Source: Rheinheimera texasensis DSM 17496 (GTDB lineage: Bacteria; Pseudomonadota; Gammaproteobacteria; Enterobacterales; Alteromonadaceae). Taken from it: a stretch of DNA of 64,000 bases. The position numbers and the translations under genes were made by a program. The DNA is taken from positions 62,001 to 126,000 of the forward strand of contig NZ_KL544006.1 of assembly GCF_000711985.1 (NCBI RefSeq), in the 5' to 3' direction. Positions 1-64,000 of the stretch are shown here, piece after piece. Every line of letters starts with the position of its first letter. Within the stretch, counting starts at the first letter, position 1. Below the pieces are notes generated by a model. That model was not told the DNA's origin. It saw nothing but the letters and a program-made list of their open reading frames with translations, and made no database searches.

Positions 1-1
1 A

Positions 2-82
2 CCGGCCGTGGTGATCGCACAAAAAGACGGTCGATTCTGGAAAATTCGTGACAAATTATTCGAAATTAATAAATTCAACTAA
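2..82 (+). CDS. C-terminal end of an unidentified protein (5' truncated by window)
   Basis: An open frame from base 2 reads 26 codons and ends in TAA at 80-82; the last residues are KLFEINKFN. Only the tail is present, so the family cannot be named. An AT-rich stretch of about 120 bases follows before the glutathione transferase gene, which suggests that gene has its own promoter. Confidence 0.45.
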   Translation, partial: PAVVIAQKDGRFWKIRDKLFEINKFN

Positions 83-206
83 AATCAGATCATAATTATT
101 TAAATTCAATTACTTATAATTGCTGATTTAAAATCTTATCAGCGGCTTTACATTAAGATTGGCTTCGGCAAGAATAGACTCATCGACTGCTATGGAAGCC
201 TTGACC

Positions 207-839
207 ATGTATAAACTGTTTTACGCGCCTGGCACTGCCAGTATGGTCATCCATCAGTTACTTATTGAGCTCAACCAACCGGTTGAACTTATCCTGCTCG
301 ACTTTGCCACCAATCAACAAAAATCAGCTGAGTTTCTGCGATTGAATCAACAAGGCCGGGTGCCGGTCTTAGTCGACGGCGCAGTGACTTTGTATGAATC
401 TGCAGCCATTTTGCTTTATCTGACAGAGAAACATCAGCAACTGGCGCCTCTCCCAGGAAGTAGTGACCGCGGCTTGTTTTTACAACATATTATGTTTTTA
501 ACCAATAATCTGGCTCCGCAATTTCGCTTGTGGTTTTATCCGGCTGACCTTGGTATCGAGCAATATCCGGCTGAGTTGCGCCAGCAGTTACAACAAAATA
601 TCTCGGCGGTGTGGCAGCAGCTTGATGACCAGTTGAGCCAGCGCGGCCCTTATCTGCTGGGTGATACTTTCAGTGCTGCCGATTTAATGTTGACCATGTA
701 TATGCGCTGGTCGCGCAATATGCCGAAAACGGCGCTGGCATGGCCGGCGTTGCAGCGACTGGCAGATTTGGTCCGCTCCAGACCGAGCTGGCGGCAATTG
801 TATAAGCAGGAACAATTGACTGAATGGGCAGGCTTTTAA
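207..839 (+). CDS. Glutathione S-transferase family protein
   Basis: A cytosolic GST-like protein of 210 residues. The N-terminal thioredoxin-fold domain (about 1-78) begins MYKLFYAPGTAS and carries the cis-proline segment GRVPVL followed by LYESAAI, the E-S pair that binds the gamma-glutamyl part of glutathione. The all-helical C-terminal domain has the usual FSAADLML element near residue 165. I start it at ATG 207, preceded by GGAAG about 9 bases upstream; ATG 192 and a TTG at 159 are in frame but would add residues before the conserved first beta strand. The substrate is unknown. The DUF3087 gene follows after 13 bases, so the two are probably co-transcribed. Confidence 0.85.
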   Translation: MYKLFYAPGTASMVIHQLLIELNQPVELILLDFATNQQKSAEFLRLNQQGRVPVLVDGAVTLYESAAILLYLTEKHQQLAPLPGSSDRGLFLQHIMFLTNNLAPQFRLWFYPADLGIEQYPAELRQQLQQNISAVWQQLDDQLSQRGPYLLGDTFSAADLMLTMYMRWSRNMPKTALAWPALQRLADLVRSRPSWRQLYKQEQLTEWAGF

Positions 840-852
840 TGAACAGGAATTC

Positions 853-1368
853 GTGAGCGCAATGCAACTGGTTGATATCGACAAAAATACCTACAGAAGT
901 CACCTCAATATAGTGATTGTCTGTGCTGTAGCTGTGTTTTCAGCCTTAGGTGTGGGCATTTCCGCTGCATTGGTCTATTGGTTCGGCGCAGCACAGGGCC
1001 AAAATTTCTATTTGAATTTGCTGGGTGTCTGCACTGGAGGAGCCATCGCGGCCTGGTGTCTGCACCGTCTGAAGGGCACGCAATATTTTTATGAAGTGGC
1101 CTATGTCTGGGATTTAAAGCAGGAACTCAATCTCATCAACCGAAAACTGGCGGTGCTGAAAAAAGCCGTTGAAGCGCAGGACCCCGATGCAATGCTGGTG
1201 ATGTTATATAACCTGCAAGGTTCAAAGCAACTGTGGCAACTCGATGATAACCTACTGAATTTACAAGAACTGGAACTGGAACTTATTCAGCTGGAACATA
1301 AAATCCGCGCTTGTGGCCTGACACTGGATGCTAACCAGTATCATCGCCGGCTACTTGATAAGTTTTGA
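853..1368 (+). CDS. DUF3087 family membrane protein
   Basis: A 171-residue protein whose pattern fits the gammaproteobacterial DUF3087 family: LVDIDKNTYRSHLN at the N-terminus, two hydrophobic segments (about residues 20-43 and 52-70), then a soluble helical part with VYVWDLKQELNLINRKL-type sequence and GSKQLWQLDDN. The function of the family is unknown. The start is GTG 853 with AGGA five bases upstream; ATG 862 is an alternative. It lies 13 bases after the GST gene and probably shares its transcript. No catalytic motif is visible. Confidence 0.8.
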   Translation: MSAMQLVDIDKNTYRSHLNIVIVCAVAVFSALGVGISAALVYWFGAAQGQNFYLNLLGVCTGGAIAAWCLHRLKGTQYFYEVAYVWDLKQELNLINRKLAVLKKAVEAQDPDAMLVMLYNLQGSKQLWQLDDNLLNLQELELELIQLEHKIRACGLTLDANQYHRRLLDKF

Positions 1369-1559
1369 CGTTTGCCAAGATAAGCCGCGCAGACAAAGCC
1401 TGTCTAAGCAGATGATCTGGCAGCTGTTTTTAATTCAGAGAAGTTTAATTATTTTTTATTTTTTTCATTTTCCGGCTGTGAAAGCGCGTTGAGTTAGTCA
1501 ATAATCATCTTATTCGCGTCCCACATCTTCTGTGTACATTCGTTACAAGGTTCTTATTT

Positions 1560-2402
1560 ATGACAGTTCAAAATGCCTTATTAACTATTCTGATTGAAAA
1601 AGTCCGCACCGATACGCTGGTTTTACCAAGTTTGCCTGAAATTGCGTTGAAAATCCGTAAACTGGCGGAAGATCCAAACGTCAATTTAAGCAAAATGGCT
1701 GAGATGATTTCCCATGATCCGGCCCTTTCAGCCCGCATCATGAAAATAGCCAACAGTGCGTTTGTTGGCCGTGGCGTTCATGTAAATACACTGCAACAGG
1801 CAACGACCCGCATCGGCCTGCGTTACATCAAAAACGTGGTGACAGCGATGGCGATGGAACAATTGTTTGTGTCGAAAAGTCCGATGATTAAAAAGTTCAT
1901 GGATCAAGTCTGGGCTGAAACACTGGATCTGACTGCTTTCGCGCTGGCCACGATGCAGCAATACAATGCTAACTACAAATATACTGCAGTCAATTTCGAT
2001 ACCATGACTCTGGCAGGTCTGGTGCACAACATTGGAGCCTTGCCGGTTTTAACTGAAGCTGAAAAACAGCTGGATGTGTTTGGCAATGAAGAATTTGTCA
2101 AACAAGCTACGGCATCAATTGCCGGCCCGATAGGCTCCACCATTCTGCGCTCATGGGGTTTCCCGGACGAGCTGATTGAAGTAGCTGAACATTGGGATCA
2201 CGCTGATTATCAACCGAAACACCCGTCTTATGTCGATTTCATCCGTATCGCCGCAATTAAACAAGGCCGCTATCATGCCGCTGGAGAAACTGCGGAATTG
2301 CTGACACCTTATGTCGAACTCGGATTGATCCCATCAAATGAATTCTACCGTGCGCCTGAGTTTGTAGCGTCATTCAACGAGATCAAACAGTTGTTTGTTT
2401 AA
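1560..2402 (+). CDS. HDOD domain-containing protein
   Basis: A 280-residue protein made almost entirely of one HDOD domain (about residues 15-220), a degenerate HD-phosphohydrolase fold lacking the full metal-binding set. Visible family elements are LPSLPEIALKIRKL, ISHDPALSARIMKIANSA and LVHNIGALPV, then AEHWDHADYQP. Such proteins are usually signalling scaffolds linked to cyclic-di-GMP, motility or stress; nothing here identifies a partner. The ATG at 1560 has ACAAGG nine bases upstream. The 190 bases before it are AT-rich and probably hold its promoter. It converges with lysC across a bidirectional terminator. Confidence 0.87.
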   Translation: MTVQNALLTILIEKVRTDTLVLPSLPEIALKIRKLAEDPNVNLSKMAEMISHDPALSARIMKIANSAFVGRGVHVNTLQQATTRIGLRYIKNVVTAMAMEQLFVSKSPMIKKFMDQVWAETLDLTAFALATMQQYNANYKYTAVNFDTMTLAGLVHNIGALPVLTEAEKQLDVFGNEEFVKQATASIAGPIGSTILRSWGFPDELIEVAEHWDHADYQPKHPSYVDFIRIAAIKQGRYHAAGETAELLTPYVELGLIPSNEFYRAPEFVASFNEIKQLFV

Positions 2403-2482
2403 TGCCTGTCATGGCAACCTGAAACACCCCGGCAGCCTTCTACCTAAAAGTGAGCGTCGCTGCCAGCCGTTTGAAAGATAAT

Positions 2483-2510
2483 AAAAAGCCAGCATTCATG
2501 CTGGCTTTTT
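2483..2510. terminator. Bidirectional intrinsic terminator between HDOD gene and lysC
   Basis: A perfect inverted repeat, AAAAAGCCAGCAT / ATGCTGGCTTTTT with a two-base loop, is flanked by A and T runs on both sides. It fits termination of the HDOD gene on the plus strand and of lysC on the minus strand. Confidence 0.88.
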
Positions 2511-2523
2511 GCTGCACGTTTTT

Positions 2524-3873
2524 TTAAGCCGCCTGAAACAGCGCCTGATGCAATTCCTTCACAACTCCTGGCGCTTCGCCATCCTGCACCAGGAAACAAA
2601 GATTGTGCCGGCTGGCACCGTGGCAAATCAACCGCATATTGATTTGTTCCAGCGCCTGGAATAAAGATCCGGTGATACCACGGGTGCTGTGCAGGTGATT
2701 ACCGATGACAGCAACAAGACTCAGGCCCTGCTCGACTGTGACTTCGGAGAATTCTCGTAAAGCCGCCAGAGCTGGTTCAATCGCAGTACCAAAAGCACTG
2801 CCCGGCGCATCGTCGAGCGTTAAAGCGACGCTGATTTCTGAAGTAGTGACTAAATCCACCGAAATCTGATGTTGGCTTAAAATGGCAAAAACCCGGGTTA
2901 AAAAGCCAGCGGCGTGTAACATTGCCGGGCTTTTCACTGTGATGAGCGTCTGGTTTTTCCTAAGCGCAATAGCTCGGTACGACGGCCGTGCATCAACTTG
3001 TTTTGAGATCCAGGTACCGCCAGCTTCCGGCTCGCGGCTGGAACCAACAAACACCGGAATATTCTGCCGCATCGCCGGGATAAGCGTGGCCGGGTGCAGC
3101 ACTTTGGCACCAAAAGTGGCCATCTCGGCCGCTTCGTCAAAGCTGATTTCCGGAATACAGCGGGCATCCGGCGTCAGGCGTGGGTCTGTGGTGAAGATAC
3201 CGACTACGTCAGTCCAGATTTGTACTACTTTGGCGCCGATGGCTTCGCCCAGAATAGCCGCGCTGTAATCAGAACCGCCACGACCAAGTGTGGTGGTCTG
3301 ATTGGCACTATCCGCACCGATAAAACCCTGAGTCACGATAATTTGGGACTGCAGCAACGGTGTCAGATACCGTGCAGTGAGCGCCGCAACCTGTTCGATT
3401 TGTGGCTCGCCTTTGCCAAAACGCGAATCCGTCCGCAGCACCTGGCGCACATCAAAACTGCTGACCGCCGCACCGCGCTCAGCCAGCACCTGTGCAAACA
3501 ACACCGAACTTAACCGTTCGCCAAAAGATTGCACCAGGTCTTTTTCAGCATCCGTGAACGCCACTGTGCGGCCGATCAGAGTTTTCAGTTCAAGCAGCAG
3601 CTGTTCAATGGCAGCGCCTACTGCAGCTTGTTGCTGCAGTTTTTCCAGCACGGCATAAGTAATGCGCTCAATACCGGCGTAATGAGCAAAACGCCCTTCG
3701 ATAATGTCTTCTTTGGTGATGGCAACAAGCAAGTTGGTCACGCCGGAGCTGGCGCTGACGACGACTAGTCGAATGGCTGGATCGGCGAGCACAATATCCG
3801 CGCAACGCGACATGGCCGTGAAATCAGCAACTGAGGTTCCGCCAAATTTGGCGACGATGAATTGATTAGACAA
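2524..3873 (-). CDS. lysC: Lysine-sensitive aspartokinase (aspartokinase III type)
   Basis: Phosphorylates aspartate to aspartyl phosphate, the first step toward lysine, threonine, methionine and diaminopimelate. The 449-residue product equals the length of E. coli LysC. The kinase domain starts with KFGGTSVADF (residues 9-18) and carries GRGGSDYSA; two C-terminal ACT domains (about 300-449, including SVDLVTTSEISVAL) bind lysine for feedback inhibition. There is no homoserine dehydrogenase domain. I place the start at TTG 3873, with AAGGAG eight bases upstream and alignment to the E. coli N-terminus; a longer in-frame reading to 3927 adds 18 residues without family support. A lysine riboswitch lies upstream. 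Confidence 0.95.
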   Translation of the reverse strand: MSNQFIVAKFGGTSVADFTAMSRCADIVLADPAIRLVVVSASSGVTNLLVAITKEDIIEGRFAHYAGIERITYAVLEKLQQQAAVGAAIEQLLLELKTLIGRTVAFTDAEKDLVQSFGERLSSVLFAQVLAERGAAVSSFDVRQVLRTDSRFGKGEPQIEQVAALTARYLTPLLQSQIIVTQGFIGADSANQTTTLGRGGSDYSAAILGEAIGAKVVQIWTDVVGIFTTDPRLTPDARCIPEISFDEAAEMATFGAKVLHPATLIPAMRQNIPVFVGSSREPEAGGTWISKQVDARPSYRAIALRKNQTLITVKSPAMLHAAGFLTRVFAILSQHQISVDLVTTSEISVALTLDDAPGSAFGTAIEPALAALREFSEVTVEQGLSLVAVIGNHLHSTRGITGSLFQALEQINMRLICHGASRHNLCFLVQDGEAPGVVKELHQALFQAA

Positions 3874-3878
3874 GGTGT

Positions 3879-3905
3879 CTCTCCTTATAAACAAAATAAG
3901 CAGAG
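3879..3905 (-). promoter_or_regulatory. Predicted Shine-Dalgarno-sequestering hairpin of lysC
   Basis: Read on the minus strand, CTCT-G-CTTAT pairs with ATAAG-G-AGAG around a seven-base loop: nine base pairs and one G.G mismatch. The 3' arm contains the lysC AAGGAG ribosome binding site, so this hairpin would block initiation at TTG 3873. Inferred to be the expression platform of the riboswitch. Confidence 0.55.
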
Positions 3906-3984
3906 CATGGCATTTGCAGAGCAACAATCAGATACAACAAACCCCGGACGCCAGAGCGCGGTGTTGTTGTCTACTTGCAGACAC

Positions 3985-4165
3985 AACAAAGGCCAGAAGC
4001 TCTCCACCGAAGTTTCAGGTGACAGTCGCAGGGATTCAGCCCTGACAACCGAAAAACCAGCTGCTATGACAGGTTTTCCTCGGCGTTCATCCCCCTCCTT
4101 CAGTCTGCGGTGTATAGCCACCTGAACTGAATTACCTGGTGAACGCTCCTCTTCTGGTCTATCAG
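3985..4165 (-). ncRNA. Lysine riboswitch (L box) upstream of lysC
   Basis: Read on the minus strand, the leader carries the landmarks of the E. coli lysC L box in order: CCAGAAGAGGAGCGTTC, then GGAGGGGGATGAACGCCGAGG, then CAGGGCTGAATCCCTG followed by ACTGTCACCTGAA. The closing helix P1 pairs CCAGAAG (complement of 4151-4157) with CTTCTGG (complement of 3993-3999). Lysine binding should reduce lysC expression. No poly-U terminator is obvious between aptamer and gene, so control is more likely at translation initiation. Confidence 0.9.
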
Positions 4166-4311
4166 AATGATTGACGCCGCTACCTTACCTTGGTTGCGCT
4201 AAAAAGGCAACAGCCTTTTAGACGTCTGTAATAAAATTACAGGAAAAGCTAAGTTTCCCTGGGTAGCACTGAGACAGCTCATGGTCTGCTGCAGTCTTTG
4301 CGGCAGATAGC

Positions 4312-4341
4312 AAAAAAAAAACGGCGCCACAGCGCCGTTTT
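4312..4341 (-). terminator. Intrinsic terminator of nhaD
   Basis: ACGGCGC-CACA-GCGCCGT forms a seven-base-pair GC-rich stem. On the minus strand it is followed by ten T residues, directly after the nhaD stop codon. Confidence 0.9.
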
Positions 4342-4356
4342 CTGAGTCAAAAGTTA

Positions 4357-5601
4357 TCAGCTGGCAAACTGGCCAAACAGATACACACCGGCATAACCTA
4401 AGCTGTAACAGAACAACAGGTAACCACCCATTTTCAGATAAGTACCAAAGGTCAGTTCCTTTAATTTGCTCATGGCAATAATGCCTGCAGCAGAACCGAT
4501 AATCAGCAAAGAGCCACCGACACCAGTCGCATAAGTCAGCAGCAACCATTCACCCGGCGTCATCACCAAATCTGCTTTGAGCAATGCAGCGGTCAGCGGT
4601 ACGTTATCAATCAAAGCTGACGACAAGCCCATCAGATAATTGGCCTGCAGCGGTGGCAACATGGCATATAAATCAGTGAAATTCTTCAGGAAATTCACTT
4701 CTTTTAATACACCAACCAACAACAGCACACCTAAGAAAAACAACAGCGTCTCAAATTCAACTTCCCGCACGTAGTTAATCACGCTTTGCGCAGCTTTATT
4801 GCGCATCAGGAACTGTGCGATCAGGAACATCACGGCGAGGCCAAATAAAAAGGTTAATACCGGCGGAATGGCGTACAACACGTTTAGCAGCAAAGTGCCG
4901 GTGATGGTCAGGACAAAAATGCCTGCCACCGTAATATCGGTTTTGGCGATCGGCTTTTTGCTTTTCTCTACGACCAGCTGTTGATCCAGTCCACGCGACA
5001 AAAACAGCGCCAGCACAGCCACAGAGAAAAATGCCGGCACGACTAACAGCAGCAAATTGGCGATCGTCACTTTATCCGCCAGGAAGAACATCAGCGTCGT
5101 CACATCACCGGTGATCAGCGACACTCCACCACTGTTGACCGCGAAAATAATTAATGTGCCGTAGCGGATTTTTTTCGCCGCTTCCAGCTTTACACTGGAG
5201 ATCACCGCGATGGATACCAGCGTGGCCGTGACGTTGTCGGCAAAAGACGAAAACACAAAAGCAAAACTAGCGACGATAAACATCAGTTTTCGCTCGGACA
5301 GCTGCGACGGCAGCGCACGTTGTACGATTTGGGCGATAAAACCTTTGCTGTTTAAATAGGCGACAAAAGTCATAGTTGACATTAAAAATAGCCACAAGGT
5401 GGCGATTTCTAACAAATTGTGTTCCAGCTGATGCTGAACATGCTCGCGGGAGGCATCACCTTCTGCAAAAATAAACAATAAAATCCAGCAAAGAGTACCG
5501 AAAAAAAGTGTCGTTTTTGCCTTGTTTACGTGGATAATATCCTCTATAACGATCAGCACAAAGGCAAGTGCGACCAAGCCCAGTAAAATACCCGTTAGCA
5601 T
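4357..5601 (-). CDS. nhaD: NhaD-type sodium:proton antiporter
   Basis: A 414-residue inner-membrane protein of the ion transporter superfamily that exchanges Na+ (or Li+) for H+, typical of marine and alkali-tolerant Gammaproteobacteria. About a dozen hydrophobic helices are visible, with the conserved elements FADNVTATL near residue 120, AVNSGGVSLITGDVTTLM near 165 and SALIDNVPLTAALLKAD near 330; the D/N residues in these repeats are the expected ion-translocating positions. It is transcribed alone, divergent from mksF, with its own terminator. E. coli has no close homologue, so this points to a Vibrio/Alteromonadales-type sodium economy. Confidence 0.93.
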   Translation of the reverse strand: MLTGILLGLVALAFVLIVIEDIIHVNKAKTTLFFGTLCWILLFIFAEGDASREHVQHQLEHNLLEIATLWLFLMSTMTFVAYLNSKGFIAQIVQRALPSQLSERKLMFIVASFAFVFSSFADNVTATLVSIAVISSVKLEAAKKIRYGTLIIFAVNSGGVSLITGDVTTLMFFLADKVTIANLLLLVVPAFFSVAVLALFLSRGLDQQLVVEKSKKPIAKTDITVAGIFVLTITGTLLLNVLYAIPPVLTFLFGLAVMFLIAQFLMRNKAAQSVINYVREVEFETLLFFLGVLLLVGVLKEVNFLKNFTDLYAMLPPLQANYLMGLSSALIDNVPLTAALLKADLVMTPGEWLLLTYATGVGGSLLIIGSAAGIIAMSKLKELTFGTYLKMGGYLLFCYSLGYAGVYLFGQFAS

Positions 5602-5651
5602 AAATGATCACCCGCAATTATTAATAAATTATGAAATATTGTCGGGGCGGC

Positions 5652-5680
5652 ATTCTAGCACCGCGGTTCGTCGTGCTCTA
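5652..5680 (-). promoter_or_regulatory. Candidate extended -10 promoter of nhaD
   Basis: On the minus strand TGCTAGAAT gives an extended -10 element (TG-N-TAGAAT), about 50 bases upstream of the nhaD ATG. The -35 region (TAGAGC, 17-base spacer) is weak. Confidence 0.4.
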
Positions 5681-5741
5681 CTGGAAATTGGTCGTATAAC
5701 TCCAATGAATCAAATAATCACCGGATGAAAACTATCCCCAC

Positions 5742-6986
5742 ATGTTATCAGCCAAAAAAATACTGAAGTGCCTGGACGACGACTGGCCGGTACTCGAAGC
5801 ACTGGCCAACCGCAGCCAGCTGTACAGTTTTAGTTTTCAGGACGTACAGGCGCTGTTCAGCCGTTATTTCCCGCAACTTTCCAGCGAGCAGGTATTTCGT
5901 GAAGCACAAAAACTGCTCGCGCAGGAAATTTTAATCCCACAGGCTAAATCCAGTCAGCTCGAGTTGAACCGTTCGGTGCTGGAATTTATTCAGTTTCTGA
6001 CGCAGGAACACAATCTCGGTACTGTTGGCGATATTCAAAGCCGCATTGATGAATTAGATCGCCTACGTGCCCGCCTCGATACTGCAGTGCGGCAAAAAGA
6101 TGTGCATGAGATGCGCCGTTTTGTCCGGTTGATGGATGAACGGGTGCGCGAGGTGGTCAAACACTTCCGTAAAAACGAAAGCGCCATTTTACATCTGGTC
6201 GACAAAGCCAAAGCCGACGACAGCAATCTGTCGCTGGCGCGCCGTTACGCTGCGGTAATGGAAGCTTTTGACGAGTATATCGAACCTGTGCTGCAGATGA
6301 TTGATATCAATGGGCCATTCCAGACCAGCATCGAAACGCTGGAACATTGCCTGTCGGATTTAGTGCAGTTTATCGAAGACACCGGTTTTATGTCCGGTGA
6401 CAAAGAACCTTTAGTGCAGCTGCGCACCCGTTTGCTGGATATGAACCAGATTGGCCGCGAATCGCTGACGCGCAGCACCGACGTGTTGATGCCGCTTAGG
6501 GAAGAACTGCGCAAAAACACGCTGATTTCTCGTAACGCCAGCCTGGTGCTCGCGACCTTACGTAAACAGGGCTTTGAACCGACCATGGAACAGCTGGTAC
6601 CGAAATTCAGTTCGGACCACCAAAAGTTCAGCCTTGGCAGTGCCAACCAAATTACCAGCTACATGGCAGAACTGGTGGATTATCAGGATGATAACTATCA
6701 GCTGCCCGACTCGGTTGACAGCCAGCCCGGCGCCAATATCCGTGTACCGGATCTGCAAGATGTATTGAAATCGGCCCGCACACAAAAGACCAATACTGAC
6801 TTATCGCAATGGCTGGCGCGCAGTTATCCGCAGTTGCCGGTCGACGAATTATTATTTTTGTATCAGGAATTAAGTCGCGCCCCGGCGCTAAAACTGGAAC
6901 ATCAGGACAGCGTCAGCGAAATGGAAGTCAATGGCTTCCGCCTGCGTCTGCATCCTTTTGTCACCCGCCCGGCCGACAGGACATAA
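5742..6986 (+). CDS. mksF: Condensin kleisin subunit MksF
   Basis: First gene of a three-gene bacterial condensin operon. The 414-residue acidic, helix-rich protein has an N-terminal winged-helix-like region (about 1-85), a long central helical part (DELDRLRARLDTAVRQKD) and a C-terminal helical region. As the kleisin it should bridge the MksB heads and bind MksE. Assignment rests mainly on operon order (kleisin, small subunit, SMC-like ATPase) and on the MukF-like architecture, since sequence conservation in this family is low. ATG 5742 has a poor ribosome binding site. The mksE gene starts three bases after its stop codon. Confidence 0.8.
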   Translation: MLSAKKILKCLDDDWPVLEALANRSQLYSFSFQDVQALFSRYFPQLSSEQVFREAQKLLAQEILIPQAKSSQLELNRSVLEFIQFLTQEHNLGTVGDIQSRIDELDRLRARLDTAVRQKDVHEMRRFVRLMDERVREVVKHFRKNESAILHLVDKAKADDSNLSLARRYAAVMEAFDEYIEPVLQMIDINGPFQTSIETLEHCLSDLVQFIEDTGFMSGDKEPLVQLRTRLLDMNQIGRESLTRSTDVLMPLREELRKNTLISRNASLVLATLRKQGFEPTMEQLVPKFSSDHQKFSLGSANQITSYMAELVDYQDDNYQLPDSVDSQPGANIRVPDLQDVLKSARTQKTNTDLSQWLARSYPQLPVDELLFLYQELSRAPALKLEHQDSVSEMEVNGFRLRLHPFVTRPADRT

Positions 6987-6989
6987 CCC

Positions 6990-7538
6990 ATGCACATCGA
7001 TCTCGAAAAACTGCCCAATCTGGCAGACATTCACAAACGCCTGACCACCGGCTACCACATCAGCGAGCAGGATTTCGCGCTCTGGACTGAACTGGACGGT
7101 AATGAAGATGCCTACAGTGCGTTATTTGGCGCGCTTGGCAATCAGCTGAAACGTGACAGCCGTGGTTTCTTTTATTTTGATGTCGACGACGCCACCGTCA
7201 ATATGGGCAAAATCTCCCGACTGTTTGCGCTGACCACCTACGCGCTCGTTGAGTTTTTTGCCGATCAGGGCCAGGACCCGCTGCGCGCGCTATTCGAAAC
7301 CGAAATCAATCACGAGATTTTATCCAGCATTCTGCAGCAGCAATACCACTTGTTTGAGCAGCTGGAAATTTACTCTGCGACCGATTTAAAACGCGAAGTC
7401 GGTAACCGCATGCTGCGGTATGGATTTGCCAAAACCCAGGGCGATAATTTTAAACTGCTGCCACCTTTGTATCGTTTTCTCGATGCTTTAGTCGCAGTAG
7501 ATTCTTTACAGGCGGATGAGGGCCATACCGATGTCTGA
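6990..7538 (+). CDS. mksE: Condensin subunit MksE
   Basis: Second subunit of the MksFEB condensin, 182 residues. It is a small two-domain winged-helix protein of the MukE class expected to bind the kleisin. Visible sequence includes LPNLADIHKRLTTGYHIS at the start and a C-terminal winged-helix-like stretch around FAKTQGDNFKLLPPLYRFLDAL. It lies three bases after mksF, and its stop overlaps the start of mksB, so all three are translationally coupled. Low sequence conservation means the assignment leans on context. Confidence 0.78.
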   Translation: MHIDLEKLPNLADIHKRLTTGYHISEQDFALWTELDGNEDAYSALFGALGNQLKRDSRGFFYFDVDDATVNMGKISRLFALTTYALVEFFADQGQDPLRALFETEINHEILSSILQQQYHLFEQLEIYSATDLKREVGNRMLRYGFAKTQGDNFKLLPPLYRFLDALVAVDSLQADEGHTDV

Positions 7539-10395
7539 ACTTTATGGCTTAACCAAACTCGCGCTGCTGAACACCGCCGGCTACGCCAAGTGTGTCATTC
7601 CACTGGATGACGCAGCGTCGATTTGCGCACCGAATAACACCGGTAAAAGCTCGGTGATTAACGCTCTGCAATTTCCACTCATTAACGATTTACGCCTGAC
7701 CGAATGGGACGGCCATGATCTTGATGAAACGCGTAAATTCTATTTCGGTACTGATCAGAGTTATATCCTGCTTGAAGCCAATCTACCGGAAGGCCCGGTG
7801 GTGATTGGTGTGGCCGGTCTTGGCAAAATCGCCGGCTATCAATTCCAGTATTTTTGTTATCGCGGCAAGTTAGACCTCACGCATTACGTCAGTGAAAACA
7901 GCATCATCCGCTACAACAAGCTGGACCACCATTTACGCAATTTAGGCTTTGAACCGTTGGAGTTAAAACCATCGGAACTCAACGCGATGCTGACCGGCGG
8001 TGCCACGCCGTACGACAGCAAAATCAATCTGCGGATGATCCCGCTGACCAACGTCAGCGACGCGCCGGTGTACAAAGATATTTTCCGTCGTATTCTGAAC
8101 CTGCACCGCCTGACTGCGCAGGACGTGAAACGGCTGTTATTACCGGTGTTTGCCCGTCATTTAAGTGACCCAAAAGTCGATTTTTACACGGTCTGGCACA
8201 ACGCTTTTGAAAAAGTGAATCGCGACCGGCGTGAACTCAAAGCGCTGGAAAATCAGCAGCAGGCCGTTGAAGCCCTGGAAAACCTGATTGATAACCGCGC
8301 TGTATTAAAAGGCCGCCTCGCTGCTTATGCACCGAAGCTGGATAAAGCGCTGATTGAGTTTCAGAGTTATCTGGACGAACAGCAGCAGGAGCTTGGCGAG
8401 CAGCTCGAAGCGCTGGCGCAGGAAAAACATCAGCTGGAAGACAAACAGCGCTTATATGTCGGCCAGATTAAAGAGCTGTCGAGTAAACAGTTGGGCCTGA
8501 AAAGCTGGTTTGACGAACATGATGCCCTCGCCCAGCGTTTTGGCCTGACCAACCTGCCAACGCTGCAGTCAAACCTCGCTAATATCCGTGCCCAATACGA
8601 GAGTCTGAGCCACAGCCTGCAGGGTGCGGCGAATTTAAATCCGGCGACACTGGCGCATCAGCAGGCGCAGACGCAGAAACAGTTAAAAAGCCTGAAACTG
8701 CAGCTGAAAAACCTCGAATACAACCTGTATTCGCGGCTGCGCGAAGATTTGTCGTTAGGCGAAGTGCAGCAGCTGACTAAACTGCTGAACCCGGATTTGT
8801 TGTCACTGTCGACCGCCAGTGGTGGCGATGTGGTGATTAGCGACGATGACGCTTTTGCTGAGCAACTCGGCCAAATCGCCGACGCCTTTAAAGGCGGCAA
8901 ACTGCATCTGGCTGGCGCCACTATCGATTTAAGCCATTTAACAGCACCGGATATGGCCGGCAGTGAAGGCAAAGTCGCGCTGAAAGAACAAATCGAAGCG
9001 CTGCAGCTCACATTAGCCACACTCGATCAACAGGCTGAAGTTGCTGTCGATTTTGCTGGGAAAAGCAGGGAAAAAGAGCGTTTGTATCAGGATATGCTGC
9101 AGGCGGAGGAAGACCTAAAGCGCTTCGCCCGTTACAGCGAAATGGCGCAGTTACTGGACGAGCAGCAGCTGTTATCCGAACAACTTACGCAGGAAGAAGA
9201 GATTGTGCACGAGCAGCTGGCGCAGGTGCAGCAAAAAGCCAGCAGCCTGTCGGACCGGCGGAACCTCATCACCAACAAACAAGACCAGCTGAAACGCCAG
9301 CTCGAGCGCATTGAACACGAGAAAAAAGACCGGATTGATTTCCAGCTCGATTTCTATTCTGGCCGCGTCACGCCCTATCCGATTGAAATTAATCTGGAAT
9401 ACGACAATCTGGCCGACGAACTGCGCAGCTACAACAAACACTGTCAGGAACTGAAGCTGCTGGAAATCAACATTAAAAATACCTATCTGTTTATTTTTAA
9501 TGCCGGCATCAGCAAGTTTGAAGCCGAAACCGATGAAGAAGCCAAGTATCAGAAGCTGATCAGTGCCTTCCACCATTTGGATAAAGAACGTGAAGCCATT
9601 GAGCGGCGCGCCCGGGTGGCGTTAACTGAAGTCGCCAGTACGCTAAAAGGTCTGCGCTCAGATTTAGACCGGCTGCACCGTGAATTGAACAGCTTTAACC
9701 GTGGCATCTGGCGTCATCAGATCTCCAACCTGCAGGATTTTAAAATTGAAATTGTCGACCGTAAAATCCTGGTCGGCCATATCGATACCATCCTGACCAC
9801 GTCTGATGCCTATCAGCAAGGTGATACGCTGGACTTATTAGCGCCAGGCGTGACCAGTGCTGAACGCGACATCAATTCAGCGAAGGACTATCTCATTCAG
9901 GCCGCCAGCGAAAAAGGCGGTCTGACGCTGTCGGATTTATTTGATATTCGCTTTAAAGTAGTGAACCGCGCCGGCGAAGTGGAATTTTTCGACAAAATCG
10001 ATTCGGCAGGCTCCAACGGTACGCGGATCACCATCAAACTGCTGTGTGGCATGTTGTTTATTCGTCAGCTACTGGCCGAGCGCGAACGTGGCAAATACCG
10101 CATCCCGATTTATATCGACGAAGCGGCCGATATCGACCCGCACAACCAGCAGGCACTGATTGAAACGGCGCTGAATTTTGGTTTTGTGCCAATTTTTGCT
10201 TCGGTGAAACCACAAACCAGCTGCCGCTATATTGTGCCAATCCGCACCGTCAAAAATGGCGCGCAAAACTGGGTTGATGAAAAAGACTGGATCATCTGTG
10301 AACAGCTGACTCAGGACGTGATACCGGAAATGTTGCCGGAAGTTCAGCCTGAAACCACAGAGCAACCGGATGAAAATCAGCCAGTTGCACAGTAA
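7531..10395 (+). CDS. mksB: Condensin SMC-like ATPase subunit MksB
   Basis: The motor ATPase of the MksFEB condensin that compacts and segregates chromosomal DNA. The 954-residue protein has an N-terminal Walker A (APNNTGKSSVINAL, about residues 30-43), two long coiled-coil arms (about 225-590 and 640-740, full of E/Q/L heptads) around a hinge, and a C-terminal Walker B region (IPIYIDEAADIDPHNQQ) with the ABC signature upstream (DSAGSNGTRI). It is far shorter than MukB (about 1480) and fits MksB. ATG 7531 sits inside the mksE stop region with GAGG ten bases upstream; an in-frame ATG at 7516 is possible. No mksG nuclease gene follows. Confidence 0.88.
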   Translation: MSELYGLTKLALLNTAGYAKCVIPLDDAASICAPNNTGKSSVINALQFPLINDLRLTEWDGHDLDETRKFYFGTDQSYILLEANLPEGPVVIGVAGLGKIAGYQFQYFCYRGKLDLTHYVSENSIIRYNKLDHHLRNLGFEPLELKPSELNAMLTGGATPYDSKINLRMIPLTNVSDAPVYKDIFRRILNLHRLTAQDVKRLLLPVFARHLSDPKVDFYTVWHNAFEKVNRDRRELKALENQQQAVEALENLIDNRAVLKGRLAAYAPKLDKALIEFQSYLDEQQQELGEQLEALAQEKHQLEDKQRLYVGQIKELSSKQLGLKSWFDEHDALAQRFGLTNLPTLQSNLANIRAQYESLSHSLQGAANLNPATLAHQQAQTQKQLKSLKLQLKNLEYNLYSRLREDLSLGEVQQLTKLLNPDLLSLSTASGGDVVISDDDAFAEQLGQIADAFKGGKLHLAGATIDLSHLTAPDMAGSEGKVALKEQIEALQLTLATLDQQAEVAVDFAGKSREKERLYQDMLQAEEDLKRFARYSEMAQLLDEQQLLSEQLTQEEEIVHEQLAQVQQKASSLSDRRNLITNKQDQLKRQLERIEHEKKDRIDFQLDFYSGRVTPYPIEINLEYDNLADELRSYNKHCQELKLLEINIKNTYLFIFNAGISKFEAETDEEAKYQKLISAFHHLDKEREAIERRARVALTEVASTLKGLRSDLDRLHRELNSFNRGIWRHQISNLQDFKIEIVDRKILVGHIDTILTTSDAYQQGDTLDLLAPGVTSAERDINSAKDYLIQAASEKGGLTLSDLFDIRFKVVNRAGEVEFFDKIDSAGSNGTRITIKLLCGMLFIRQLLAERERGKYRIPIYIDEAADIDPHNQQALIETALNFGFVPIFASVKPQTSCRYIVPIRTVKNGAQNWVDEKDWIICEQLTQDVIPEMLPEVQPETTEQPDENQPVAQ

Positions 10396-10403
10396 TTGCG
10401 AAC

Positions 10404-10426
10404 GCCGGCCGGAACTTCCGGCCGGC
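10404..10426. repeat. GC-rich inverted repeat after mksB
   Basis: GCCGGCCGG-AACTT-CCGGCCGGC forms a nine-base-pair stem just after the mksB stop. There is no T run, so it may be a pause site, a processing site or a 3' stabiliser rather than a true terminator before tamA. Confidence 0.5.
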
Positions 10427-10491
10427 AGTCGCATCTGAATAGGCAATTCAACGGCTGCCAGCTAGACTGACAAAATCGCCGCAGACATGGA

Positions 10492-12243
10492 GTGCTGATC
10501 CTGCCTACTTTTGCTTTATTTCGGGCCCGGCCGCTGGTTTATGCTGCATTCTTACTGGCACTGCTGTGCCAACCTGATGCGCTATATGCCGCCAACCGCA
10601 TTGAATTTACCGGCGCCACCGAAGAGCGGAAAGACAATATCGCGTTATATCTGTCGGTGTTTACCCCAGCACAAATCAACAAATCTGCCCGCTTTAAAAA
10701 TCGGGTCGCCAATGAAATCAAACAAGCGCTGCGCGGCCATGGTTATTATCAGGTGCGCGTGGTGTTTGAGGACGCCACAGACGGCGCCGATTATGTGCTC
10801 AAAGCTCGTATAATCGCGGGGCGTTCGGTGTTTATTGATGTGGCTGATTTACAAATCACTGGTGAAGCCATTCGTGACCCCGAGTTTCTGGCGCTGCAAC
10901 AGCAAAAAGCGCCCAAGCAAGGCGACCGTATGCACCATGGCCACTATGAAGCCTATAAAAAAGCGCTGCTGAACCTGTCACACCGCAAAGGTTATTTTGA
11001 TGCCAGATTCAGCCGGGCTGAACTGGTGGTCACGCCTGGCGACCGGCGTGGCAAAATGCATCTGCACTTTGAAAGTGGCCCACGTTATCGGTTTGGTGAC
11101 ATCACTTTTCAGGGTGGTCAAATCCGTGAGGCCCGACTGCGCAGCCTGTTGCCGTTTAAATCCGGTGATTATTATTCTGCCGCGCTGCTGGCCAAGCTCA
11201 GTCAGAACCTGGCTAATACGCTGTGGTTTGGCAGCGTCGATCTCATCGCTGATCCGGATAACCGCAAAGACGGTTTGTTACCGCTGACCATCGAACTGCA
11301 ACCGGCCACCCGCAACACTGTTGAAACCGGTATTGGTTATGCGACTGATGTGGGCGCAAGAATTAAAACCAACTGGTTTAAACCGTGGGTCAATGATCGC
11401 GGTCATAGCCTCAGTGCTGATTTAGCGTTATCACAGCGTGAGCAAAATCTGGAAACGGCCTATAAGTTTCCGCTGCGGGATGTTGCCAATGACTACTACC
11501 AGCTGTCGTTTGGCTATAAAAATACCGATGTGCTGAACACCGACAGTACCAGCTACAACCTAAAAGGTGAGCGGCATTGGTTATTGAGCAATCAGTGGCA
11601 ACGCACCTTGTCGCTGCGCTGGCTGTTTGAAGATTATGTGCAGGGCGACCAACGCGACACTGCCAATCTGGTATTACCCGGCATTACATTTAACCGAAAT
11701 CGCGATTCTGGCGGCAGTATGCCACTGGATGCCGACAACTATCTGTTAACAGTCGAAGCGGCCAATACCGCCTGGGGCTCAGATACAGATTTCATCCGGC
11801 TCTATGGCCGGGCCGGCTGGATCGGCAGTTTCAGTGCAGATAAGCGTTGGCTGGTGCGGCTCGATGCCGGCACAATTTTGCAGGAACAAATCAGTAATAT
11901 CCCGCCAACCTTGCGCTTTTTTGCCGGCGGCGACAGCAGTTTGCGCGGTTATGGCTATCAAACTATTGCGCCATTAAATGCCAAACAGGAGCTGATTGGC
12001 GGCCTGCACCTGGCGACAATGAATCTGGAATATCAACACCGCGTTAAAGGCGATTGGTGGCTGGCGCTGTTTACCGATTACGGCAGTGCCTGGAACGACA
12101 CCCCGGAATGGAAACGCAGTGTCGGTATCGGCGCACGTTGGGCTTCACCAGTGGGCCCGATCCGGCTGGATGTTGCTTATGGCCTCGATCATGAACCCAA
12201 TGGCCGCTTTCGGCTGCATTTCACGCTGGGGCCAGAATTATGA
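10492..12243 (+). CDS. tamA: Outer-membrane translocation and assembly protein TamA
   Basis: Omp85-family outer-membrane component of the TamAB complex, used for insertion of outer-membrane proteins and for phospholipid transport. The 583-residue product (E. coli TamA is 577) has a signal peptide ending near residue 33 (DALYA|ANRIEF), three POTRA-like repeats (about 35-270, e.g. GYYQVRVVFEDA and KGYFDARFSRAEL) and a C-terminal beta barrel (about 275-583) with FFAGGDSSLRGYGYQ and the closing strand RFRLHFTLGPEL. The GTG start at 10492 is the only good candidate and its ribosome binding site is weak. It overlaps tamB by four bases (ATGA). Confidence 0.93.
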   Translation: MLILPTFALFRARPLVYAAFLLALLCQPDALYAANRIEFTGATEERKDNIALYLSVFTPAQINKSARFKNRVANEIKQALRGHGYYQVRVVFEDATDGADYVLKARIIAGRSVFIDVADLQITGEAIRDPEFLALQQQKAPKQGDRMHHGHYEAYKKALLNLSHRKGYFDARFSRAELVVTPGDRRGKMHLHFESGPRYRFGDITFQGGQIREARLRSLLPFKSGDYYSAALLAKLSQNLANTLWFGSVDLIADPDNRKDGLLPLTIELQPATRNTVETGIGYATDVGARIKTNWFKPWVNDRGHSLSADLALSQREQNLETAYKFPLRDVANDYYQLSFGYKNTDVLNTDSTSYNLKGERHWLLSNQWQRTLSLRWLFEDYVQGDQRDTANLVLPGITFNRNRDSGGSMPLDADNYLLTVEAANTAWGSDTDFIRLYGRAGWIGSFSADKRWLVRLDAGTILQEQISNIPPTLRFFAGGDSSLRGYGYQTIAPLNAKQELIGGLHLATMNLEYQHRVKGDWWLALFTDYGSAWNDTPEWKRSVGIGARWASPVGPIRLDVAYGLDHEPNGRFRLHFTLGPEL

Positions 12244-15200
12244 GTGGAGCTGAAGTGGATCAGGCACAGGTTTCACCTGCCGTCGCTAAAACGCCACGTC
12301 AGCCCCGCTCGGTTTGGCTCTGGCTGCGGCTTTGTCTGCTGAGTACGCTGCTGTTATTGGCATCGACGCTGGCTTTGGTTGGCAGTAACGCCGGCCTGCA
12401 ATTGCTGTGGCTACTGCAACCGCAACTACTGCCGGCGTTACAAATCCAACAACTGCAAGGTGATATCTGGCAAGGCATCACGCTGCGAGATCTGAGTTAC
12501 CAGCAGCCGGGCCTTGACGTCAAAGTGTCTGAACTACAAATTCGGCTGGAGTTAGCCTGTCTGTGGCGTCAGCAACTGTGTTTACCCCTGTTGCAACTGC
12601 AAGGGTTGAATGTGGTGCAACAGGCAAACAGCACTGCAGCCACGGACGTTGTACCAGCCGAAGCCACGGCAACAGCTGAAACAGCTGAAACAGCTGCACA
12701 ACAGCAGACCATAGCGCTATTGCCATTTGACCTGCAGATCAACCAACTGATTTTGCAGGATATCCGGCTGCAACTGCCTGGCCAGCGCGTTCGCATCGCC
12801 AGCCTGCATACCGGCGTCGCACTCAACGCTGATCTTTTATCATTACAACAGCCGACGTTAAAGCAAAGTCTTATCGAATTGAGCGCAGCAACCAGCGCCG
12901 GTAGCAGCGAAAATCCACTGCCGGATCTGCTTAAACTGCAGCTACCGTTCCAGTTGGTGCTGAACACACTGCAAGTGACAGATCTCGATGTCCGGCAAGG
13001 GAAGCAGCAACTACTGGCGCTGCAATCTCTCAGCACTAATCTCAGCCTGCAAACCGACCAGTGGCAAATGAGGGACACCCGGGTGCAGCTGCAACAGCCA
13101 GCCTTAACGCTACAGGGCGAGATGGCGCTGCAACCGCAGAGCCAAAATCTTTTGCTACAGCTTCAGCTCAGCGCACGCAGCGCCGACCTGCCCCAACCTA
13201 TCGAGCTGAAGTTAAACGGTTCCGGGCTCCTTTCCGCCTGGCAATTACAGGCCGAAAGTCTAAGCCTTTGGCCCTTGCAGTTAAAACTTCAGGCTAACTT
13301 AGTCAGCCCGGATATAGCCTTTCAGGCTACTTTGCAAGGGGATGAACTGCGCTGGCCGCTCACTGCGCCATCTGCAACATCACCGCAGCAGCTTTTGCTG
13401 CAAAAAATTCAGGCAGAATTCAATGGCGATTTGCAACAACAGCAACTTAGCTTGCAGGTCACCAGCCAGCATTCACAGTTACCGCAAGCAGACTGGCAAC
13501 TCAAAGCCCGTCAGCAAGCGAACAAAATCACTGTGCAGCAGCTGGCGTTGCAGAGTTTAAACGGCACGGCTGAAGTCAGCGGTGAGTTGAACCTGAAAAC
13601 GCTTGATCTCAATGCTGAGCTCGAACTCGATGGTATGCAGCCAGGTTTATATTGGGCAGATTACCCGGGTGAACTTAATGGCGAAATGCAGCTCAGCGGC
13701 AATTTCAGCGCCGATACCAAGCGGCATTGGCAAGTGCTGGCAAAAGGCTTGAATTTTTATGGTGAGCTGCGCAATCAGCCGCTTACTTTGGCCGGCGAGC
13801 TGGCGCTTGAACAACCTGTCACTGGTCTGCTGCAACTAAAAACGCCAGGCCTGACCCTGAAGCACGGCCCGAATCAGCTTCAAATGAACGGCGCTCTCGC
13901 CGAGCAGCTGACACTGGACGCGCAGCTGCATATCGCTGACCTCTCTTATTCGCTGGCGCTGGCTGAAGGGCAAATCGATGGCAGTGTTCAGCTGCGCGGT
14001 GATGTACAACAGCCTGATGTGCAGCTCAATCTGAACGCCCACAATGTCAATTATCTGGATGACTACGCACTGACCGAGCTGACGGCCAGCGCCTCGTTGC
14101 CGGCCTTGGGTTCAAAATCCAGTCAGATCAGTCTGAACTTAAAAAATGGCCAGGCCCCTGGCTGGCAGCTGCAACAGCTGGACTGGCAGTCAGAAGGCAC
14201 TGTCAGCGCACATCAAACGCACCTGACACTGGATAGTCATCAGCTCAAAGCTGTGCTGGCGATGCAGGCTGGCATGAACAAACAACGCTGGCAGACGGAT
14301 GTGCAGGAGCTGCGGCTGCAATCGGATATGGGCGACTGGCAATTGCAGCAACCCTGGCAAGTGGTGCTGGATGTTGGCAAACAACAGGCAGAACTTGGCG
14401 CCGCCTGCCTGCAGCAGGCCGCTGCATCGATTTGCCTGAGCAAAACCAGGGTGTTAAGTGCCAGACAAGGTGCGCTCGCGATAGCACTGCAGCAACTGCC
14501 GCTCAGCAGTCTGGACCCGTTGCTGCCCGGTAAATTCAGCATGGACGGCGATGGCAGTGGCCAGCTGGTTCTGAACTGGCAACAAGGCCGGTTAGCGGCA
14601 CTGAACTGGGACCTCAACAGTAATCAGGGGCTGCTGCGCCATCAGCTGACCACAGTGCTGGAACTGCCCTGGCACGACCTGAGCTTAAAAGGTGGCCTGC
14701 AAAATTATCAACTCAGCACGCAACTACAGGCGACACTTGCCAGCGACAGTGCCATTGCTGCCAATGTCGAGATCAGTCAGCTCAATACCAAAGCGCCGCA
14801 GCTGAAAGCCAACCTGCAGCTGGCGCCGTTATCGCTGGCCTTCCTGCAACCGGTGTTTAATGAATTCAGTAAGTTTGACGGCCTGCTCAGCACTAACCTG
14901 CGGGCAGAAGGTGCCCTGACTAACCCGGCTATTTATGGCAATCTGGCGGTGGACGCGCTGCAGCTGACCGGCCAGCAGGCGCCGCTTGAGCTGACCAAAG
15001 CCAGCCTGCTCGCCAGCTTCCGTGGTTTTGCCGCCAGCCTCAACAGCGACTGGCAAACGCCGGAAGGCCGGCTCAATGTGACCGGTGATGCCAACTGGCT
15101 GACGCCGGACGCTTGGTTCAGCCAGCTGGAAGTCAAAGGCGACAAACTGCAGTTACAACTGATGGATGCCGACCTCACCGTCAGTCCACAGCTGAAAATG

Positions 15201-16061
15201 ACTGCCAGTCCGCATTCCGGTCAAATCACCGGCGTTATTGACGTGCCGGCCGGCTCTATCCGCTTTAACAGTCTGCCGGAAGATGCGGTGCGGGTCAGTG
15301 ACGATGAAGTCATCCTGAGTAAAACCAGCAGCACCAGCGCGAAGTCCACTTGGGCCTTGAGCTCTGATATCCGCCTGAAGATTGGCGAGCAGGTGCGGTT
15401 GTCGGCTTTTGGCCTGAAAACCCGTCTGCAGGGCGATTTGCGTGTCCGCCAGCAGGGGCTGGTGCCGACGCTGCATGGCCAGGTTCAGCTTAAAGACGGC
15501 AGCTTCCGGGCTTATGGTCAGGATCTAAAACTACGTAAAGGCCGGCTGACTTTTAATGGCCCGGCCACTCAGCCGTTGCTGGCAATTGAAGCTATCCGCA
15601 ATCCGGAGAAAACCGAAGATAACGTCATTGCCGGTCTGCGCGTCAATGGGCTGGCCGACAGCCCCTTAATCGAAGTGTTCAGTGAACCCTCTAAACCACA
15701 GGCCAATGCACTGGCTTATTTGCTGATGGGCCGGGATATCGGCAGCAGTGCCGGCGATGGCGCTGTGACTACCGGCCTGATTGGCATAGGCATTGCCAAC
15801 TCAGGCCAGCTGGTCGGCGCTATTGGTGAAGCCTTTGGCATCTCGGATCTGAGCCTCGATACTGCCGGCAGCGGCGATAAATCCAAAGTTACGGTCAGTG
15901 GCTATTTGTCGCCGCGATTGCAGGTGAAATATGGCGTAGGCATCTTCAGTCAGTTTGGTGAATTTACCCTGCGCTACCGGCTGATGCAGCAGGTTTACCT
16001 GGAGGCGGTGCAAGGCATCGCTACCTCAGTAGACCTGTTGTATAAAATGGAATTTGATTAA
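12240..16061 (+). CDS. tamB: TamB, inner-membrane-anchored AsmA-like bridge protein
   Basis: Partner of TamA: a long periplasmic beta-taco protein spanning from inner to outer membrane. The 1273-residue product has one N-terminal transmembrane anchor (about residues 27-50), a very long stretch of amphipathic beta repeats, and a conserved C-terminal DUF490/TamB domain (about 930-1273) with LRKGRLTFNGPATQPLL, EPSKPQANALAYLLMGRD and the terminal QGIATSVDLLYKMEFD. The N-terminal half is unusually rich in Leu and Gln and contains a short TAETAETA repeat near residue 140. Start ATG overlaps the tamA stop, indicating translational coupling. Confidence 0.94.
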   Translation: MSGAEVDQAQVSPAVAKTPRQPRSVWLWLRLCLLSTLLLLASTLALVGSNAGLQLLWLLQPQLLPALQIQQLQGDIWQGITLRDLSYQQPGLDVKVSELQIRLELACLWRQQLCLPLLQLQGLNVVQQANSTAATDVVPAEATATAETAETAAQQQTIALLPFDLQINQLILQDIRLQLPGQRVRIASLHTGVALNADLLSLQQPTLKQSLIELSAATSAGSSENPLPDLLKLQLPFQLVLNTLQVTDLDVRQGKQQLLALQSLSTNLSLQTDQWQMRDTRVQLQQPALTLQGEMALQPQSQNLLLQLQLSARSADLPQPIELKLNGSGLLSAWQLQAESLSLWPLQLKLQANLVSPDIAFQATLQGDELRWPLTAPSATSPQQLLLQKIQAEFNGDLQQQQLSLQVTSQHSQLPQADWQLKARQQANKITVQQLALQSLNGTAEVSGELNLKTLDLNAELELDGMQPGLYWADYPGELNGEMQLSGNFSADTKRHWQVLAKGLNFYGELRNQPLTLAGELALEQPVTGLLQLKTPGLTLKHGPNQLQMNGALAEQLTLDAQLHIADLSYSLALAEGQIDGSVQLRGDVQQPDVQLNLNAHNVNYLDDYALTELTASASLPALGSKSSQISLNLKNGQAPGWQLQQLDWQSEGTVSAHQTHLTLDSHQLKAVLAMQAGMNKQRWQTDVQELRLQSDMGDWQLQQPWQVVLDVGKQQAELGAACLQQAAASICLSKTRVLSARQGALAIALQQLPLSSLDPLLPGKFSMDGDGSGQLVLNWQQGRLAALNWDLNSNQGLLRHQLTTVLELPWHDLSLKGGLQNYQLSTQLQATLASDSAIAANVEISQLNTKAPQLKANLQLAPLSLAFLQPVFNEFSKFDGLLSTNLRAEGALTNPAIYGNLAVDALQLTGQQAPLELTKASLLASFRGFAASLNSDWQTPEGRLNVTGDANWLTPDAWFSQLEVKGDKLQLQLMDADLTVSPQLKMTASPHSGQITGVIDVPAGSIRFNSLPEDAVRVSDDEVILSKTSSTSAKSTWALSSDIRLKIGEQVRLSAFGLKTRLQGDLRVRQQGLVPTLHGQVQLKDGSFRAYGQDLKLRKGRLTFNGPATQPLLAIEAIRNPEKTEDNVIAGLRVNGLADSPLIEVFSEPSKPQANALAYLLMGRDIGSSAGDGAVTTGLIGIGIANSGQLVGAIGEAFGISDLSLDTAGSGDKSKVTVSGYLSPRLQVKYGVGIFSQFGEFTLRYRLMQQVYLEAVQGIATSVDLLYKMEFD

Positions 16062-16104
16062 GATGACAAAACCGCCACGGCTGCCTTATGCGGCCTCTGC
16101 ATCC

Positions 16105-16890
16105 TCATGCTGGTTTTTTTAGGAGTAAATGCTGATACCGGCCTAACGAGGCATAGGGCTCAGTTCTGTTGTAACGCAGTTCCACTTCCAGCAGTTTATC
16201 AAACTCAGTTTCCTGTTCAGAGCGGTCACGCAGATAGTCATGGAAACAACGCACGCCGGTTTTACTGAGCTGGATAAAACCAGCCTGCTGACACCAGTCG
16301 GCGACAGCGCGTGGGTCCAGCGGGTTTTGCGGGCTCAGGCTGACTTTTTTCTTGTAGGCCAAATCGCGCAGCACATAGTTAAAATTGCCATACACAATAT
16401 TGGAAAAGCGTTTGGCGTCGACGTTATAGAACATCAGACTCAACACACCGCCCGGCTCGACCAGCTGATACAACTGGCGGATAGCTTCGGCTGGCTCTGC
16501 TAACCATTCCAGCACGGCATGACAAAGCACCAATGGTGCGCTCTGCTGTTGCTCTGCCAGCTGTTGCAGCGACCACTGCTGAATTTGCAGACTAAGCTGC
16601 TGCTCTTTGGCCGCCTGCTGCGCCAATGCCAGCATTTCGCCGGATAAGTCGGTCAACAGCACCTGATGCCCTAAACCAGCCAGCCACAACGCCAGCTGAC
16701 CCTGACCGCCGCCGACATCTAACACCCGGCCCCCTGGCTGCTGTAGCTGCGGCAGTTCCAGCAAATCACGCTGCAGCACCAGCTGACGTAACCGGCCTTT
16801 AGTGGTGTTATAGATATTCTGCTGGAATTTAGCTGCGATGCTGTCAAAATTGCGATCTGATTTGGTCTTCGCTGGATTTTTTTTGGTCAT
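16105..16890 (-). CDS. cmoM: tRNA 5-carboxymethoxyuridine methyltransferase CmoM
   Basis: SAM-dependent methyltransferase (formerly SmtA) that methylates cmo5U to mcmo5U at tRNA wobble position 34. The 261-residue protein begins DRNFDSIAAKFQQNIY, typical of CmoM, followed by the SAM-binding motif RVLDVGGGQGQLALWLA (about 55-71), the acidic motif VLLTDLSGEMLALA and LCHAVLEWLAEP. The C-terminal part has YGNFNYVLRDL and RVRCFHDY-like sequence as in E. coli. It is divergent from elyC with only six bases between start codons. In E. coli the same gene is linked to ycbC (elyC) and to mukFEB, so the linkage here is informative. Confidence 0.92.
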   Translation of the reverse strand: MTKKNPAKTKSDRNFDSIAAKFQQNIYNTTKGRLRQLVLQRDLLELPQLQQPGGRVLDVGGGQGQLALWLAGLGHQVLLTDLSGEMLALAQQAAKEQQLSLQIQQWSLQQLAEQQQSAPLVLCHAVLEWLAEPAEAIRQLYQLVEPGGVLSLMFYNVDAKRFSNIVYGNFNYVLRDLAYKKKVSLSPQNPLDPRAVADWCQQAGFIQLSKTGVRCFHDYLRDRSEQETEFDKLLEVELRYNRTEPYASLGRYQHLLLKKPA

Positions 16891-16896
16891 AAATCT

Positions 16897-17652
16897 ATGG
16901 ATCTGCTGATAAAACTGTTGTTAACACCTATGGTACAACTGATGCTGATTGGCTTGTTCTGTGCCCTGTTGACATGGCGCCGCCGGCAGGTTTCAGTCAG
17001 GTTACTGGCAACACCCCTGTTGTTTTTAGCCCTAATCACCTGCCGCCCCCTGGCAGACTGGCTGGCCACACCATTAGAATTCGCTTATCCGGCTTTTGCC
17101 GGACAACAGGTGCAGCATATCGCAGTACTTGGCTGCCGTCATTCTGACGCGGCTTTTCTGCCGCTGAGCAGTCAACCTGAACCCTGCAGTCTCGCGCGTT
17201 TGGTCGAAGCCGCGCAGATATGGCACGCCCAACCTGCAGCTATCATTCATTTAAGCGGCAGCATCGCGGATAGTCAGGTTGCTCACACCGAACTAGAACA
17301 ACAATTTTTGCAGGCTCTGGGCGTTCCGGCACAGGCCATTCGTCAGCACCCTGCTGCTACCGACACCGAGGGTGAGGTGGCGCTGTTGGTTCGGGCTATC
17401 GATGCCAGAGAGCCGATGGCGTTGGTCACTAATGCGATGCATATGCCGCGGGCCATGCGCTGGTTTGGCGCTCAGCAGCGTTTTCCGCTCCCTGCTCCGA
17501 CTGATTTTCGTATTCGTCGTTCCTATGCCGACAGCCAATGGCCGGTCTGGGTGCCACAGCTGAGAGCAACAGACACCCTGGGCGACGCCTGGTACGAATA
17601 CGCTGGCTTATTGGAGCAGTGGTTCAGGCTATCAAGGCGTCCTGACAGTTAG
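16897..17652 (+). CDS. elyC: ElyC/SanA/YdcF family (DUF218) envelope protein
   Basis: A 251-residue inner-membrane protein with two N-terminal hydrophobic segments (about residues 3-24 and 35-52) and a DUF218 domain: HIAVLGCRHSD, IHLSGSIAD, ATDTEGEVALLV and LVTNAMHMPRAMRWF. E. coli ElyC supports peptidoglycan assembly and undecaprenyl-phosphate carrier use. Assignment to ElyC rather than SanA or YdcF follows from the N-terminus and from the divergent cmoM neighbour, as in E. coli. ATG 16897 matches the E. coli N-terminus but lacks a clear ribosome binding site. It converges with the Nif3-like gene 18 bases downstream. Confidence 0.85.
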   Translation: MDLLIKLLLTPMVQLMLIGLFCALLTWRRRQVSVRLLATPLLFLALITCRPLADWLATPLEFAYPAFAGQQVQHIAVLGCRHSDAAFLPLSSQPEPCSLARLVEAAQIWHAQPAAIIHLSGSIADSQVAHTELEQQFLQALGVPAQAIRQHPAATDTEGEVALLVRAIDAREPMALVTNAMHMPRAMRWFGAQQRFPLPAPTDFRIRRSYADSQWPVWVPQLRATDTLGDAWYEYAGLLEQWFRLSRRPDS

Positions 17653-17670
17653 CACTTTGCTAGTCCCTGC

Positions 17671-18429
17671 TCAAGCCGGATTATAGATATCGGCAAACAC
17701 CACCTCGACATCCGTCTGCGTTGCCAGCCACTCACCCAGCGCTTTGACACCATATCGCTCCGTTGCATGATGGCCGGCCGCGATAAAATGAATGCCCAGC
17801 TCATTGGCGCTGTGGATGGTCTGTTCCGACACTTCACCGCTGATAAAAAGCTGGGCACCGGCCGCTGCGGCCGCATCAATGTAGCCCTGACCACCGCCGG
17901 TACACCAGGCAATATGACGGATCTCGCCGATGCCAGCGTCATGGACAAATACTGACCGCTCCAGTTTTTGCTGCAATAACGCCACCATGTCAGTGAGCTG
18001 TACTGCAGCGCTCAGCTGCGTTTGCCGCACCACACCGATGGGTTCGACACTAGCTAAGGCACTGATATCACCAAAACCTAATAAGGCGCCGAGCTGCGCG
18101 TTATTGCCCAGGTCCGGATGAATATCCAGCGGCAAGTGATAGGCGAACAAGTTGATATCATGCTGTAACAAGGTCTGCAGCCGGCGTTTTTTCATACCGG
18201 TAATTTCGCTGGCCTCGTTTTTCCAGAAATAGCCATGGTGCACCAGAATTGCGTCAGCTTGCTCGGCCACAGCCCGGTCCAGCAAAGCCTGAGATGCGGT
18301 AACTCCGGTCAGAATTTTCCGGACCTTGGCCTTGCCTTCAACCTGCAAACCGTTTGGGCAATAATCACGCACCCTGCTTGACTCTAATTTGCTATTCATT
18401 AACTGCAGCAGCTCGTCACGATGCGCCAT
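17671..18429 (-). CDS. Nif3-like dinuclear metal center protein (YbgI family)
   Basis: A 252-residue cytosolic protein of the NIF3/GTP cyclohydrolase I type 2-like fold, usually a hexameric ring with two metals per subunit. Expected metal-binding elements are present: ILVHHGYFWKNE near residue 60, YHLPLDIHPDLGNNAQLG near 96-113, and SGEVSEQTIHSANELGIHFIAAGHHATERYG near the C-terminus. The biochemical role of the family is unsettled. Its ATG lies inside the end of the upstream glycosyltransferase gene (14-base overlap), so the two are translationally coupled. Confidence 0.9.
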   Translation of the reverse strand: MAHRDELLQLMNSKLESSRVRDYCPNGLQVEGKAKVRKILTGVTASQALLDRAVAEQADAILVHHGYFWKNEASEITGMKKRRLQTLLQHDINLFAYHLPLDIHPDLGNNAQLGALLGFGDISALASVEPIGVVRQTQLSAAVQLTDMVALLQQKLERSVFVHDAGIGEIRHIAWCTGGGQGYIDAAAAAGAQLFISGEVSEQTIHSANELGIHFIAAGHHATERYGVKALGEWLATQTDVEVVFADIYNPA

Positions 18430-19681
18430 CTGAAGACTCCTTTGGTTGTAACGCGGCCAGTTTGTTTTTTGCGTTAATCCACTGCGCCATAAATTTGGTA
18501 CTGCGATGATGATGATACTTTAACATGCGACCGGTAAAACTTTGCTGACGGTGTTGCGCCAGCTGTTGTTGCACGGCGCTCAGTTGCTGCCAGACCTGCG
18601 GCATCAGGAGCGCCGCATCAAATTGCTCAAGACAGGCAGCGGCTTTATGCCGGGCCTTGAGCCACAGCGAAGAGTCCTGATATAACGCCACCGCCGCGTC
18701 AATCAGCGCTTGATCGTCGATGGCTACAATACCGGGGAAGTCGAGAAAATCTGCTTGATGGCTGATGCCTTCAGCGCCGATCTCTGTCGTAACCACCGGC
18801 GTGCCAAAACGCATCGCATCGATAACCTTGCCTTTTAAGCCCGCGCCAAAACTCAGCGGCGCCAGACAAACCCGGTAGTTCACAAAGGCATCAGCCGCAT
18901 TTGCCGCCCAGCCTTTGATATAAAAGCCCTGTTTGGGCGCATGTAACTGCGTAGCTTTAGGCGGTGGATAAGCACCATAGATATGTAATTCTGCCTGCGG
19001 CAGCTGTTTGCGCAGTTGCGGCCACAGCTGTTTTAAGCGCAGAACCGCCTGCCAGTTGGGTTCGTGGCGAAAATTACCAATAAAACTGAAATGCTGGCGT
19101 TCACTAAACCCGGTGCTGGTATCCACCTGACAGTTTTCGATAAAAAACGGGCAATACAGTAACTGCGCAGCCGGTACCTGATAAACATTAGTCAGCAGCT
19201 GCAGCTCAGCGCGGGAGATAGTCAGGGTCAGGTCACAACGATGAATGGCGGCGATTTCTCTGAGCGCCAGTTCACCAGTCAAATCGGCGTGATCTACCTC
19301 GCGCTGTTCATTAAACGCCTGCTGACGGGCCGCCCGTAAACAATGCAGATCCTCGCTGTCGAGCAGTTTCAGCGCTTGTGGACAAATCTCATCGACCCAC
19401 CAGCCAAACTGCTCTTCGAGCATAAAGCGGTCAAACAGCACAGCCGCCGGCTGCCATTGCTGCAGCTGCTCGGCGAAACTGTCACAGTTCAGCGCAATGG
19501 TGACTTCTTCGATGCCGAACTGGTTTAAATCAAGCCGATGTGGTGATTTGTCGGCAGCACTGGCAAACACCACCTGCCAGCCCTGACGCTGGAACAACTG
19601 CAACAAACTCACCATGCGCCAGCCGGCGGCAGAAGAATTTGGTTCTGGCCAGACATAGCCCAGCACCAGCAATAACGGCAT
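18416..19681 (-). CDS. GT-B glycosyltransferase (GT4-like)
   Basis: A 421-residue glycosyltransferase with two Rossmann-like domains. The N-terminus (MPLLLVLGYVWPEPNSSAAGWRM) is typical of the acceptor domain of GT4-like enzymes; the donor-binding half carries FIGNFRHEPNWQAV, YIKGWAANAADAF, CLAPLSFGAGLKGKVIDAM and GTPVVTTEIGAEGI, with the conserved glutamate near the end. The sugar and acceptor cannot be told. ATG 19681 has AAGGAG upstream, so I reject an in-frame extension of eight residues. It is not in a polysaccharide cluster; its only operon partner is the Nif3-like gene, which is an odd pairing. Confidence 0.85.
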   Translation of the reverse strand: MPLLLVLGYVWPEPNSSAAGWRMVSLLQLFQRQGWQVVFASAADKSPHRLDLNQFGIEEVTIALNCDSFAEQLQQWQPAAVLFDRFMLEEQFGWWVDEICPQALKLLDSEDLHCLRAARQQAFNEQREVDHADLTGELALREIAAIHRCDLTLTISRAELQLLTNVYQVPAAQLLYCPFFIENCQVDTSTGFSERQHFSFIGNFRHEPNWQAVLRLKQLWPQLRKQLPQAELHIYGAYPPPKATQLHAPKQGFYIKGWAANAADAFVNYRVCLAPLSFGAGLKGKVIDAMRFGTPVVTTEIGAEGISHQADFLDFPGIVAIDDQALIDAAVALYQDSSLWLKARHKAAACLEQFDAALLMPQVWQQLSAVQQQLAQHRQQSFTGRMLKYHHHRSTKFMAQWINAKNKLAALQPKESSDGAS

Positions 19682-19795
19682 AGATGTTCTCCTTTTGCCG
19701 CGCATTGTAACCGTTTTGGCTGCAGGAGCAATCCGCCGGCTTGTCGTGACATAGCAGAACTGTGGTAAACTGAGCAGACCAGATACTGAATAAGA

Positions 19796-20434
19796 ATGAT
19801 TTCGATGGACTTAAGATATCAGGGGCATGACGAGTTCTTCCATGCACTCAGCCATGCCACAGGTGCGTTGCTAAGCGTGATTGGGCTGTGGCTGATGTTG
19901 CAGCTGGTGCCGGCAGAGGCCCCGGCGACTCTCGGCGCTGTTATCGCATTTGGTACCAGTCTGATTTTGTTGTACAGCTGCTCGGCGCTGTATCACGCCT
20001 GTACCGACGCCCGCCAAAAAGCTTTTTGGCGCAAACTGGACCACAGTGCAATCTATCTGCTAATCGCTGGAACCTACACGCCCTTTACACTGATTAGCCT
20101 CAAAGACAGCTGGGGTTTTTATCTGGTTTTGGTGATCTGGGGTATAGCCCTGCTTGGCGTCGCGTTGGAATTCATCGCCCATCTGAAATTTAAAAAACTC
20201 AGCCTGATGTTATATCTGGTAATGGGCTGGCTGGTGGTCATCGCCGCACAGCCGATGCTTGAACACGTCCCATCAGGTGGCTTGTGGTGGTTGCTGGCCG
20301 GTGGCCTGTGTTACTCAGGCGGTGTGGTGTTTTACCTGTGGCACCGTCTGCGCTTTCATCACCTGATTTGGCACTGTTTTGTCATGGCCGGCAGTGCTTG
20401 TCACTTTTGGTCAGTCTATCGCTATGTATTATAA
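19796..20434 (+). CDS. trhA: TrhA/hemolysin III family (PAQR-like) membrane protein
   Basis: A 212-residue seven-helix inner-membrane protein of the YqfA/TrhA branch of the PAQR superfamily. Visible signatures are EFFHALSHATGALLSV at the N-terminus, LYHACTDARQKAFWRKLDHSAIYLLIAGTYTPF in the middle (split: LYH then LDHSAIY) and HLIWHCFVMAG near the end; the histidines form the metal site of this superfamily. E. coli YqfA is linked to membrane energetics and fatty-acid homeostasis, and the name hemolysin is historical. ATG 19796 or the in-frame ATG 19805 may be used. It stands alone and converges with the sensor kinase gene. Confidence 0.88.
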   Translation: MISMDLRYQGHDEFFHALSHATGALLSVIGLWLMLQLVPAEAPATLGAVIAFGTSLILLYSCSALYHACTDARQKAFWRKLDHSAIYLLIAGTYTPFTLISLKDSWGFYLVLVIWGIALLGVALEFIAHLKFKKLSLMLYLVMGWLVVIAAQPMLEHVPSGGLWWLLAGGLCYSGGVVFYLWHRLRFHHLIWHCFVMAGSACHFWSVYRYVL

Positions 20435-20475
20435 GTCTGGCTGGTTTGAGCCTTGCAGTGCATCGCAAAGTAATA

Positions 20476-23400
20476 TCAGGCAGACTCCAGCGGCAACACG
20501 TTCGATAGACGGTTTAAACGGATCCAGAATGTGGTGCCGACATGCTCAGTGCTGTCGAAGCCAATTTGGCCGCCGTGGCTTTCAATAATACGCTTACAAA
20601 TGGTCAGCCCCAGCCCGGTGCCTTCTTTTGAGCGGCTGTCTGACGCATCGGCCTGCGAAAACTTTTCAAAAATCCGCGACTTAAATTGTTCCGGGATGCC
20701 CTGCCCCTGATCAATCACCTCCAGACGGATCGCTTCGGACTGAGTCACCAGACGCAGGACCACCGACTGTTGCGGCGCAGAAAACTTCACTGCATTTGAC
20801 AACAGATTATCCAGCACCTGACGCAGGCGCAGAGGATCCGCCTGAGTCAGCACGGCCGGGTCTGCCGGCAGGAGCAACTCGACAGTCACCTGATAGCGCA
20901 GCGCATAACTTTGAATACCGTCAACCGCCTGGCGGCATAATTCGTTGAGCTCAACCGGCTTCAGCTGTAGCGCAAATTTACCTGCTTCAAATTTTTGTAC
21001 ATCCAGTAAATCGTTAATCAGCTGCGACAGCCGCTCGCAGTTTTGTAATGCGGTCTCCACCAGCTGGCGGTAGGCATCTGAGCCCAAAGGCACTACATTC
21101 TGCGCCACTAGGCCTATGGCGCCGCGAATTGACGTTAATGGGGTTCGCAGTTCGTGCGAAACAGTGGAAATAAACTCATCTTTAAGTTTATCCAGCCGCT
21201 TCAGCTCTTTGTTGGCTTTGGCAATTTCAGTCAGGCTCTTTTCCAGCTGACGGGTACGCAAAGACAAGGTCATTGAGCTCTCTTCCAGTGCCCGGGTCCG
21301 CTCTGTCACTTTGGTTTCCAGAATTAACTGTGCTTTGGCTCTTTCCTGGACCGAGTTCTGCAGCAGTTTATTGATCTGCTGAATATGGCGTAACCGATAT
21401 TGGTGAAAAGTCAGGATCAACAACATGGTCAGGATAAAGCCCAACACCTGTACAGAGCTTTGCTGCCACCAGGCCGGCAATACACGGACACGGACACGTT
21501 CCGGCACTTGATTATACAAACCATGGTTATTGGAGCCTTTTAATTCCAACTCATACTCACCGGCCGGCAGATTTGAATAATAGGCACTGCGCCGGCCCGG
21601 CTGCAAAATCCAGTCCGGATCAAAACCAGTTAGTTTGTATTGATATTGGTTACGCGAGGGATCATGAAAGTCCAGGCTGGCAAACTCAAACTCCAGACTG
21701 GTATCAGTCGGTTTTAGTACAATTTCTGCCCAACGGGCTGTGTTTGCCTGCAGCGGCAGCGGCGTGTTGTTTACCAGAATGCGTGATACGGCCACTTTGG
21801 GTTCAATCTGGTTAATCCAAATCAAGGCCGGCTCCATCACAGTCAAACCATCGATGGAGCCGATGTAAAACGTACCTTGCTGGTCGTCAAAAAACGACTT
21901 AAACACCTGTTCTGTCGCGACCATCCCGTCTTGCTTTGTAAATGTGATTAAGCGCTGACTGTCACTGTGTTTCAGGCTCAGGCCTTTGGCCGACAATAAC
22001 CAGATATTTTGCTGCTGATCGGCATAGGCGCCAATAATATTACTACTGGGTAAACCGCTGCGGACGTCCAGCAAATACTGGCTGTCTTGCTGCACGTCGT
22101 ACAACACTAAACCCAGTTGGGTACAAATCAGCAAGCTGCCGGCTGGGCCCTTTTCCAGACACTGCACATCCTGACTGGGCAGTTCCAGCCCATTTGAATC
22201 AGCCTGACTGAAATGCTCGACTTCACCACTGCCGTGCCTGATGCGAAACACACCGGAGTATCGGGTGCCGACCCAGGTATAATCATCATCCACCAGCATC
22301 GCTTGCACAGCATCCCCGGTTTTATGCCGGATCTCGGGCTGCAGATAGGTCGTTGAAACTTGCTGCACCGGGTCCCAATGGATCACACCATCGCCCCAAA
22401 GGCCAATCCAGAAACTACCATCGGACTGAATACTCAAATCACGGATATTGGCTGCGACCTGTGGGTTTTGCTGAAATGGCTCAGCCACAGGCAGCAACTT
22501 TTTCATATCCGGCGTCACTTTAAACAAACCCACATCCGTAGCGGTGTAAATTTGACCGGACGGATCGCGCCGGATCGCATTGACCCTGCCACCGGTTAAA
22601 AAACTGGTCATCGCACCGGTGCGCCGGACAAACCGATGCAGATGCTCAGCGCTGCCTAACCAAATCGATTCAGGGTCTGCGAATACTGCAGTGACCGTGA
22701 AACGGAACTGTGCAGGATTGGTATGTGGCGCCAGTTCATGTAAGGATGCAAAAGCCGACTTACTATGCCGGGTGTAATACAGACCATTTTCCCGTGATCC
22801 CAGCCAAAGTACGCCGGTGCGGTCGAGAAACAAAGAGCGGATATTGACTGTTGGTAACAATGACTCCTGCTCGCGGAACTTCACAAACTGCTGCAACTGC
22901 GGATGGACGCGGAACAAGCCATTATAAGAGCCAACCAGCAGCATGCCATTTTGATCGGCGGAGATGACGTTGATGATTGGTGTATGGCGCCCAGTGAAAA
23001 ACTCTGCCTGCCGGAAACTGCGAGTGGCCGGATCTAACACAAACAACCCCTGCCGCGTGCCAACCCAGAGTTTGTCGCCGCTGCTGAACAAAGCGCGGAT
23101 CTCGTTATCACGGCCGCTGCCTTGCGGGAATGGCAATAGCACTTCTGACAAACCACTGTCTTCCCGCCAGGCATGCAAACCAGCCGAGGTGCCAATCCAC
23201 AGGGTGTTATCCTGAGTCTGACTCAGGCTCCAAATCCGGTTATGAGCCAGCTGACGATCAGAAAACTGTAAGCGTTGCCATTGTCCGTCAGCGCTCATCC
23301 GGTTCAGGCCGCCCGTGGTGCCGATCCAGATATTTTGTTGTTTGTCTTCAAACAACACCTGAACCTGCATACTGGCCAGGCTGTTTACATCTCCGGCATC

Positions 23401-23802
23401 AGTTTTAAACCGGCGTAGTTCACCGGTTTTTGCATCAATCCGGCTGAGGCCATAACCCCAGGTCCCTGCCCAAATGTTTTGTTTGCGGTCAATCAGCAGG
23501 CTGCCAACGTCCTGCGACCCCAAAGTATTTTGCTCTTCTGCGGTCAGCACCTGAAATTCAGCAAACTGATAGCCGTCGTAACGCAGTAACCCTGAATTGG
23601 TTGAACTCAACCAGATAAAGCCGTCGGAATCTTGTGACACGCTGTAAATAGTTGCATTTGGCAAACCGTCATCGACACCAATCCGTTTGAAAAAAGCGTC
23701 ATTGGCCTGCGCAAAGGGCAACCATAACCAAATGAACATCAGGAAAACCAACAGTTTCAGGTAAACCTCCGCGCAGGAAATGCGTGTTGACGTGTGCTGC
23801 AA
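20476..23802 (-). CDS. Two-component regulator propeller sensor histidine kinase
   Basis: A very large sensor kinase of about 1100 residues. Order: signal peptide (LPFAQA|NDAFF), periplasmic beta propellers built from about fourteen Reg_prop repeats (e.g. DSDGFIWLSS, DKQQNIWIGT, DRTGVLWLGS), a Y_Y_Y domain (about 700-765, YQYKLTGFDPDWI), one transmembrane helix, a coiled segment, HisKA with SHELRTPLTS (His near 882) and HATPase_c with NLLSNAVKF, DQGQGIP and GTGLGLTI. There is no receiver or DNA-binding domain. No response regulator is adjacent. The outer start is TTG 23802, but the only good SD (GGAGG at 23766-23770) points to a CTG at 23760, which gives a normal signal peptide. Confidence 0.9.
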   Translation of the reverse strand: MQHTSTRISCAEVYLKLLVFLMFIWLWLPFAQANDAFFKRIGVDDGLPNATIYSVSQDSDGFIWLSSTNSGLLRYDGYQFAEFQVLTAEEQNTLGSQDVGSLLIDRKQNIWAGTWGYGLSRIDAKTGELRRFKTDAGDVNSLASMQVQVLFEDKQQNIWIGTTGGLNRMSADGQWQRLQFSDRQLAHNRIWSLSQTQDNTLWIGTSAGLHAWREDSGLSEVLLPFPQGSGRDNEIRALFSSGDKLWVGTRQGLFVLDPATRSFRQAEFFTGRHTPIINVISADQNGMLLVGSYNGLFRVHPQLQQFVKFREQESLLPTVNIRSLFLDRTGVLWLGSRENGLYYTRHSKSAFASLHELAPHTNPAQFRFTVTAVFADPESIWLGSAEHLHRFVRRTGAMTSFLTGGRVNAIRRDPSGQIYTATDVGLFKVTPDMKKLLPVAEPFQQNPQVAANIRDLSIQSDGSFWIGLWGDGVIHWDPVQQVSTTYLQPEIRHKTGDAVQAMLVDDDYTWVGTRYSGVFRIRHGSGEVEHFSQADSNGLELPSQDVQCLEKGPAGSLLICTQLGLVLYDVQQDSQYLLDVRSGLPSSNIIGAYADQQQNIWLLSAKGLSLKHSDSQRLITFTKQDGMVATEQVFKSFFDDQQGTFYIGSIDGLTVMEPALIWINQIEPKVAVSRILVNNTPLPLQANTARWAEIVLKPTDTSLEFEFASLDFHDPSRNQYQYKLTGFDPDWILQPGRRSAYYSNLPAGEYELELKGSNNHGLYNQVPERVRVRVLPAWWQQSSVQVLGFILTMLLILTFHQYRLRHIQQINKLLQNSVQERAKAQLILETKVTERTRALEESSMTLSLRTRQLEKSLTEIAKANKELKRLDKLKDEFISTVSHELRTPLTSIRGAIGLVAQNVVPLGSDAYRQLVETALQNCERLSQLINDLLDVQKFEAGKFALQLKPVELNELCRQAVDGIQSYALRYQVTVELLLPADPAVLTQADPLRLRQVLDNLLSNAVKFSAPQQSVVLRLVTQSEAIRLEVIDQGQGIPEQFKSRIFEKFSQADASDSRSKEGTGLGLTICKRIIESHGGQIGFDSTEHVGTTFWIRLNRLSNVLPLESA

Positions 23803-23873
23803 TTCACGCAGTCTGTTTGTGGCTAAATTAGCACAGCACCGCCGACTTTACATTGCGGCAGAAATAATTTTAG

Positions 23874-24920
<1,047 letters not shown>

Positions 24921-24925
24921 ACGCT

Positions 24926-25651
24926 GTGACTGTGCTGTGGTTACCTGAACTGAGCACAGATCCAGACTGGTTCCCGGCGCCGGCCTCGGCGCTGTCCGAA
25001 CCAGATGGATTACTGGCATTTGGCGGTGATTTATCGCCTCAGCGGTTAACTGCAGCTTATCATCAGGGTATTTTTCCCTGGTTCAGCGAAGACGACCCGC
25101 TGTTATGGTGGTCTCCGGCAATCCGGGCGGTGTTTGCGCCCGGCAGTCTCAAAGCGGGTCGTAGTTTGTGCAAAGATTGGCAAAAACACCAATATCATTT
25201 CAGCTGTGATTTGGCCTTTGCTGAAGTGGTCGCCGGCTGCGCAGCACCGAGGCCCAATCAACCAGGCACCTGGATTAGCGCCGACATTCGCGCGGCTTAC
25301 CATCAGCTGCATCAACAAGGGATCGCACACAGTATTGAAGTCTGGCAGCAAGACCAATTAGTCGGCGGCCTCTACGGCCTGCAGATTGGCCGTTTATTTT
25401 GCGGTGAGTCGATGTTTAACCGTGTGCCGAATGCTGCCAAGCTTGCCTTAGTGCAGTTACAACAATACCTGCAGAGTTTTGACCTCGGCTGGATCGACTG
25501 CCAGTTGCCTAATCCATTTTTACTGCAATGTGGCGCGCAAAAAATGCCAAGACCCGATTACCTGCAACTGCTGCAAGCTTTAGCAGCCTTACCTGTGCCT
25601 GCAGATTTATGGCAAGCAGGTCCGTTACCCGCCCTGATTAAAAACCGATGA
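24926..25651 (+). CDS. aat: Leucyl/phenylalanyl-tRNA-protein transferase
   Basis: Adds Leu or Phe from aminoacyl-tRNA to proteins with N-terminal Arg or Lys, creating N-degrons for ClpS/ClpAP. The 241-residue protein contains the diagnostic elements EPDGLLAFGGDLSPQRL, YHQGIFPWFSEDDPLLWWSP, GTWISADIRAAYHQLH and GLYGLQIGRLFCGESMF. GTG 24926 is chosen since it begins just before the conserved N-terminus. Its stop overlaps the bpt start (ATGA), so the two N-degron transferases are translationally coupled. Confidence 0.95.
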   Translation: MTVLWLPELSTDPDWFPAPASALSEPDGLLAFGGDLSPQRLTAAYHQGIFPWFSEDDPLLWWSPAIRAVFAPGSLKAGRSLCKDWQKHQYHFSCDLAFAEVVAGCAAPRPNQPGTWISADIRAAYHQLHQQGIAHSIEVWQQDQLVGGLYGLQIGRLFCGESMFNRVPNAAKLALVQLQQYLQSFDLGWIDCQLPNPFLLQCGAQKMPRPDYLQLLQALAALPVPADLWQAGPLPALIKNR

Positions 25652-26352
25652 GTGACAAATTCTTATTAGGCGTCAGTCCGCTTCATCCCTGTAGTTACCT
25701 GCCGGACCAGCAAGAACGGTTGCTTTTTAGCCTGCCGGAGCAACCGCTCTCCGCCGAAGTGTACCAATGGTTGACGGACCATAATTTTCGCCGTAGCGGT
25801 GAACAGCTGTACCGGCCCTATTGCCTGCAATGTCAGGCCTGTCAGGCAGTAAGGCTCGATGTCAGTACTTTACAGCTGAGCCGCAGTCAGCGGCGGTTAC
25901 AACAGCAGGCCCATCAGCTGAACTGGCACTGGCGCTGGCAACAGCAACCACTGCAGCAAAATTACTTTCCGCTTTATCAGGCCTATATCAGTAAGCGCCA
26001 TGCCGATGGCGTCATGTACCCGCCCGAGCCAGAACATCTGCAACAGTTGCTCAGTTGCAGCTGGCTGCAGGTCACTACGCTCGAACAGTATGTGGACGAC
26101 CAGCTGGTTGGCGTGCTGGTGCTGGACCATTTACCGCAGGGCTTGTCAGCGGTTTACAGTTTTTATCAGCCTGACCACAAACTGGCGCTGGGAATTCTTG
26201 CGGTACTGGCAGGTACTGAATTGTGCACTCAGCAACAACTCCCCTATTTCTACCTGGGTTATCTGGTCAGCGAGTCGGAGAAAATGCGTTATAAGAGCCA
26301 ATTTCGGCCGCAACAACGGCTGATCCTCGACCAATGGCAATCATTTTGCTAA
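25648..26352 (+). CDS. bpt: Aspartate/glutamate leucyltransferase (Bpt/Ate)
   Basis: Transfers Leu (bacterial Bpt activity) to proteins with N-terminal Asp or Glu, a second entry to the ClpS/ClpAP N-degron pathway. The 234-residue protein shows the family's YRPYCLQCQACQAVRLDV cysteine segment (about residues 57-73), YISKRHADGVM and the C-terminal YLGYLVSESEKMRYKSQFRP. It overlaps aat by four bases. E. coli lacks this gene at the position; its presence between aat and infA is usual for Vibrio/Shewanella-like lineages. Confidence 0.93.
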   Translation: MSDKFLLGVSPLHPCSYLPDQQERLLFSLPEQPLSAEVYQWLTDHNFRRSGEQLYRPYCLQCQACQAVRLDVSTLQLSRSQRRLQQQAHQLNWHWRWQQQPLQQNYFPLYQAYISKRHADGVMYPPEPEHLQQLLSCSWLQVTTLEQYVDDQLVGVLVLDHLPQGLSAVYSFYQPDHKLALGILAVLAGTELCTQQQLPYFYLGYLVSESEKMRYKSQFRPQQRLILDQWQSFC

Positions 26353-26448
26353 ATAACGGCTTGTCGCTTTACTTATCGCCGGCTTTTAGGCAAAATCTGC
26401 GCTGTTTTTTTCTGTTTAAAATTAAATCCGAAGGGGCTCGTACGCTGA

Positions 26449-26667
<219 letters not shown>

Positions 26668-26700
26668 TCGCAGCCAGGCTCCAAGCATCCAGTAAAAACA

Positions 26701-26727
26701 AAACCCGGTTTCCCGGGTTTTGTTTTA
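26701..26727. terminator. Bidirectional intrinsic terminator between infA and clpA
   Basis: AAACCCGG-TTTC-CCGGGTTT followed by TTGTTTT, with an A-rich 5' flank, forms a GC-core stem usable in both directions. Confidence 0.88.
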
Positions 26728-26742
26728 TGCGCGTACCGGCGA

Positions 26743-29001
26743 TCAGGCCGGTACCTCATCTTCATGATAATCAAACGACAGCTCATCACCTTGCAGATCA
26801 ATGCGCACTTCGCCACCCTGGCTCAGTCGGCCAAACAAAATTTCGTTGGCCAAAGGTTTTTTCAGCTGTTCCTGCACCACGCGCCCCATCGGCCGCGCGC
26901 CCATCGCCTGGTCGTACCCTTTATCCGCCAGCCACTGCCGCGCGGTCGGACTGAGTTCCAACTGCACCTGTTTTTTGTCCAGCTGCACCTGTAGATCACA
27001 GACAAACTTGTCGACGATTTGCAGAATAATGTCACGGCTTAAATGCTGGAACCAGATAATGCCATCCAGGCGGTTGCGGAATTCAGGACTGAAAGTCCGG
27101 TTGATTTCCGCCAGCGCATCATGACTGTGGTCCTGCTGCTTAAAGCCGATGGTTTTGCGCACGGTTTCCTGCACGCCGGCATTGGTAGTCATTACCAGCA
27201 CAACATTGCGAAAATCAATTTTGCGACCATTGTTGTCAGTTAAAGTGCCATGGTCCATGACCTGCAACAAAATATTGTAGATATCACTGTGAGCTTTTTC
27301 GATTTCATCGAGCAACACTACAGAATACGGATGTTTGGACACCGCATCTGTGAGCAGGCCACCCTGTTCAAAACCGACATAACCCGGCGGCGCGCCAATC
27401 AGACGGCTGACCGCATGCCGTTCCATATACTCTGACATGTCAAAACGCAGCAGCTCGACGCCCATAATGCGGGCCAGCTGTTTAGTAACTTCGGTTTTGC
27501 CGACACCGGTCGGACCGGCAAACAGAAAACTACCAATGGGTTTTTCTTCATTGCCTAAGCCTGAACGCGATAACCGGATGGCAGAAGTCAGGGCTTCAAT
27601 CGGTGCATCCTGACCAAACACCACCAATTTCAGATTGCGATCCAGATTGGCCAACACATCTTTGTCTGATGCGGACACCGATTTTTCCGGAATGCGCGCC
27701 ATTTTGGCAATGATATGCTCGATTTCCGGTACATTGATTACTTTCTTGCGCTTTGACGCCGGTAACATACGCTGACTGGCGCCAGCTTCGTCGATCACAT
27801 CAATGGCTTTATCCGGCAAATGCCGTTCATTAATATATTTCGCCGACAGCTCTGCGGCAGCACGCAGCGCTTTTTGCGTATAACGCACGCCGTGATGCTG
27901 CTCATAGCGTTCTTTCAGCCCCAGCAGGATTTGCGTGGTGTCATCAACGCTGGGCTCTGTGATATCAATTTTTTGGAAACGCCGGACCAGCGCAGTATCT
28001 TTTTCAAAGATACTTTTAAATTCCTGATAAGTGGTCGAGCCGATACACCGCAGGCGACCACTGGACAGTAATGGTTTGATCAGATTTGAGGCATCCATCA
28101 CGCCGCCGCTGGCAGCACCGGCACCTATGACCGTATGGATTTCATCGATAAATAAAATGGCGTCTTTTTCGCGTTCAATTTCTTTTAATAACGACTTCAG
28201 CCGTTTTTCAAAATCACCGCGATACTTGGTGCCTGCCAGCAAAGCGCCCATGTCGAGCGAATAAATAGTGGCGTTGGCGATAACTTCCGGAACCTGATTC
28301 TGCACAATACGGAAGGCCAACCCTTCGGCAATTGCAGTTTTACCAACCCCGGCTTCGCCAACCAGCAACGGATTATTTTTCTTGCGACGGCACAACACCT
28401 GTATGGTGCGTTCCAGTTCCAGATCACGACCCACCAGCGGGTCAATTTGGCCATTTTTGGCCAAGACATTCAGATTGGCGGTGAAATTTTCCAGGTATTT
28501 ATTGTCTTCGACAGTGATTTCGCCGTTTTCATCCTGCTGCTGCTCGTCTGACTGATCAAGCTTTTCAGACTTAATCACGCCATGAGAGATGAAATTGACG
28601 ATATCCAGCCGGCTAATGTCAGTCTTTTTCAACAGATAAACGGCTTGTGATTCCTGCTCACTGAAAATAGCGACCAGCACATTAGCCCCGGTAACTTCAG
28701 ACTTGCCAGAGGATTGCACGTGAAAAACAGCACGTTGTAAAACTCGCTGAAACCCAAGTGTTGGTTGGGTATCACGTTCTAAATCGCCATCCGGGATCAG
28801 TGGCGTGGTGGAATCGATAAAATTCGCCAGCTCAAGGCGCAGGCGTTCAATATTGGCACCGCAGGATTTTAATGCATCGCCGGCGGCCGGATTATCCAGT
28901 AGTGCGAGCAGCAGATGCTCGACGGTCATATATTCGTGGCGGCGCTCTCTGGCAAAGCGAAACGCCAGGTTCAGCGTTAACTCAAGATCTTTATTTAACA
29001 T
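26743..29001 (-). CDS. clpA: ATP-dependent Clp protease ATP-binding subunit ClpA
   Basis: Hexameric AAA+ unfoldase that feeds substrates to ClpP. The 752-residue protein has the N-terminal double Clp-N repeat (about 1-140, MLNKDLELTLNLAF), AAA domain 1 with Walker A GEAGVGKTA and Walker B FIDEIHTV, AAA domain 2 with Walker A GPTGVGKTE and LLDEIEKAHSD, and a ClpA-type C-terminal domain with a ClpP-docking region. It is 48 bases downstream of clpS on the same strand, the conserved clpS-clpA operon. Confidence 0.97.
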   Translation of the reverse strand: MLNKDLELTLNLAFRFARERRHEYMTVEHLLLALLDNPAAGDALKSCGANIERLRLELANFIDSTTPLIPDGDLERDTQPTLGFQRVLQRAVFHVQSSGKSEVTGANVLVAIFSEQESQAVYLLKKTDISRLDIVNFISHGVIKSEKLDQSDEQQQDENGEITVEDNKYLENFTANLNVLAKNGQIDPLVGRDLELERTIQVLCRRKKNNPLLVGEAGVGKTAIAEGLAFRIVQNQVPEVIANATIYSLDMGALLAGTKYRGDFEKRLKSLLKEIEREKDAILFIDEIHTVIGAGAASGGVMDASNLIKPLLSSGRLRCIGSTTYQEFKSIFEKDTALVRRFQKIDITEPSVDDTTQILLGLKERYEQHHGVRYTQKALRAAAELSAKYINERHLPDKAIDVIDEAGASQRMLPASKRKKVINVPEIEHIIAKMARIPEKSVSASDKDVLANLDRNLKLVVFGQDAPIEALTSAIRLSRSGLGNEEKPIGSFLFAGPTGVGKTEVTKQLARIMGVELLRFDMSEYMERHAVSRLIGAPPGYVGFEQGGLLTDAVSKHPYSVVLLDEIEKAHSDIYNILLQVMDHGTLTDNNGRKIDFRNVVLVMTTNAGVQETVRKTIGFKQQDHSHDALAEINRTFSPEFRNRLDGIIWFQHLSRDIILQIVDKFVCDLQVQLDKKQVQLELSPTARQWLADKGYDQAMGARPMGRVVQEQLKKPLANEILFGRLSQGGEVRIDLQGDELSFDYHEDEVPA

Positions 29002-29049
29002 AAGACAACTCCCAATCCACCTGAGTTATAAAAAGCTGAGAGACTGCTG

Positions 29050-29370
29050 TCAGGCACGCTCCATAGTGCAAAGTAACGGATGTTCATGTTCTCTGGCATA
29101 TTCACTGACCTGCTGAACTTTGGTTTCGGCAATTCCTGCAGTGAACACACCGCAGACCGCTTTACCTTCGTAATGAACCTGTAACATCACTTCGCTGGCT
29201 TTTTCGTACTGCATATTAAAAAACCGGGTCAGCACATCAATAACAAAATCCATCGGGGTGTAATCATCATTGTGCAGCACCACTTTATACATCGGCGGAG
29301 GTTCGACTTTCTGTCGTATCAGTTCCGCCAGCCCTTCGGATTGTCCGTCACCAAATTTAGTGTTGCTCAT
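29050..29370 (-). CDS. clpS: ATP-dependent Clp protease adaptor ClpS
   Basis: N-recognin adaptor that delivers proteins with N-terminal Leu, Phe, Tyr or Trp to ClpA. The 106-residue protein has a flexible N-terminal extension followed by the core [20 protein letters not shown], whose N-D-D and methionine residues form the N-degron pocket, and the late element [20 protein letters not shown]. The start ATG 29370 lacks a clear Shine-Dalgarno sequence, and a TATAGT box lies only a few bases upstream. It is divergent from cspD as in E. coli. Confidence 0.96.
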
Positions 29371-29455
29371 AGACTATAGTCACGCCTGTTGCTTCCATCA
29401 AAGGATGTTGTGTTGATTCTGCCGTATTTCAAGTGGTCGTACTTTTCTAAAAAAC

Positions 29456-29483
29456 TTGACTAGTTGGACAATTTATCTACAGT
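29456..29483 (+). promoter_or_regulatory. Promoter of the cold-shock gene
   Basis: TTGACT (29456-29461), a 16-base spacer and TACAGT (29478-29483) form a good sigma-70-type promoter. It would give an untranslated leader of roughly 75 bases before the cold-shock protein ATG. Confidence 0.5.
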
Positions 29484-29564
29484 ATTTTTTGGAGCTTTGC
29501 GCACAGCAAATGCTCTGGACCTAGAATACAGATTTTAGCTAACGAAGAGAAGGAAGTAAGTAGT

Positions 29565-29786
29565 ATGGCTACCGGTAAAGTAAAATGGTTCAACAACGCC
29601 AAAGGTTTTGGCTTTATCCGTGAAGAGGGTCGTGACGAAGACATTTTCGCCCACTACTCCACCATCAGCATGGATGGGTACCGGACTCTCAAAGCGGGTC
29701 AGGACGTAACGTTTGAACTGTCAGAAGGGCCAAAAGGCCTGCACGCAGTGAATATTGCACTGCCAGAAGGTGAAAAACCTGAATAA
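29565..29786 (+). CDS. cspD: Cold-shock domain protein CspD
   Basis: A 73-residue single OB-fold nucleic-acid-binding protein. RNP1 (KGFGFI) and RNP2-like (DIFAHYS) motifs are present, starting MATGKVKWFNNAKGFGFI. The position beside clpS-clpA, divergent, matches E. coli cspD, whose product inhibits DNA replication in stationary phase; by sequence alone it could be another Csp paralogue. AAGGAAG precedes the ATG. An intrinsic terminator follows. Confidence 0.92.
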   Translation: MATGKVKWFNNAKGFGFIREEGRDEDIFAHYSTISMDGYRTLKAGQDVTFELSEGPKGLHAVNIALPEGEKPE

Positions 29787-29858
29787 ACCCACCCAACTGC
29801 TGACGATGCAGGGCGTCAGACTCCAAGGGTGCGGTTCCAGGCGAAATGCCTGTCAAAG

Positions 29859-29900
29859 CGGTCAGTGATACCCCCGATATCACGGCCGTTTTTGTTTTTC
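29859..29900 (+). terminator. Intrinsic terminator downstream of cspD
   Basis: CGGTC-A-GTGATA pairs with TATCAC-GGCCG around CCCCCGA (eleven pairs including one T.G, one bulged A), followed by TTTTTGTTTTT. It sits about 75 bases after the cspD stop; the rest of this 260-base gap shows nothing else. Confidence 0.75.
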
Positions 29901-30004
29901 TGCAACATGCTAAAAATCTTTCAAATGCTGCCTTTTCATTGATGGCCACTTATTTTTCAGCTGGATCGCTGAGCCATTTCGCCAGTTGAGTTCGCCGCAT
30001 AGAA

Positions 30005-30026
30005 AAAGGCACCCGCAGGTGCCTTT
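30005..30026 (-). terminator. Intrinsic terminator of icd
   Basis: AAAGGCACC-CGCA-GGTGCCTTT forms a perfect nine-base-pair hairpin, followed on the minus strand by a T run, about 20 bases after the icd stop codon. Confidence 0.85.
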
Positions 30027-30046
30027 GCATCAAGTCATAAAACAGC

Positions 30047-32574
<2,528 letters not shown>

Positions 32575-33042
32575 GTGCCGGATCGTTCAACTTTACATCT
32601 GACAGTGGCCGCGGTGGTCTGTTATCAGCAGCGTTATTTATTGGTGGAAGAGCGCGACAAACACAGCGGCGCTTTGGTACTGAACCAGCCGGCTGGCCAC
32701 GTTGAGCACGGCGAAGACTTAGTTGATGCGATGCGCCGGGAGCTGCGCGAAGAAACCGGCCTGGAATTAACGCCGACTGGCTGGCTTGGCATCTCGCAGT
32801 TACGTGCCGCCAACGGTCATTTTTATTATCGGGTGAATTTTATTTTTGAACCGGTCTCATTACCAACCCGCTATGCGCCACAGGACCCGGATATCCTGGC
32901 GCTGCACTGGTTCAGCGTCGATGAACTGGCAGAGGCAGCATTGCCGGTGCGCAGCAAGCTAGTGACTGCAGCGATCGACGCTTACCAACAAGGCATCCGC
33001 TTGCCGCTTCATGCCTTGCAGCCAATGACAGATCCGCACTGA
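32575..33042 (+). CDS. nudJ: Nudix hydrolase NudJ (phosphatase)
   Basis: A 155-residue Nudix hydrolase. E. coli NudJ hydrolyses HMP-pyrophosphate (thiamine precursor), nucleoside di/triphosphates and related pyrophosphates. The Nudix box GHVEHGE...RELREETGL is complete (about residues 40-63). The start is GTG 32575, preceded by a strong ACAGGAGG. It is followed by mnmA after 83 bases, the same order as in E. coli (nudJ-mnmA-hflD-purB), which supports the gene name. Confidence 0.9.
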   Translation: MPDRSTLHLTVAAVVCYQQRYLLVEERDKHSGALVLNQPAGHVEHGEDLVDAMRRELREETGLELTPTGWLGISQLRAANGHFYYRVNFIFEPVSLPTRYAPQDPDILALHWFSVDELAEAALPVRSKLVTAAIDAYQQGIRLPLHALQPMTDPH

Positions 33043-33084
33043 GCTTTTGCATGCTGCGCACGGGCTGTGTTGGCCATGAAATGA

Positions 33085-33093
33085 TGCTATAAT
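33085..33093 (+). promoter_or_regulatory. Extended -10 promoter of the mnmA operon
   Basis: TGCTATAAT is a consensus extended -10 (TG-N-TATAAT), about 32 bases before the mnmA ATG. No close -35 match is seen, which is normal for extended -10 promoters. It should drive mnmA-hflD-purB independently of nudJ. Confidence 0.65.
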
Positions 33094-33125
33094 CCGCGCC
33101 TCATTTTTTCCACAAAGCGCAGGTT

Positions 33126-34225
33126 ATGTCAGAAAACAGCAGCAAAAAAGTCATTGTCGGCATGTCCGGCGGCGTTGATTCCTCAGTCTCAGCCTACTTG
33201 TTAATCCAGCAGGGCTATCAGGTCGAAGGCCTGTTTATGAAGAACTGGGAAGAAGATGATAATGACGAATACTGCGCTGCAGCAGAAGATTTAAAAGACG
33301 CGCAGCAAGTGTGCGACACCCTCGGCATCAAGCTGCACAAAGTCAACTTTGCCGCCGAATACTGGGACAATGTGTTTGAGTATTTCCTCGCCGAATACAA
33401 AGCCGGCCGCACGCCCAATCCGGACATCATGTGTAACAAGGAAATTAAGTTTAAAGCTTTCCTTGAATTTGCTGCCGAAGCGCTTGGCGCCGACTATATC
33501 GCAACCGGCCATTATGTGCAGCGCCGCGAAGTGGATGGCCACTGGCAGTTACTGCGCGGCCTCGATACCAACAAAGACCAGAGTTATTTCCTCTACACCA
33601 TCGGCGAACAACACGTTGCCCAGACGCTGTTCCCGGTCGGTCATCTGGAAAAACCAGCTGTTCGCGCCATCGCCGAACAACAGGGCCTGATCACGCACAA
33701 CAAAAAAGATTCCACCGGCATTTGTTTTATCGGCGAGCGTAAATTTAAAGATTTCCTGCAAAAATACCTGCCGGCACAGCCAGGCGACATCATCACCGTT
33801 GATGGTGAAAAAATTGGCCGCCACGAAGGCCTGATGTATCACACCCTTGGTCAGCGCAAAGGCCTTGGTATTGGCGGCACCAAAGACGGTGGCGAAGAGC
33901 CCTGGTATGTGGTCAGTAAAGATTTAATTAACAATCAGCTGATTGTGGCACAGGGTCACGACCACCCTAGTCTGCTCTCCAAAGGCCTGACAGCAACTCA
34001 ACTGCATTGGGTCGACCGGCAAGGCCCGTCTGAAACGCTGCGCTGCACCGTCAAAACCCGTTACCGCCAGCAGGATATTCCCTGCACCTTACGCCGCCTC
34101 GGTGCGGACCGGCTGGAAGTGCTGTTTGATGAACCGCAAAAAGCGGTGACGCCGGGCCAGTCCGCGGTGTTTTACCTGAATGAAATCTGCCTTGGCGGCG
34201 GCATCATTGATGAGGCTTTACAGTG

Positions 34226-34226
<1 letters not shown>
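33126..34226 (+). CDS. mnmA: tRNA 2-thiouridylase MnmA
   Basis: Installs the 2-thio group on wobble U34 of tRNA-Lys, -Glu and -Gln using sulfur relayed from the TusE system. The 366-residue protein has the PP-loop [16 protein letters not shown] (residues 11-26), the first catalytic cysteine in [12 protein letters not shown] and the second in [12 protein letters not shown], with the C-terminal beta-barrel domain ending [14 protein letters not shown]. Its stop overlaps the hflD start, TGATG. Confidence 0.97.
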
Positions 34227-36233
<2,007 letters not shown>

Positions 36234-36240
36234 GCACAAC

Positions 36241-36263
36241 AAGGGCGGTTTACCGCCCTTTTG
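36241..36263 (+). terminator. Intrinsic terminator of purB
   Basis: AAGGGCGG-TTTA-CCGCCCTT followed by TTGTTT, a perfect eight-base-pair stem eight bases after the purB stop. It lies only 16 bases before the roxA start, so some read-through probably feeds roxA. Confidence 0.88.
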
Positions 36264-36278
36264 TTTAAGGATTTTTTT

Positions 36279-37436
36279 ATGTATCAATTGCATCTAGGCC
36301 AATTAACGGTTGCCGAATTTATGGCGCAGTACTGGCAAAAAAAACCGGTGCTGCTTAAAGGCGGCTTTGCTGATTTCGCCGATCCGCTGACGCCGGACGA
36401 ACTGGCTGGCCTTGCCACTGAAGAAGACATTGAGTCCCGTGTCGTCGCCAAAACAGCGGACGGCCAGTGGCAGTTAGAAACCGGGCCTTTTGAAGATTAC
36501 AGCGCGTTCGGTGAACAAGGCTGGACCTTGTTAGTGCAGGCTGTTGATCACTGGCACCCCGAAGCGGCGCAGCTGATTGAGCCATTTCGGTTTATCCCGA
36601 ACTGGCGGATTGACGATTTGATGGTGAGCTACTCGACGCCCGGTGGCGGTGTCGGCCCGCACCTCGACCAATATGATGTGTTTATCATTCAGGGTATGGG
36701 TAAACGGCACTGGCGCGTCGGTATGCCGGACGCCAGCCTGCAGCAAATTTGCCCGCATCCGCGTTTGTTGCAAATCACGCCTTTTTTAGATTGCATTGAT
36801 GTCATCACTGAACCTGGCGATATTTTGTATATTCCGCCTGGCTGCCCGCATGACGGCATTTCGGTCGACGCCAGCCTGAGTTATTCCGTCGGTTTCCGTG
36901 CACCAGCCCAAAAAGATTTGCTGACCGGCCTTGCCGATTTTCTGATTGAACAAGACCAGAGCGGCGCCCGTTATACCGACCCCCATCGCCAGCCGGTCAG
37001 CGATATCGGCCGCATCAGCGACGCTGATTTGGATCAGGTGCAACAGTTATTACTCGGCTTGGTCAATAACCGCTCTCTGCTGGCGAGCTATTTCGGCCAG
37101 TACATCAGCCATGCCAAACATGAGCTGGATGCCAGCGAACCTGACCCCCATTACGCGGCCGACGAGATCATCGAGTATCTGGCTGAAGGTTCAGTACTGG
37201 GTCGTTTAGGCGGACTGCGGATCTGTTACCACCAATCGCATATCGATGCTGATATCCAGTTATTTATCAATGGCCTGACCATCACGCTGCCGGCTGAAGC
37301 ACTGCCCTTTGTGCAGTTATTGTCGGAACAGGTGCAGCTCAACGAAGATGCCTGTCAGTGGATTGCCGCTGATGCGAATAAAGCAGGCTTGATGACTGAG
37401 CTGATTAATCTCGGTTATTGGTATTTTATTGAATGA
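36279..37436 (+). CDS. roxA: 50S ribosomal protein L16 arginine hydroxylase
   Basis: Fe(II)/2-oxoglutarate-dependent oxygenase (YcfD) of the JmjC/cupin class that hydroxylates an arginine of ribosomal protein L16. The 385-residue protein has a JmjC core with iron ligands in GPHLDQYDVFIIQ (H-x-D) and a second histidine in CPHDGISVD, then a helical dimerisation segment and a winged-helix C-terminus. ATG 36279 has AAGG upstream and starts at the conserved MYQLHLG. E. coli has phoPQ between purB and roxA; here they are adjacent. Confidence 0.94.
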   Translation: MYQLHLGQLTVAEFMAQYWQKKPVLLKGGFADFADPLTPDELAGLATEEDIESRVVAKTADGQWQLETGPFEDYSAFGEQGWTLLVQAVDHWHPEAAQLIEPFRFIPNWRIDDLMVSYSTPGGGVGPHLDQYDVFIIQGMGKRHWRVGMPDASLQQICPHPRLLQITPFLDCIDVITEPGDILYIPPGCPHDGISVDASLSYSVGFRAPAQKDLLTGLADFLIEQDQSGARYTDPHRQPVSDIGRISDADLDQVQQLLLGLVNNRSLLASYFGQYISHAKHELDASEPDPHYAADEIIEYLAEGSVLGRLGGLRICYHQSHIDADIQLFINGLTITLPAEALPFVQLLSEQVQLNEDACQWIAADANKAGLMTELINLGYWYFIE

Positions 37437-37480
37437 TACCGAGCAAGGGCCTCACGGGCCGTTTTGCATAGTAAAAACAA

Positions 37481-37506
37481 AACCCCGGCGTTTGCCGGGG
37501 TTTTCT
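37481..37506. terminator. Bidirectional intrinsic terminator after roxA
   Basis: AACCCCGGC-GTTT-GCCGGGGTT followed by TTCTT, with an A-rich 5' side. It separates roxA from the convergent DUF885 gene. Confidence 0.88.
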
Positions 37507-37551
37507 TCTTGGTGTTCGTCAAAAGTGTTATTCAACGCTGTTGGCTTTACA

Positions 37552-39438
37552 TCAGCCTTGCTTTTTCACAGTGTCCACCCAGTTTTGCACCCGTTGTTCC
37601 AGCACTTTCAGCGGCAATGCCCCGCCACTTAGCACAGTGTCATGGAAACCACGGATATCAAACTTGTCGCCTAAATCGGCTTTGGCTTTGGCGCGCAGCT
37701 CTAAAATTTTCAGCATGCCTATTTTGTAAGATGTAGCCTGACCCGGCCATACCAGATAACGGCGTATTTCAGATTTCACAGCACCTTCGGCGACCGGCGA
37801 GTTGGCCATCATATACTCAACACCTTGCTGTTCGGTCCAGCCCTTGGCATGCATCCCGGTGTCCACAACCAGCCGGATCGCCCGCCACATCTCCGTGATC
37901 AGGCGGCCAAAATCGTTGTACGGGTTTTTATACTGGCCCATTTCTTTGGCCAGAGTTTCAGTATAAAGCGCCCAGCCTTCCTGATAGGCGGTAAAACCGG
38001 CCTGGGTACGGAATTTCGGCACGCCAGTCAGCTCTTGTGCAATCGAAATTTGCATATGGTGGCCCGGGCTGCCTTCGTGATAGGCAATGGCTTCCATTTC
38101 ATTTTTTGGCATCGCTTTCATGTCGGATAAATGCGCGTAATAAATGCCAGGGCGCTGACCATCCGGCGTGCCCGGGAAATAATGCTGCGCCGCGCCAGGC
38201 TGTTCACGGAACGGTTCCACCCGTTTAATGATCAAAGGCGCTTTTGGCAGGATGCCGAAGTATTGCGGTAACTTGGCTTCAATTTCACGGATAAAGGCTT
38301 CAGAGTCTTTTAAATACGCCTGACGACCTTCGTCGGTGTCTTCGTAGAAGAACTGCTTGTCGGTTTTGATAAACTTAAAGAATTCCTGCAGCGATCCTTT
38401 AAAACCTACCTGCTCTTTGATGGTGTTCATCTCTTTGGTCAGACGCGCCACTTCATCGAGGCCAATCTGATGGATTTGGTCAGCGGTTAAATCTGTCGTA
38501 GTCGACTGCTTCAGCCGCAGATTGTAATAGGCCACACCGTTCGGTTGCGTTGACACACCGGTCGGGTTCACTACGGTTTTATCCAGTTCGCTGGTCAGGA
38601 AGGCCGCCAGATTCTGATAAGCCGGTAAGAACTGGCTGGTCAGCGCGTTTTTGACATCATCAGTCAGTTTCTGTGCCGTAGCGTCGTCCAGCTTGTCGGC
38701 TTTTTTCAGCGCTTCAATTTTACCTTTAGCGTCGCTCCACAGCGGCGACTCTTTGTCAGATTCGGTAAAAGGTGCGCCGGCAATCAGATTATTAACCTGC
38801 TCAATCACACCTTCATAAGCAAATCGTGGTGGCCGCACGCCAGCCTCAGCATATTTTTTTGCCCGCTGCTGCAGCTCGGCGATGGCTTTGGCGATGCCGC
38901 CGAGGCGAGTGATATAAGCTTCCATGTCTTTGACTTCTTCCACTTTGTGGAAGTTGATCATGACTTGCGGCAACAGCGCATGGATGCCCTGCATCTGGTT
39001 AAACACATATTGATTGACGCGGAACGGTGCGGCGTCACGTACTTCTTCGTATTGGTAAATCCATAAATCGTATGACGTTTTGGCTTCGGTATCGAGTTTG
39101 CTGTAATCAAACTTGCTCTTCAGTTCTTCCACAGTGGCGGCGTACCAGGCCAACATTTTGTCTTCGCCGGCTTCGGTCACATCATCAATCTGGTCGTTTT
39201 TGTCTTTGCGGCCCTGAAAGGTCATCTGCAGCGGGCTCATCTGCAATTGTTCTTCGTATTTCTGTTCAAACCACTGATTAATCCGTTCGGATTCTGATTG
39301 CTGCACTGCAGCGGTTTCCGCTGGTTTGGCCGCTTCAGTCTGCGCCGGTGTCGTGGTGGTACTGTCTTTGCTTTCCGGTGCCGGATTACAACCGGTCAGA
39401 ATGGCAGCGATAGAAAGGGCTAATATAGTATGTCGCAC
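37552..39438 (-). CDS. DUF885 family lipoprotein, putative metallopeptidase
   Basis: A 628-residue predicted outer- or periplasm-facing lipoprotein: the N-terminus MRHTILALSIAAILTGCNP has a lipobox LTGC at 14-17, followed by a Thr/Ala/Glu-rich linker to about residue 50. The DUF885 domain occupies the rest. Its metallopeptidase-like HExxH variant appears as AYHEGSPGHHMQ (about 455) and the downstream glutamate in YQEGWALYTE. Related proteins are often annotated as dipeptide/tripeptide hydrolases, but activity is not shown by sequence. Single gene between two terminators. Confidence 0.87.
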   Translation of the reverse strand: MRHTILALSIAAILTGCNPAPESKDSTTTTPAQTEAAKPAETAAVQQSESERINQWFEQKYEEQLQMSPLQMTFQGRKDKNDQIDDVTEAGEDKMLAWYAATVEELKSKFDYSKLDTEAKTSYDLWIYQYEEVRDAAPFRVNQYVFNQMQGIHALLPQVMINFHKVEEVKDMEAYITRLGGIAKAIAELQQRAKKYAEAGVRPPRFAYEGVIEQVNNLIAGAPFTESDKESPLWSDAKGKIEALKKADKLDDATAQKLTDDVKNALTSQFLPAYQNLAAFLTSELDKTVVNPTGVSTQPNGVAYYNLRLKQSTTTDLTADQIHQIGLDEVARLTKEMNTIKEQVGFKGSLQEFFKFIKTDKQFFYEDTDEGRQAYLKDSEAFIREIEAKLPQYFGILPKAPLIIKRVEPFREQPGAAQHYFPGTPDGQRPGIYYAHLSDMKAMPKNEMEAIAYHEGSPGHHMQISIAQELTGVPKFRTQAGFTAYQEGWALYTETLAKEMGQYKNPYNDFGRLITEMWRAIRLVVDTGMHAKGWTEQQGVEYMMANSPVAEGAVKSEIRRYLVWPGQATSYKIGMLKILELRAKAKADLGDKFDIRGFHDTVLSGGALPLKVLEQRVQNWVDTVKKQG

Positions 39439-39565
39439 TGGCGTGTTCCTCTGTGTTGGGTCCGGATAGGCCGGTTCTCATTTTTTGTTGCGAAGTGCCT
39501 GCGGCACGTTGCGCTAAATTAAGCTTAAATGTTTTCAGCGTCGAAAGGTAAATTGTAAACAGAAC

Positions 39566-40048
39566 TTACTGTCGAAGCGCCAGCGTCATAAAAACGCTGT
39601 TCGGATCTTGCTGGTAATCCGCAAAAGGCGGACATTCAATGAAACCGAATTTTTGATACAGCGAGCGGGCTGGCTGAAAAAAAGCCATGGAGCCGGTTTC
39701 TAAGCTGACACGCAGCAAACCGTGCTGCCGGGCCTCAGCCAGTAAATGCTCGACTAACCGCCGGCCACAGCCCCGGCCGCGAAAAGCATCGGCCACCCGG
39801 GTTGATTTAATTTCGCCATGCTGGTCATCCAGTAGCTTCAATGCGATACATCCGGCCAGTAACGCAGGCGTAGTGATATCTGGCTGATGCCATAAAGTCC
39901 AGAACTGGATATCCTTTCGTCGCAGTGCGGCCAAATCCAGAGCATGGACACTTTCCGGTGGTGAAGTGGCTTGCATATCCGCCATATGTGCGGTCAGTAA
40001 GGCAGCAATTTCCGGGCCTTGTAGATCGTCCCGGCGAATAATAAACAT
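39566..40048 (-). CDS. GNAT family N-acetyltransferase (YsnE-like)
   Basis: A 160-residue acetyl-CoA-dependent acetyltransferase. The acetyl-CoA binding motif A is STRVADAFRGRGCGRRLVEHLL (split: RGRGCGRRL near residue 92), and the later motif B is YQKFGFIECPPF. The opening PPESVHALDLAALRRKDIQFW resembles the YsnE-type group, whose substrates are mostly unknown. It is single, with ATG 40048 and TCGCAGGAACG upstream. Confidence 0.85.
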   Translation of the reverse strand: MFIIRRDDLQGPEIAALLTAHMADMQATSPPESVHALDLAALRRKDIQFWTLWHQPDITTPALLAGCIALKLLDDQHGEIKSTRVADAFRGRGCGRRLVEHLLAEARQHGLLRVSLETGSMAFFQPARSLYQKFGFIECPPFADYQQDPNSVFMTLALRQ

Positions 40049-40197
40049 GGTCGTTCCTGCGAGAATAGGCTGTTCAGTCTGATGGGCTGTTTATATCAGC
40101 CGGTGGGACTGCTACTGCGCCAGACAGCGACCAGCAACCTCAAAGTTGCGACGAAATGCAGGAGACTGACTGCAAAATGCAAAGCCTCGCAGACTGC

Positions 40198-40992
40198 TTA
40201 GGGTACCGGACGACAGCTGAAGACAGGTGCTTCATAGCCCCACTGCAAACGGACGCCGTCTTGCTGCGGCCACAAGGTCTCATTACGGCCAATATAGTAG
40301 CCACCTTTTCGCTGCAGGAACATCAGGCTGACGCTGTCGCCACGTTCGGCAATCACTGTGGCGGGCTCAGTAGCAAAATAACTCAGGACCAGGTCATCCG
40401 CCGGTGTGACGCCACATTGATAAATCAACGGACCACGCATTGAGACTAACCGATAGCGCGCCTGTAATTCGGCAATTCGACGCTGATAGGCATCTTGCAT
40501 ACAGGGGATTTGAGCGGCATCTTTCCAGCATTCATCGCGCCCTTTCAACCAGCCACGTTGTTCAGCTTTTAGTTGCGGCGGATGTTCATTGGCAGCCAAC
40601 GTAGAAGCTTTGGCAAATACCTGCGCGAGCTGCTGGTCGAGTTGACTTAAACGAGGGTTCTGACAGATCAACGCCTCAGCGCTATTGGCTGGCACTTGCT
40701 TACAATCAAACGCCGGCCCGCTATTTTTTCGCTGCAATTGCTGGCTGACCCAGTCACACCAGGCCTGAGTGCCGGGTTGTTGATGGCCACCGAGACGTCG
40801 GGTTAGTGCAGCGGCCCACTCTGCCGAGCCAAGATCCGGACCATGACCGGCACCATCAGTGACAGCCAGCGTTGCTTCTGTCGCTTCAACCCAACCCGGG
40901 CCACACAATTCTGTGGTGGCTCTGCTGACCGCGGCCACCATACTCAGCACTACACTGGCAGTAAATAACAGGCATCTTTGAGCATTGCGCAT
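40198..40992 (-). CDS. Secreted DUF1311/LprI-like protein
   Basis: A 264-residue secreted protein with signal peptide MRNAQRCLLFTASVVLSMVAAVSRA. The middle holds the lysozyme-inhibitor LprI N-terminal (DUF1311) pattern: CQNPRLSQLDQQLAQVFAKA, EQRGWLKGRDECWKD, CMQDAYQRRIAEL, with its conserved cysteines and tryptophan. The C-terminal 90 residues form a separate part with two cysteines that resembles MliC-type lysozyme-inhibitor repeats only loosely. ATG 40992 is preferred since it opens the signal peptide; a TTG at 41013 inside the end of the upstream gene is in frame. It is coupled to the LURP-one gene. Confidence 0.75.
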   Translation of the reverse strand: MRNAQRCLLFTASVVLSMVAAVSRATTELCGPGWVEATEATLAVTDGAGHGPDLGSAEWAAALTRRLGGHQQPGTQAWCDWVSQQLQRKNSGPAFDCKQVPANSAEALICQNPRLSQLDQQLAQVFAKASTLAANEHPPQLKAEQRGWLKGRDECWKDAAQIPCMQDAYQRRIAELQARYRLVSMRGPLIYQCGVTPADDLVLSYFATEPATVIAERGDSVSLMFLQRKGGYYIGRNETLWPQQDGVRLQWGYEAPVFSCRPVP

Positions 40993-41009
40993 CGTGGCCA
41001 CCGAAATAA

Positions 41010-41510
41010 TCAATCGTCGCTTAACACTGAATTAGTTCCGGCATGCTGGATGCGGTCAATGACTATGACAGCACCAAGCAAAGGTACTGCCCATTCGGGC
41101 CGGTAAATCTCTATGCCGTAGCTGTCAGACCAGCTGAACCAGGCTTTGGACACCCGCGCCACTAATTGCTCGTTTTGTGTGATGCGGTATTCGCGTTGCC
41201 ACAGATTGCCGTCAATCTCTAAAGTACCCTGCGGCGTTTGCACTGAAAAAGCCGCGCGCCAGAATGGCCAGAACTTTTTTCGCACCAGCCATTCTTCCCC
41301 GGAAGGTGCCACCAGCCGGCATGCTGGCAGAATGCTCAGGTATTTTCGTTTGATTTTCAGCACTTCTCGATCGCGCAGGTCGTACATGGTCTGGCTGCTG
41401 GAAATACTGAAGAATTTACCTTTGACGGTAAACGCCAATCTGCCGTCTTCGTCGTCGATATCAAAGCTGTCGGTCAGGCTGAGTATTTTTTGTTCTATCC
41501 GAAATTTCAT
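41010..41510 (-). CDS. LURP-one-related/scramblase-like protein
   Basis: A 166-residue protein of the LOR/tubby-like C-terminal fold: MKFRIEQKILSLTDSFDIDD, AFTVKGKFFSISSSQTMYD, VLKIKRKYLSILP and YGIEIYRPEWAVPLLGAVIVIDRI. The family's biochemical function in bacteria is unknown. ATG 41510 has AGAGGGATC upstream; a longer frame to 41555 overlaps the neighbouring DUF1761 gene and is not supported. The next gene starts within about 20 bases of its stop, so the pair likely forms an operon with the DUF1761 gene. Confidence 0.85.
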   Translation of the reverse strand: MKFRIEQKILSLTDSFDIDDEDGRLAFTVKGKFFSISSSQTMYDLRDREVLKIKRKYLSILPACRLVAPSGEEWLVRKKFWPFWRAAFSVQTPQGTLEIDGNLWQREYRITQNEQLVARVSKAWFSWSDSYGIEIYRPEWAVPLLGAVIVIDRIQHAGTNSVLSDD

Positions 41511-41535
41511 CACAGATCCCTCTGATTGAGTGCTG

Positions 41536-41937
41536 TCAGCGTGGCCACAAACCAACGATCAAGCCATAGGCTGTAAACTGCAGCAAATGATAACCACCGT
41601 CAATCAGCAACATAGGCCAGGGCCGGTTGGCGAACTGATAATTGATACCAAAGCTGGTAAAGACAAAAAAGAAACCGACCATCAGCCCATTGTGCAACGA
41701 TAAATGCAATGACGCCGGCTCGCCGAATAAAAACACAAATCCAAAGGCGGCCAGCGCCGACAACAACAGGCTGACACCAAACACCCGTGCCGGATGGCCC
41801 TGCGGTTTATCCATATCGATACCAGCGTAAACACACCAGCGTGCACCGAACAAAAGCTTTGAGTACCACAAGCCGCCAATGACAAAGACCGACAGCGCCA
41901 TCGCAGCGATCATGCCAATTTGAGAACCTATACCCAT
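41536..41937 (-). CDS. DUF1761 family small membrane protein
   Basis: A 133-residue integral membrane protein with four predicted helices. DUF1761 hallmarks are the N-terminal GGLWYSKLLFGARW and the C-terminal INYQFANRPWPMLLIDGGYHLLQFTAYGLIVGLW. Function unknown. It probably heads a transcript with the LURP-one and DUF1311 genes (gaps of 25 bases and near overlap). Confidence 0.87.
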   Translation of the reverse strand: MGIGSQIGMIAAMALSVFVIGGLWYSKLLFGARWCVYAGIDMDKPQGHPARVFGVSLLLSALAAFGFVFLFGEPASLHLSLHNGLMVGFFFVFTSFGINYQFANRPWPMLLIDGGYHLLQFTAYGLIVGLWPR

Positions 41938-42011
41938 GATTAATCACCGGAATTTCAAAGATGTAACTTCCAGCTTAGGCGTTCTGCCGACGCTGCGCAA
42001 CCTGAGTAAAA

Positions 42012-42608
42012 TTACATCTTTATTGCATCTTCGCTGCCAAACCAACCTGCCTGTTGTGCAGCAGCCAACTGCCCGGATAGGTACTGCCACAGCGCCGGAC
42101 ACCCCTGCGAAATCGGTGCTTCAATCCGTGCCACGACGCGTTGATAACTGATGCCGTTTTCGCGCCAGCTCTGGCCGTTGTTGGCCAGATTCAGCAACAC
42201 CGGCATTGCACGGTCGCAAGCATGGGCAAATTGTGCTTCGACGGTCTCGCCGTCCTCAAACTCCTGCCATAACGCTAACAGTTCTGCCGACGCGCCGGCA
42301 GGCAACAAACCAAAAATCCGCTGTGCCGCCGCTAATTCTTCCGCCTTGAGCGCATCCCAGTCGGCATTGGCGTAAACAATGGTATCGCCGGTATCAATTT
42401 CGCCAATATCATGCACCAGCAGCAGTTTAATCACCTGGTTGATATCGGTATTGGCTGGCGCATAAGGCGCCAGTGACCAGGCCAGCATGGCAATTTGCCA
42501 GCTGTGTTCGGCCGAATTTTCATAGCGATCGCTATGCAGGGTTTTAGTTTTACGGGTGACGGTTTTGAGCTTGTCGAGCTCCAGTACAAAATCTATCACA
42601 GACTGCAT
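42012..42608 (-). CDS. HD domain-containing protein (HDDC2/YfbR-like)
   Basis: A 198-residue metal-dependent phosphohydrolase of the HD_3 group, related to 5'-nucleotidase YfbR/HDDC2. The metal-binding set is visible: SAEHSWQIAML (H), LLLVHDIGEIDTGD (H-D) and the later D in HACDRAMPVLLN. Substrates are probably deoxynucleoside monophosphates, by family analogy only. ATG 42608 has GGAG five bases upstream; upstream in-frame codons to 42644 lack support. Confidence 0.88.
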   Translation of the reverse strand: MQSVIDFVLELDKLKTVTRKTKTLHSDRYENSAEHSWQIAMLAWSLAPYAPANTDINQVIKLLLVHDIGEIDTGDTIVYANADWDALKAEELAAAQRIFGLLPAGASAELLALWQEFEDGETVEAQFAHACDRAMPVLLNLANNGQSWRENGISYQRVVARIEAPISQGCPALWQYLSGQLAAAQQAGWFGSEDAIKM

Positions 42609-42723
42609 AAAGGCTCCGGTTGCAGAAAAAACGCAGCATAACAAAAGGCCACAGGCTGGTCGTGCCCGACGATCGCAGCCAGAAGTCGCTTTAGCGGTTT
42701 TTCAACCAGCCGCGCCAGATAAA

Positions 42724-43218
42724 CTAACCCAAGTTCGCAAGGGCGTTATCTCCCGCAAAGCGCGACCGCAGGATGAGCCGCATCGGCACATCTACAATAC
42801 CCATCCGCTCGCGCGGACCTTGTTCAGCGACAAACCCCAAATGCAGGTATACGGGCAAGGCATATAAGGAAGCATTCACGGTAAACTCATCCTGGTCCTG
42901 ACACTCCGCCAGCATGTGCGACCACAACTGCCGTGCCAGTCCCTGCCCCTGCGCCCGCTCTGCCACAAATAAATGATACAGATGGTTGCTGCCCTTCACG
43001 GCAATGACGCCCCCCAGGCCTTCTGCGTCTTCTGCTAACCAATACCGATAATCACCGTGCAGATACCCGAGAATCGCCTGCGGTTGCATCGACCCAAGCA
43101 GTAGCGCAGTGCCGTCAGCCGAACAATCCGGCGCAATGAATTTTTCAACCAGTGGTAATAGCAGCGCGCTGATGGCCTGATGGTCTGAGGCCGCCGCGAC
43201 ACGAATGCGATAAGACAA
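42724..43218 (-). CDS. GNAT family N-acetyltransferase
   Basis: A 164-residue acetyltransferase. The N-terminus SYRIRVAAASDHQAISALLLPL, the acetyl-CoA loop AERAQGQGLARQLW (about residue 88-101) and the late VNASLYALPVYLHLGFV are typical GNAT elements. I place the start at TTG 43218, five bases after a strong GGGAGG; a longer frame to 43281 would extend before the conserved fold. Substrate unknown. It is followed upstream by the GFA gene on the same strand (72 bases). Confidence 0.83.
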   Translation of the reverse strand: MSYRIRVAAASDHQAISALLLPLVEKFIAPDCSADGTALLLGSMQPQAILGYLHGDYRYWLAEDAEGLGGVIAVKGSNHLYHLFVAERAQGQGLARQLWSHMLAECQDQDEFTVNASLYALPVYLHLGFVAEQGPRERMGIVDVPMRLILRSRFAGDNALANLG

Positions 43219-43290
43219 AAGTTCCTCCCTGATGAAGTCACTTCGGACTTCTGACTCTGCAAAAAAACTGATCTGAGGCATAAGCGGAGT

Positions 43291-43656
43291 TCAGCAGGGG
43301 CACCAGCTGCTTTTGCTTTCCGTGCAGATATGCGGAATATCCGACAGCTGAATGGGCGTGTCCAGTGTAGCCACTGTCAGCGCAACATAACCGTCCGCTT
43401 CGACGGCGTCCCGCCATTCCAGCGTTGAACCACAATGCCGGCAAAAGCCGCGGGTGACCGTCGCCGAAGACTGGTAACGACTGATGGTATCCGCCCCCTG
43501 CGTATACTGCAATTCCGCCGCCGGCAGGCTCAGATAGGTTGCAAAAGCCGCACCATGCTGTTTCTGACACATCCGGCAATGACAATGTGACACCCGTCGC
43601 GGCTCGCCGTGCAGTTGATAGACCACGGCACCACATAAACAACTGCCCTGATACAT
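43291..43656 (-). CDS. GFA family zinc-binding protein
   Basis: A 121-residue protein of the glutathione-dependent formaldehyde-activating (GFA) / CENP-V fold. Zinc-binding cysteines occur in GSCLCGAV, HCHCRMCQK and FCRHCGSTL, in the expected C-x-C ... C-x-C-x2-C ... C-x2-C arrangement. Most family members do not act on formaldehyde and their role is unknown. ATG 43656 is preceded by GGGAGG. Confidence 0.9.
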   Translation of the reverse strand: MYQGSCLCGAVVYQLHGEPRRVSHCHCRMCQKQHGAAFATYLSLPAAELQYTQGADTISRYQSSATVTRGFCRHCGSTLEWRDAVEADGYVALTVATLDTPIQLSDIPHICTESKSSWCPC

Positions 43657-43798
43657 ACCGCCTCCCAAGCTTGCGGCAGCATCACGCCGCAATCACGTTA
43701 CCTTTGGAAACAAAGCTTTTCTGAATCTGCAGAATTAGATACTGGTTTGCACGCTGCTTTTTCGGCATGCTGATGAGCTTCAATATGCAGGAGGCACA

Positions 43799-45046
43799 AT
43801 GTCCGCGCAAGTGTTGTCGTGGCAGCGGGTGAAACAGCTGCCGGCACCGGTTTGGCTGTTGCTGTGGGGCAATTTTTTTGTCCGCGGCAGCTATTTTATG
43901 GTCTGGCCTTTTCTGGCAGTGATTTTGTACCAGCGTTACGCACTCAGCGCGACCGAAACTGGTTTTTGGCTGACCGCGGCGGCGCTGACTGCCGTGGTCG
44001 CCGGTTTTTATGCCGGCCATTTGTCTGACCGTTTTGGTCGCAAGCCGTTGATGCTGGCCGGCGCCGGCAGCGGCGTGCTCGCGTTTTCAGCGCTAGCACT
44101 GGCTGACACCTTGCCAATGATGCTTTGCTGTATATTTCTTGCGACCCTGCCCCGCGCCTTATGGGACGCACCCAGCAAAGCCTGGCTCGGCGATTTATTG
44201 CCCGACAGCAAAGACCGCGAGCTGGCGCTGCAGGGCCTGTATTTTATGGTGAACGCCGGCGCGGCCTGTGGCCCGGTATTGGGGTTATGGGCGGGCCTCA
44301 GCGGCAATCCACATGGTTTTTTTATTACTGCGGCATCATACGGTGCCTTAGGCTTAGGCCTGTTGTGGTTATATCGTCCGGGCAAACTTGCCAGCAACAC
44401 AGCGAATGACCGGCCATCTCATACGCTGAACTTCGCGGCTATTTTGCAGTTGCTTCGGCAAGACCAGCTGTTTGCTGTGATTATCCTGGCCAATATTCTG
44501 ATTAATTTTATCTACGCCCACGCTGATTCAAGCCTGATCCAATATTTGACCCGGGCCGATTTCCCACAGCTGGTGACGCTTATTTCCAGTCTGGTGATGG
44601 TGAATTCGCTGATTATTGTCACTTGCCAATTTCCGTTGCTTCGCCTGCTGGGCCATTGGCCGGTGATCAAACGCATTTATCTGGGCGTGGTGTTATTGGG
44701 GTTGTCACAAATCTGGTTTGCTTTGAATCCGGTCGACTGGTTCTGGGGCTGGCTTGGGGCAATGGCGGTACTCAGCATTGGCGAAGCGGTGCTTTTTGCC
44801 AATATGAATGTGCACCTGGACCAACTAGCGCACCCGGCGCTACGCGGCAGTTATTTTGGCGCTGCCAGCCTGTATGCCATTGGTTTTAGCTTGTCACCCT
44901 TTATTGGCGGCTTGATTATCGACGCCCTCGGTGGACCGGCGCTCTTTGCTATCAGTGCCGGCCTTTGTGCGCTGGTGCTGGGCTGTTACGCCGCCACGCC
45001 CCGTCTCCGCCGGCCAGATTTTTCTGTACTGAAGTTGCCGGGCTGA
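43799..45046 (+). CDS. MFS transporter (MdtH/YdeE-like drug efflux type)
   Basis: A 415-residue major facilitator protein with about twelve transmembrane helices. Loop 2-3 holds the MFS motif A, GHLSDRFGRKPLM (about residues 73-85), and the region ALWDAPSKAWLGDLLPD near 120 resembles the MdtH group. A proton-driven efflux role is inferred; no substrate can be given. A strong GGAGG precedes the ATG. It converges with the alpha/beta hydrolase gene, 24 bases apart. Confidence 0.87.
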   Translation: MSAQVLSWQRVKQLPAPVWLLLWGNFFVRGSYFMVWPFLAVILYQRYALSATETGFWLTAAALTAVVAGFYAGHLSDRFGRKPLMLAGAGSGVLAFSALALADTLPMMLCCIFLATLPRALWDAPSKAWLGDLLPDSKDRELALQGLYFMVNAGAACGPVLGLWAGLSGNPHGFFITAASYGALGLGLLWLYRPGKLASNTANDRPSHTLNFAAILQLLRQDQLFAVIILANILINFIYAHADSSLIQYLTRADFPQLVTLISSLVMVNSLIIVTCQFPLLRLLGHWPVIKRIYLGVVLLGLSQIWFALNPVDWFWGWLGAMAVLSIGEAVLFANMNVHLDQLAHPALRGSYFGAASLYAIGFSLSPFIGGLIIDALGGPALFAISAGLCALVLGCYAATPRLRRPDFSVLKLPG

Positions 45047-45070
45047 TCCGGCAACTGGTGGCATGATTTC

Positions 45071-46192
45071 CTATTGACTAACAAGCTGCGCACGGATGCG
45101 CTGTAGCAGTTGCCACTCAGCGGCAATACTCTGCGCATTCGGACCATGCCCGGCTCTGGCCACCATAATCAGTTCCTTATATGGCGCCTGAATAGCATTA
45201 AAATAAGCGCGGGTCATTGCTGGTACAGTGACGAGGTCGGCTTCGCCCTGAATAAAATATACCGGCAGCTGCAGCACAGTCGCATCGCGTTGCAATTCAA
45301 TGTCGTGGAACATGCCACTTGTTGTTTGGCCCGTGTCTGCATCAAACCCCATAAACTGCAAAAACGAATATTCTTCTGCTGCTTCATAGGCCGGCGCCTG
45401 TTTTTCTAGGGCAAAAGCAGGCGCAGCTTGCCACCAATGCGCAGGGGCTGGTGTGGCCATTTTTGCTTCATACTGACTGGTCAGACGACGCAAAATACCG
45501 TTTGGCTTGGCATAAGGCGGCGGGCCGAGTTTACTCAGTTGAGCCAAAGCGGTCTGATCCTGTGCTGCAGTGGCCAGTGTCAAAACTGCCTGATAACTCG
45601 CCAATTGGTTTTGCAACCCACTGACCAGCTGCGAACTGCCAACATAGGCGGCAAACCACTTGGGTTGTTGCTGCACCATGTTGACTCCGAGCGCCGAGCC
45701 CCAGGAGCTACCCATCAAAATCAGCGGTCTGTTGCCCAGGATTTGTTGCAGATACTGCACCAGCTCCAGACCATCCTGCGTCATTTGCTCAAGCGTCAGG
45801 CGCTCGCCCGCCGCCGGTTGATTGCGTAGCCAGGTTTTGCCGCTGGCGCGCTGGTCCCATTGCACCAGCGTAAACTGCTGCTCCCAGCCGGCGTAAATTG
45901 CATCGGCAAAAGGGCTGATTGGATTTGCAGGCCCACCGTGTAAAAACAGGATCAGCGGAAAAGTGCAGTTGCTGGTTTTGATACTGACCCACTGCTCTAT
46001 ACCACCAAGCCGAACATAACCCTGCTGGTCCATCGTAGCCGGTGTTTTACATTGCGCTGTGCGCGTGCCGCCAAACAGCAGTTCACCGGCTTGCGCCTGA
46101 TTTGTCGCATGGACGAGAAGTGCGAACAGCCAGCAAAGCAGGATTGATAGCGCCAGCATCCAGCTGCGGGCTTGTTGTGATGTTGTGTGCAT
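45071..46192 (-). CDS. Secreted alpha/beta hydrolase (proline iminopeptidase-like)
   Basis: A 373-residue alpha/beta hydrolase with an N-terminal hydrophobic signal or anchor (about residues 10-30, ALSILLCWLFALLVHA). The oxyanion segment is FLHGGPANPI (HGGP, near 110), followed by QWDQRASGKT; the nucleophile elbow is GSSWGSAL, and the acid and base are in QGEADLVT and ARAGHGPN. The pattern HGGP ... DQRASG is characteristic of prolyl aminopeptidase-like enzymes. Divergent from a membrane AraC-type regulator that may control it. Confidence 0.87.
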   Translation of the reverse strand: MHTTSQQARSWMLALSILLCWLFALLVHATNQAQAGELLFGGTRTAQCKTPATMDQQGYVRLGGIEQWVSIKTSNCTFPLILFLHGGPANPISPFADAIYAGWEQQFTLVQWDQRASGKTWLRNQPAAGERLTLEQMTQDGLELVQYLQQILGNRPLILMGSSWGSALGVNMVQQQPKWFAAYVGSSQLVSGLQNQLASYQAVLTLATAAQDQTALAQLSKLGPPPYAKPNGILRRLTSQYEAKMATPAPAHWWQAAPAFALEKQAPAYEAAEEYSFLQFMGFDADTGQTTSGMFHDIELQRDATVLQLPVYFIQGEADLVTVPAMTRAYFNAIQAPYKELIMVARAGHGPNAQSIAAEWQLLQRIRAQLVSQ

Positions 46193-46346
46193 CAGAATTC
46201 CTCATTAGTTTGACTGCAGCCAGACTAAGCATTTTCCCGCGTAGTGGCGTCCTGAAACACGCTTGAGGACGTTAAATTCGCCTGTTGCCGCCTGCGTGAG
46301 CGCGTTACACTGCTGTTTTGCGGGTTCGACGACACTGATATTTCTG

Positions 46347-47477
46347 ATGAATGAATTAGTTATGCTGCACAGCGCTATCGCATTGTTGTGCCTGCTGCTG
46401 GGGCTGCATTTTCTGCTGAGTGCTCAAGGTCGCCCGTGGCCAGCGCGTCTCACTGGTGCGACTTATTTGCTTTATGGCAGCCAAAGCCTTTGGTTAGTGC
46501 TCGCAATGCTGCATATTGAATTATTTGCCGGGCAAACCATATTAAGGCCCATCGGCGCTCTGCTGCTGGCGCCTTTATTCTGGTGTTTTTTTCAGCTGTT
46601 GCAGCGGCCCAATGCGAAGCTGCGCTGGCACGACCTCTGGCATCTGGTCCCGGCCGCCCTGACGTTTTTTTTGTTACTGAGCGGCTCCGCCTTACTGGAT
46701 TATCTCGACCTGTTTTTACTGCTAAGTTACGCCGCGTATTTAACTGCCGTCGCGCTCAAGCTGATACGGTCCTCGGCGCTGCTGGCTCCGCTGGGGGATG
46801 CGGCCCCGGTGGCCAGACGTTATTTGCAACTGCAGGGGGCTTTGCTGGGCAGCAATCTGCTGATAGAAGCTGCGCTTTATCTGGAACTGCAACAAGGCGG
46901 CAGTCCCTCGCAATCGGCCATGCTGCTGCCGGCTGCAGCACTTTTTCTGCTCTTACACCTGTTGACCCTGTTATTCGCGCTGCAGCGCAGCCCTTTGCTG
47001 GAATGGTTGTATCAACGCAGTGACCAGAAACCACAGTTACAAGCGCAAGTTTCCAAAAGCCAGGGCTCGTTTCTCCCTGTCGAAGGGCCGGCACCGCTTG
47101 CTGACGAAACACCGGCTGTCGCTGAAAAATTGCAGGAAGTGTATCAACGCTGGCTGGCTCTGCTCGAGCAGCAACAGCTGTACCAGCTTGAATTTGGTAT
47201 TACGCTGGCGCAAGCCGCGCGCAAACTACAAGTACCGGCACGGCAATTGTCGCAGGCGGTCAATCAATGTTATGGCGCCAGTTTTTCTGTGTTGCTAAAT
47301 GACAAACGGATCGAAAAAGCCAAACAGCTGTTACTGCAAAGCCCGCCATTGCCGGTCACCGAGGTGATGTATCAAGCCGGTTTTGCCACTAAATCGAATT
47401 TCCACAAAGAGTTTGCCCGCGTGACCGGGATGACGCCAAGCGCTTACCGGTCAATTACGCCGGCGCAGCCTGACTGA
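46347..47477 (+). CDS. Membrane-anchored AraC-family transcriptional regulator
   Basis: A 376-residue regulator with an unusual layout: the first 220 residues form about seven hydrophobic helices (e.g. LLCLLLGLHFLLSA, LLLLSGSALLDYLDLFLLLSY, ALFLLLHLLTLLFAL), then a linker, then a C-terminal AraC-type DNA-binding domain with two helix-turn-helix motifs (LAQAARKLQVPARQLSQAVN and the signature VTEVMYQAGFATKSNFHKEFARVTGMTPSAYR, split). It therefore probably senses a signal at or in the membrane. I use ATG 46347; an upstream in-frame stretch to 46263 is possible. It is divergent from the alpha/beta hydrolase. Confidence 0.88.
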   Translation: MNELVMLHSAIALLCLLLGLHFLLSAQGRPWPARLTGATYLLYGSQSLWLVLAMLHIELFAGQTILRPIGALLLAPLFWCFFQLLQRPNAKLRWHDLWHLVPAALTFFLLLSGSALLDYLDLFLLLSYAAYLTAVALKLIRSSALLAPLGDAAPVARRYLQLQGALLGSNLLIEAALYLELQQGGSPSQSAMLLPAAALFLLLHLLTLLFALQRSPLLEWLYQRSDQKPQLQAQVSKSQGSFLPVEGPAPLADETPAVAEKLQEVYQRWLALLEQQQLYQLEFGITLAQAARKLQVPARQLSQAVNQCYGASFSVLLNDKRIEKAKQLLLQSPPLPVTEVMYQAGFATKSNFHKEFARVTGMTPSAYRSITPAQPD

Positions 47478-47486
47478 TATTGACGC

Positions 47487-47933
47487 TCAGTGCTTTATCG
47501 CGGCCGCAGGCTCTGAGCCCGTTTTCTGTGACAACGGCTGGCCTTTGCTGCCGGCGTAAAACACCACCAGCTTGACCGGCATAGGGCCGACATTACGGCC
47601 GTTATGTGCGGTGTTCACGACTTCAGCCAAAGCGTCGCCGGTTTTTAAGCGGTTTTTCCGTCCGTCTTTTAGCGTCACCTCAAGTTCACCCTCAAGCACC
47701 ATACCAAATGAAGGTACCGGATGCAGATGCCAGCCGGTTTCACCACCGGGTGCGATTTCAATCAACATGCCGGTGACTTCAGCCTGGCCTGCCGGATATT
47801 GCAGCGGCTGGCCATCCCAGCTGGTTTGAGTTTTCAGCATAGTTGTGACTTTAACCGCTTTGGTTTGTTCTATGGCTTGTACCGGCGCCAACATGCACAT
47901 GCAGGCCAGCAAAAATATTCCGCGTGGTAACAT
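47487..47933 (-). CDS. Secreted cupin domain protein
   Basis: A 148-residue single-cupin protein with signal peptide MLPRGIFLLACMCMLAPVQA. Cupin motif 1 is GGETGWHLHPVPSFGMVLEGELEV (metal ligands H-L-H and E, split) and motif 2 is GDALAEVVNTAHNGRN (H). Metal binding is likely; activity cannot be inferred. ATG 47933 has AAGGAC upstream; a longer frame into the neighbouring SDR gene is rejected. It lies 28 bases after the SDR gene, in one operon. Confidence 0.85.
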   Translation of the reverse strand: MLPRGIFLLACMCMLAPVQAIEQTKAVKVTTMLKTQTSWDGQPLQYPAGQAEVTGMLIEIAPGGETGWHLHPVPSFGMVLEGELEVTLKDGRKNRLKTGDALAEVVNTAHNGRNVGPMPVKLVVFYAGSKGQPLSQKTGSEPAAAIKH

Positions 47934-47961
47934 CGTTACAGTCCTTAATAAATTCAGCAGG

Positions 47962-48714
47962 CTAAACACCACCACAAACATCAATAAAACTGCCGGTGGT
48001 AAAACTGGCGGCATCTGATGCCAGCCAGGCGATCGCCTGCGCCACCTCGCTTGCTTCACCACCACGCCCCAGTGGAATGCGGCTTTTCAGCCGGTCGACC
48101 CGGCCCGGTTCGCCACCAGTGGCGTGCATGTCGGTATAGATAAAACCCGGCCGCACTGCGTTGACGCGAATGCCCTGCGCCGCCACTTCCAGCGCCAGGC
48201 CCCGGGTCAGGGTGTCCACCGCGCCTTTAGAGGCAGCATAATCAATATATTCGTTGGGTGAACCGCTTTTGGCTGCGCCTGAAGAGACGTTCACTATAAC
48301 GCCGCCCCGCCCGCCTGAATCCGTACTCATGCGCAGCACTGCCTGCTGGCAGCACAAAAAGGTGCCGATCACATTGGTTTGTAAAATGGCAGCAAAACGC
48401 GTCGCGTTAATACCGCGGATGGGGCTTTGCGGCTTTAAAATGGCAGCGTTATTGACGAGCACCGACAAAGGGCCGAGTTCAGCATCCAACCGTTGAAACA
48501 TCGCCAGTACTTGTGCTTCGTTGCCTATATCCGCCTGCAGCAGAATGCAACGGCAACCAATGGCACGAAGCTCGCTGGCGAGCGCGGCTGCGGCGGCGTG
48601 GTCCTGCAAATAATTCAGCCCAAGCGCATATCCTTGCCGGGCAAACAGCCGCGCGGTTGCAGCACCGATGCCACGACTGGCTCCGGTGATAAGCGCTATA
48701 GCAGATGCAGACAT
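47962..48714 (-). CDS. Short-chain dehydrogenase/reductase (YgfF-like)
   Basis: A 250-residue NAD(P)-dependent SDR. The nucleotide motif is TGASRGIGAATARLFA (TGxxxGxG, residues 9-24), the structural NNAAI motif is present, and the catalytic triad is serine in NVSSGAAKSG with YAASKGA. The downstream PGFIYTDMHATGG is typical of classical SDRs. Close in style to E. coli YgfF and glucose-1-dehydrogenase-like proteins; substrate unknown. GGAG precedes ATG 48714. Followed by the secreted cupin gene. Confidence 0.93.
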   Translation of the reverse strand: MSASAIALITGASRGIGAATARLFARQGYALGLNYLQDHAAAAALASELRAIGCRCILLQADIGNEAQVLAMFQRLDAELGPLSVLVNNAAILKPQSPIRGINATRFAAILQTNVIGTFLCCQQAVLRMSTDSGGRGGVIVNVSSGAAKSGSPNEYIDYAASKGAVDTLTRGLALEVAAQGIRVNAVRPGFIYTDMHATGGEPGRVDRLKSRIPLGRGGEASEVAQAIAWLASDAASFTTGSFIDVCGGV

Positions 48715-48777
48715 ACAAACTCCAGTTCAAGACCCAGAGCCGATTTATACCTGATCTTTGTCAGGCACAATAGCTGC

Positions 48778-49668
48778 TCAGAAATAGCCGCGATATTGCG
48801 CCGGCAGCGCATCCAGTGGCTGCAGGCGGATATCCTTGTAAAACACTTCAGCTGCCTCACTTTGCAGCTGAATTTTGCCTTGCCACATCTCGACATCACG
48901 GCCGTCCCGATGATAACGGGAGTTCTTCAGCACCATCACCACCTGACCGTTCACAATGTGCAGACTTTGGCCTTCAAAACAAATCAGTTCCACCGTATTC
49001 CATTGGTTACCGGGTTTTTCGGCATTGCGCTGACGCAGCACAAAGCCCGGGCCGCCGGTGCCACGGCCGGTTTTCAGGAACGGCTGCGTCACATCTGCCA
49101 CTGCGTTCATTTCGCCCTCTGGCTGAAAAGCGCGGATATCAATGGCTGAATCAGCCTGCTGCCAATAGTCGCCGGTATGGCCCTGCATGATCTGAAATTC
49201 CTGCGACAGCATCCAGGAGCGAAAGTACTCTTGCCCATGCGGCCCGTTGGCGTGATACAAAATGCCGCTGTCTTTGAGTTTTTGCAGCCGCGGTGGCCAT
49301 TTTTTCTCACCAAAACGATATTGCAGCGTCAGGTGATAATTGCGAAAGGATTGCTTCGAGGTCAAAGCGCCATAGATCTCACCGCTGACGCGCAGCACCG
49401 TCTCCCCATCCTGTTGCAGCAGCGTGAACACGCCATGCGGGTCCAGCCCCGGAAAAACTCCGAGCGGCGTCAGCGGTTTCCCTGCCGCATCAGTTGGCTG
49501 GCTGCCATTATAATTTTCCTGATGGCGGTAGCTCAGATAAGTTTCCCATTGGCTCAGCGTCGGGTCCAGCAATGAAACCGCGGGACTGGCAGCCAGCGGC
49601 AACGTGGTAAAACCGGCCAGCAGGCCCGTCATCAACAGCGCAGCGCTTCGGTAAAGTTTGTTCATCAT
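48778..49668 (-). CDS. Secreted DUF1080 (3-keto-disaccharide hydrolase domain) protein
   Basis: A 296-residue secreted protein with signal peptide ending near LPLAA|SPAV and one concanavalin-like DUF1080 domain: SLLDPTLSQWETYLSYRHQE, GEIYGALTSKQSFRNYHLTLQYRFGEKKW (split), DSGILYHANGP and the C-terminal GKIQLQSEAAEVFYKDIRLQPL. Relatives act on 3-keto sugars or glycosides. It sits alone behind a promoter overlapped by a LacI-like operator, consistent with sugar-responsive control, though no LacI regulator gene is in the window. Confidence 0.9.
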   Translation of the reverse strand: MMNKLYRSAALLMTGLLAGFTTLPLAASPAVSLLDPTLSQWETYLSYRHQENYNGSQPTDAAGKPLTPLGVFPGLDPHGVFTLLQQDGETVLRVSGEIYGALTSKQSFRNYHLTLQYRFGEKKWPPRLQKLKDSGILYHANGPHGQEYFRSWMLSQEFQIMQGHTGDYWQQADSAIDIRAFQPEGEMNAVADVTQPFLKTGRGTGGPGFVLRQRNAEKPGNQWNTVELICFEGQSLHIVNGQVVMVLKNSRYHRDGRDVEMWQGKIQLQSEAAEVFYKDIRLQPLDALPAQYRGYF

Positions 49669-49700
49669 CTGAGATTCCTTTTATCAGTTACTCAGATAGT

Positions 49701-49740
49701 TACCAGCCTGCCTTTCATTTGTAAAGCGCTTACATTTATC
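49701..49740 (-). promoter_or_regulatory. DUF1080 promoter with LacI/GalR-type operator candidate
   Basis: On the minus strand TTTACA, a 17-base spacer and TAACTA form a good sigma-70 promoter upstream of the DUF1080 gene. Overlapping the -35 is TGTAAGCGCTTTACA (complement of 49720-49734), with the AAGCGCTT core and TGTAA/TTACA arms typical of LacI/GalR-family operators. A repressor bound there would block RNA polymerase. Confidence 0.5.
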
Positions 49741-49756
49741 AGATCTGCTGCAGAGA

Positions 49757-49933
49757 TTATGAATTACAACAGTCGGTTTTGGGCGCAGTGCCACGCCATA
49801 AGGCCACCATGGCGATGGTGGCAATGACTGGCAATAGTAGCAACGCATAAAAATCCGGCGCTCCGGTTAACACCGCAGCACCAATTGCCAGCGCCCATAA
49901 CAGCAATTGCGTCAGTATTAGTTTGATTCTCAC
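49757..49933 (-). CDS. Small two-helix membrane protein, 58 residues
   Basis: A short open frame from GTG 49933 to TAA 49757 encodes a 58-residue protein, MRIKLILTQLLLWALAIGAA at the start, with two hydrophobic helices separated by TGAPDFY and a polar tail ending KTDCCNS with two adjacent cysteines. A purine-rich Shine-Dalgarno sequence (GGGGGG) sits about six bases upstream. Family unknown; it resembles many small alteromonad envelope proteins. It lies in an otherwise empty 420-base gap upstream of the DUF1080 gene and divergent from a methyltransferase. Confidence 0.65.
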   Translation of the reverse strand: MRIKLILTQLLLWALAIGAAVLTGAPDFYALLLLPVIATIAMVALWRGTAPKTDCCNS

Positions 49934-50091
49934 AGCAGCCCCCTCACGTAGTTGTGGTCAAGAATGATGACAACCGCGACCGGCAGTTTTGCGACAAAAC
50001 CGGCCATGGCAGCGGTGCATGAGACAGGTCGCAGCAGGCAGCGATTTATGCTATTGTGCGCGCCGTTCTTCCTGCGCCAACCGGACCAACC

Positions 50092-50835
50092 ATGACTGCC
50101 ACTGCCCTCTACACCGATTTGTCCGGTTATTATGATTTGATGTGCGCGGACATCAATTATCAGGCGCAAAGCGCGACAGTGCACCGCATCGACCAGTTTT
50201 TTGGTAACGGTGGTAAACGCCATCTGGATTTAGCCTGCGGCACAGGCCCACATATCCGTTATTTATTGGATTTAGGTTATCAGAGCGCCGGCCTCGACCT
50301 CAATCAGCCGATGCTGAACCTGGCGCAGCAACGCTGCCCGGAAGCCAGTTTTTCCTGTCAGAATATGTGCGAATTTGAGGTTAATGCGCCGGTAGACCTC
50401 ATCACCTGTTTTTTATACTCACTGCATTACAGTCAAACCATCGCAGGCCTCAAAGCCTGTATTCGTCAGGCGCATCAGGCGCTGAATCCGGGCGGTGTGT
50501 TTTGTTTTAATGCGGTCGACAAAAGCCAAATCGACAACAACACCGCCGTGTCACATCAGGCCCGTCAGGCCAACAGCTTGTTTCAGTTCAGCTCCGGCTG
50601 GTTTTATTCAGGCCAGGGTGAGCAGCAACTCCTACGCCTGCGCATTGAAAAAACTGAACAGGACCGCACCGAGATTTGGCAGGACGCGCATCCGATGGTC
50701 GCTGTCACTTTTGCTGAATTGCACCAGCTACTGGCGCCCTATTTCGACGTCCAGATGCTGCAACACGACTACGACAAGCTCGTGGCTTGGGATGGCCATT
50801 CTGGTAATGCACTGTTTGTTTGTGTCAAAGCCTGA
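50092..50835 (+). CDS. Class I SAM-dependent methyltransferase
   Basis: A 247-residue methyltransferase with the SAM motif HLDLACGTGPHIRYLLDLGY (about 42-61), the acidic AGLDLNQPMLNLAQ, and LITCFLYSLHYS followed by QALNPGGVFCFNAVD. Similar to small-molecule methyltransferases of the Methyltransf_25 type; substrate unknown. ATG 50092 is chosen because it precedes YTDLSGYYDLM, the conserved start of this group; an upstream GTG 50056 is less likely. Confidence 0.87.
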   Translation: MTATALYTDLSGYYDLMCADINYQAQSATVHRIDQFFGNGGKRHLDLACGTGPHIRYLLDLGYQSAGLDLNQPMLNLAQQRCPEASFSCQNMCEFEVNAPVDLITCFLYSLHYSQTIAGLKACIRQAHQALNPGGVFCFNAVDKSQIDNNTAVSHQARQANSLFQFSSGWFYSGQGEQQLLRLRIEKTEQDRTEIWQDAHPMVAVTFAELHQLLAPYFDVQMLQHDYDKLVAWDGHSGNALFVCVKA

Positions 50836-50964
50836 CCATTTATCTTTCGGCTTAGCAGCTTAAACGAAAAAGACAGGCGTGAAACCCGACGGCGTGGCAA
50901 CATAACGACTCCACTTCCCGACGTTCGCCAGCTGAAGGCCTGCACGTCACCTTGAGAGTTGCTT

Positions 50965-52614
50965 ATGACAAAATTGCATCGCAGTTCCCTGTTTCTTCCG
51001 CTTTGCGCTGTACTGCTGAGTAGCAGCGCATTGGCCGCTGACAATCCACCGCTGCCACAAACCGAATTTAACCCGTCCTTTGGCCGCTACTTCGCCGAAG
51101 TTGCCTCCGACGAGCTTCAGGGCCGCGCCCCCGCGACCATCGGCGAAGAACGCACCGTGAGTTATATCGAACAGCAGTTTCAGCGGCTTGGCTTAACACC
51201 ATTTGCCAAAGACAGCTACCGCCAGGCCGTGCCTGTGGTGCAAATCGACCCGGTGGCGGTGTCAGCGCTGAGTCTCAGCGGAGACAAACTGCCCAAAAGT
51301 CTGGCGTATAAAACCGACATGATGGCGTGGTCGACGCGGATGCAGCCGCAGGTTGACGTCAAAAACAGCGAACTGGTGTTTGTTGGTTACGGCATAGTCG
51401 CGCCGGAATATGGCTGGAACGACTATAAAAACGTCGATGTCAAAGGCAAAACTGTGGTGATGTTTGTCAATGACCCGGGTTTTGCCTCCGGCGATAGCAA
51501 ACTTTTCACCGGCAAAGCCATGACTTACTACGGCCGCTGGACTTATAAATTCGAAGAGGCCGCACGTCAGGGTGCAGCTATGGCGCTGATTGTGCACGAA
51601 ACCGACGCCGCCGCTTATGGCTGGAATGTGGTGTCCGGCACCAGCCCAATTCGCTTTGAATTGGCGGATAAAAATAAAAATCAACATAAAGCCGCCGTCG
51701 AAGGCTGGCTAACCCGCGATAGTGCCGAACAGCTGTTCGCGGCCTCAGGCCAGAGCATCCAGAGCCTGCGGCAAAAAGCGCTGGCGAAAAATTTTCAGGC
51801 GTTCCCGCTTGGTGGCACCGCCTCTATCAGCATCAAAAACCAGCTGCGCGAAATCGATTCCAGCAACGTCATTGGTTATATTCCGGGCACAAAAAAACCG
51901 GATGAAGCCGTGCTGTACATGGCGCACTGGGACCACTTTGGCCTTGATTTCAGCCGTAAAGAGGACAAAATCTTTAATGGTGCGCAGGACAATGCCGGTG
52001 GCATTGCCGGCTTAATCGCGCTGGCCGAACATTATAAACAGCAACCGCCACCAGAACGTTCTGTGGTGTTTATTGCGGTGACCGCTGAAGAGCGCGGTAT
52101 GTTAGGTTCACGCTGGTATGCGGCTCACCCACTGTTTCCACTGAGTAAAACAGTCGCCGGCATCAATATGGACGTAATGAACGTGTATGGTCCGATGCGG
52201 GATGTGCAGGTGTTTGGTTATGGTTCATCCGAACTCGAACCCATGCTCGACAAATACGCCAAGGCGCAAAGCCGCTATATTGCGCCGGAGCCGACACCGG
52301 AAGATGGTTTTTATTACCGCTCAGACCATTTCCAGCTGGCGCGTCATGGCGTACCGATGTTGTATGCCCGCGGTGGTGTCGACAGCGTCCAGCATGGCAA
52401 AGACTGGGGGCTGGCACAGCGGCGTGATTACACGGCGAATTACTATCACAAGGTCAACGACGAATTCAATCCGGCCTGGGATTTACGCGGTTCACAGCAG
52501 GATTTATGGTTGTTCTATTCCGTAGGCAATGAACTGGCTAACTCCGTACTCTGGCCAAACTGGTACGAGGGTAAAGAGTTTAAAGCGGCGCGGGATTTGT
52601 CGCGCAAGCAATAA
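50965..52614 (+). CDS. Secreted M28 family zinc peptidase
   Basis: A 549-residue periplasmic or secreted aminopeptidase. Signal peptide MTKLHRSSLFLPLCAVLLSSSALA, then an N-terminal lid region with a protease-associated insert (about 130-280), then the M28 catalytic core. Zinc ligands and catalytic residues are visible in MAHWDHFGLD, GAQDNAGGIAG, VTAEERGMLGS, GINMDVMN and YYRSDHFQLARHGVPML. The product likely trims N-terminal residues from exported peptides. The tail includes HKVNDEFNPAWDLRG, common in this subgroup. ATG 50965 has GAGAG upstream. Confidence 0.93.
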   Translation: MTKLHRSSLFLPLCAVLLSSSALAADNPPLPQTEFNPSFGRYFAEVASDELQGRAPATIGEERTVSYIEQQFQRLGLTPFAKDSYRQAVPVVQIDPVAVSALSLSGDKLPKSLAYKTDMMAWSTRMQPQVDVKNSELVFVGYGIVAPEYGWNDYKNVDVKGKTVVMFVNDPGFASGDSKLFTGKAMTYYGRWTYKFEEAARQGAAMALIVHETDAAAYGWNVVSGTSPIRFELADKNKNQHKAAVEGWLTRDSAEQLFAASGQSIQSLRQKALAKNFQAFPLGGTASISIKNQLREIDSSNVIGYIPGTKKPDEAVLYMAHWDHFGLDFSRKEDKIFNGAQDNAGGIAGLIALAEHYKQQPPPERSVVFIAVTAEERGMLGSRWYAAHPLFPLSKTVAGINMDVMNVYGPMRDVQVFGYGSSELEPMLDKYAKAQSRYIAPEPTPEDGFYYRSDHFQLARHGVPMLYARGGVDSVQHGKDWGLAQRRDYTANYYHKVNDEFNPAWDLRGSQQDLWLFYSVGNELANSVLWPNWYEGKEFKAARDLSRKQ

Positions 52615-52651
52615 CAATACAAGATGGCCCGGCCTATGCTGCCAGGCTCCA

Positions 52652-52945
52652 TCAAACCGCAGCCGCCAGCAACTGCTGGCGCTCGGCGGTGTAAGCCCAC
52701 CAAACCTGCGGCGCATCGCCGGCCAAAAAGCGTTCAACTGACAACAGCACATCTAACACGCAGGGATCATGTTGCTGACCGGTGATTTCACACAGTCGCT
52801 GATATAAATGTAATGCGGAAACCCCAGCCAGCTGCAGCGGGTGTTGATAACCCAGCAGCTGATAGTCTTTGGCGCCGGCCGGACCGATATTGGGCAGGTC
52901 GGTAAATTTCTTCAGATGGTTGCGGTTTACTTTATCCGGATGCAT
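52652..52945 (-). CDS. Helix-hairpin-helix (Cdd1/pathogenicity locus type) protein
   Basis: A 97-residue protein with a helix-hairpin-helix, LPNIGPAGAKDYQLLGYQHP (residues 17-36), followed by YQRLCEITGQQHDPCVLDVLLSVERF and WWAYTAERQ, a pattern matching the Cdd1 family (PF11731). Non-sequence-specific DNA binding or nuclease-associated roles are suggested for such modules but not shown. It stands alone and converges with the M28 peptidase gene. Confidence 0.87.
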   Translation of the reverse strand: MHPDKVNRNHLKKFTDLPNIGPAGAKDYQLLGYQHPLQLAGVSALHLYQRLCEITGQQHDPCVLDVLLSVERFLAGDAPQVWWAYTAERQQLLAAAV

Positions 52946-53230
52946 GCGGTACTCCCTGATTTAGCTGACGATGTGGTGAACCCACTATAAAAGCCAGCTT
53001 GTGCTGGCACAATCAGTGCTTTTCTCTTAACTGTTACCAATTCCCGTACTACTTTTTGTCATCGCTTGTTGTCGCAGCTGCGTGTGAGTTAATCGGATCC
53101 GCTTGCGACGCGCGTTCCCTGTTGCCACACTGCACTGAGCCGGTTAAAAACCACCCTGGCAAAACGATAAAAAACAAACAAAAACAATGAGGATTAGCAA
53201 AGCCTGATCCACAACATCCCGGGAACAACT

Positions 53231-54838
53231 ATGCAATTTCAACCCAAGACCCGATTGATGCTGCCTGCCGCGCTGCTGGCATTGAGTGTCGCCGCCAGCA
53301 TGCCGCACACAGCACTGGCTGCCGCGACTGAACGCACGCCATCAGCCCCCGCAGCCGATCAGGGCGAAGGCCCTTACAGCCGGCTGATTTTACGTGGTGG
53401 CACTTTTATCAGTGGTGAAGGTGCACCGCCGGTTGGTCCGGTAGATATCGTCATCGAAAATGACCGCATCAGTGAAATTACCGCTGTCGGCAATCCCGGA
53501 GTGCCAGTACTGCCGGAAGGCCGGCCTAAAGCCAAAGCCGGTGACAAAGAAATGGACGTCAGCGGCATGTATATCCTGCCGGGGTTTATCGATATGCATG
53601 GCCATATCGGCGGCTCTGCCAACGGCACGCCGGCCGAGTACGTGTTTAAACTCTGGCTGGCGCACGGCATCACCACAGTGCGCGAACCGGGCAGTTTTAA
53701 TGGCCTCGACTGGACATTAAAACATGCCAAAGCCTCCAACGCGCACAAAATCGTCGCACCGCGCATCGTGCCTTATGTCGGTTTTGGTCAGGGTTTAAGC
53801 AAACCGGTGTTCAGCCCGCAACAAGCACGGGAATGGGTGCAAAACATTAAAAAAGCCGGAGCTGCCGGCATTAAGTTTTTTGGTGCACCGCCAGCCATTA
53901 TGGCGGCAGCACTTGATGAAGCGAAAAAACAACAGCTCGGCACTATGATGCACCATGCCCAGCTGAATGTGATGCGGATGAATGCGCTGGACAGTGCCCG
54001 GCTTGGCCTCACTTCAATGGAACATTGGTACGGTTTACCTGAGGCCTTATTCACTAATCAAGTGGTACAGAACTACAAAGCCGATTACAACTACCAGAAC
54101 GAACAGGATCGCTTCGGCGAAGCCGGCAAATTATGGCAACAGGCTGCAGCACCTGGCTCGGAAAAGTGGAACGCTGTAAGGGATGAACTAATTAGCCTCA
54201 ATTTCACCATCAATCCGACGCTGACCATTTATGAAGCCACCCGCAATGCCGAAGCACAGCGCAATGCTCCCTGGCACGCCGATTACACCATGCCGGTCCT
54301 GACCGAATTTTTCAAACCCAACCGCTACGCGCATGGCTCTTTCTGGTTTAACTGGACCACAGAGCAGGAAATTGCCTGGCGCGAAAACTACCGGATTTGG
54401 ATGCAATTTTTAAACGACTATAAAAATCACGGTGGCCGCGTCACTGCTGGATCTGACGCCGGTTATATCTACAAAATTTATGGTTTTGCTTACATTCAGG
54501 AACTGGAATTACTGCGTGAAGCCGGTTTTAACCCGCTGGAAGTGATCCAGGCCGCCACACTCAATGGCGCCATAGCATTAGGTCTTGATAAAGACATCGG
54601 CAGTCTGGTGCCGGGCAAAAAAGCCGACATGGTCATCGTTGCGGAAAACCCGCTGGCGAACTTTAAAGTGTTATACGGCAACGGCCATTATCAATTAAAC
54701 GATCAGAATCAGCCGGAACGAACCAAAGGCGTGCGTTATACCATCAAAGATGGTGTGGTCTACGATGCGCAGCAATTGCTCAGCGATGTCCGAACCATGG
54801 TCAGTAACGCCAAATCTGCTACGGCGGTCCCCCGCTAG
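53231..54838 (+). CDS. Secreted metal-dependent amidohydrolase
   Basis: A 535-residue periplasmic amidohydrolase of the urease/dihydroorotase superfamily. Signal peptide up to HTALA|AATE, a beta-sandwich N-terminus (LILRGGTFISGEG), metal site HxH in GFIDMHGHIGG (about 121), a lysine in AGIKFFGAP, histidines in MMHHAQL and SMEHWYG, the aspartate in TAGSDAGYIYKI, and the closing sandwich GSLVPGKKADMVIV. Related enzymes act on peptides, imides or organophosphates; the substrate here is unknown. Flanking gaps of about 285 bases on both sides suggest a monocistronic unit. Confidence 0.9.
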   Translation: MQFQPKTRLMLPAALLALSVAASMPHTALAAATERTPSAPAADQGEGPYSRLILRGGTFISGEGAPPVGPVDIVIENDRISEITAVGNPGVPVLPEGRPKAKAGDKEMDVSGMYILPGFIDMHGHIGGSANGTPAEYVFKLWLAHGITTVREPGSFNGLDWTLKHAKASNAHKIVAPRIVPYVGFGQGLSKPVFSPQQAREWVQNIKKAGAAGIKFFGAPPAIMAAALDEAKKQQLGTMMHHAQLNVMRMNALDSARLGLTSMEHWYGLPEALFTNQVVQNYKADYNYQNEQDRFGEAGKLWQQAAAPGSEKWNAVRDELISLNFTINPTLTIYEATRNAEAQRNAPWHADYTMPVLTEFFKPNRYAHGSFWFNWTTEQEIAWRENYRIWMQFLNDYKNHGGRVTAGSDAGYIYKIYGFAYIQELELLREAGFNPLEVIQAATLNGAIALGLDKDIGSLVPGKKADMVIVAENPLANFKVLYGNGHYQLNDQNQPERTKGVRYTIKDGVVYDAQQLLSDVRTMVSNAKSATAVPR

Positions 54839-55120
54839 GCTGTGACGCCATGCGCGGCATCATGCTGCGCATGGTCGGCGATGGACTCAAGAAGCGTTCG
54901 CTAACAGTAAAGTTTTGCTAATTCCGCTGCAATCTGTATCGTTTCAGAAACAATTGCATACAAGAAAAAACTCCGTAACACACTGATTAATTAAAGAATT
55001 AAACCTATCTATGTGATTTCACCCACCCAGGCTGGGTAAAGTATTGTACAGATTGAAACCTCCATCCGTTTTTGCGCTCAGAATTAACAGATTGTCCATT
55101 GAAGCAGACGCAGGAACCGC
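54839..55120. other. Intergenic region before the dioxygenase gene
   Basis: About 280 AT-rich bases without a gene. It contains the short palindrome ACCCAG-G-CTGGGT (55025-55037) about 85 bases upstream of the dioxygenase ATG, a possible operator, but no clear promoter pair. Confidence 0.3.
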
Positions 55121-56050
55121 ATGATGACCAAACCAAACTCCCCCTTAACTCCATCACAAATCACAGAGTCACCAGCAGCACCAGCCCAAAGCCGCCGCAA
55201 TTTTATTAAACACATGGGCTTTGCGCTGGCTGCAGCGCCGCTGGTGGGCATTGTCGCCTGTGGCGGTGGTAGCACTGAAACTTCGACCAGCTCCACAGAT
55301 ACCAGCACAGGTAGCACCGGCGGAAGCACCGGCGGAAGTACTGGTGGCAGTACTGGCAGTTCGGGGTCCTGGGCCACCGGCGGCACTGCCGCGCTGACCG
55401 CGAATTTCCCGGCCGATAGTTTGTTCGATTTGGGCACCAGCTGTAGCCTGGCTTTGACCAAAGCGCTGACCGAAGGGCCTTGTTACTTCACGGTGACCAA
55501 TCGCGATGATATCTCCGAAAGTCAGGTCGGCTTGCCGATGCAGTTGTGTCTGCGGGTGGTCGACAGCAGCTGTAAACCATTGTCTGGCCTTGAAGTGGAA
55601 GTCTGGCACTGTGATGTCGCCGGTCTCTATTCCGGGGATACCAGTGGCAGCAGTGACAGTTCCGGGTTTAACTCGTCTTTCTGTACCAGTAACAACGCCA
55701 ACGCACTGAAAGCAAAATGGTATCGTGGCACGCAAGTCACTGACAGCAACGGCCGGGTCAACTTTAAAACCTGTTTCCCGGGTTGGTATTCGGGACGCAC
55801 TATTCATATCCATTTTCGCGTGCGCAATAACAACAATGACCAGGTCGTGTCGCAGTTTTGTTTTACCGATGCCCTGACGCAGGAAATTTGCACCACGCAC
55901 GCAAATTACAGCAGTCGCGGTGTGCAGGACACCACGCTGGCCGCCGGCCGGGATACGGTATTTGGCAGCAACGCCACTGATTTTATCTTCAGCACGCAAC
56001 AAAACAGCGACGGCTCGTTGTTAGCGTGGAAAACTATCCGGCTCAGTTAA
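55121..56050 (+). CDS. Intradiol ring-cleavage dioxygenase-like lipoprotein with Gly/Ser/Thr linker
   Basis: A 309-residue exported protein. A twin-arginine-like SRRNFIKHMGF (about residues 24-34) precedes a hydrophobic stretch ending in the lipobox IVACGGG, so it is probably a Tat-exported lipoprotein. Next comes a low-complexity linker (about 47-88) with repeated GGST units, then the intradiol dioxygenase beta sandwich: EGPCYFT, VEVWHCDVAGLYSG, GWYSGRTIHIHFRV. The two tyrosines and two histidines of the non-haem Fe(III) site (AGLYSG, GWYSG, HIHF) are present. Exported members are common but their substrates are unclear; protocatechuate is not implied. Confidence 0.87.
   Translation: MMTKPNSPLTPSQITESPAAPAQSRRNFIKHMGFALAAAPLVGIVACGGGSTETSTSSTDTSTGSTGGSTGGSTGGSTGSSGSWATGGTAALTANFPADSLFDLGTSCSLALTKALTEGPCYFTVTNRDDISESQVGLPMQLCLRVVDSSCKPLSGLEVEVWHCDVAGLYSGDTSGSSDSSGFNSSFCTSNNANALKAKWYRGTQVTDSNGRVNFKTCFPGWYSGRTIHIHFRVRNNNNDQVVSQFCFTDALTQEICTTHANYSSRGVQDTTLAAGRDTVFGSNATDFIFSTQQNSDGSLLAWKTIRLS
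55311..55364 (+). repeat. Twelve-base tandem repeat coding for a GGST linker
   Basis: Imperfect tandem copies of GGCGGAAGCACC / GGCGGAAGTACT / GGTGGCAGTACT encode repeated Gly-Gly-Ser-Thr in the dioxygenase linker. Synonymous differences between units show that the array is not very recent. It could vary in unit number between strains. Confidence 0.7.
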
Positions 56051-56197
56051 CACTGTCGTTTTGGACGCACGGCGACGCTGCGCTTGCCGTGCCTACTACT
56101 TCATCACGCCGCACATTTTCGCTACTTTCACTACATTTGCGCGCCGGCCGTTCAACCGCTATGCTGCGGCGGTTTTTCGGTTTGTCAGGAATTCGGC

Positions 56198-57085
56198 ATG
56201 CGTTTACTCTGGCTGGTGACAGCTATCTGGGCCTTTAGTTTTTCCTTGATCGGTGAGTTTCTCGCTGCAACGGTCGACCCTTATTTAGCGGTCAGCAGCC
56301 GGATGTTGCTGGCGCTGTTGTTATTCAGCCCGTTTTTACTGAAATACCGCACGGCACCAAAACTGGCGCTGCAACTTGCCGGCATTGGTGCAGTGCAGCT
56401 TGGCCTGATGTATTTGCTGCTATATCACAGTTTTTTGTATTTAAGCGTGGCGGAGGTGTTGTTATTCACCATTCTGACGCCGGTGTATATCTCAATACTG
56501 GACTATTACTGGCGCTTCAAAAAGTTGCATTGGCGCTGGCTGGGTCCGGCGCTCTTGGCCGTCGCTGGCGCACTGGTGATGCGCTACCAGCAACTAAGCA
56601 GTGATTTCCGGCTTGGGCTGTTGCTCATACAAGGCGCGAATCTGTGTTTTGCCTTTGGTCAGGTCGCCTACCGCCGACTGGCTGTAGGCAATGTTGGTTC
56701 ACAAAAACAACACTTCGGTTGGTTTTTTGTCGGGGCTACTATCGTCAGCCTGTTCGCCACAGCCCTATTCGCCAACTGGCAGCGCCAACCCGATACCCCG
56801 CTTGAATATGGCATTTTGCTGTGGCTGGGTCTCGTCGCTTCAGGCCTTGGTTATTGGCTGTGGAACGCCGGCGCGCGGCAGGTCAGTGCCAACCAGCTGG
56901 CCGTGATGAACAATGTGCTGATCCCGGCCGGCCTGCTGGTGAATTTTGTGTTCTGGCAACATGCAGTGAATTGGTGGACCTTTTCGACCGGTTCCGGCTT
57001 GATCATGCTGTCGCTGTGGCTCGCGGCCAGCACAAATCAAGACAATCATGCGAACAAAACTGCCGCCACTAACACTGCTGACTGA
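56198..57085 (+). CDS. EamA/DMT family transporter
   Basis: A 295-residue inner-membrane protein with ten predicted helices in two EamA halves (about 1-135 and 145-285). Typical elements are LLWLVTAIWAFSFSLIGEFLA at the N-terminus (split), LFTILTPVYISILDY and the second-half GLVASGLGYWLWNAGARQVSANQLAVMNN. Family members export amino acids or metabolites, but the substrate cannot be inferred. ATG 56198 has CAGGA eight bases upstream; the open frame extends upstream to 56084 without hydrophobic or family content. Confidence 0.87.
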   Translation: MRLLWLVTAIWAFSFSLIGEFLAATVDPYLAVSSRMLLALLLFSPFLLKYRTAPKLALQLAGIGAVQLGLMYLLLYHSFLYLSVAEVLLFTILTPVYISILDYYWRFKKLHWRWLGPALLAVAGALVMRYQQLSSDFRLGLLLIQGANLCFAFGQVAYRRLAVGNVGSQKQHFGWFFVGATIVSLFATALFANWQRQPDTPLEYGILLWLGLVASGLGYWLWNAGARQVSANQLAVMNNVLIPAGLLVNFVFWQHAVNWWTFSTGSGLIMLSLWLAASTNQDNHANKTAATNTAD

Positions 57086-57156
57086 TACGCAGTTGCATCT
57101 GCCGGAGGCTCTTCTATGCTCATCATCTGAATCTCATTTTGCCTAGGAAATCTCAG

Positions 57157-57597
57157 ATGAAAAAAAGCCTGCTCAGCATTTTATGCTGCTGTTCCTTTGC
57201 CATTGCTGCGACCGAACTGACCGGTGTGCGTTGGACCTATTTGTCTGAACTCGACATGATGGGGATGAAACTGGCAATGAAGCCAGTGACTCAATGTGAG
57301 ACCGCTCAGGTGAGTCCAACACCGCCGATGGATGGTGACTGTCGTTACGAGCAGATAACGACTTCAGGAAATACCACGAAGTTTGAATTTGTCTGTGTCG
57401 GCGAGGATGCCGCAAAGGGAACTGGCCAGTTTACGACCACAGAAAACAGTCGTACCGGCAGCTACAGTCTGGAAACAGCAGACGGAAGCGGTACTGTCAC
57501 GATCCAAGCGACCAAAGGTCCGTCTTGTGACCCGGCCGAAGGCACCACCATCGACGGACAATCCGTTGAAGCCATGAAAAAGCGCGGTCAACAGTAA
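57157..57597 (+). CDS. Secreted DUF3617 family protein
   Basis: A 146-residue periplasmic protein with signal peptide MKKSLLSILCCCSFAIA. The mature part fits DUF3617: a tryptophan-led first strand (GVRWTYLSELDMMGMKLAMK), TQCETAQ, DCRYEQITTSGNTTKFEFVC and GTGQFTTTENSRTGSYSL, with four conserved cysteines likely paired. Function unknown. ATG 57157 follows AGGAAATCTCAG. The next gene starts only 23 bases downstream with its own good ribosome site, so both form one operon. Confidence 0.82.
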   Translation: MKKSLLSILCCCSFAIAATELTGVRWTYLSELDMMGMKLAMKPVTQCETAQVSPTPPMDGDCRYEQITTSGNTTKFEFVCVGEDAAKGTGQFTTTENSRTGSYSLETADGSGTVTIQATKGPSCDPAEGTTIDGQSVEAMKKRGQQ

Positions 57598-57620
57598 TCA
57601 GCAACGTGCATGGAGGCGAA

Positions 57621-59723
57621 ATGCAAACACGATCCAACCCGCTCTGGTTGCTTTTGGTGCTGGCATCTTTGTCGGTTTAGGCCCAGCAAACACCGCCATT
57701 GAGTGCTGAAGAGCTCAAAGAAATGCAGCAAGGGATGCAGGATGCACAGCAGATCCTGAACAATCTTGACCCTGCCGCCAAAGCCCAACTTGAGCAGATG
57801 ATGCAAGCTGTGCCAAAAACACCGGCAGCCTCTGTACACAGCACACCAGCTGATAAAAGCTCGTCACTGGCTGCGATTAATACTAACCCGATGACAGGCA
57901 ACGAGCTAAAAGCTTATTTGACCAAGCTTAGCGCCAGTATTCCAGCGGCACTCGCCGCTCCGAGCCGTCAACGACTACAAACACTACAGGCTCTACTAAC
58001 GAACACCTCGCAACGACGAGCGGCCGCACAAACGCTTGCGACCATTGGAGCCTGGGAAGAAGCGACAGCACTTCAGGCGGAAGTTGCCCTCGCCAGTGGC
58101 GGGGCGCAGGATATCAGTAATCTGGCTGCTTTTCTGGTAATGCAACAAGCAGAGCCCGCTGCACTGCCTCTGCTACATACCTTAAATGCCCGCTACCCGA
58201 ATAATTCAACTATCCTGAACAATCTGGGTCAGGCCTACTATCAGGCTGGCGATACCAAGCAGGCAAAAACATTTCTGCTGGCCGCCCTCCATCGTAGCCC
58301 TACCCATCCACAAGCCAATATGACACGTTCTATCCAACAATTGGCAGAGGGCGATGAAGCCGGTGCGCAGCAATCAGCCAGAGTTGCGCTCCGGCACGGC
58401 TACAGCAACAGTAAAACTGAACAGCTACGCAGGTCAGGCGGCAAGCCGGATGCGCAGGATGTGCGCTGGTCCAGACCACGGTCTCAGCATAGCTTCCGGC
58501 TCGATGCTGCCACCCCCACTTTGTACCCGGAAGATGTTGAAGCTCTGCCGGAACTCTTTGCAAAAACTAAACAGCTGCGTGACGAACGCGCAAAGCAGCG
58601 GCAACAACTGGCACAACGCGCAAGCGCAATTCCACCGCCTACTATGGCTGATTTGCAGCAAATCAGCCGGATGCCCTTTTCAGCGCAAGCTGAGTTGCTG
58701 AGCCAGGGTGAGACCGAACTGCTGAAGCGTCAGCTCGACGATGGGGAGCAACAACTGGCTGCTGTGCTGCGTCAAGTAGGCGCTTCTGCGCAGCAACTGA
58801 GTGAACAAATTGCTGCAATAGACCGGGCTGGTGAGAAAAAATATCAGAGTATCCCGGGCGGCTATCAGTTTAATTACAGCTGTAAGGAAGTGAAAGCGGC
58901 CATCAGTGGCTTTCTGAGTGCACATTTGCATGCGTATCGCGCCGCGGAGATAAAGCTCTCCGATCTGCAAATCCAGCAGGCCCGCCAACAAATCAACATA
59001 GCGCAGTACCGGATGACAGATCACGAACTGCAGAGAACGCAACTGATGCTGCAAGCTGGTTTAATTCGGGATCCAGATGGTGCGCGTGGGCTGAGCAATG
59101 CAGTCTCAGGTGTGGTAGAGCAACGACAGTTAGCCTGCTGGCCAAAAACCGAGGCAAAAAACACCGATGAGAAACCATTTAGCCTCAGCGACTACGAGGA
59201 TACCCATTGCGAAGAGGCGGGTCGTTTCGGTCTGCCCGGTTTCGCGCTAATGACCATTCACTGCAATAAAGTCACCTATGAATTTGAACCTGCATTGATG
59301 CCGGTATCCGCCAGATGGACCAGCCGGGATACCGGCCGGGGCGGCGAAACAGCGTTGGTACAGGCAACTGCTGCTATTAGTATCGATGGTGTCACAGTTT
59401 CAGGCCACAGCGAGTTTGCCGAAGACGGCTGGAGCAGCGGTGGGATCAGTGTGAGTGGTGGTACCGGCGTCAGCGAAGGCCGTGGGCCGCTGGAAATCGG
59501 CGTAGGTGTTGAAGTCAGCGGTACTGTGGAATTTGACCGCAGTGGTGTGACTGATGTCCGCGTCGATGCTGAAGGAAGCATCAAGGCCAGCGGCACCGCA
59601 GTAAAAACAGACGCTGTCGAAGCTGGGAAAGCTTCACTGGAGACCTCAAGCAGCAGTAGTTGGAGCTGGAATGCAGGTTATAGCGGCGACAGCGGCAGTA
59701 GTCTCAGTGGCGCTGTGCTGTAA
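57621..59723 (+). pseudogene. Secreted TPR/coiled-coil protein gene interrupted by an amber codon in the signal peptide
   Basis: ATG 57621, five bases after GGAGG, reads a signal peptide MQTRSNPLWLLLVLASLSV, then TAG at 57678-57680, then AQQTPPLSAEELKEM and 674 further open codons to TAA 59723. The amber codon is at position -2 of a V-x-A cleavage site, so the intact gene would make about 700 residues. The body has an N-terminal helical region, TPR-like repeats (about 175-260, ILNNLGQAYYQAGDTKQAKTF in part), a long coiled-coil (about 330-500) and a Gly/Ser-rich beta-repeat C-terminus (ISVSGGTGVSEG, VEVSGTVEFD). Family unknown. A TTG at 57699 could start a signal-less protein. Recent nonsense mutation, stop-codon suppression or sequencing error are all possible. 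Confidence 0.8.
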
Positions 59724-59730
59724 ACAAAAA

Positions 59731-59755
59731 AACGCCGGCTGCTGCCGGCGTTTTC
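59731..59755. terminator. Bidirectional intrinsic terminator between the TPR gene and katG
   Basis: AACGCCGGC-TGCT-GCCGGCGTT followed by TT, with an A run on the 5' side. It ends the DUF3617/TPR operon on the plus strand and katG on the minus strand. Confidence 0.88.
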
Positions 59756-59773
59756 CGTTGATGAAAGAGCTGG

Positions 59774-62386
<2,613 letters not shown>

Positions 62387-64000
62387 ATGAAATCATTCCC
62401 GCTCTCGTTGCTGGCACTGAGTCTAGTTTGCATAGAATCTCAGGCAGCACCACAAACTGAATTGCAAAATCAATTTAAAGATCCAATCCTCAGTCACGCT
62501 GAGAAGATCAACTATCCTGAGGACTATTTCACCGGAAAGGACATGTCAACAGGATTTGTGCCTTCAACTTCCCTCGTTACGGATCCTGAAAAACTATTCA
62601 GTCAGTCAGACCTCCAGGCTGCAGCTGAAAACAAACTGACCTCAGTGCTTGAACTTTTTGATTTGGGCAATGGTATTGGTATTAATGGGGCTTTTAGCGG
62701 TGACTACAACGACGATGGCATCACAGAACTGGTGTTGGCGGGCCCGACCAGTATCAGTGTGGTGGAGTTCCGGGATAAACAATTCACGCCAATCACACAA
62801 CTAAATTTTCCTAATGGGATGCAAAGCCTGGTGCAATTCCATGACGCCGGTACGGACAACGACTATCTCTTTTTTATCACCGGCAACAACGTGTTTAAAT
62901 TAAACCTTGTTACCCGGCAAATTGAAGCCATCGAAACTGTAGCAGGTGCAGACAGCCTGATACTGGCACAGTTTAACGGTCTGGACACGCCAGAACTGTT
63001 GGTGCATACCAATAGCGGCGCGGTAAAAGTATATGACCCTGTTGCGATGAAACAGCTGACGAGCTTGTCCGGAATAAACAGCAAATTTGTCGCCGCGGGT
63101 AGTTTCACCGCAAAAGGCAAATCTGAACTGGTATTACAGGATGGCAGTATTTACCGGCTTGAAGATAACACTGCGAAGTTAGAAAAAAAGCTCAGTACTG
63201 GTATGGGTTACCAGGCGCAAAAATTTGATGTCAATACAGACGGGCTCGATGACCTGATCCTGTCTTATGGCTGGAACCGTATTGCTGCATTAGATCTGAA
63301 CAGCGATAGTGTGCTCTGGACTAAATCCACCAGTCACGATATTTCCACGCTAATCCTGGCAGATGCTGACCAGGACGGTAAGACAGACGTTGTGTATGGC
63401 GATGGTCAGTGGGGGGCGCTGCATGCGTTTAATATGCAAACCACTGAAACATTCTGGACCATCAGCAATCCAAATCATGGCGTGACCGGGATTGTCGTCG
63501 CCGACTTAGACAATGACAAATCGCTGGATATTGGTTGGGGCGGTGGCTATTCCTCCAGCGGTGGTGATTATTATTATATCCATGATGTGAAAACCAGGGC
63601 TGTTAAATGGACAAGCCCATCTCTTGATTTCCCGGCGCAGGCTGTCCAGCTGGCAGACGTTGATAATGACGGCGATTTAGACGCATTGTATGCAACGGCT
63701 TCAAGCAGTAGCGGCTACGACGGTGCCCAAATGCTGGCTTATGATTTGACAAGCAAAAAAATGCTGTGGCAAATCAGCGCTGCGCCAAACAACTGGAGCC
63801 GGACCATCCAGTTCCGGACCGGCGATTTTGACAAAGACGGAAAAACAGATATTGCTGTTGGCGCATCTGAAATTTATACCGCGACCATGTGGCTGTATAA
63901 CGGCAAAGATGGCAGCCTTAAAGCCAAGCAAACCTTGGGTGATGGTGACAAAATCAGCGGTATGACCTTCGCAGATGTTAACAGCGATGGTCTTGAAGAA
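62387..64000 (+). CDS. Secreted FG-GAP/VCBS-repeat protein (3' truncated by window)
   Basis: An open frame of 538 codons runs from ATG 62387 to the window end without a stop. It begins with a signal peptide, MKSFPLSLLALSLVCIESQA, then about 60 residues, then a series of calcium-binding beta-propeller repeats: GDYNDDGITELV, DVNTDGLDDLIL, DADQDGKTDVVY, DLDNDKSLDIGW, DVDNDGDLDALY, DFDKDGKTDIAV, DVNSDGLEE. These D-x-[DN]-x-D-G loops are typical of integrin-like FG-GAP propellers on the cell surface or in the medium. AAGGA lies about eleven bases before the ATG. What lies beyond the propeller (for example a C-terminal sorting domain) is outside the window. Confidence 0.85.
   Translation, partial: MKSFPLSLLALSLVCIESQAAPQTELQNQFKDPILSHAEKINYPEDYFTGKDMSTGFVPSTSLVTDPEKLFSQSDLQAAAENKLTSVLELFDLGNGIGINGAFSGDYNDDGITELVLAGPTSISVVEFRDKQFTPITQLNFPNGMQSLVQFHDAGTDNDYLFFITGNNVFKLNLVTRQIEAIETVAGADSLILAQFNGLDTPELLVHTNSGAVKVYDPVAMKQLTSLSGINSKFVAAGSFTAKGKSELVLQDGSIYRLEDNTAKLEKKLSTGMGYQAQKFDVNTDGLDDLILSYGWNRIAALDLNSDSVLWTKSTSHDISTLILADADQDGKTDVVYGDGQWGALHAFNMQTTETFWTISNPNHGVTGIVVADLDNDKSLDIGWGGGYSSSGGDYYYIHDVKTRAVKWTSPSLDFPAQAVQLADVDNDGDLDALYATASSSSGYDGAQMLAYDLTSKKMLWQISAAPNNWSRTIQFRTGDFDKDGKTDIAVGASEIYTATMWLYNGKDGSLKAKQTLGDGDKISGMTFADVNSDGLEE

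Follow-up and report, generated by a model that had tools for sequence, protein, structure and literature searches.

Belinky et al. 2021 (PMC7918605) reported bacterial genes that are intact but for a single in-frame stop codon, including TAG set against CAG in relatives, and argued that many such stops can for short times be tolerated or read through. The window, which is the whole 64,000-nucleotide stretch of Rheinheimera texasensis DNA that was analysed, contains a gene for a probably exported TPR protein with one such TAG inside its signal peptide. We conclude that this is quite probably a recent nonsense allele, an ordinary inactivation by which the exported protein has been lost in the strain.

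The features of the locus are collected in Table 1. The ribosome-binding site of the TPR gene is strong, and its pairing at ATG 57621 (-9.3 kcal/mol) falls between the values that delimit the best 1% (-9.6) and the best 5% (-7.1) of 2000 random positions. From this ATG the segment ahead of the TAG reads MQTRSNPLWLLLVLASLSV, and after the TAG the protein continues as A↓QQTPPLSAEELKEM, where the arrow denotes the apparent cleavage point. The TAG thereby occupies position -2 of an apparent V-x-A↓Q site, whose -3 and -1 positions were placed by eye and by the usual -3/-1 rule. Downstream, the frame stays open for 680 sense codons up to the TAA at 59721-59723, and neither a second stop nor a frameshift was found among them; the lesion leaves 19 residues out of 700 codons. 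The first-pass annotation had described a GGAGG and ATG opening a signal peptide, an amber codon at its -2 position and a downstream frame free of further decay, all of which is borne out by the translation. The frame is open to its end as that annotation stated, but the 674 codons it gave are those counted from TTG 57699, and the true count after the TAG is 680.

Table 1. Features of the TPR gene and its surroundings in the window
Feature	Coordinates	Strand	Basis
EamA-family transporter, left neighbour	56084..57085	+	PF00892; 90% identity with a protein from Rheinheimera tilapiae, 82% of the query aligned
DUF3617 protein gene, intact, 23 nt before ATG 57621	57157..57597	+	PF12276, 3.7e-6, 28.2 bits against a cut-off of 24.5
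Shine-Dalgarno GGAGG	57612..57616	+	Direct reading; pairing -9.3 kcal/mol
Signal-peptide coding segment, codons 1-21	57621..57683	+	Translation; N-termini of relatives match; cleavage site by eye
In-frame TAG, codon 20, -2 of the apparent cleavage site	57678..57680	+	Translation; Gln in P0001
Mature part, TPR / long-helix / C-terminal beta-strand protein	57681..59723	+	680 codons, closed by TAA
GC-rich hairpin where the TPR gene and katG converge	59733..59750		Direct reading; missing from the terminator scan
katG catalase-peroxidase, right neighbour	59774..61987	-	TIGR00198, 1234 bits

Homologues of the TPR protein numbered 42, and 28 of them (P0001-P0028) were aligned. The nearest, P0001, carries the source tag 'lgn', which we take to mean Logan assemblies of public reads; it is 700 aa long, 98% identical to the window protein, and has a glutamine at codon 20. 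The comparison with related sequence that the first-pass annotation had proposed for this codon therefore returns a sense codon. The match to P0001 extends on both sides of codon 20, and in a genome-wide profile search the match likewise runs across the stop (E 1.9e-263, with '1 TAG' inside), so that chance does not explain the continuity of the two sides of the TAG. P0001 and the window protein differ at 14 of 700 positions, codons 2 and 20 included; 12 of the differences lie among the 680 mature residues. When these 12 were judged against the 27 other relatives, the window residue was the commoner at five and the P0001 residue at two, with five uninformative, and this polarisation of aligned residues gives no indication of relaxed constraint downstream of the TAG. 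Such lack of decay fits a very young lesion, and equally a maintained protein. A hydrophobic N-terminal segment is present in 26 of the 28 aligned relatives, and for this reason a genuine signal peptide is the best reading of the segment ahead of the TAG; P0013 and P0021 begin only where the mature protein does, perhaps because of how their start codons were called. The reading under which relatives would begin without a signal peptide, named by the first-pass annotation as fatal to its own proposal, thus fails.

The mature part has a Pfam TPR_19 match (1.4e-7), and its AF2 model (mean pLDDT 73.5) contains a TPR fold, identified by structural matches that cover mainly residues 92-266; fold and profile agree in assigning it as a TPR protein. 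PDB sequences were matched through TPR stretches only (14 sequences, mostly designed TPR proteins), and NCBIfam returned only a match below cut-off (20 bits against 150). The C-terminal beta repeats noticed earlier hold in part: beta strands are modelled at mature residues 514-677, with moderate confidence up to about residue 590 and poor confidence beyond, where block means fall to 29-42 across residues 631-680. In 21 of the 29 rows of alignment A1 a terminal Phe stands behind predicted beta strands, and the window protein ends in leucine. A terminal Phe in this position is reminiscent of the beta-signals, or insertion signals, of outer-membrane proteins; because the model is poor at the C-terminus, a beta-signal here is only a lead.

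The DUF3617 and TPR genes form a pair between EamA and katG. The hairpin that separates the pair from katG is preceded by an A-run and followed by a T-run, and is probably a two-way terminator. DUF3617 also lies near the TPR gene in six of ten proteobacterial loci (L135, L138, L139, L141, L142 and L144), five of which had served to train the search model. These loci span Gamma- and Betaproteobacteria and resemble the window in that both families lie close together in each, but the gene order is swapped in five of the six. Unlike in the window, the DUF3617 gene is located directly downstream in L138, L139, L142 and L144, and in L141 it is further downstream, in the open frame 3888-5606; L135 is the only locus that shares the gene order of the window. 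The two proteins may constitute a functional pair of exported proteins. The literature searched contained nothing naming DUF3617, either alone or with tetratricopeptide, and the recurrent neighbourhood of DUF3617 and a TPR / long-helix / beta-strand protein is a useful by-product of the analysis. In L142 (3613-5824) and L144 (3307-5576) two overlapping frames take the place of one continuous TPR frame, and these splits are either frameshift lesions or metagenome assembly errors.

The full-length TPR gene was present in one of 22 genomes of the genus, the window's own, and was not found in the 21 other sampled congeners, which makes it an accessory gene. A class-wide profile search (E <=1e-20, at most three candidates scored per genome) likewise placed it, among the matches listed, in one of 369 genomes, again the window's own. 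Protein searches across the family gave a match in 25 of 395 genomes, those outside the window's own genome being short TPR matches of 18-28 bits. A scan of genome contigs yielded 27 loci with the alignment as query and nothing with the nearest protein as query. As for a compensating paralogue, the own genome showed one match only. When 6 kb of DNA was searched against the 21 other genus genomes, which is also the sole way in which DUF3617 was sought in congeners, the neighbours were found, and of the pair nothing more than a few final bases by the terminator. Genome G010 has EamA and katG in the same order without the pair, and the pair is an accessory module at a variable insertion spot. Between EamA and katG, G010 carries a gene for a PA14/PEP-CTERM protein (L133, 2477-3055, reverse strand). 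Codon usage among 46 open reading frames, hand-picked as likely genes from the 88 listed, ranks DUF3617 lowest and the TPR gene eighth lowest.

Of the options listed in the first-pass annotation, recent inactivation is favoured by an intact P0001 with glutamine at codon 20 and by the lack of any suppressor tRNA among those found. Under this reading the TAG would have arisen by a single substitution, which accounts for it without any special mechanism. Translation would initiate normally at ATG 57621 and end after 19 signal-peptide residues, and the exported protein would not be made; at most, traces would come from weak internal restart or background misreading, with restart products devoid of a signal peptide. 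Loss of the TPR gene, as part of the accessory pair, would be tolerated, given that sampled congeners do without it. An intact homologue has a sense codon at the position, and the lesion removes an essential part of the product, as in a young nonsense pseudogene. With a strong start, weak restarts and no means of suppression, loss of the exported protein is the best reading. If neutrality is assumed, the absence of second lesions bounds the divergence at about 1.3% or less (with indels at 10% of substitutions and 80% of them damaging), or at about 4% or less when only stops are counted, a limit too loose to decide. Estimating the age from the divergence of neighbouring proteins (TPR 98%, DUF3617 93%, EamA at most 91% identity) was rejected, as each hit stands for a 90% cluster and the hits perhaps come from different strains.

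Among the alternatives, an error in the consensus or in sequencing survives best, although it is unlikely. The organism would then have a sense codon and make the protein normally, in keeping with the intact appearance of the rest of the gene and with the sense codon in P0001, the nearest relative. Set against this is the quality of the 4.59 Mb assembly (12 contigs, completeness 100, contamination 0); isolated substitution errors are uncommon in assemblies of such quality.

Leaky or functional readthrough, in which near-cognate tRNAs would misread the TAG, a little exported protein would be made and the gene would be kept, is rated as improbable. Position -2 of a cleavage site accepts many residues, and the undecayed downstream frame would also be in line with continued use. 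For bacteria, Belinky et al. describe in-frame TAG/CAG differences that are under purifying selection (PMC7918605). Against readthrough stand an intact release factor 1 (566.7 bits against a cut-off of 423.25), no second lineage seen with the TAG, and the ordinary use of TAG for termination in the window, where it closes six of the 46 likely genes, with the next stop lying 10-100 codons further; termination at TAG was accordingly found to be neither weak, absent nor avoided. A tRNA with a CTA anticodon was not found either. An Rfam tRNA search with ARAGORN typing gave 56 typed tRNA genes with 32 anticodons, none of them CTA. This census scored 150 of 173 first-look candidates, and as tRNA-Ile(GAT), tRNA-Ala(TGC) and tRNA-Val(TAC) are missing among the 56, some tRNA loci must be missing from it. 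A CTA-loop pattern run over the whole genome produced 27 matches, as compared to 61 for a reversed control pattern, and ARAGORN typed none as a CTA tRNA; only one of the 27 loci (L079) contains tRNA genes at all, and there the match falls in a tRNA-Arg(TCT). A suppressor tRNA was therefore rejected within the incomplete census, and the natural suppression that the first-pass annotation had offered as an option, together with the amber suppressor search it had recommended, found no backing; suppression of the TAG is not supported. The genome has two tRNA-Trp(CCA) genes, at C1:1280 and C5:1062644 of G000, with C1 being a small contig of 16.8 kb. A variant of readthrough in which the TAG at -2 acts as a throttle, such that trace export by misreading would lower the dose of TPR protein relative to the intact DUF3617 protein and the allele would be kept as useful, is more improbable still. 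Were the TAG read through and selected, it would offer a well-placed natural case in which to test stop codons as regulators of dose.

Least probable, and by our estimate very much so, is a restart of translation downstream of the TAG that would give a cytoplasmic version of the protein. TTG, ATG and GTG codons do occur in frame within 60 codons past the TAG, but pairing is weak at TTG 57699 (-2.0 kcal/mol), ATG 57723 (-2.1) and ATG 57735 (-0.9), for a random median of -2.6, and the best candidate, GTG 57810 (-6.0), is only near the 10% quantile of random positions (-6.1). The hydrophobic N-terminus of most aligned relatives also speaks against a cytoplasmic protein. Repeat-driven phase variation, put forward earlier as a phase-like loss of export, was rejected, as 57560-57760 contains two 8-nt direct repeats only and no inverted repeat, hence nothing suitable to slip or invert at the lesion, no runs of 1-3-base units (which the repeat tool leaves out) were seen by eye at the TAG, and a substitution explains it.

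Young nonsense pseudogenes of accessory genes are ordinary. The recent nonsense allele described here shares with them a single lesion, absence of the gene in sampled congeners and no sign of compensation, and only the position of the stop inside a signal peptide is distinctive. It illustrates cleanly the loss of an accessory exported protein via one codon, and as it stands it matters little. With suppressor-tRNA or pyrrolysine-type amber decoding the locus has in common an internal TAG with a conserved frame behind it, but here a CTA tRNA was not found in the incomplete census and TAG is a normal terminator. The full-length gene occurs in the own genome only among 22 of the genus, and the one close relative lacks the stop. 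The window case is a further instance of the known single in-frame stops: as in the Belinky et al. case, a single in-frame TAG stands against Gln in a related copy and the downstream frame is intact, but their example comprises eight TAG and ten CAG genomes with dN and dS measured, and the TAG in the window is represented by one genome (PMC7918605).
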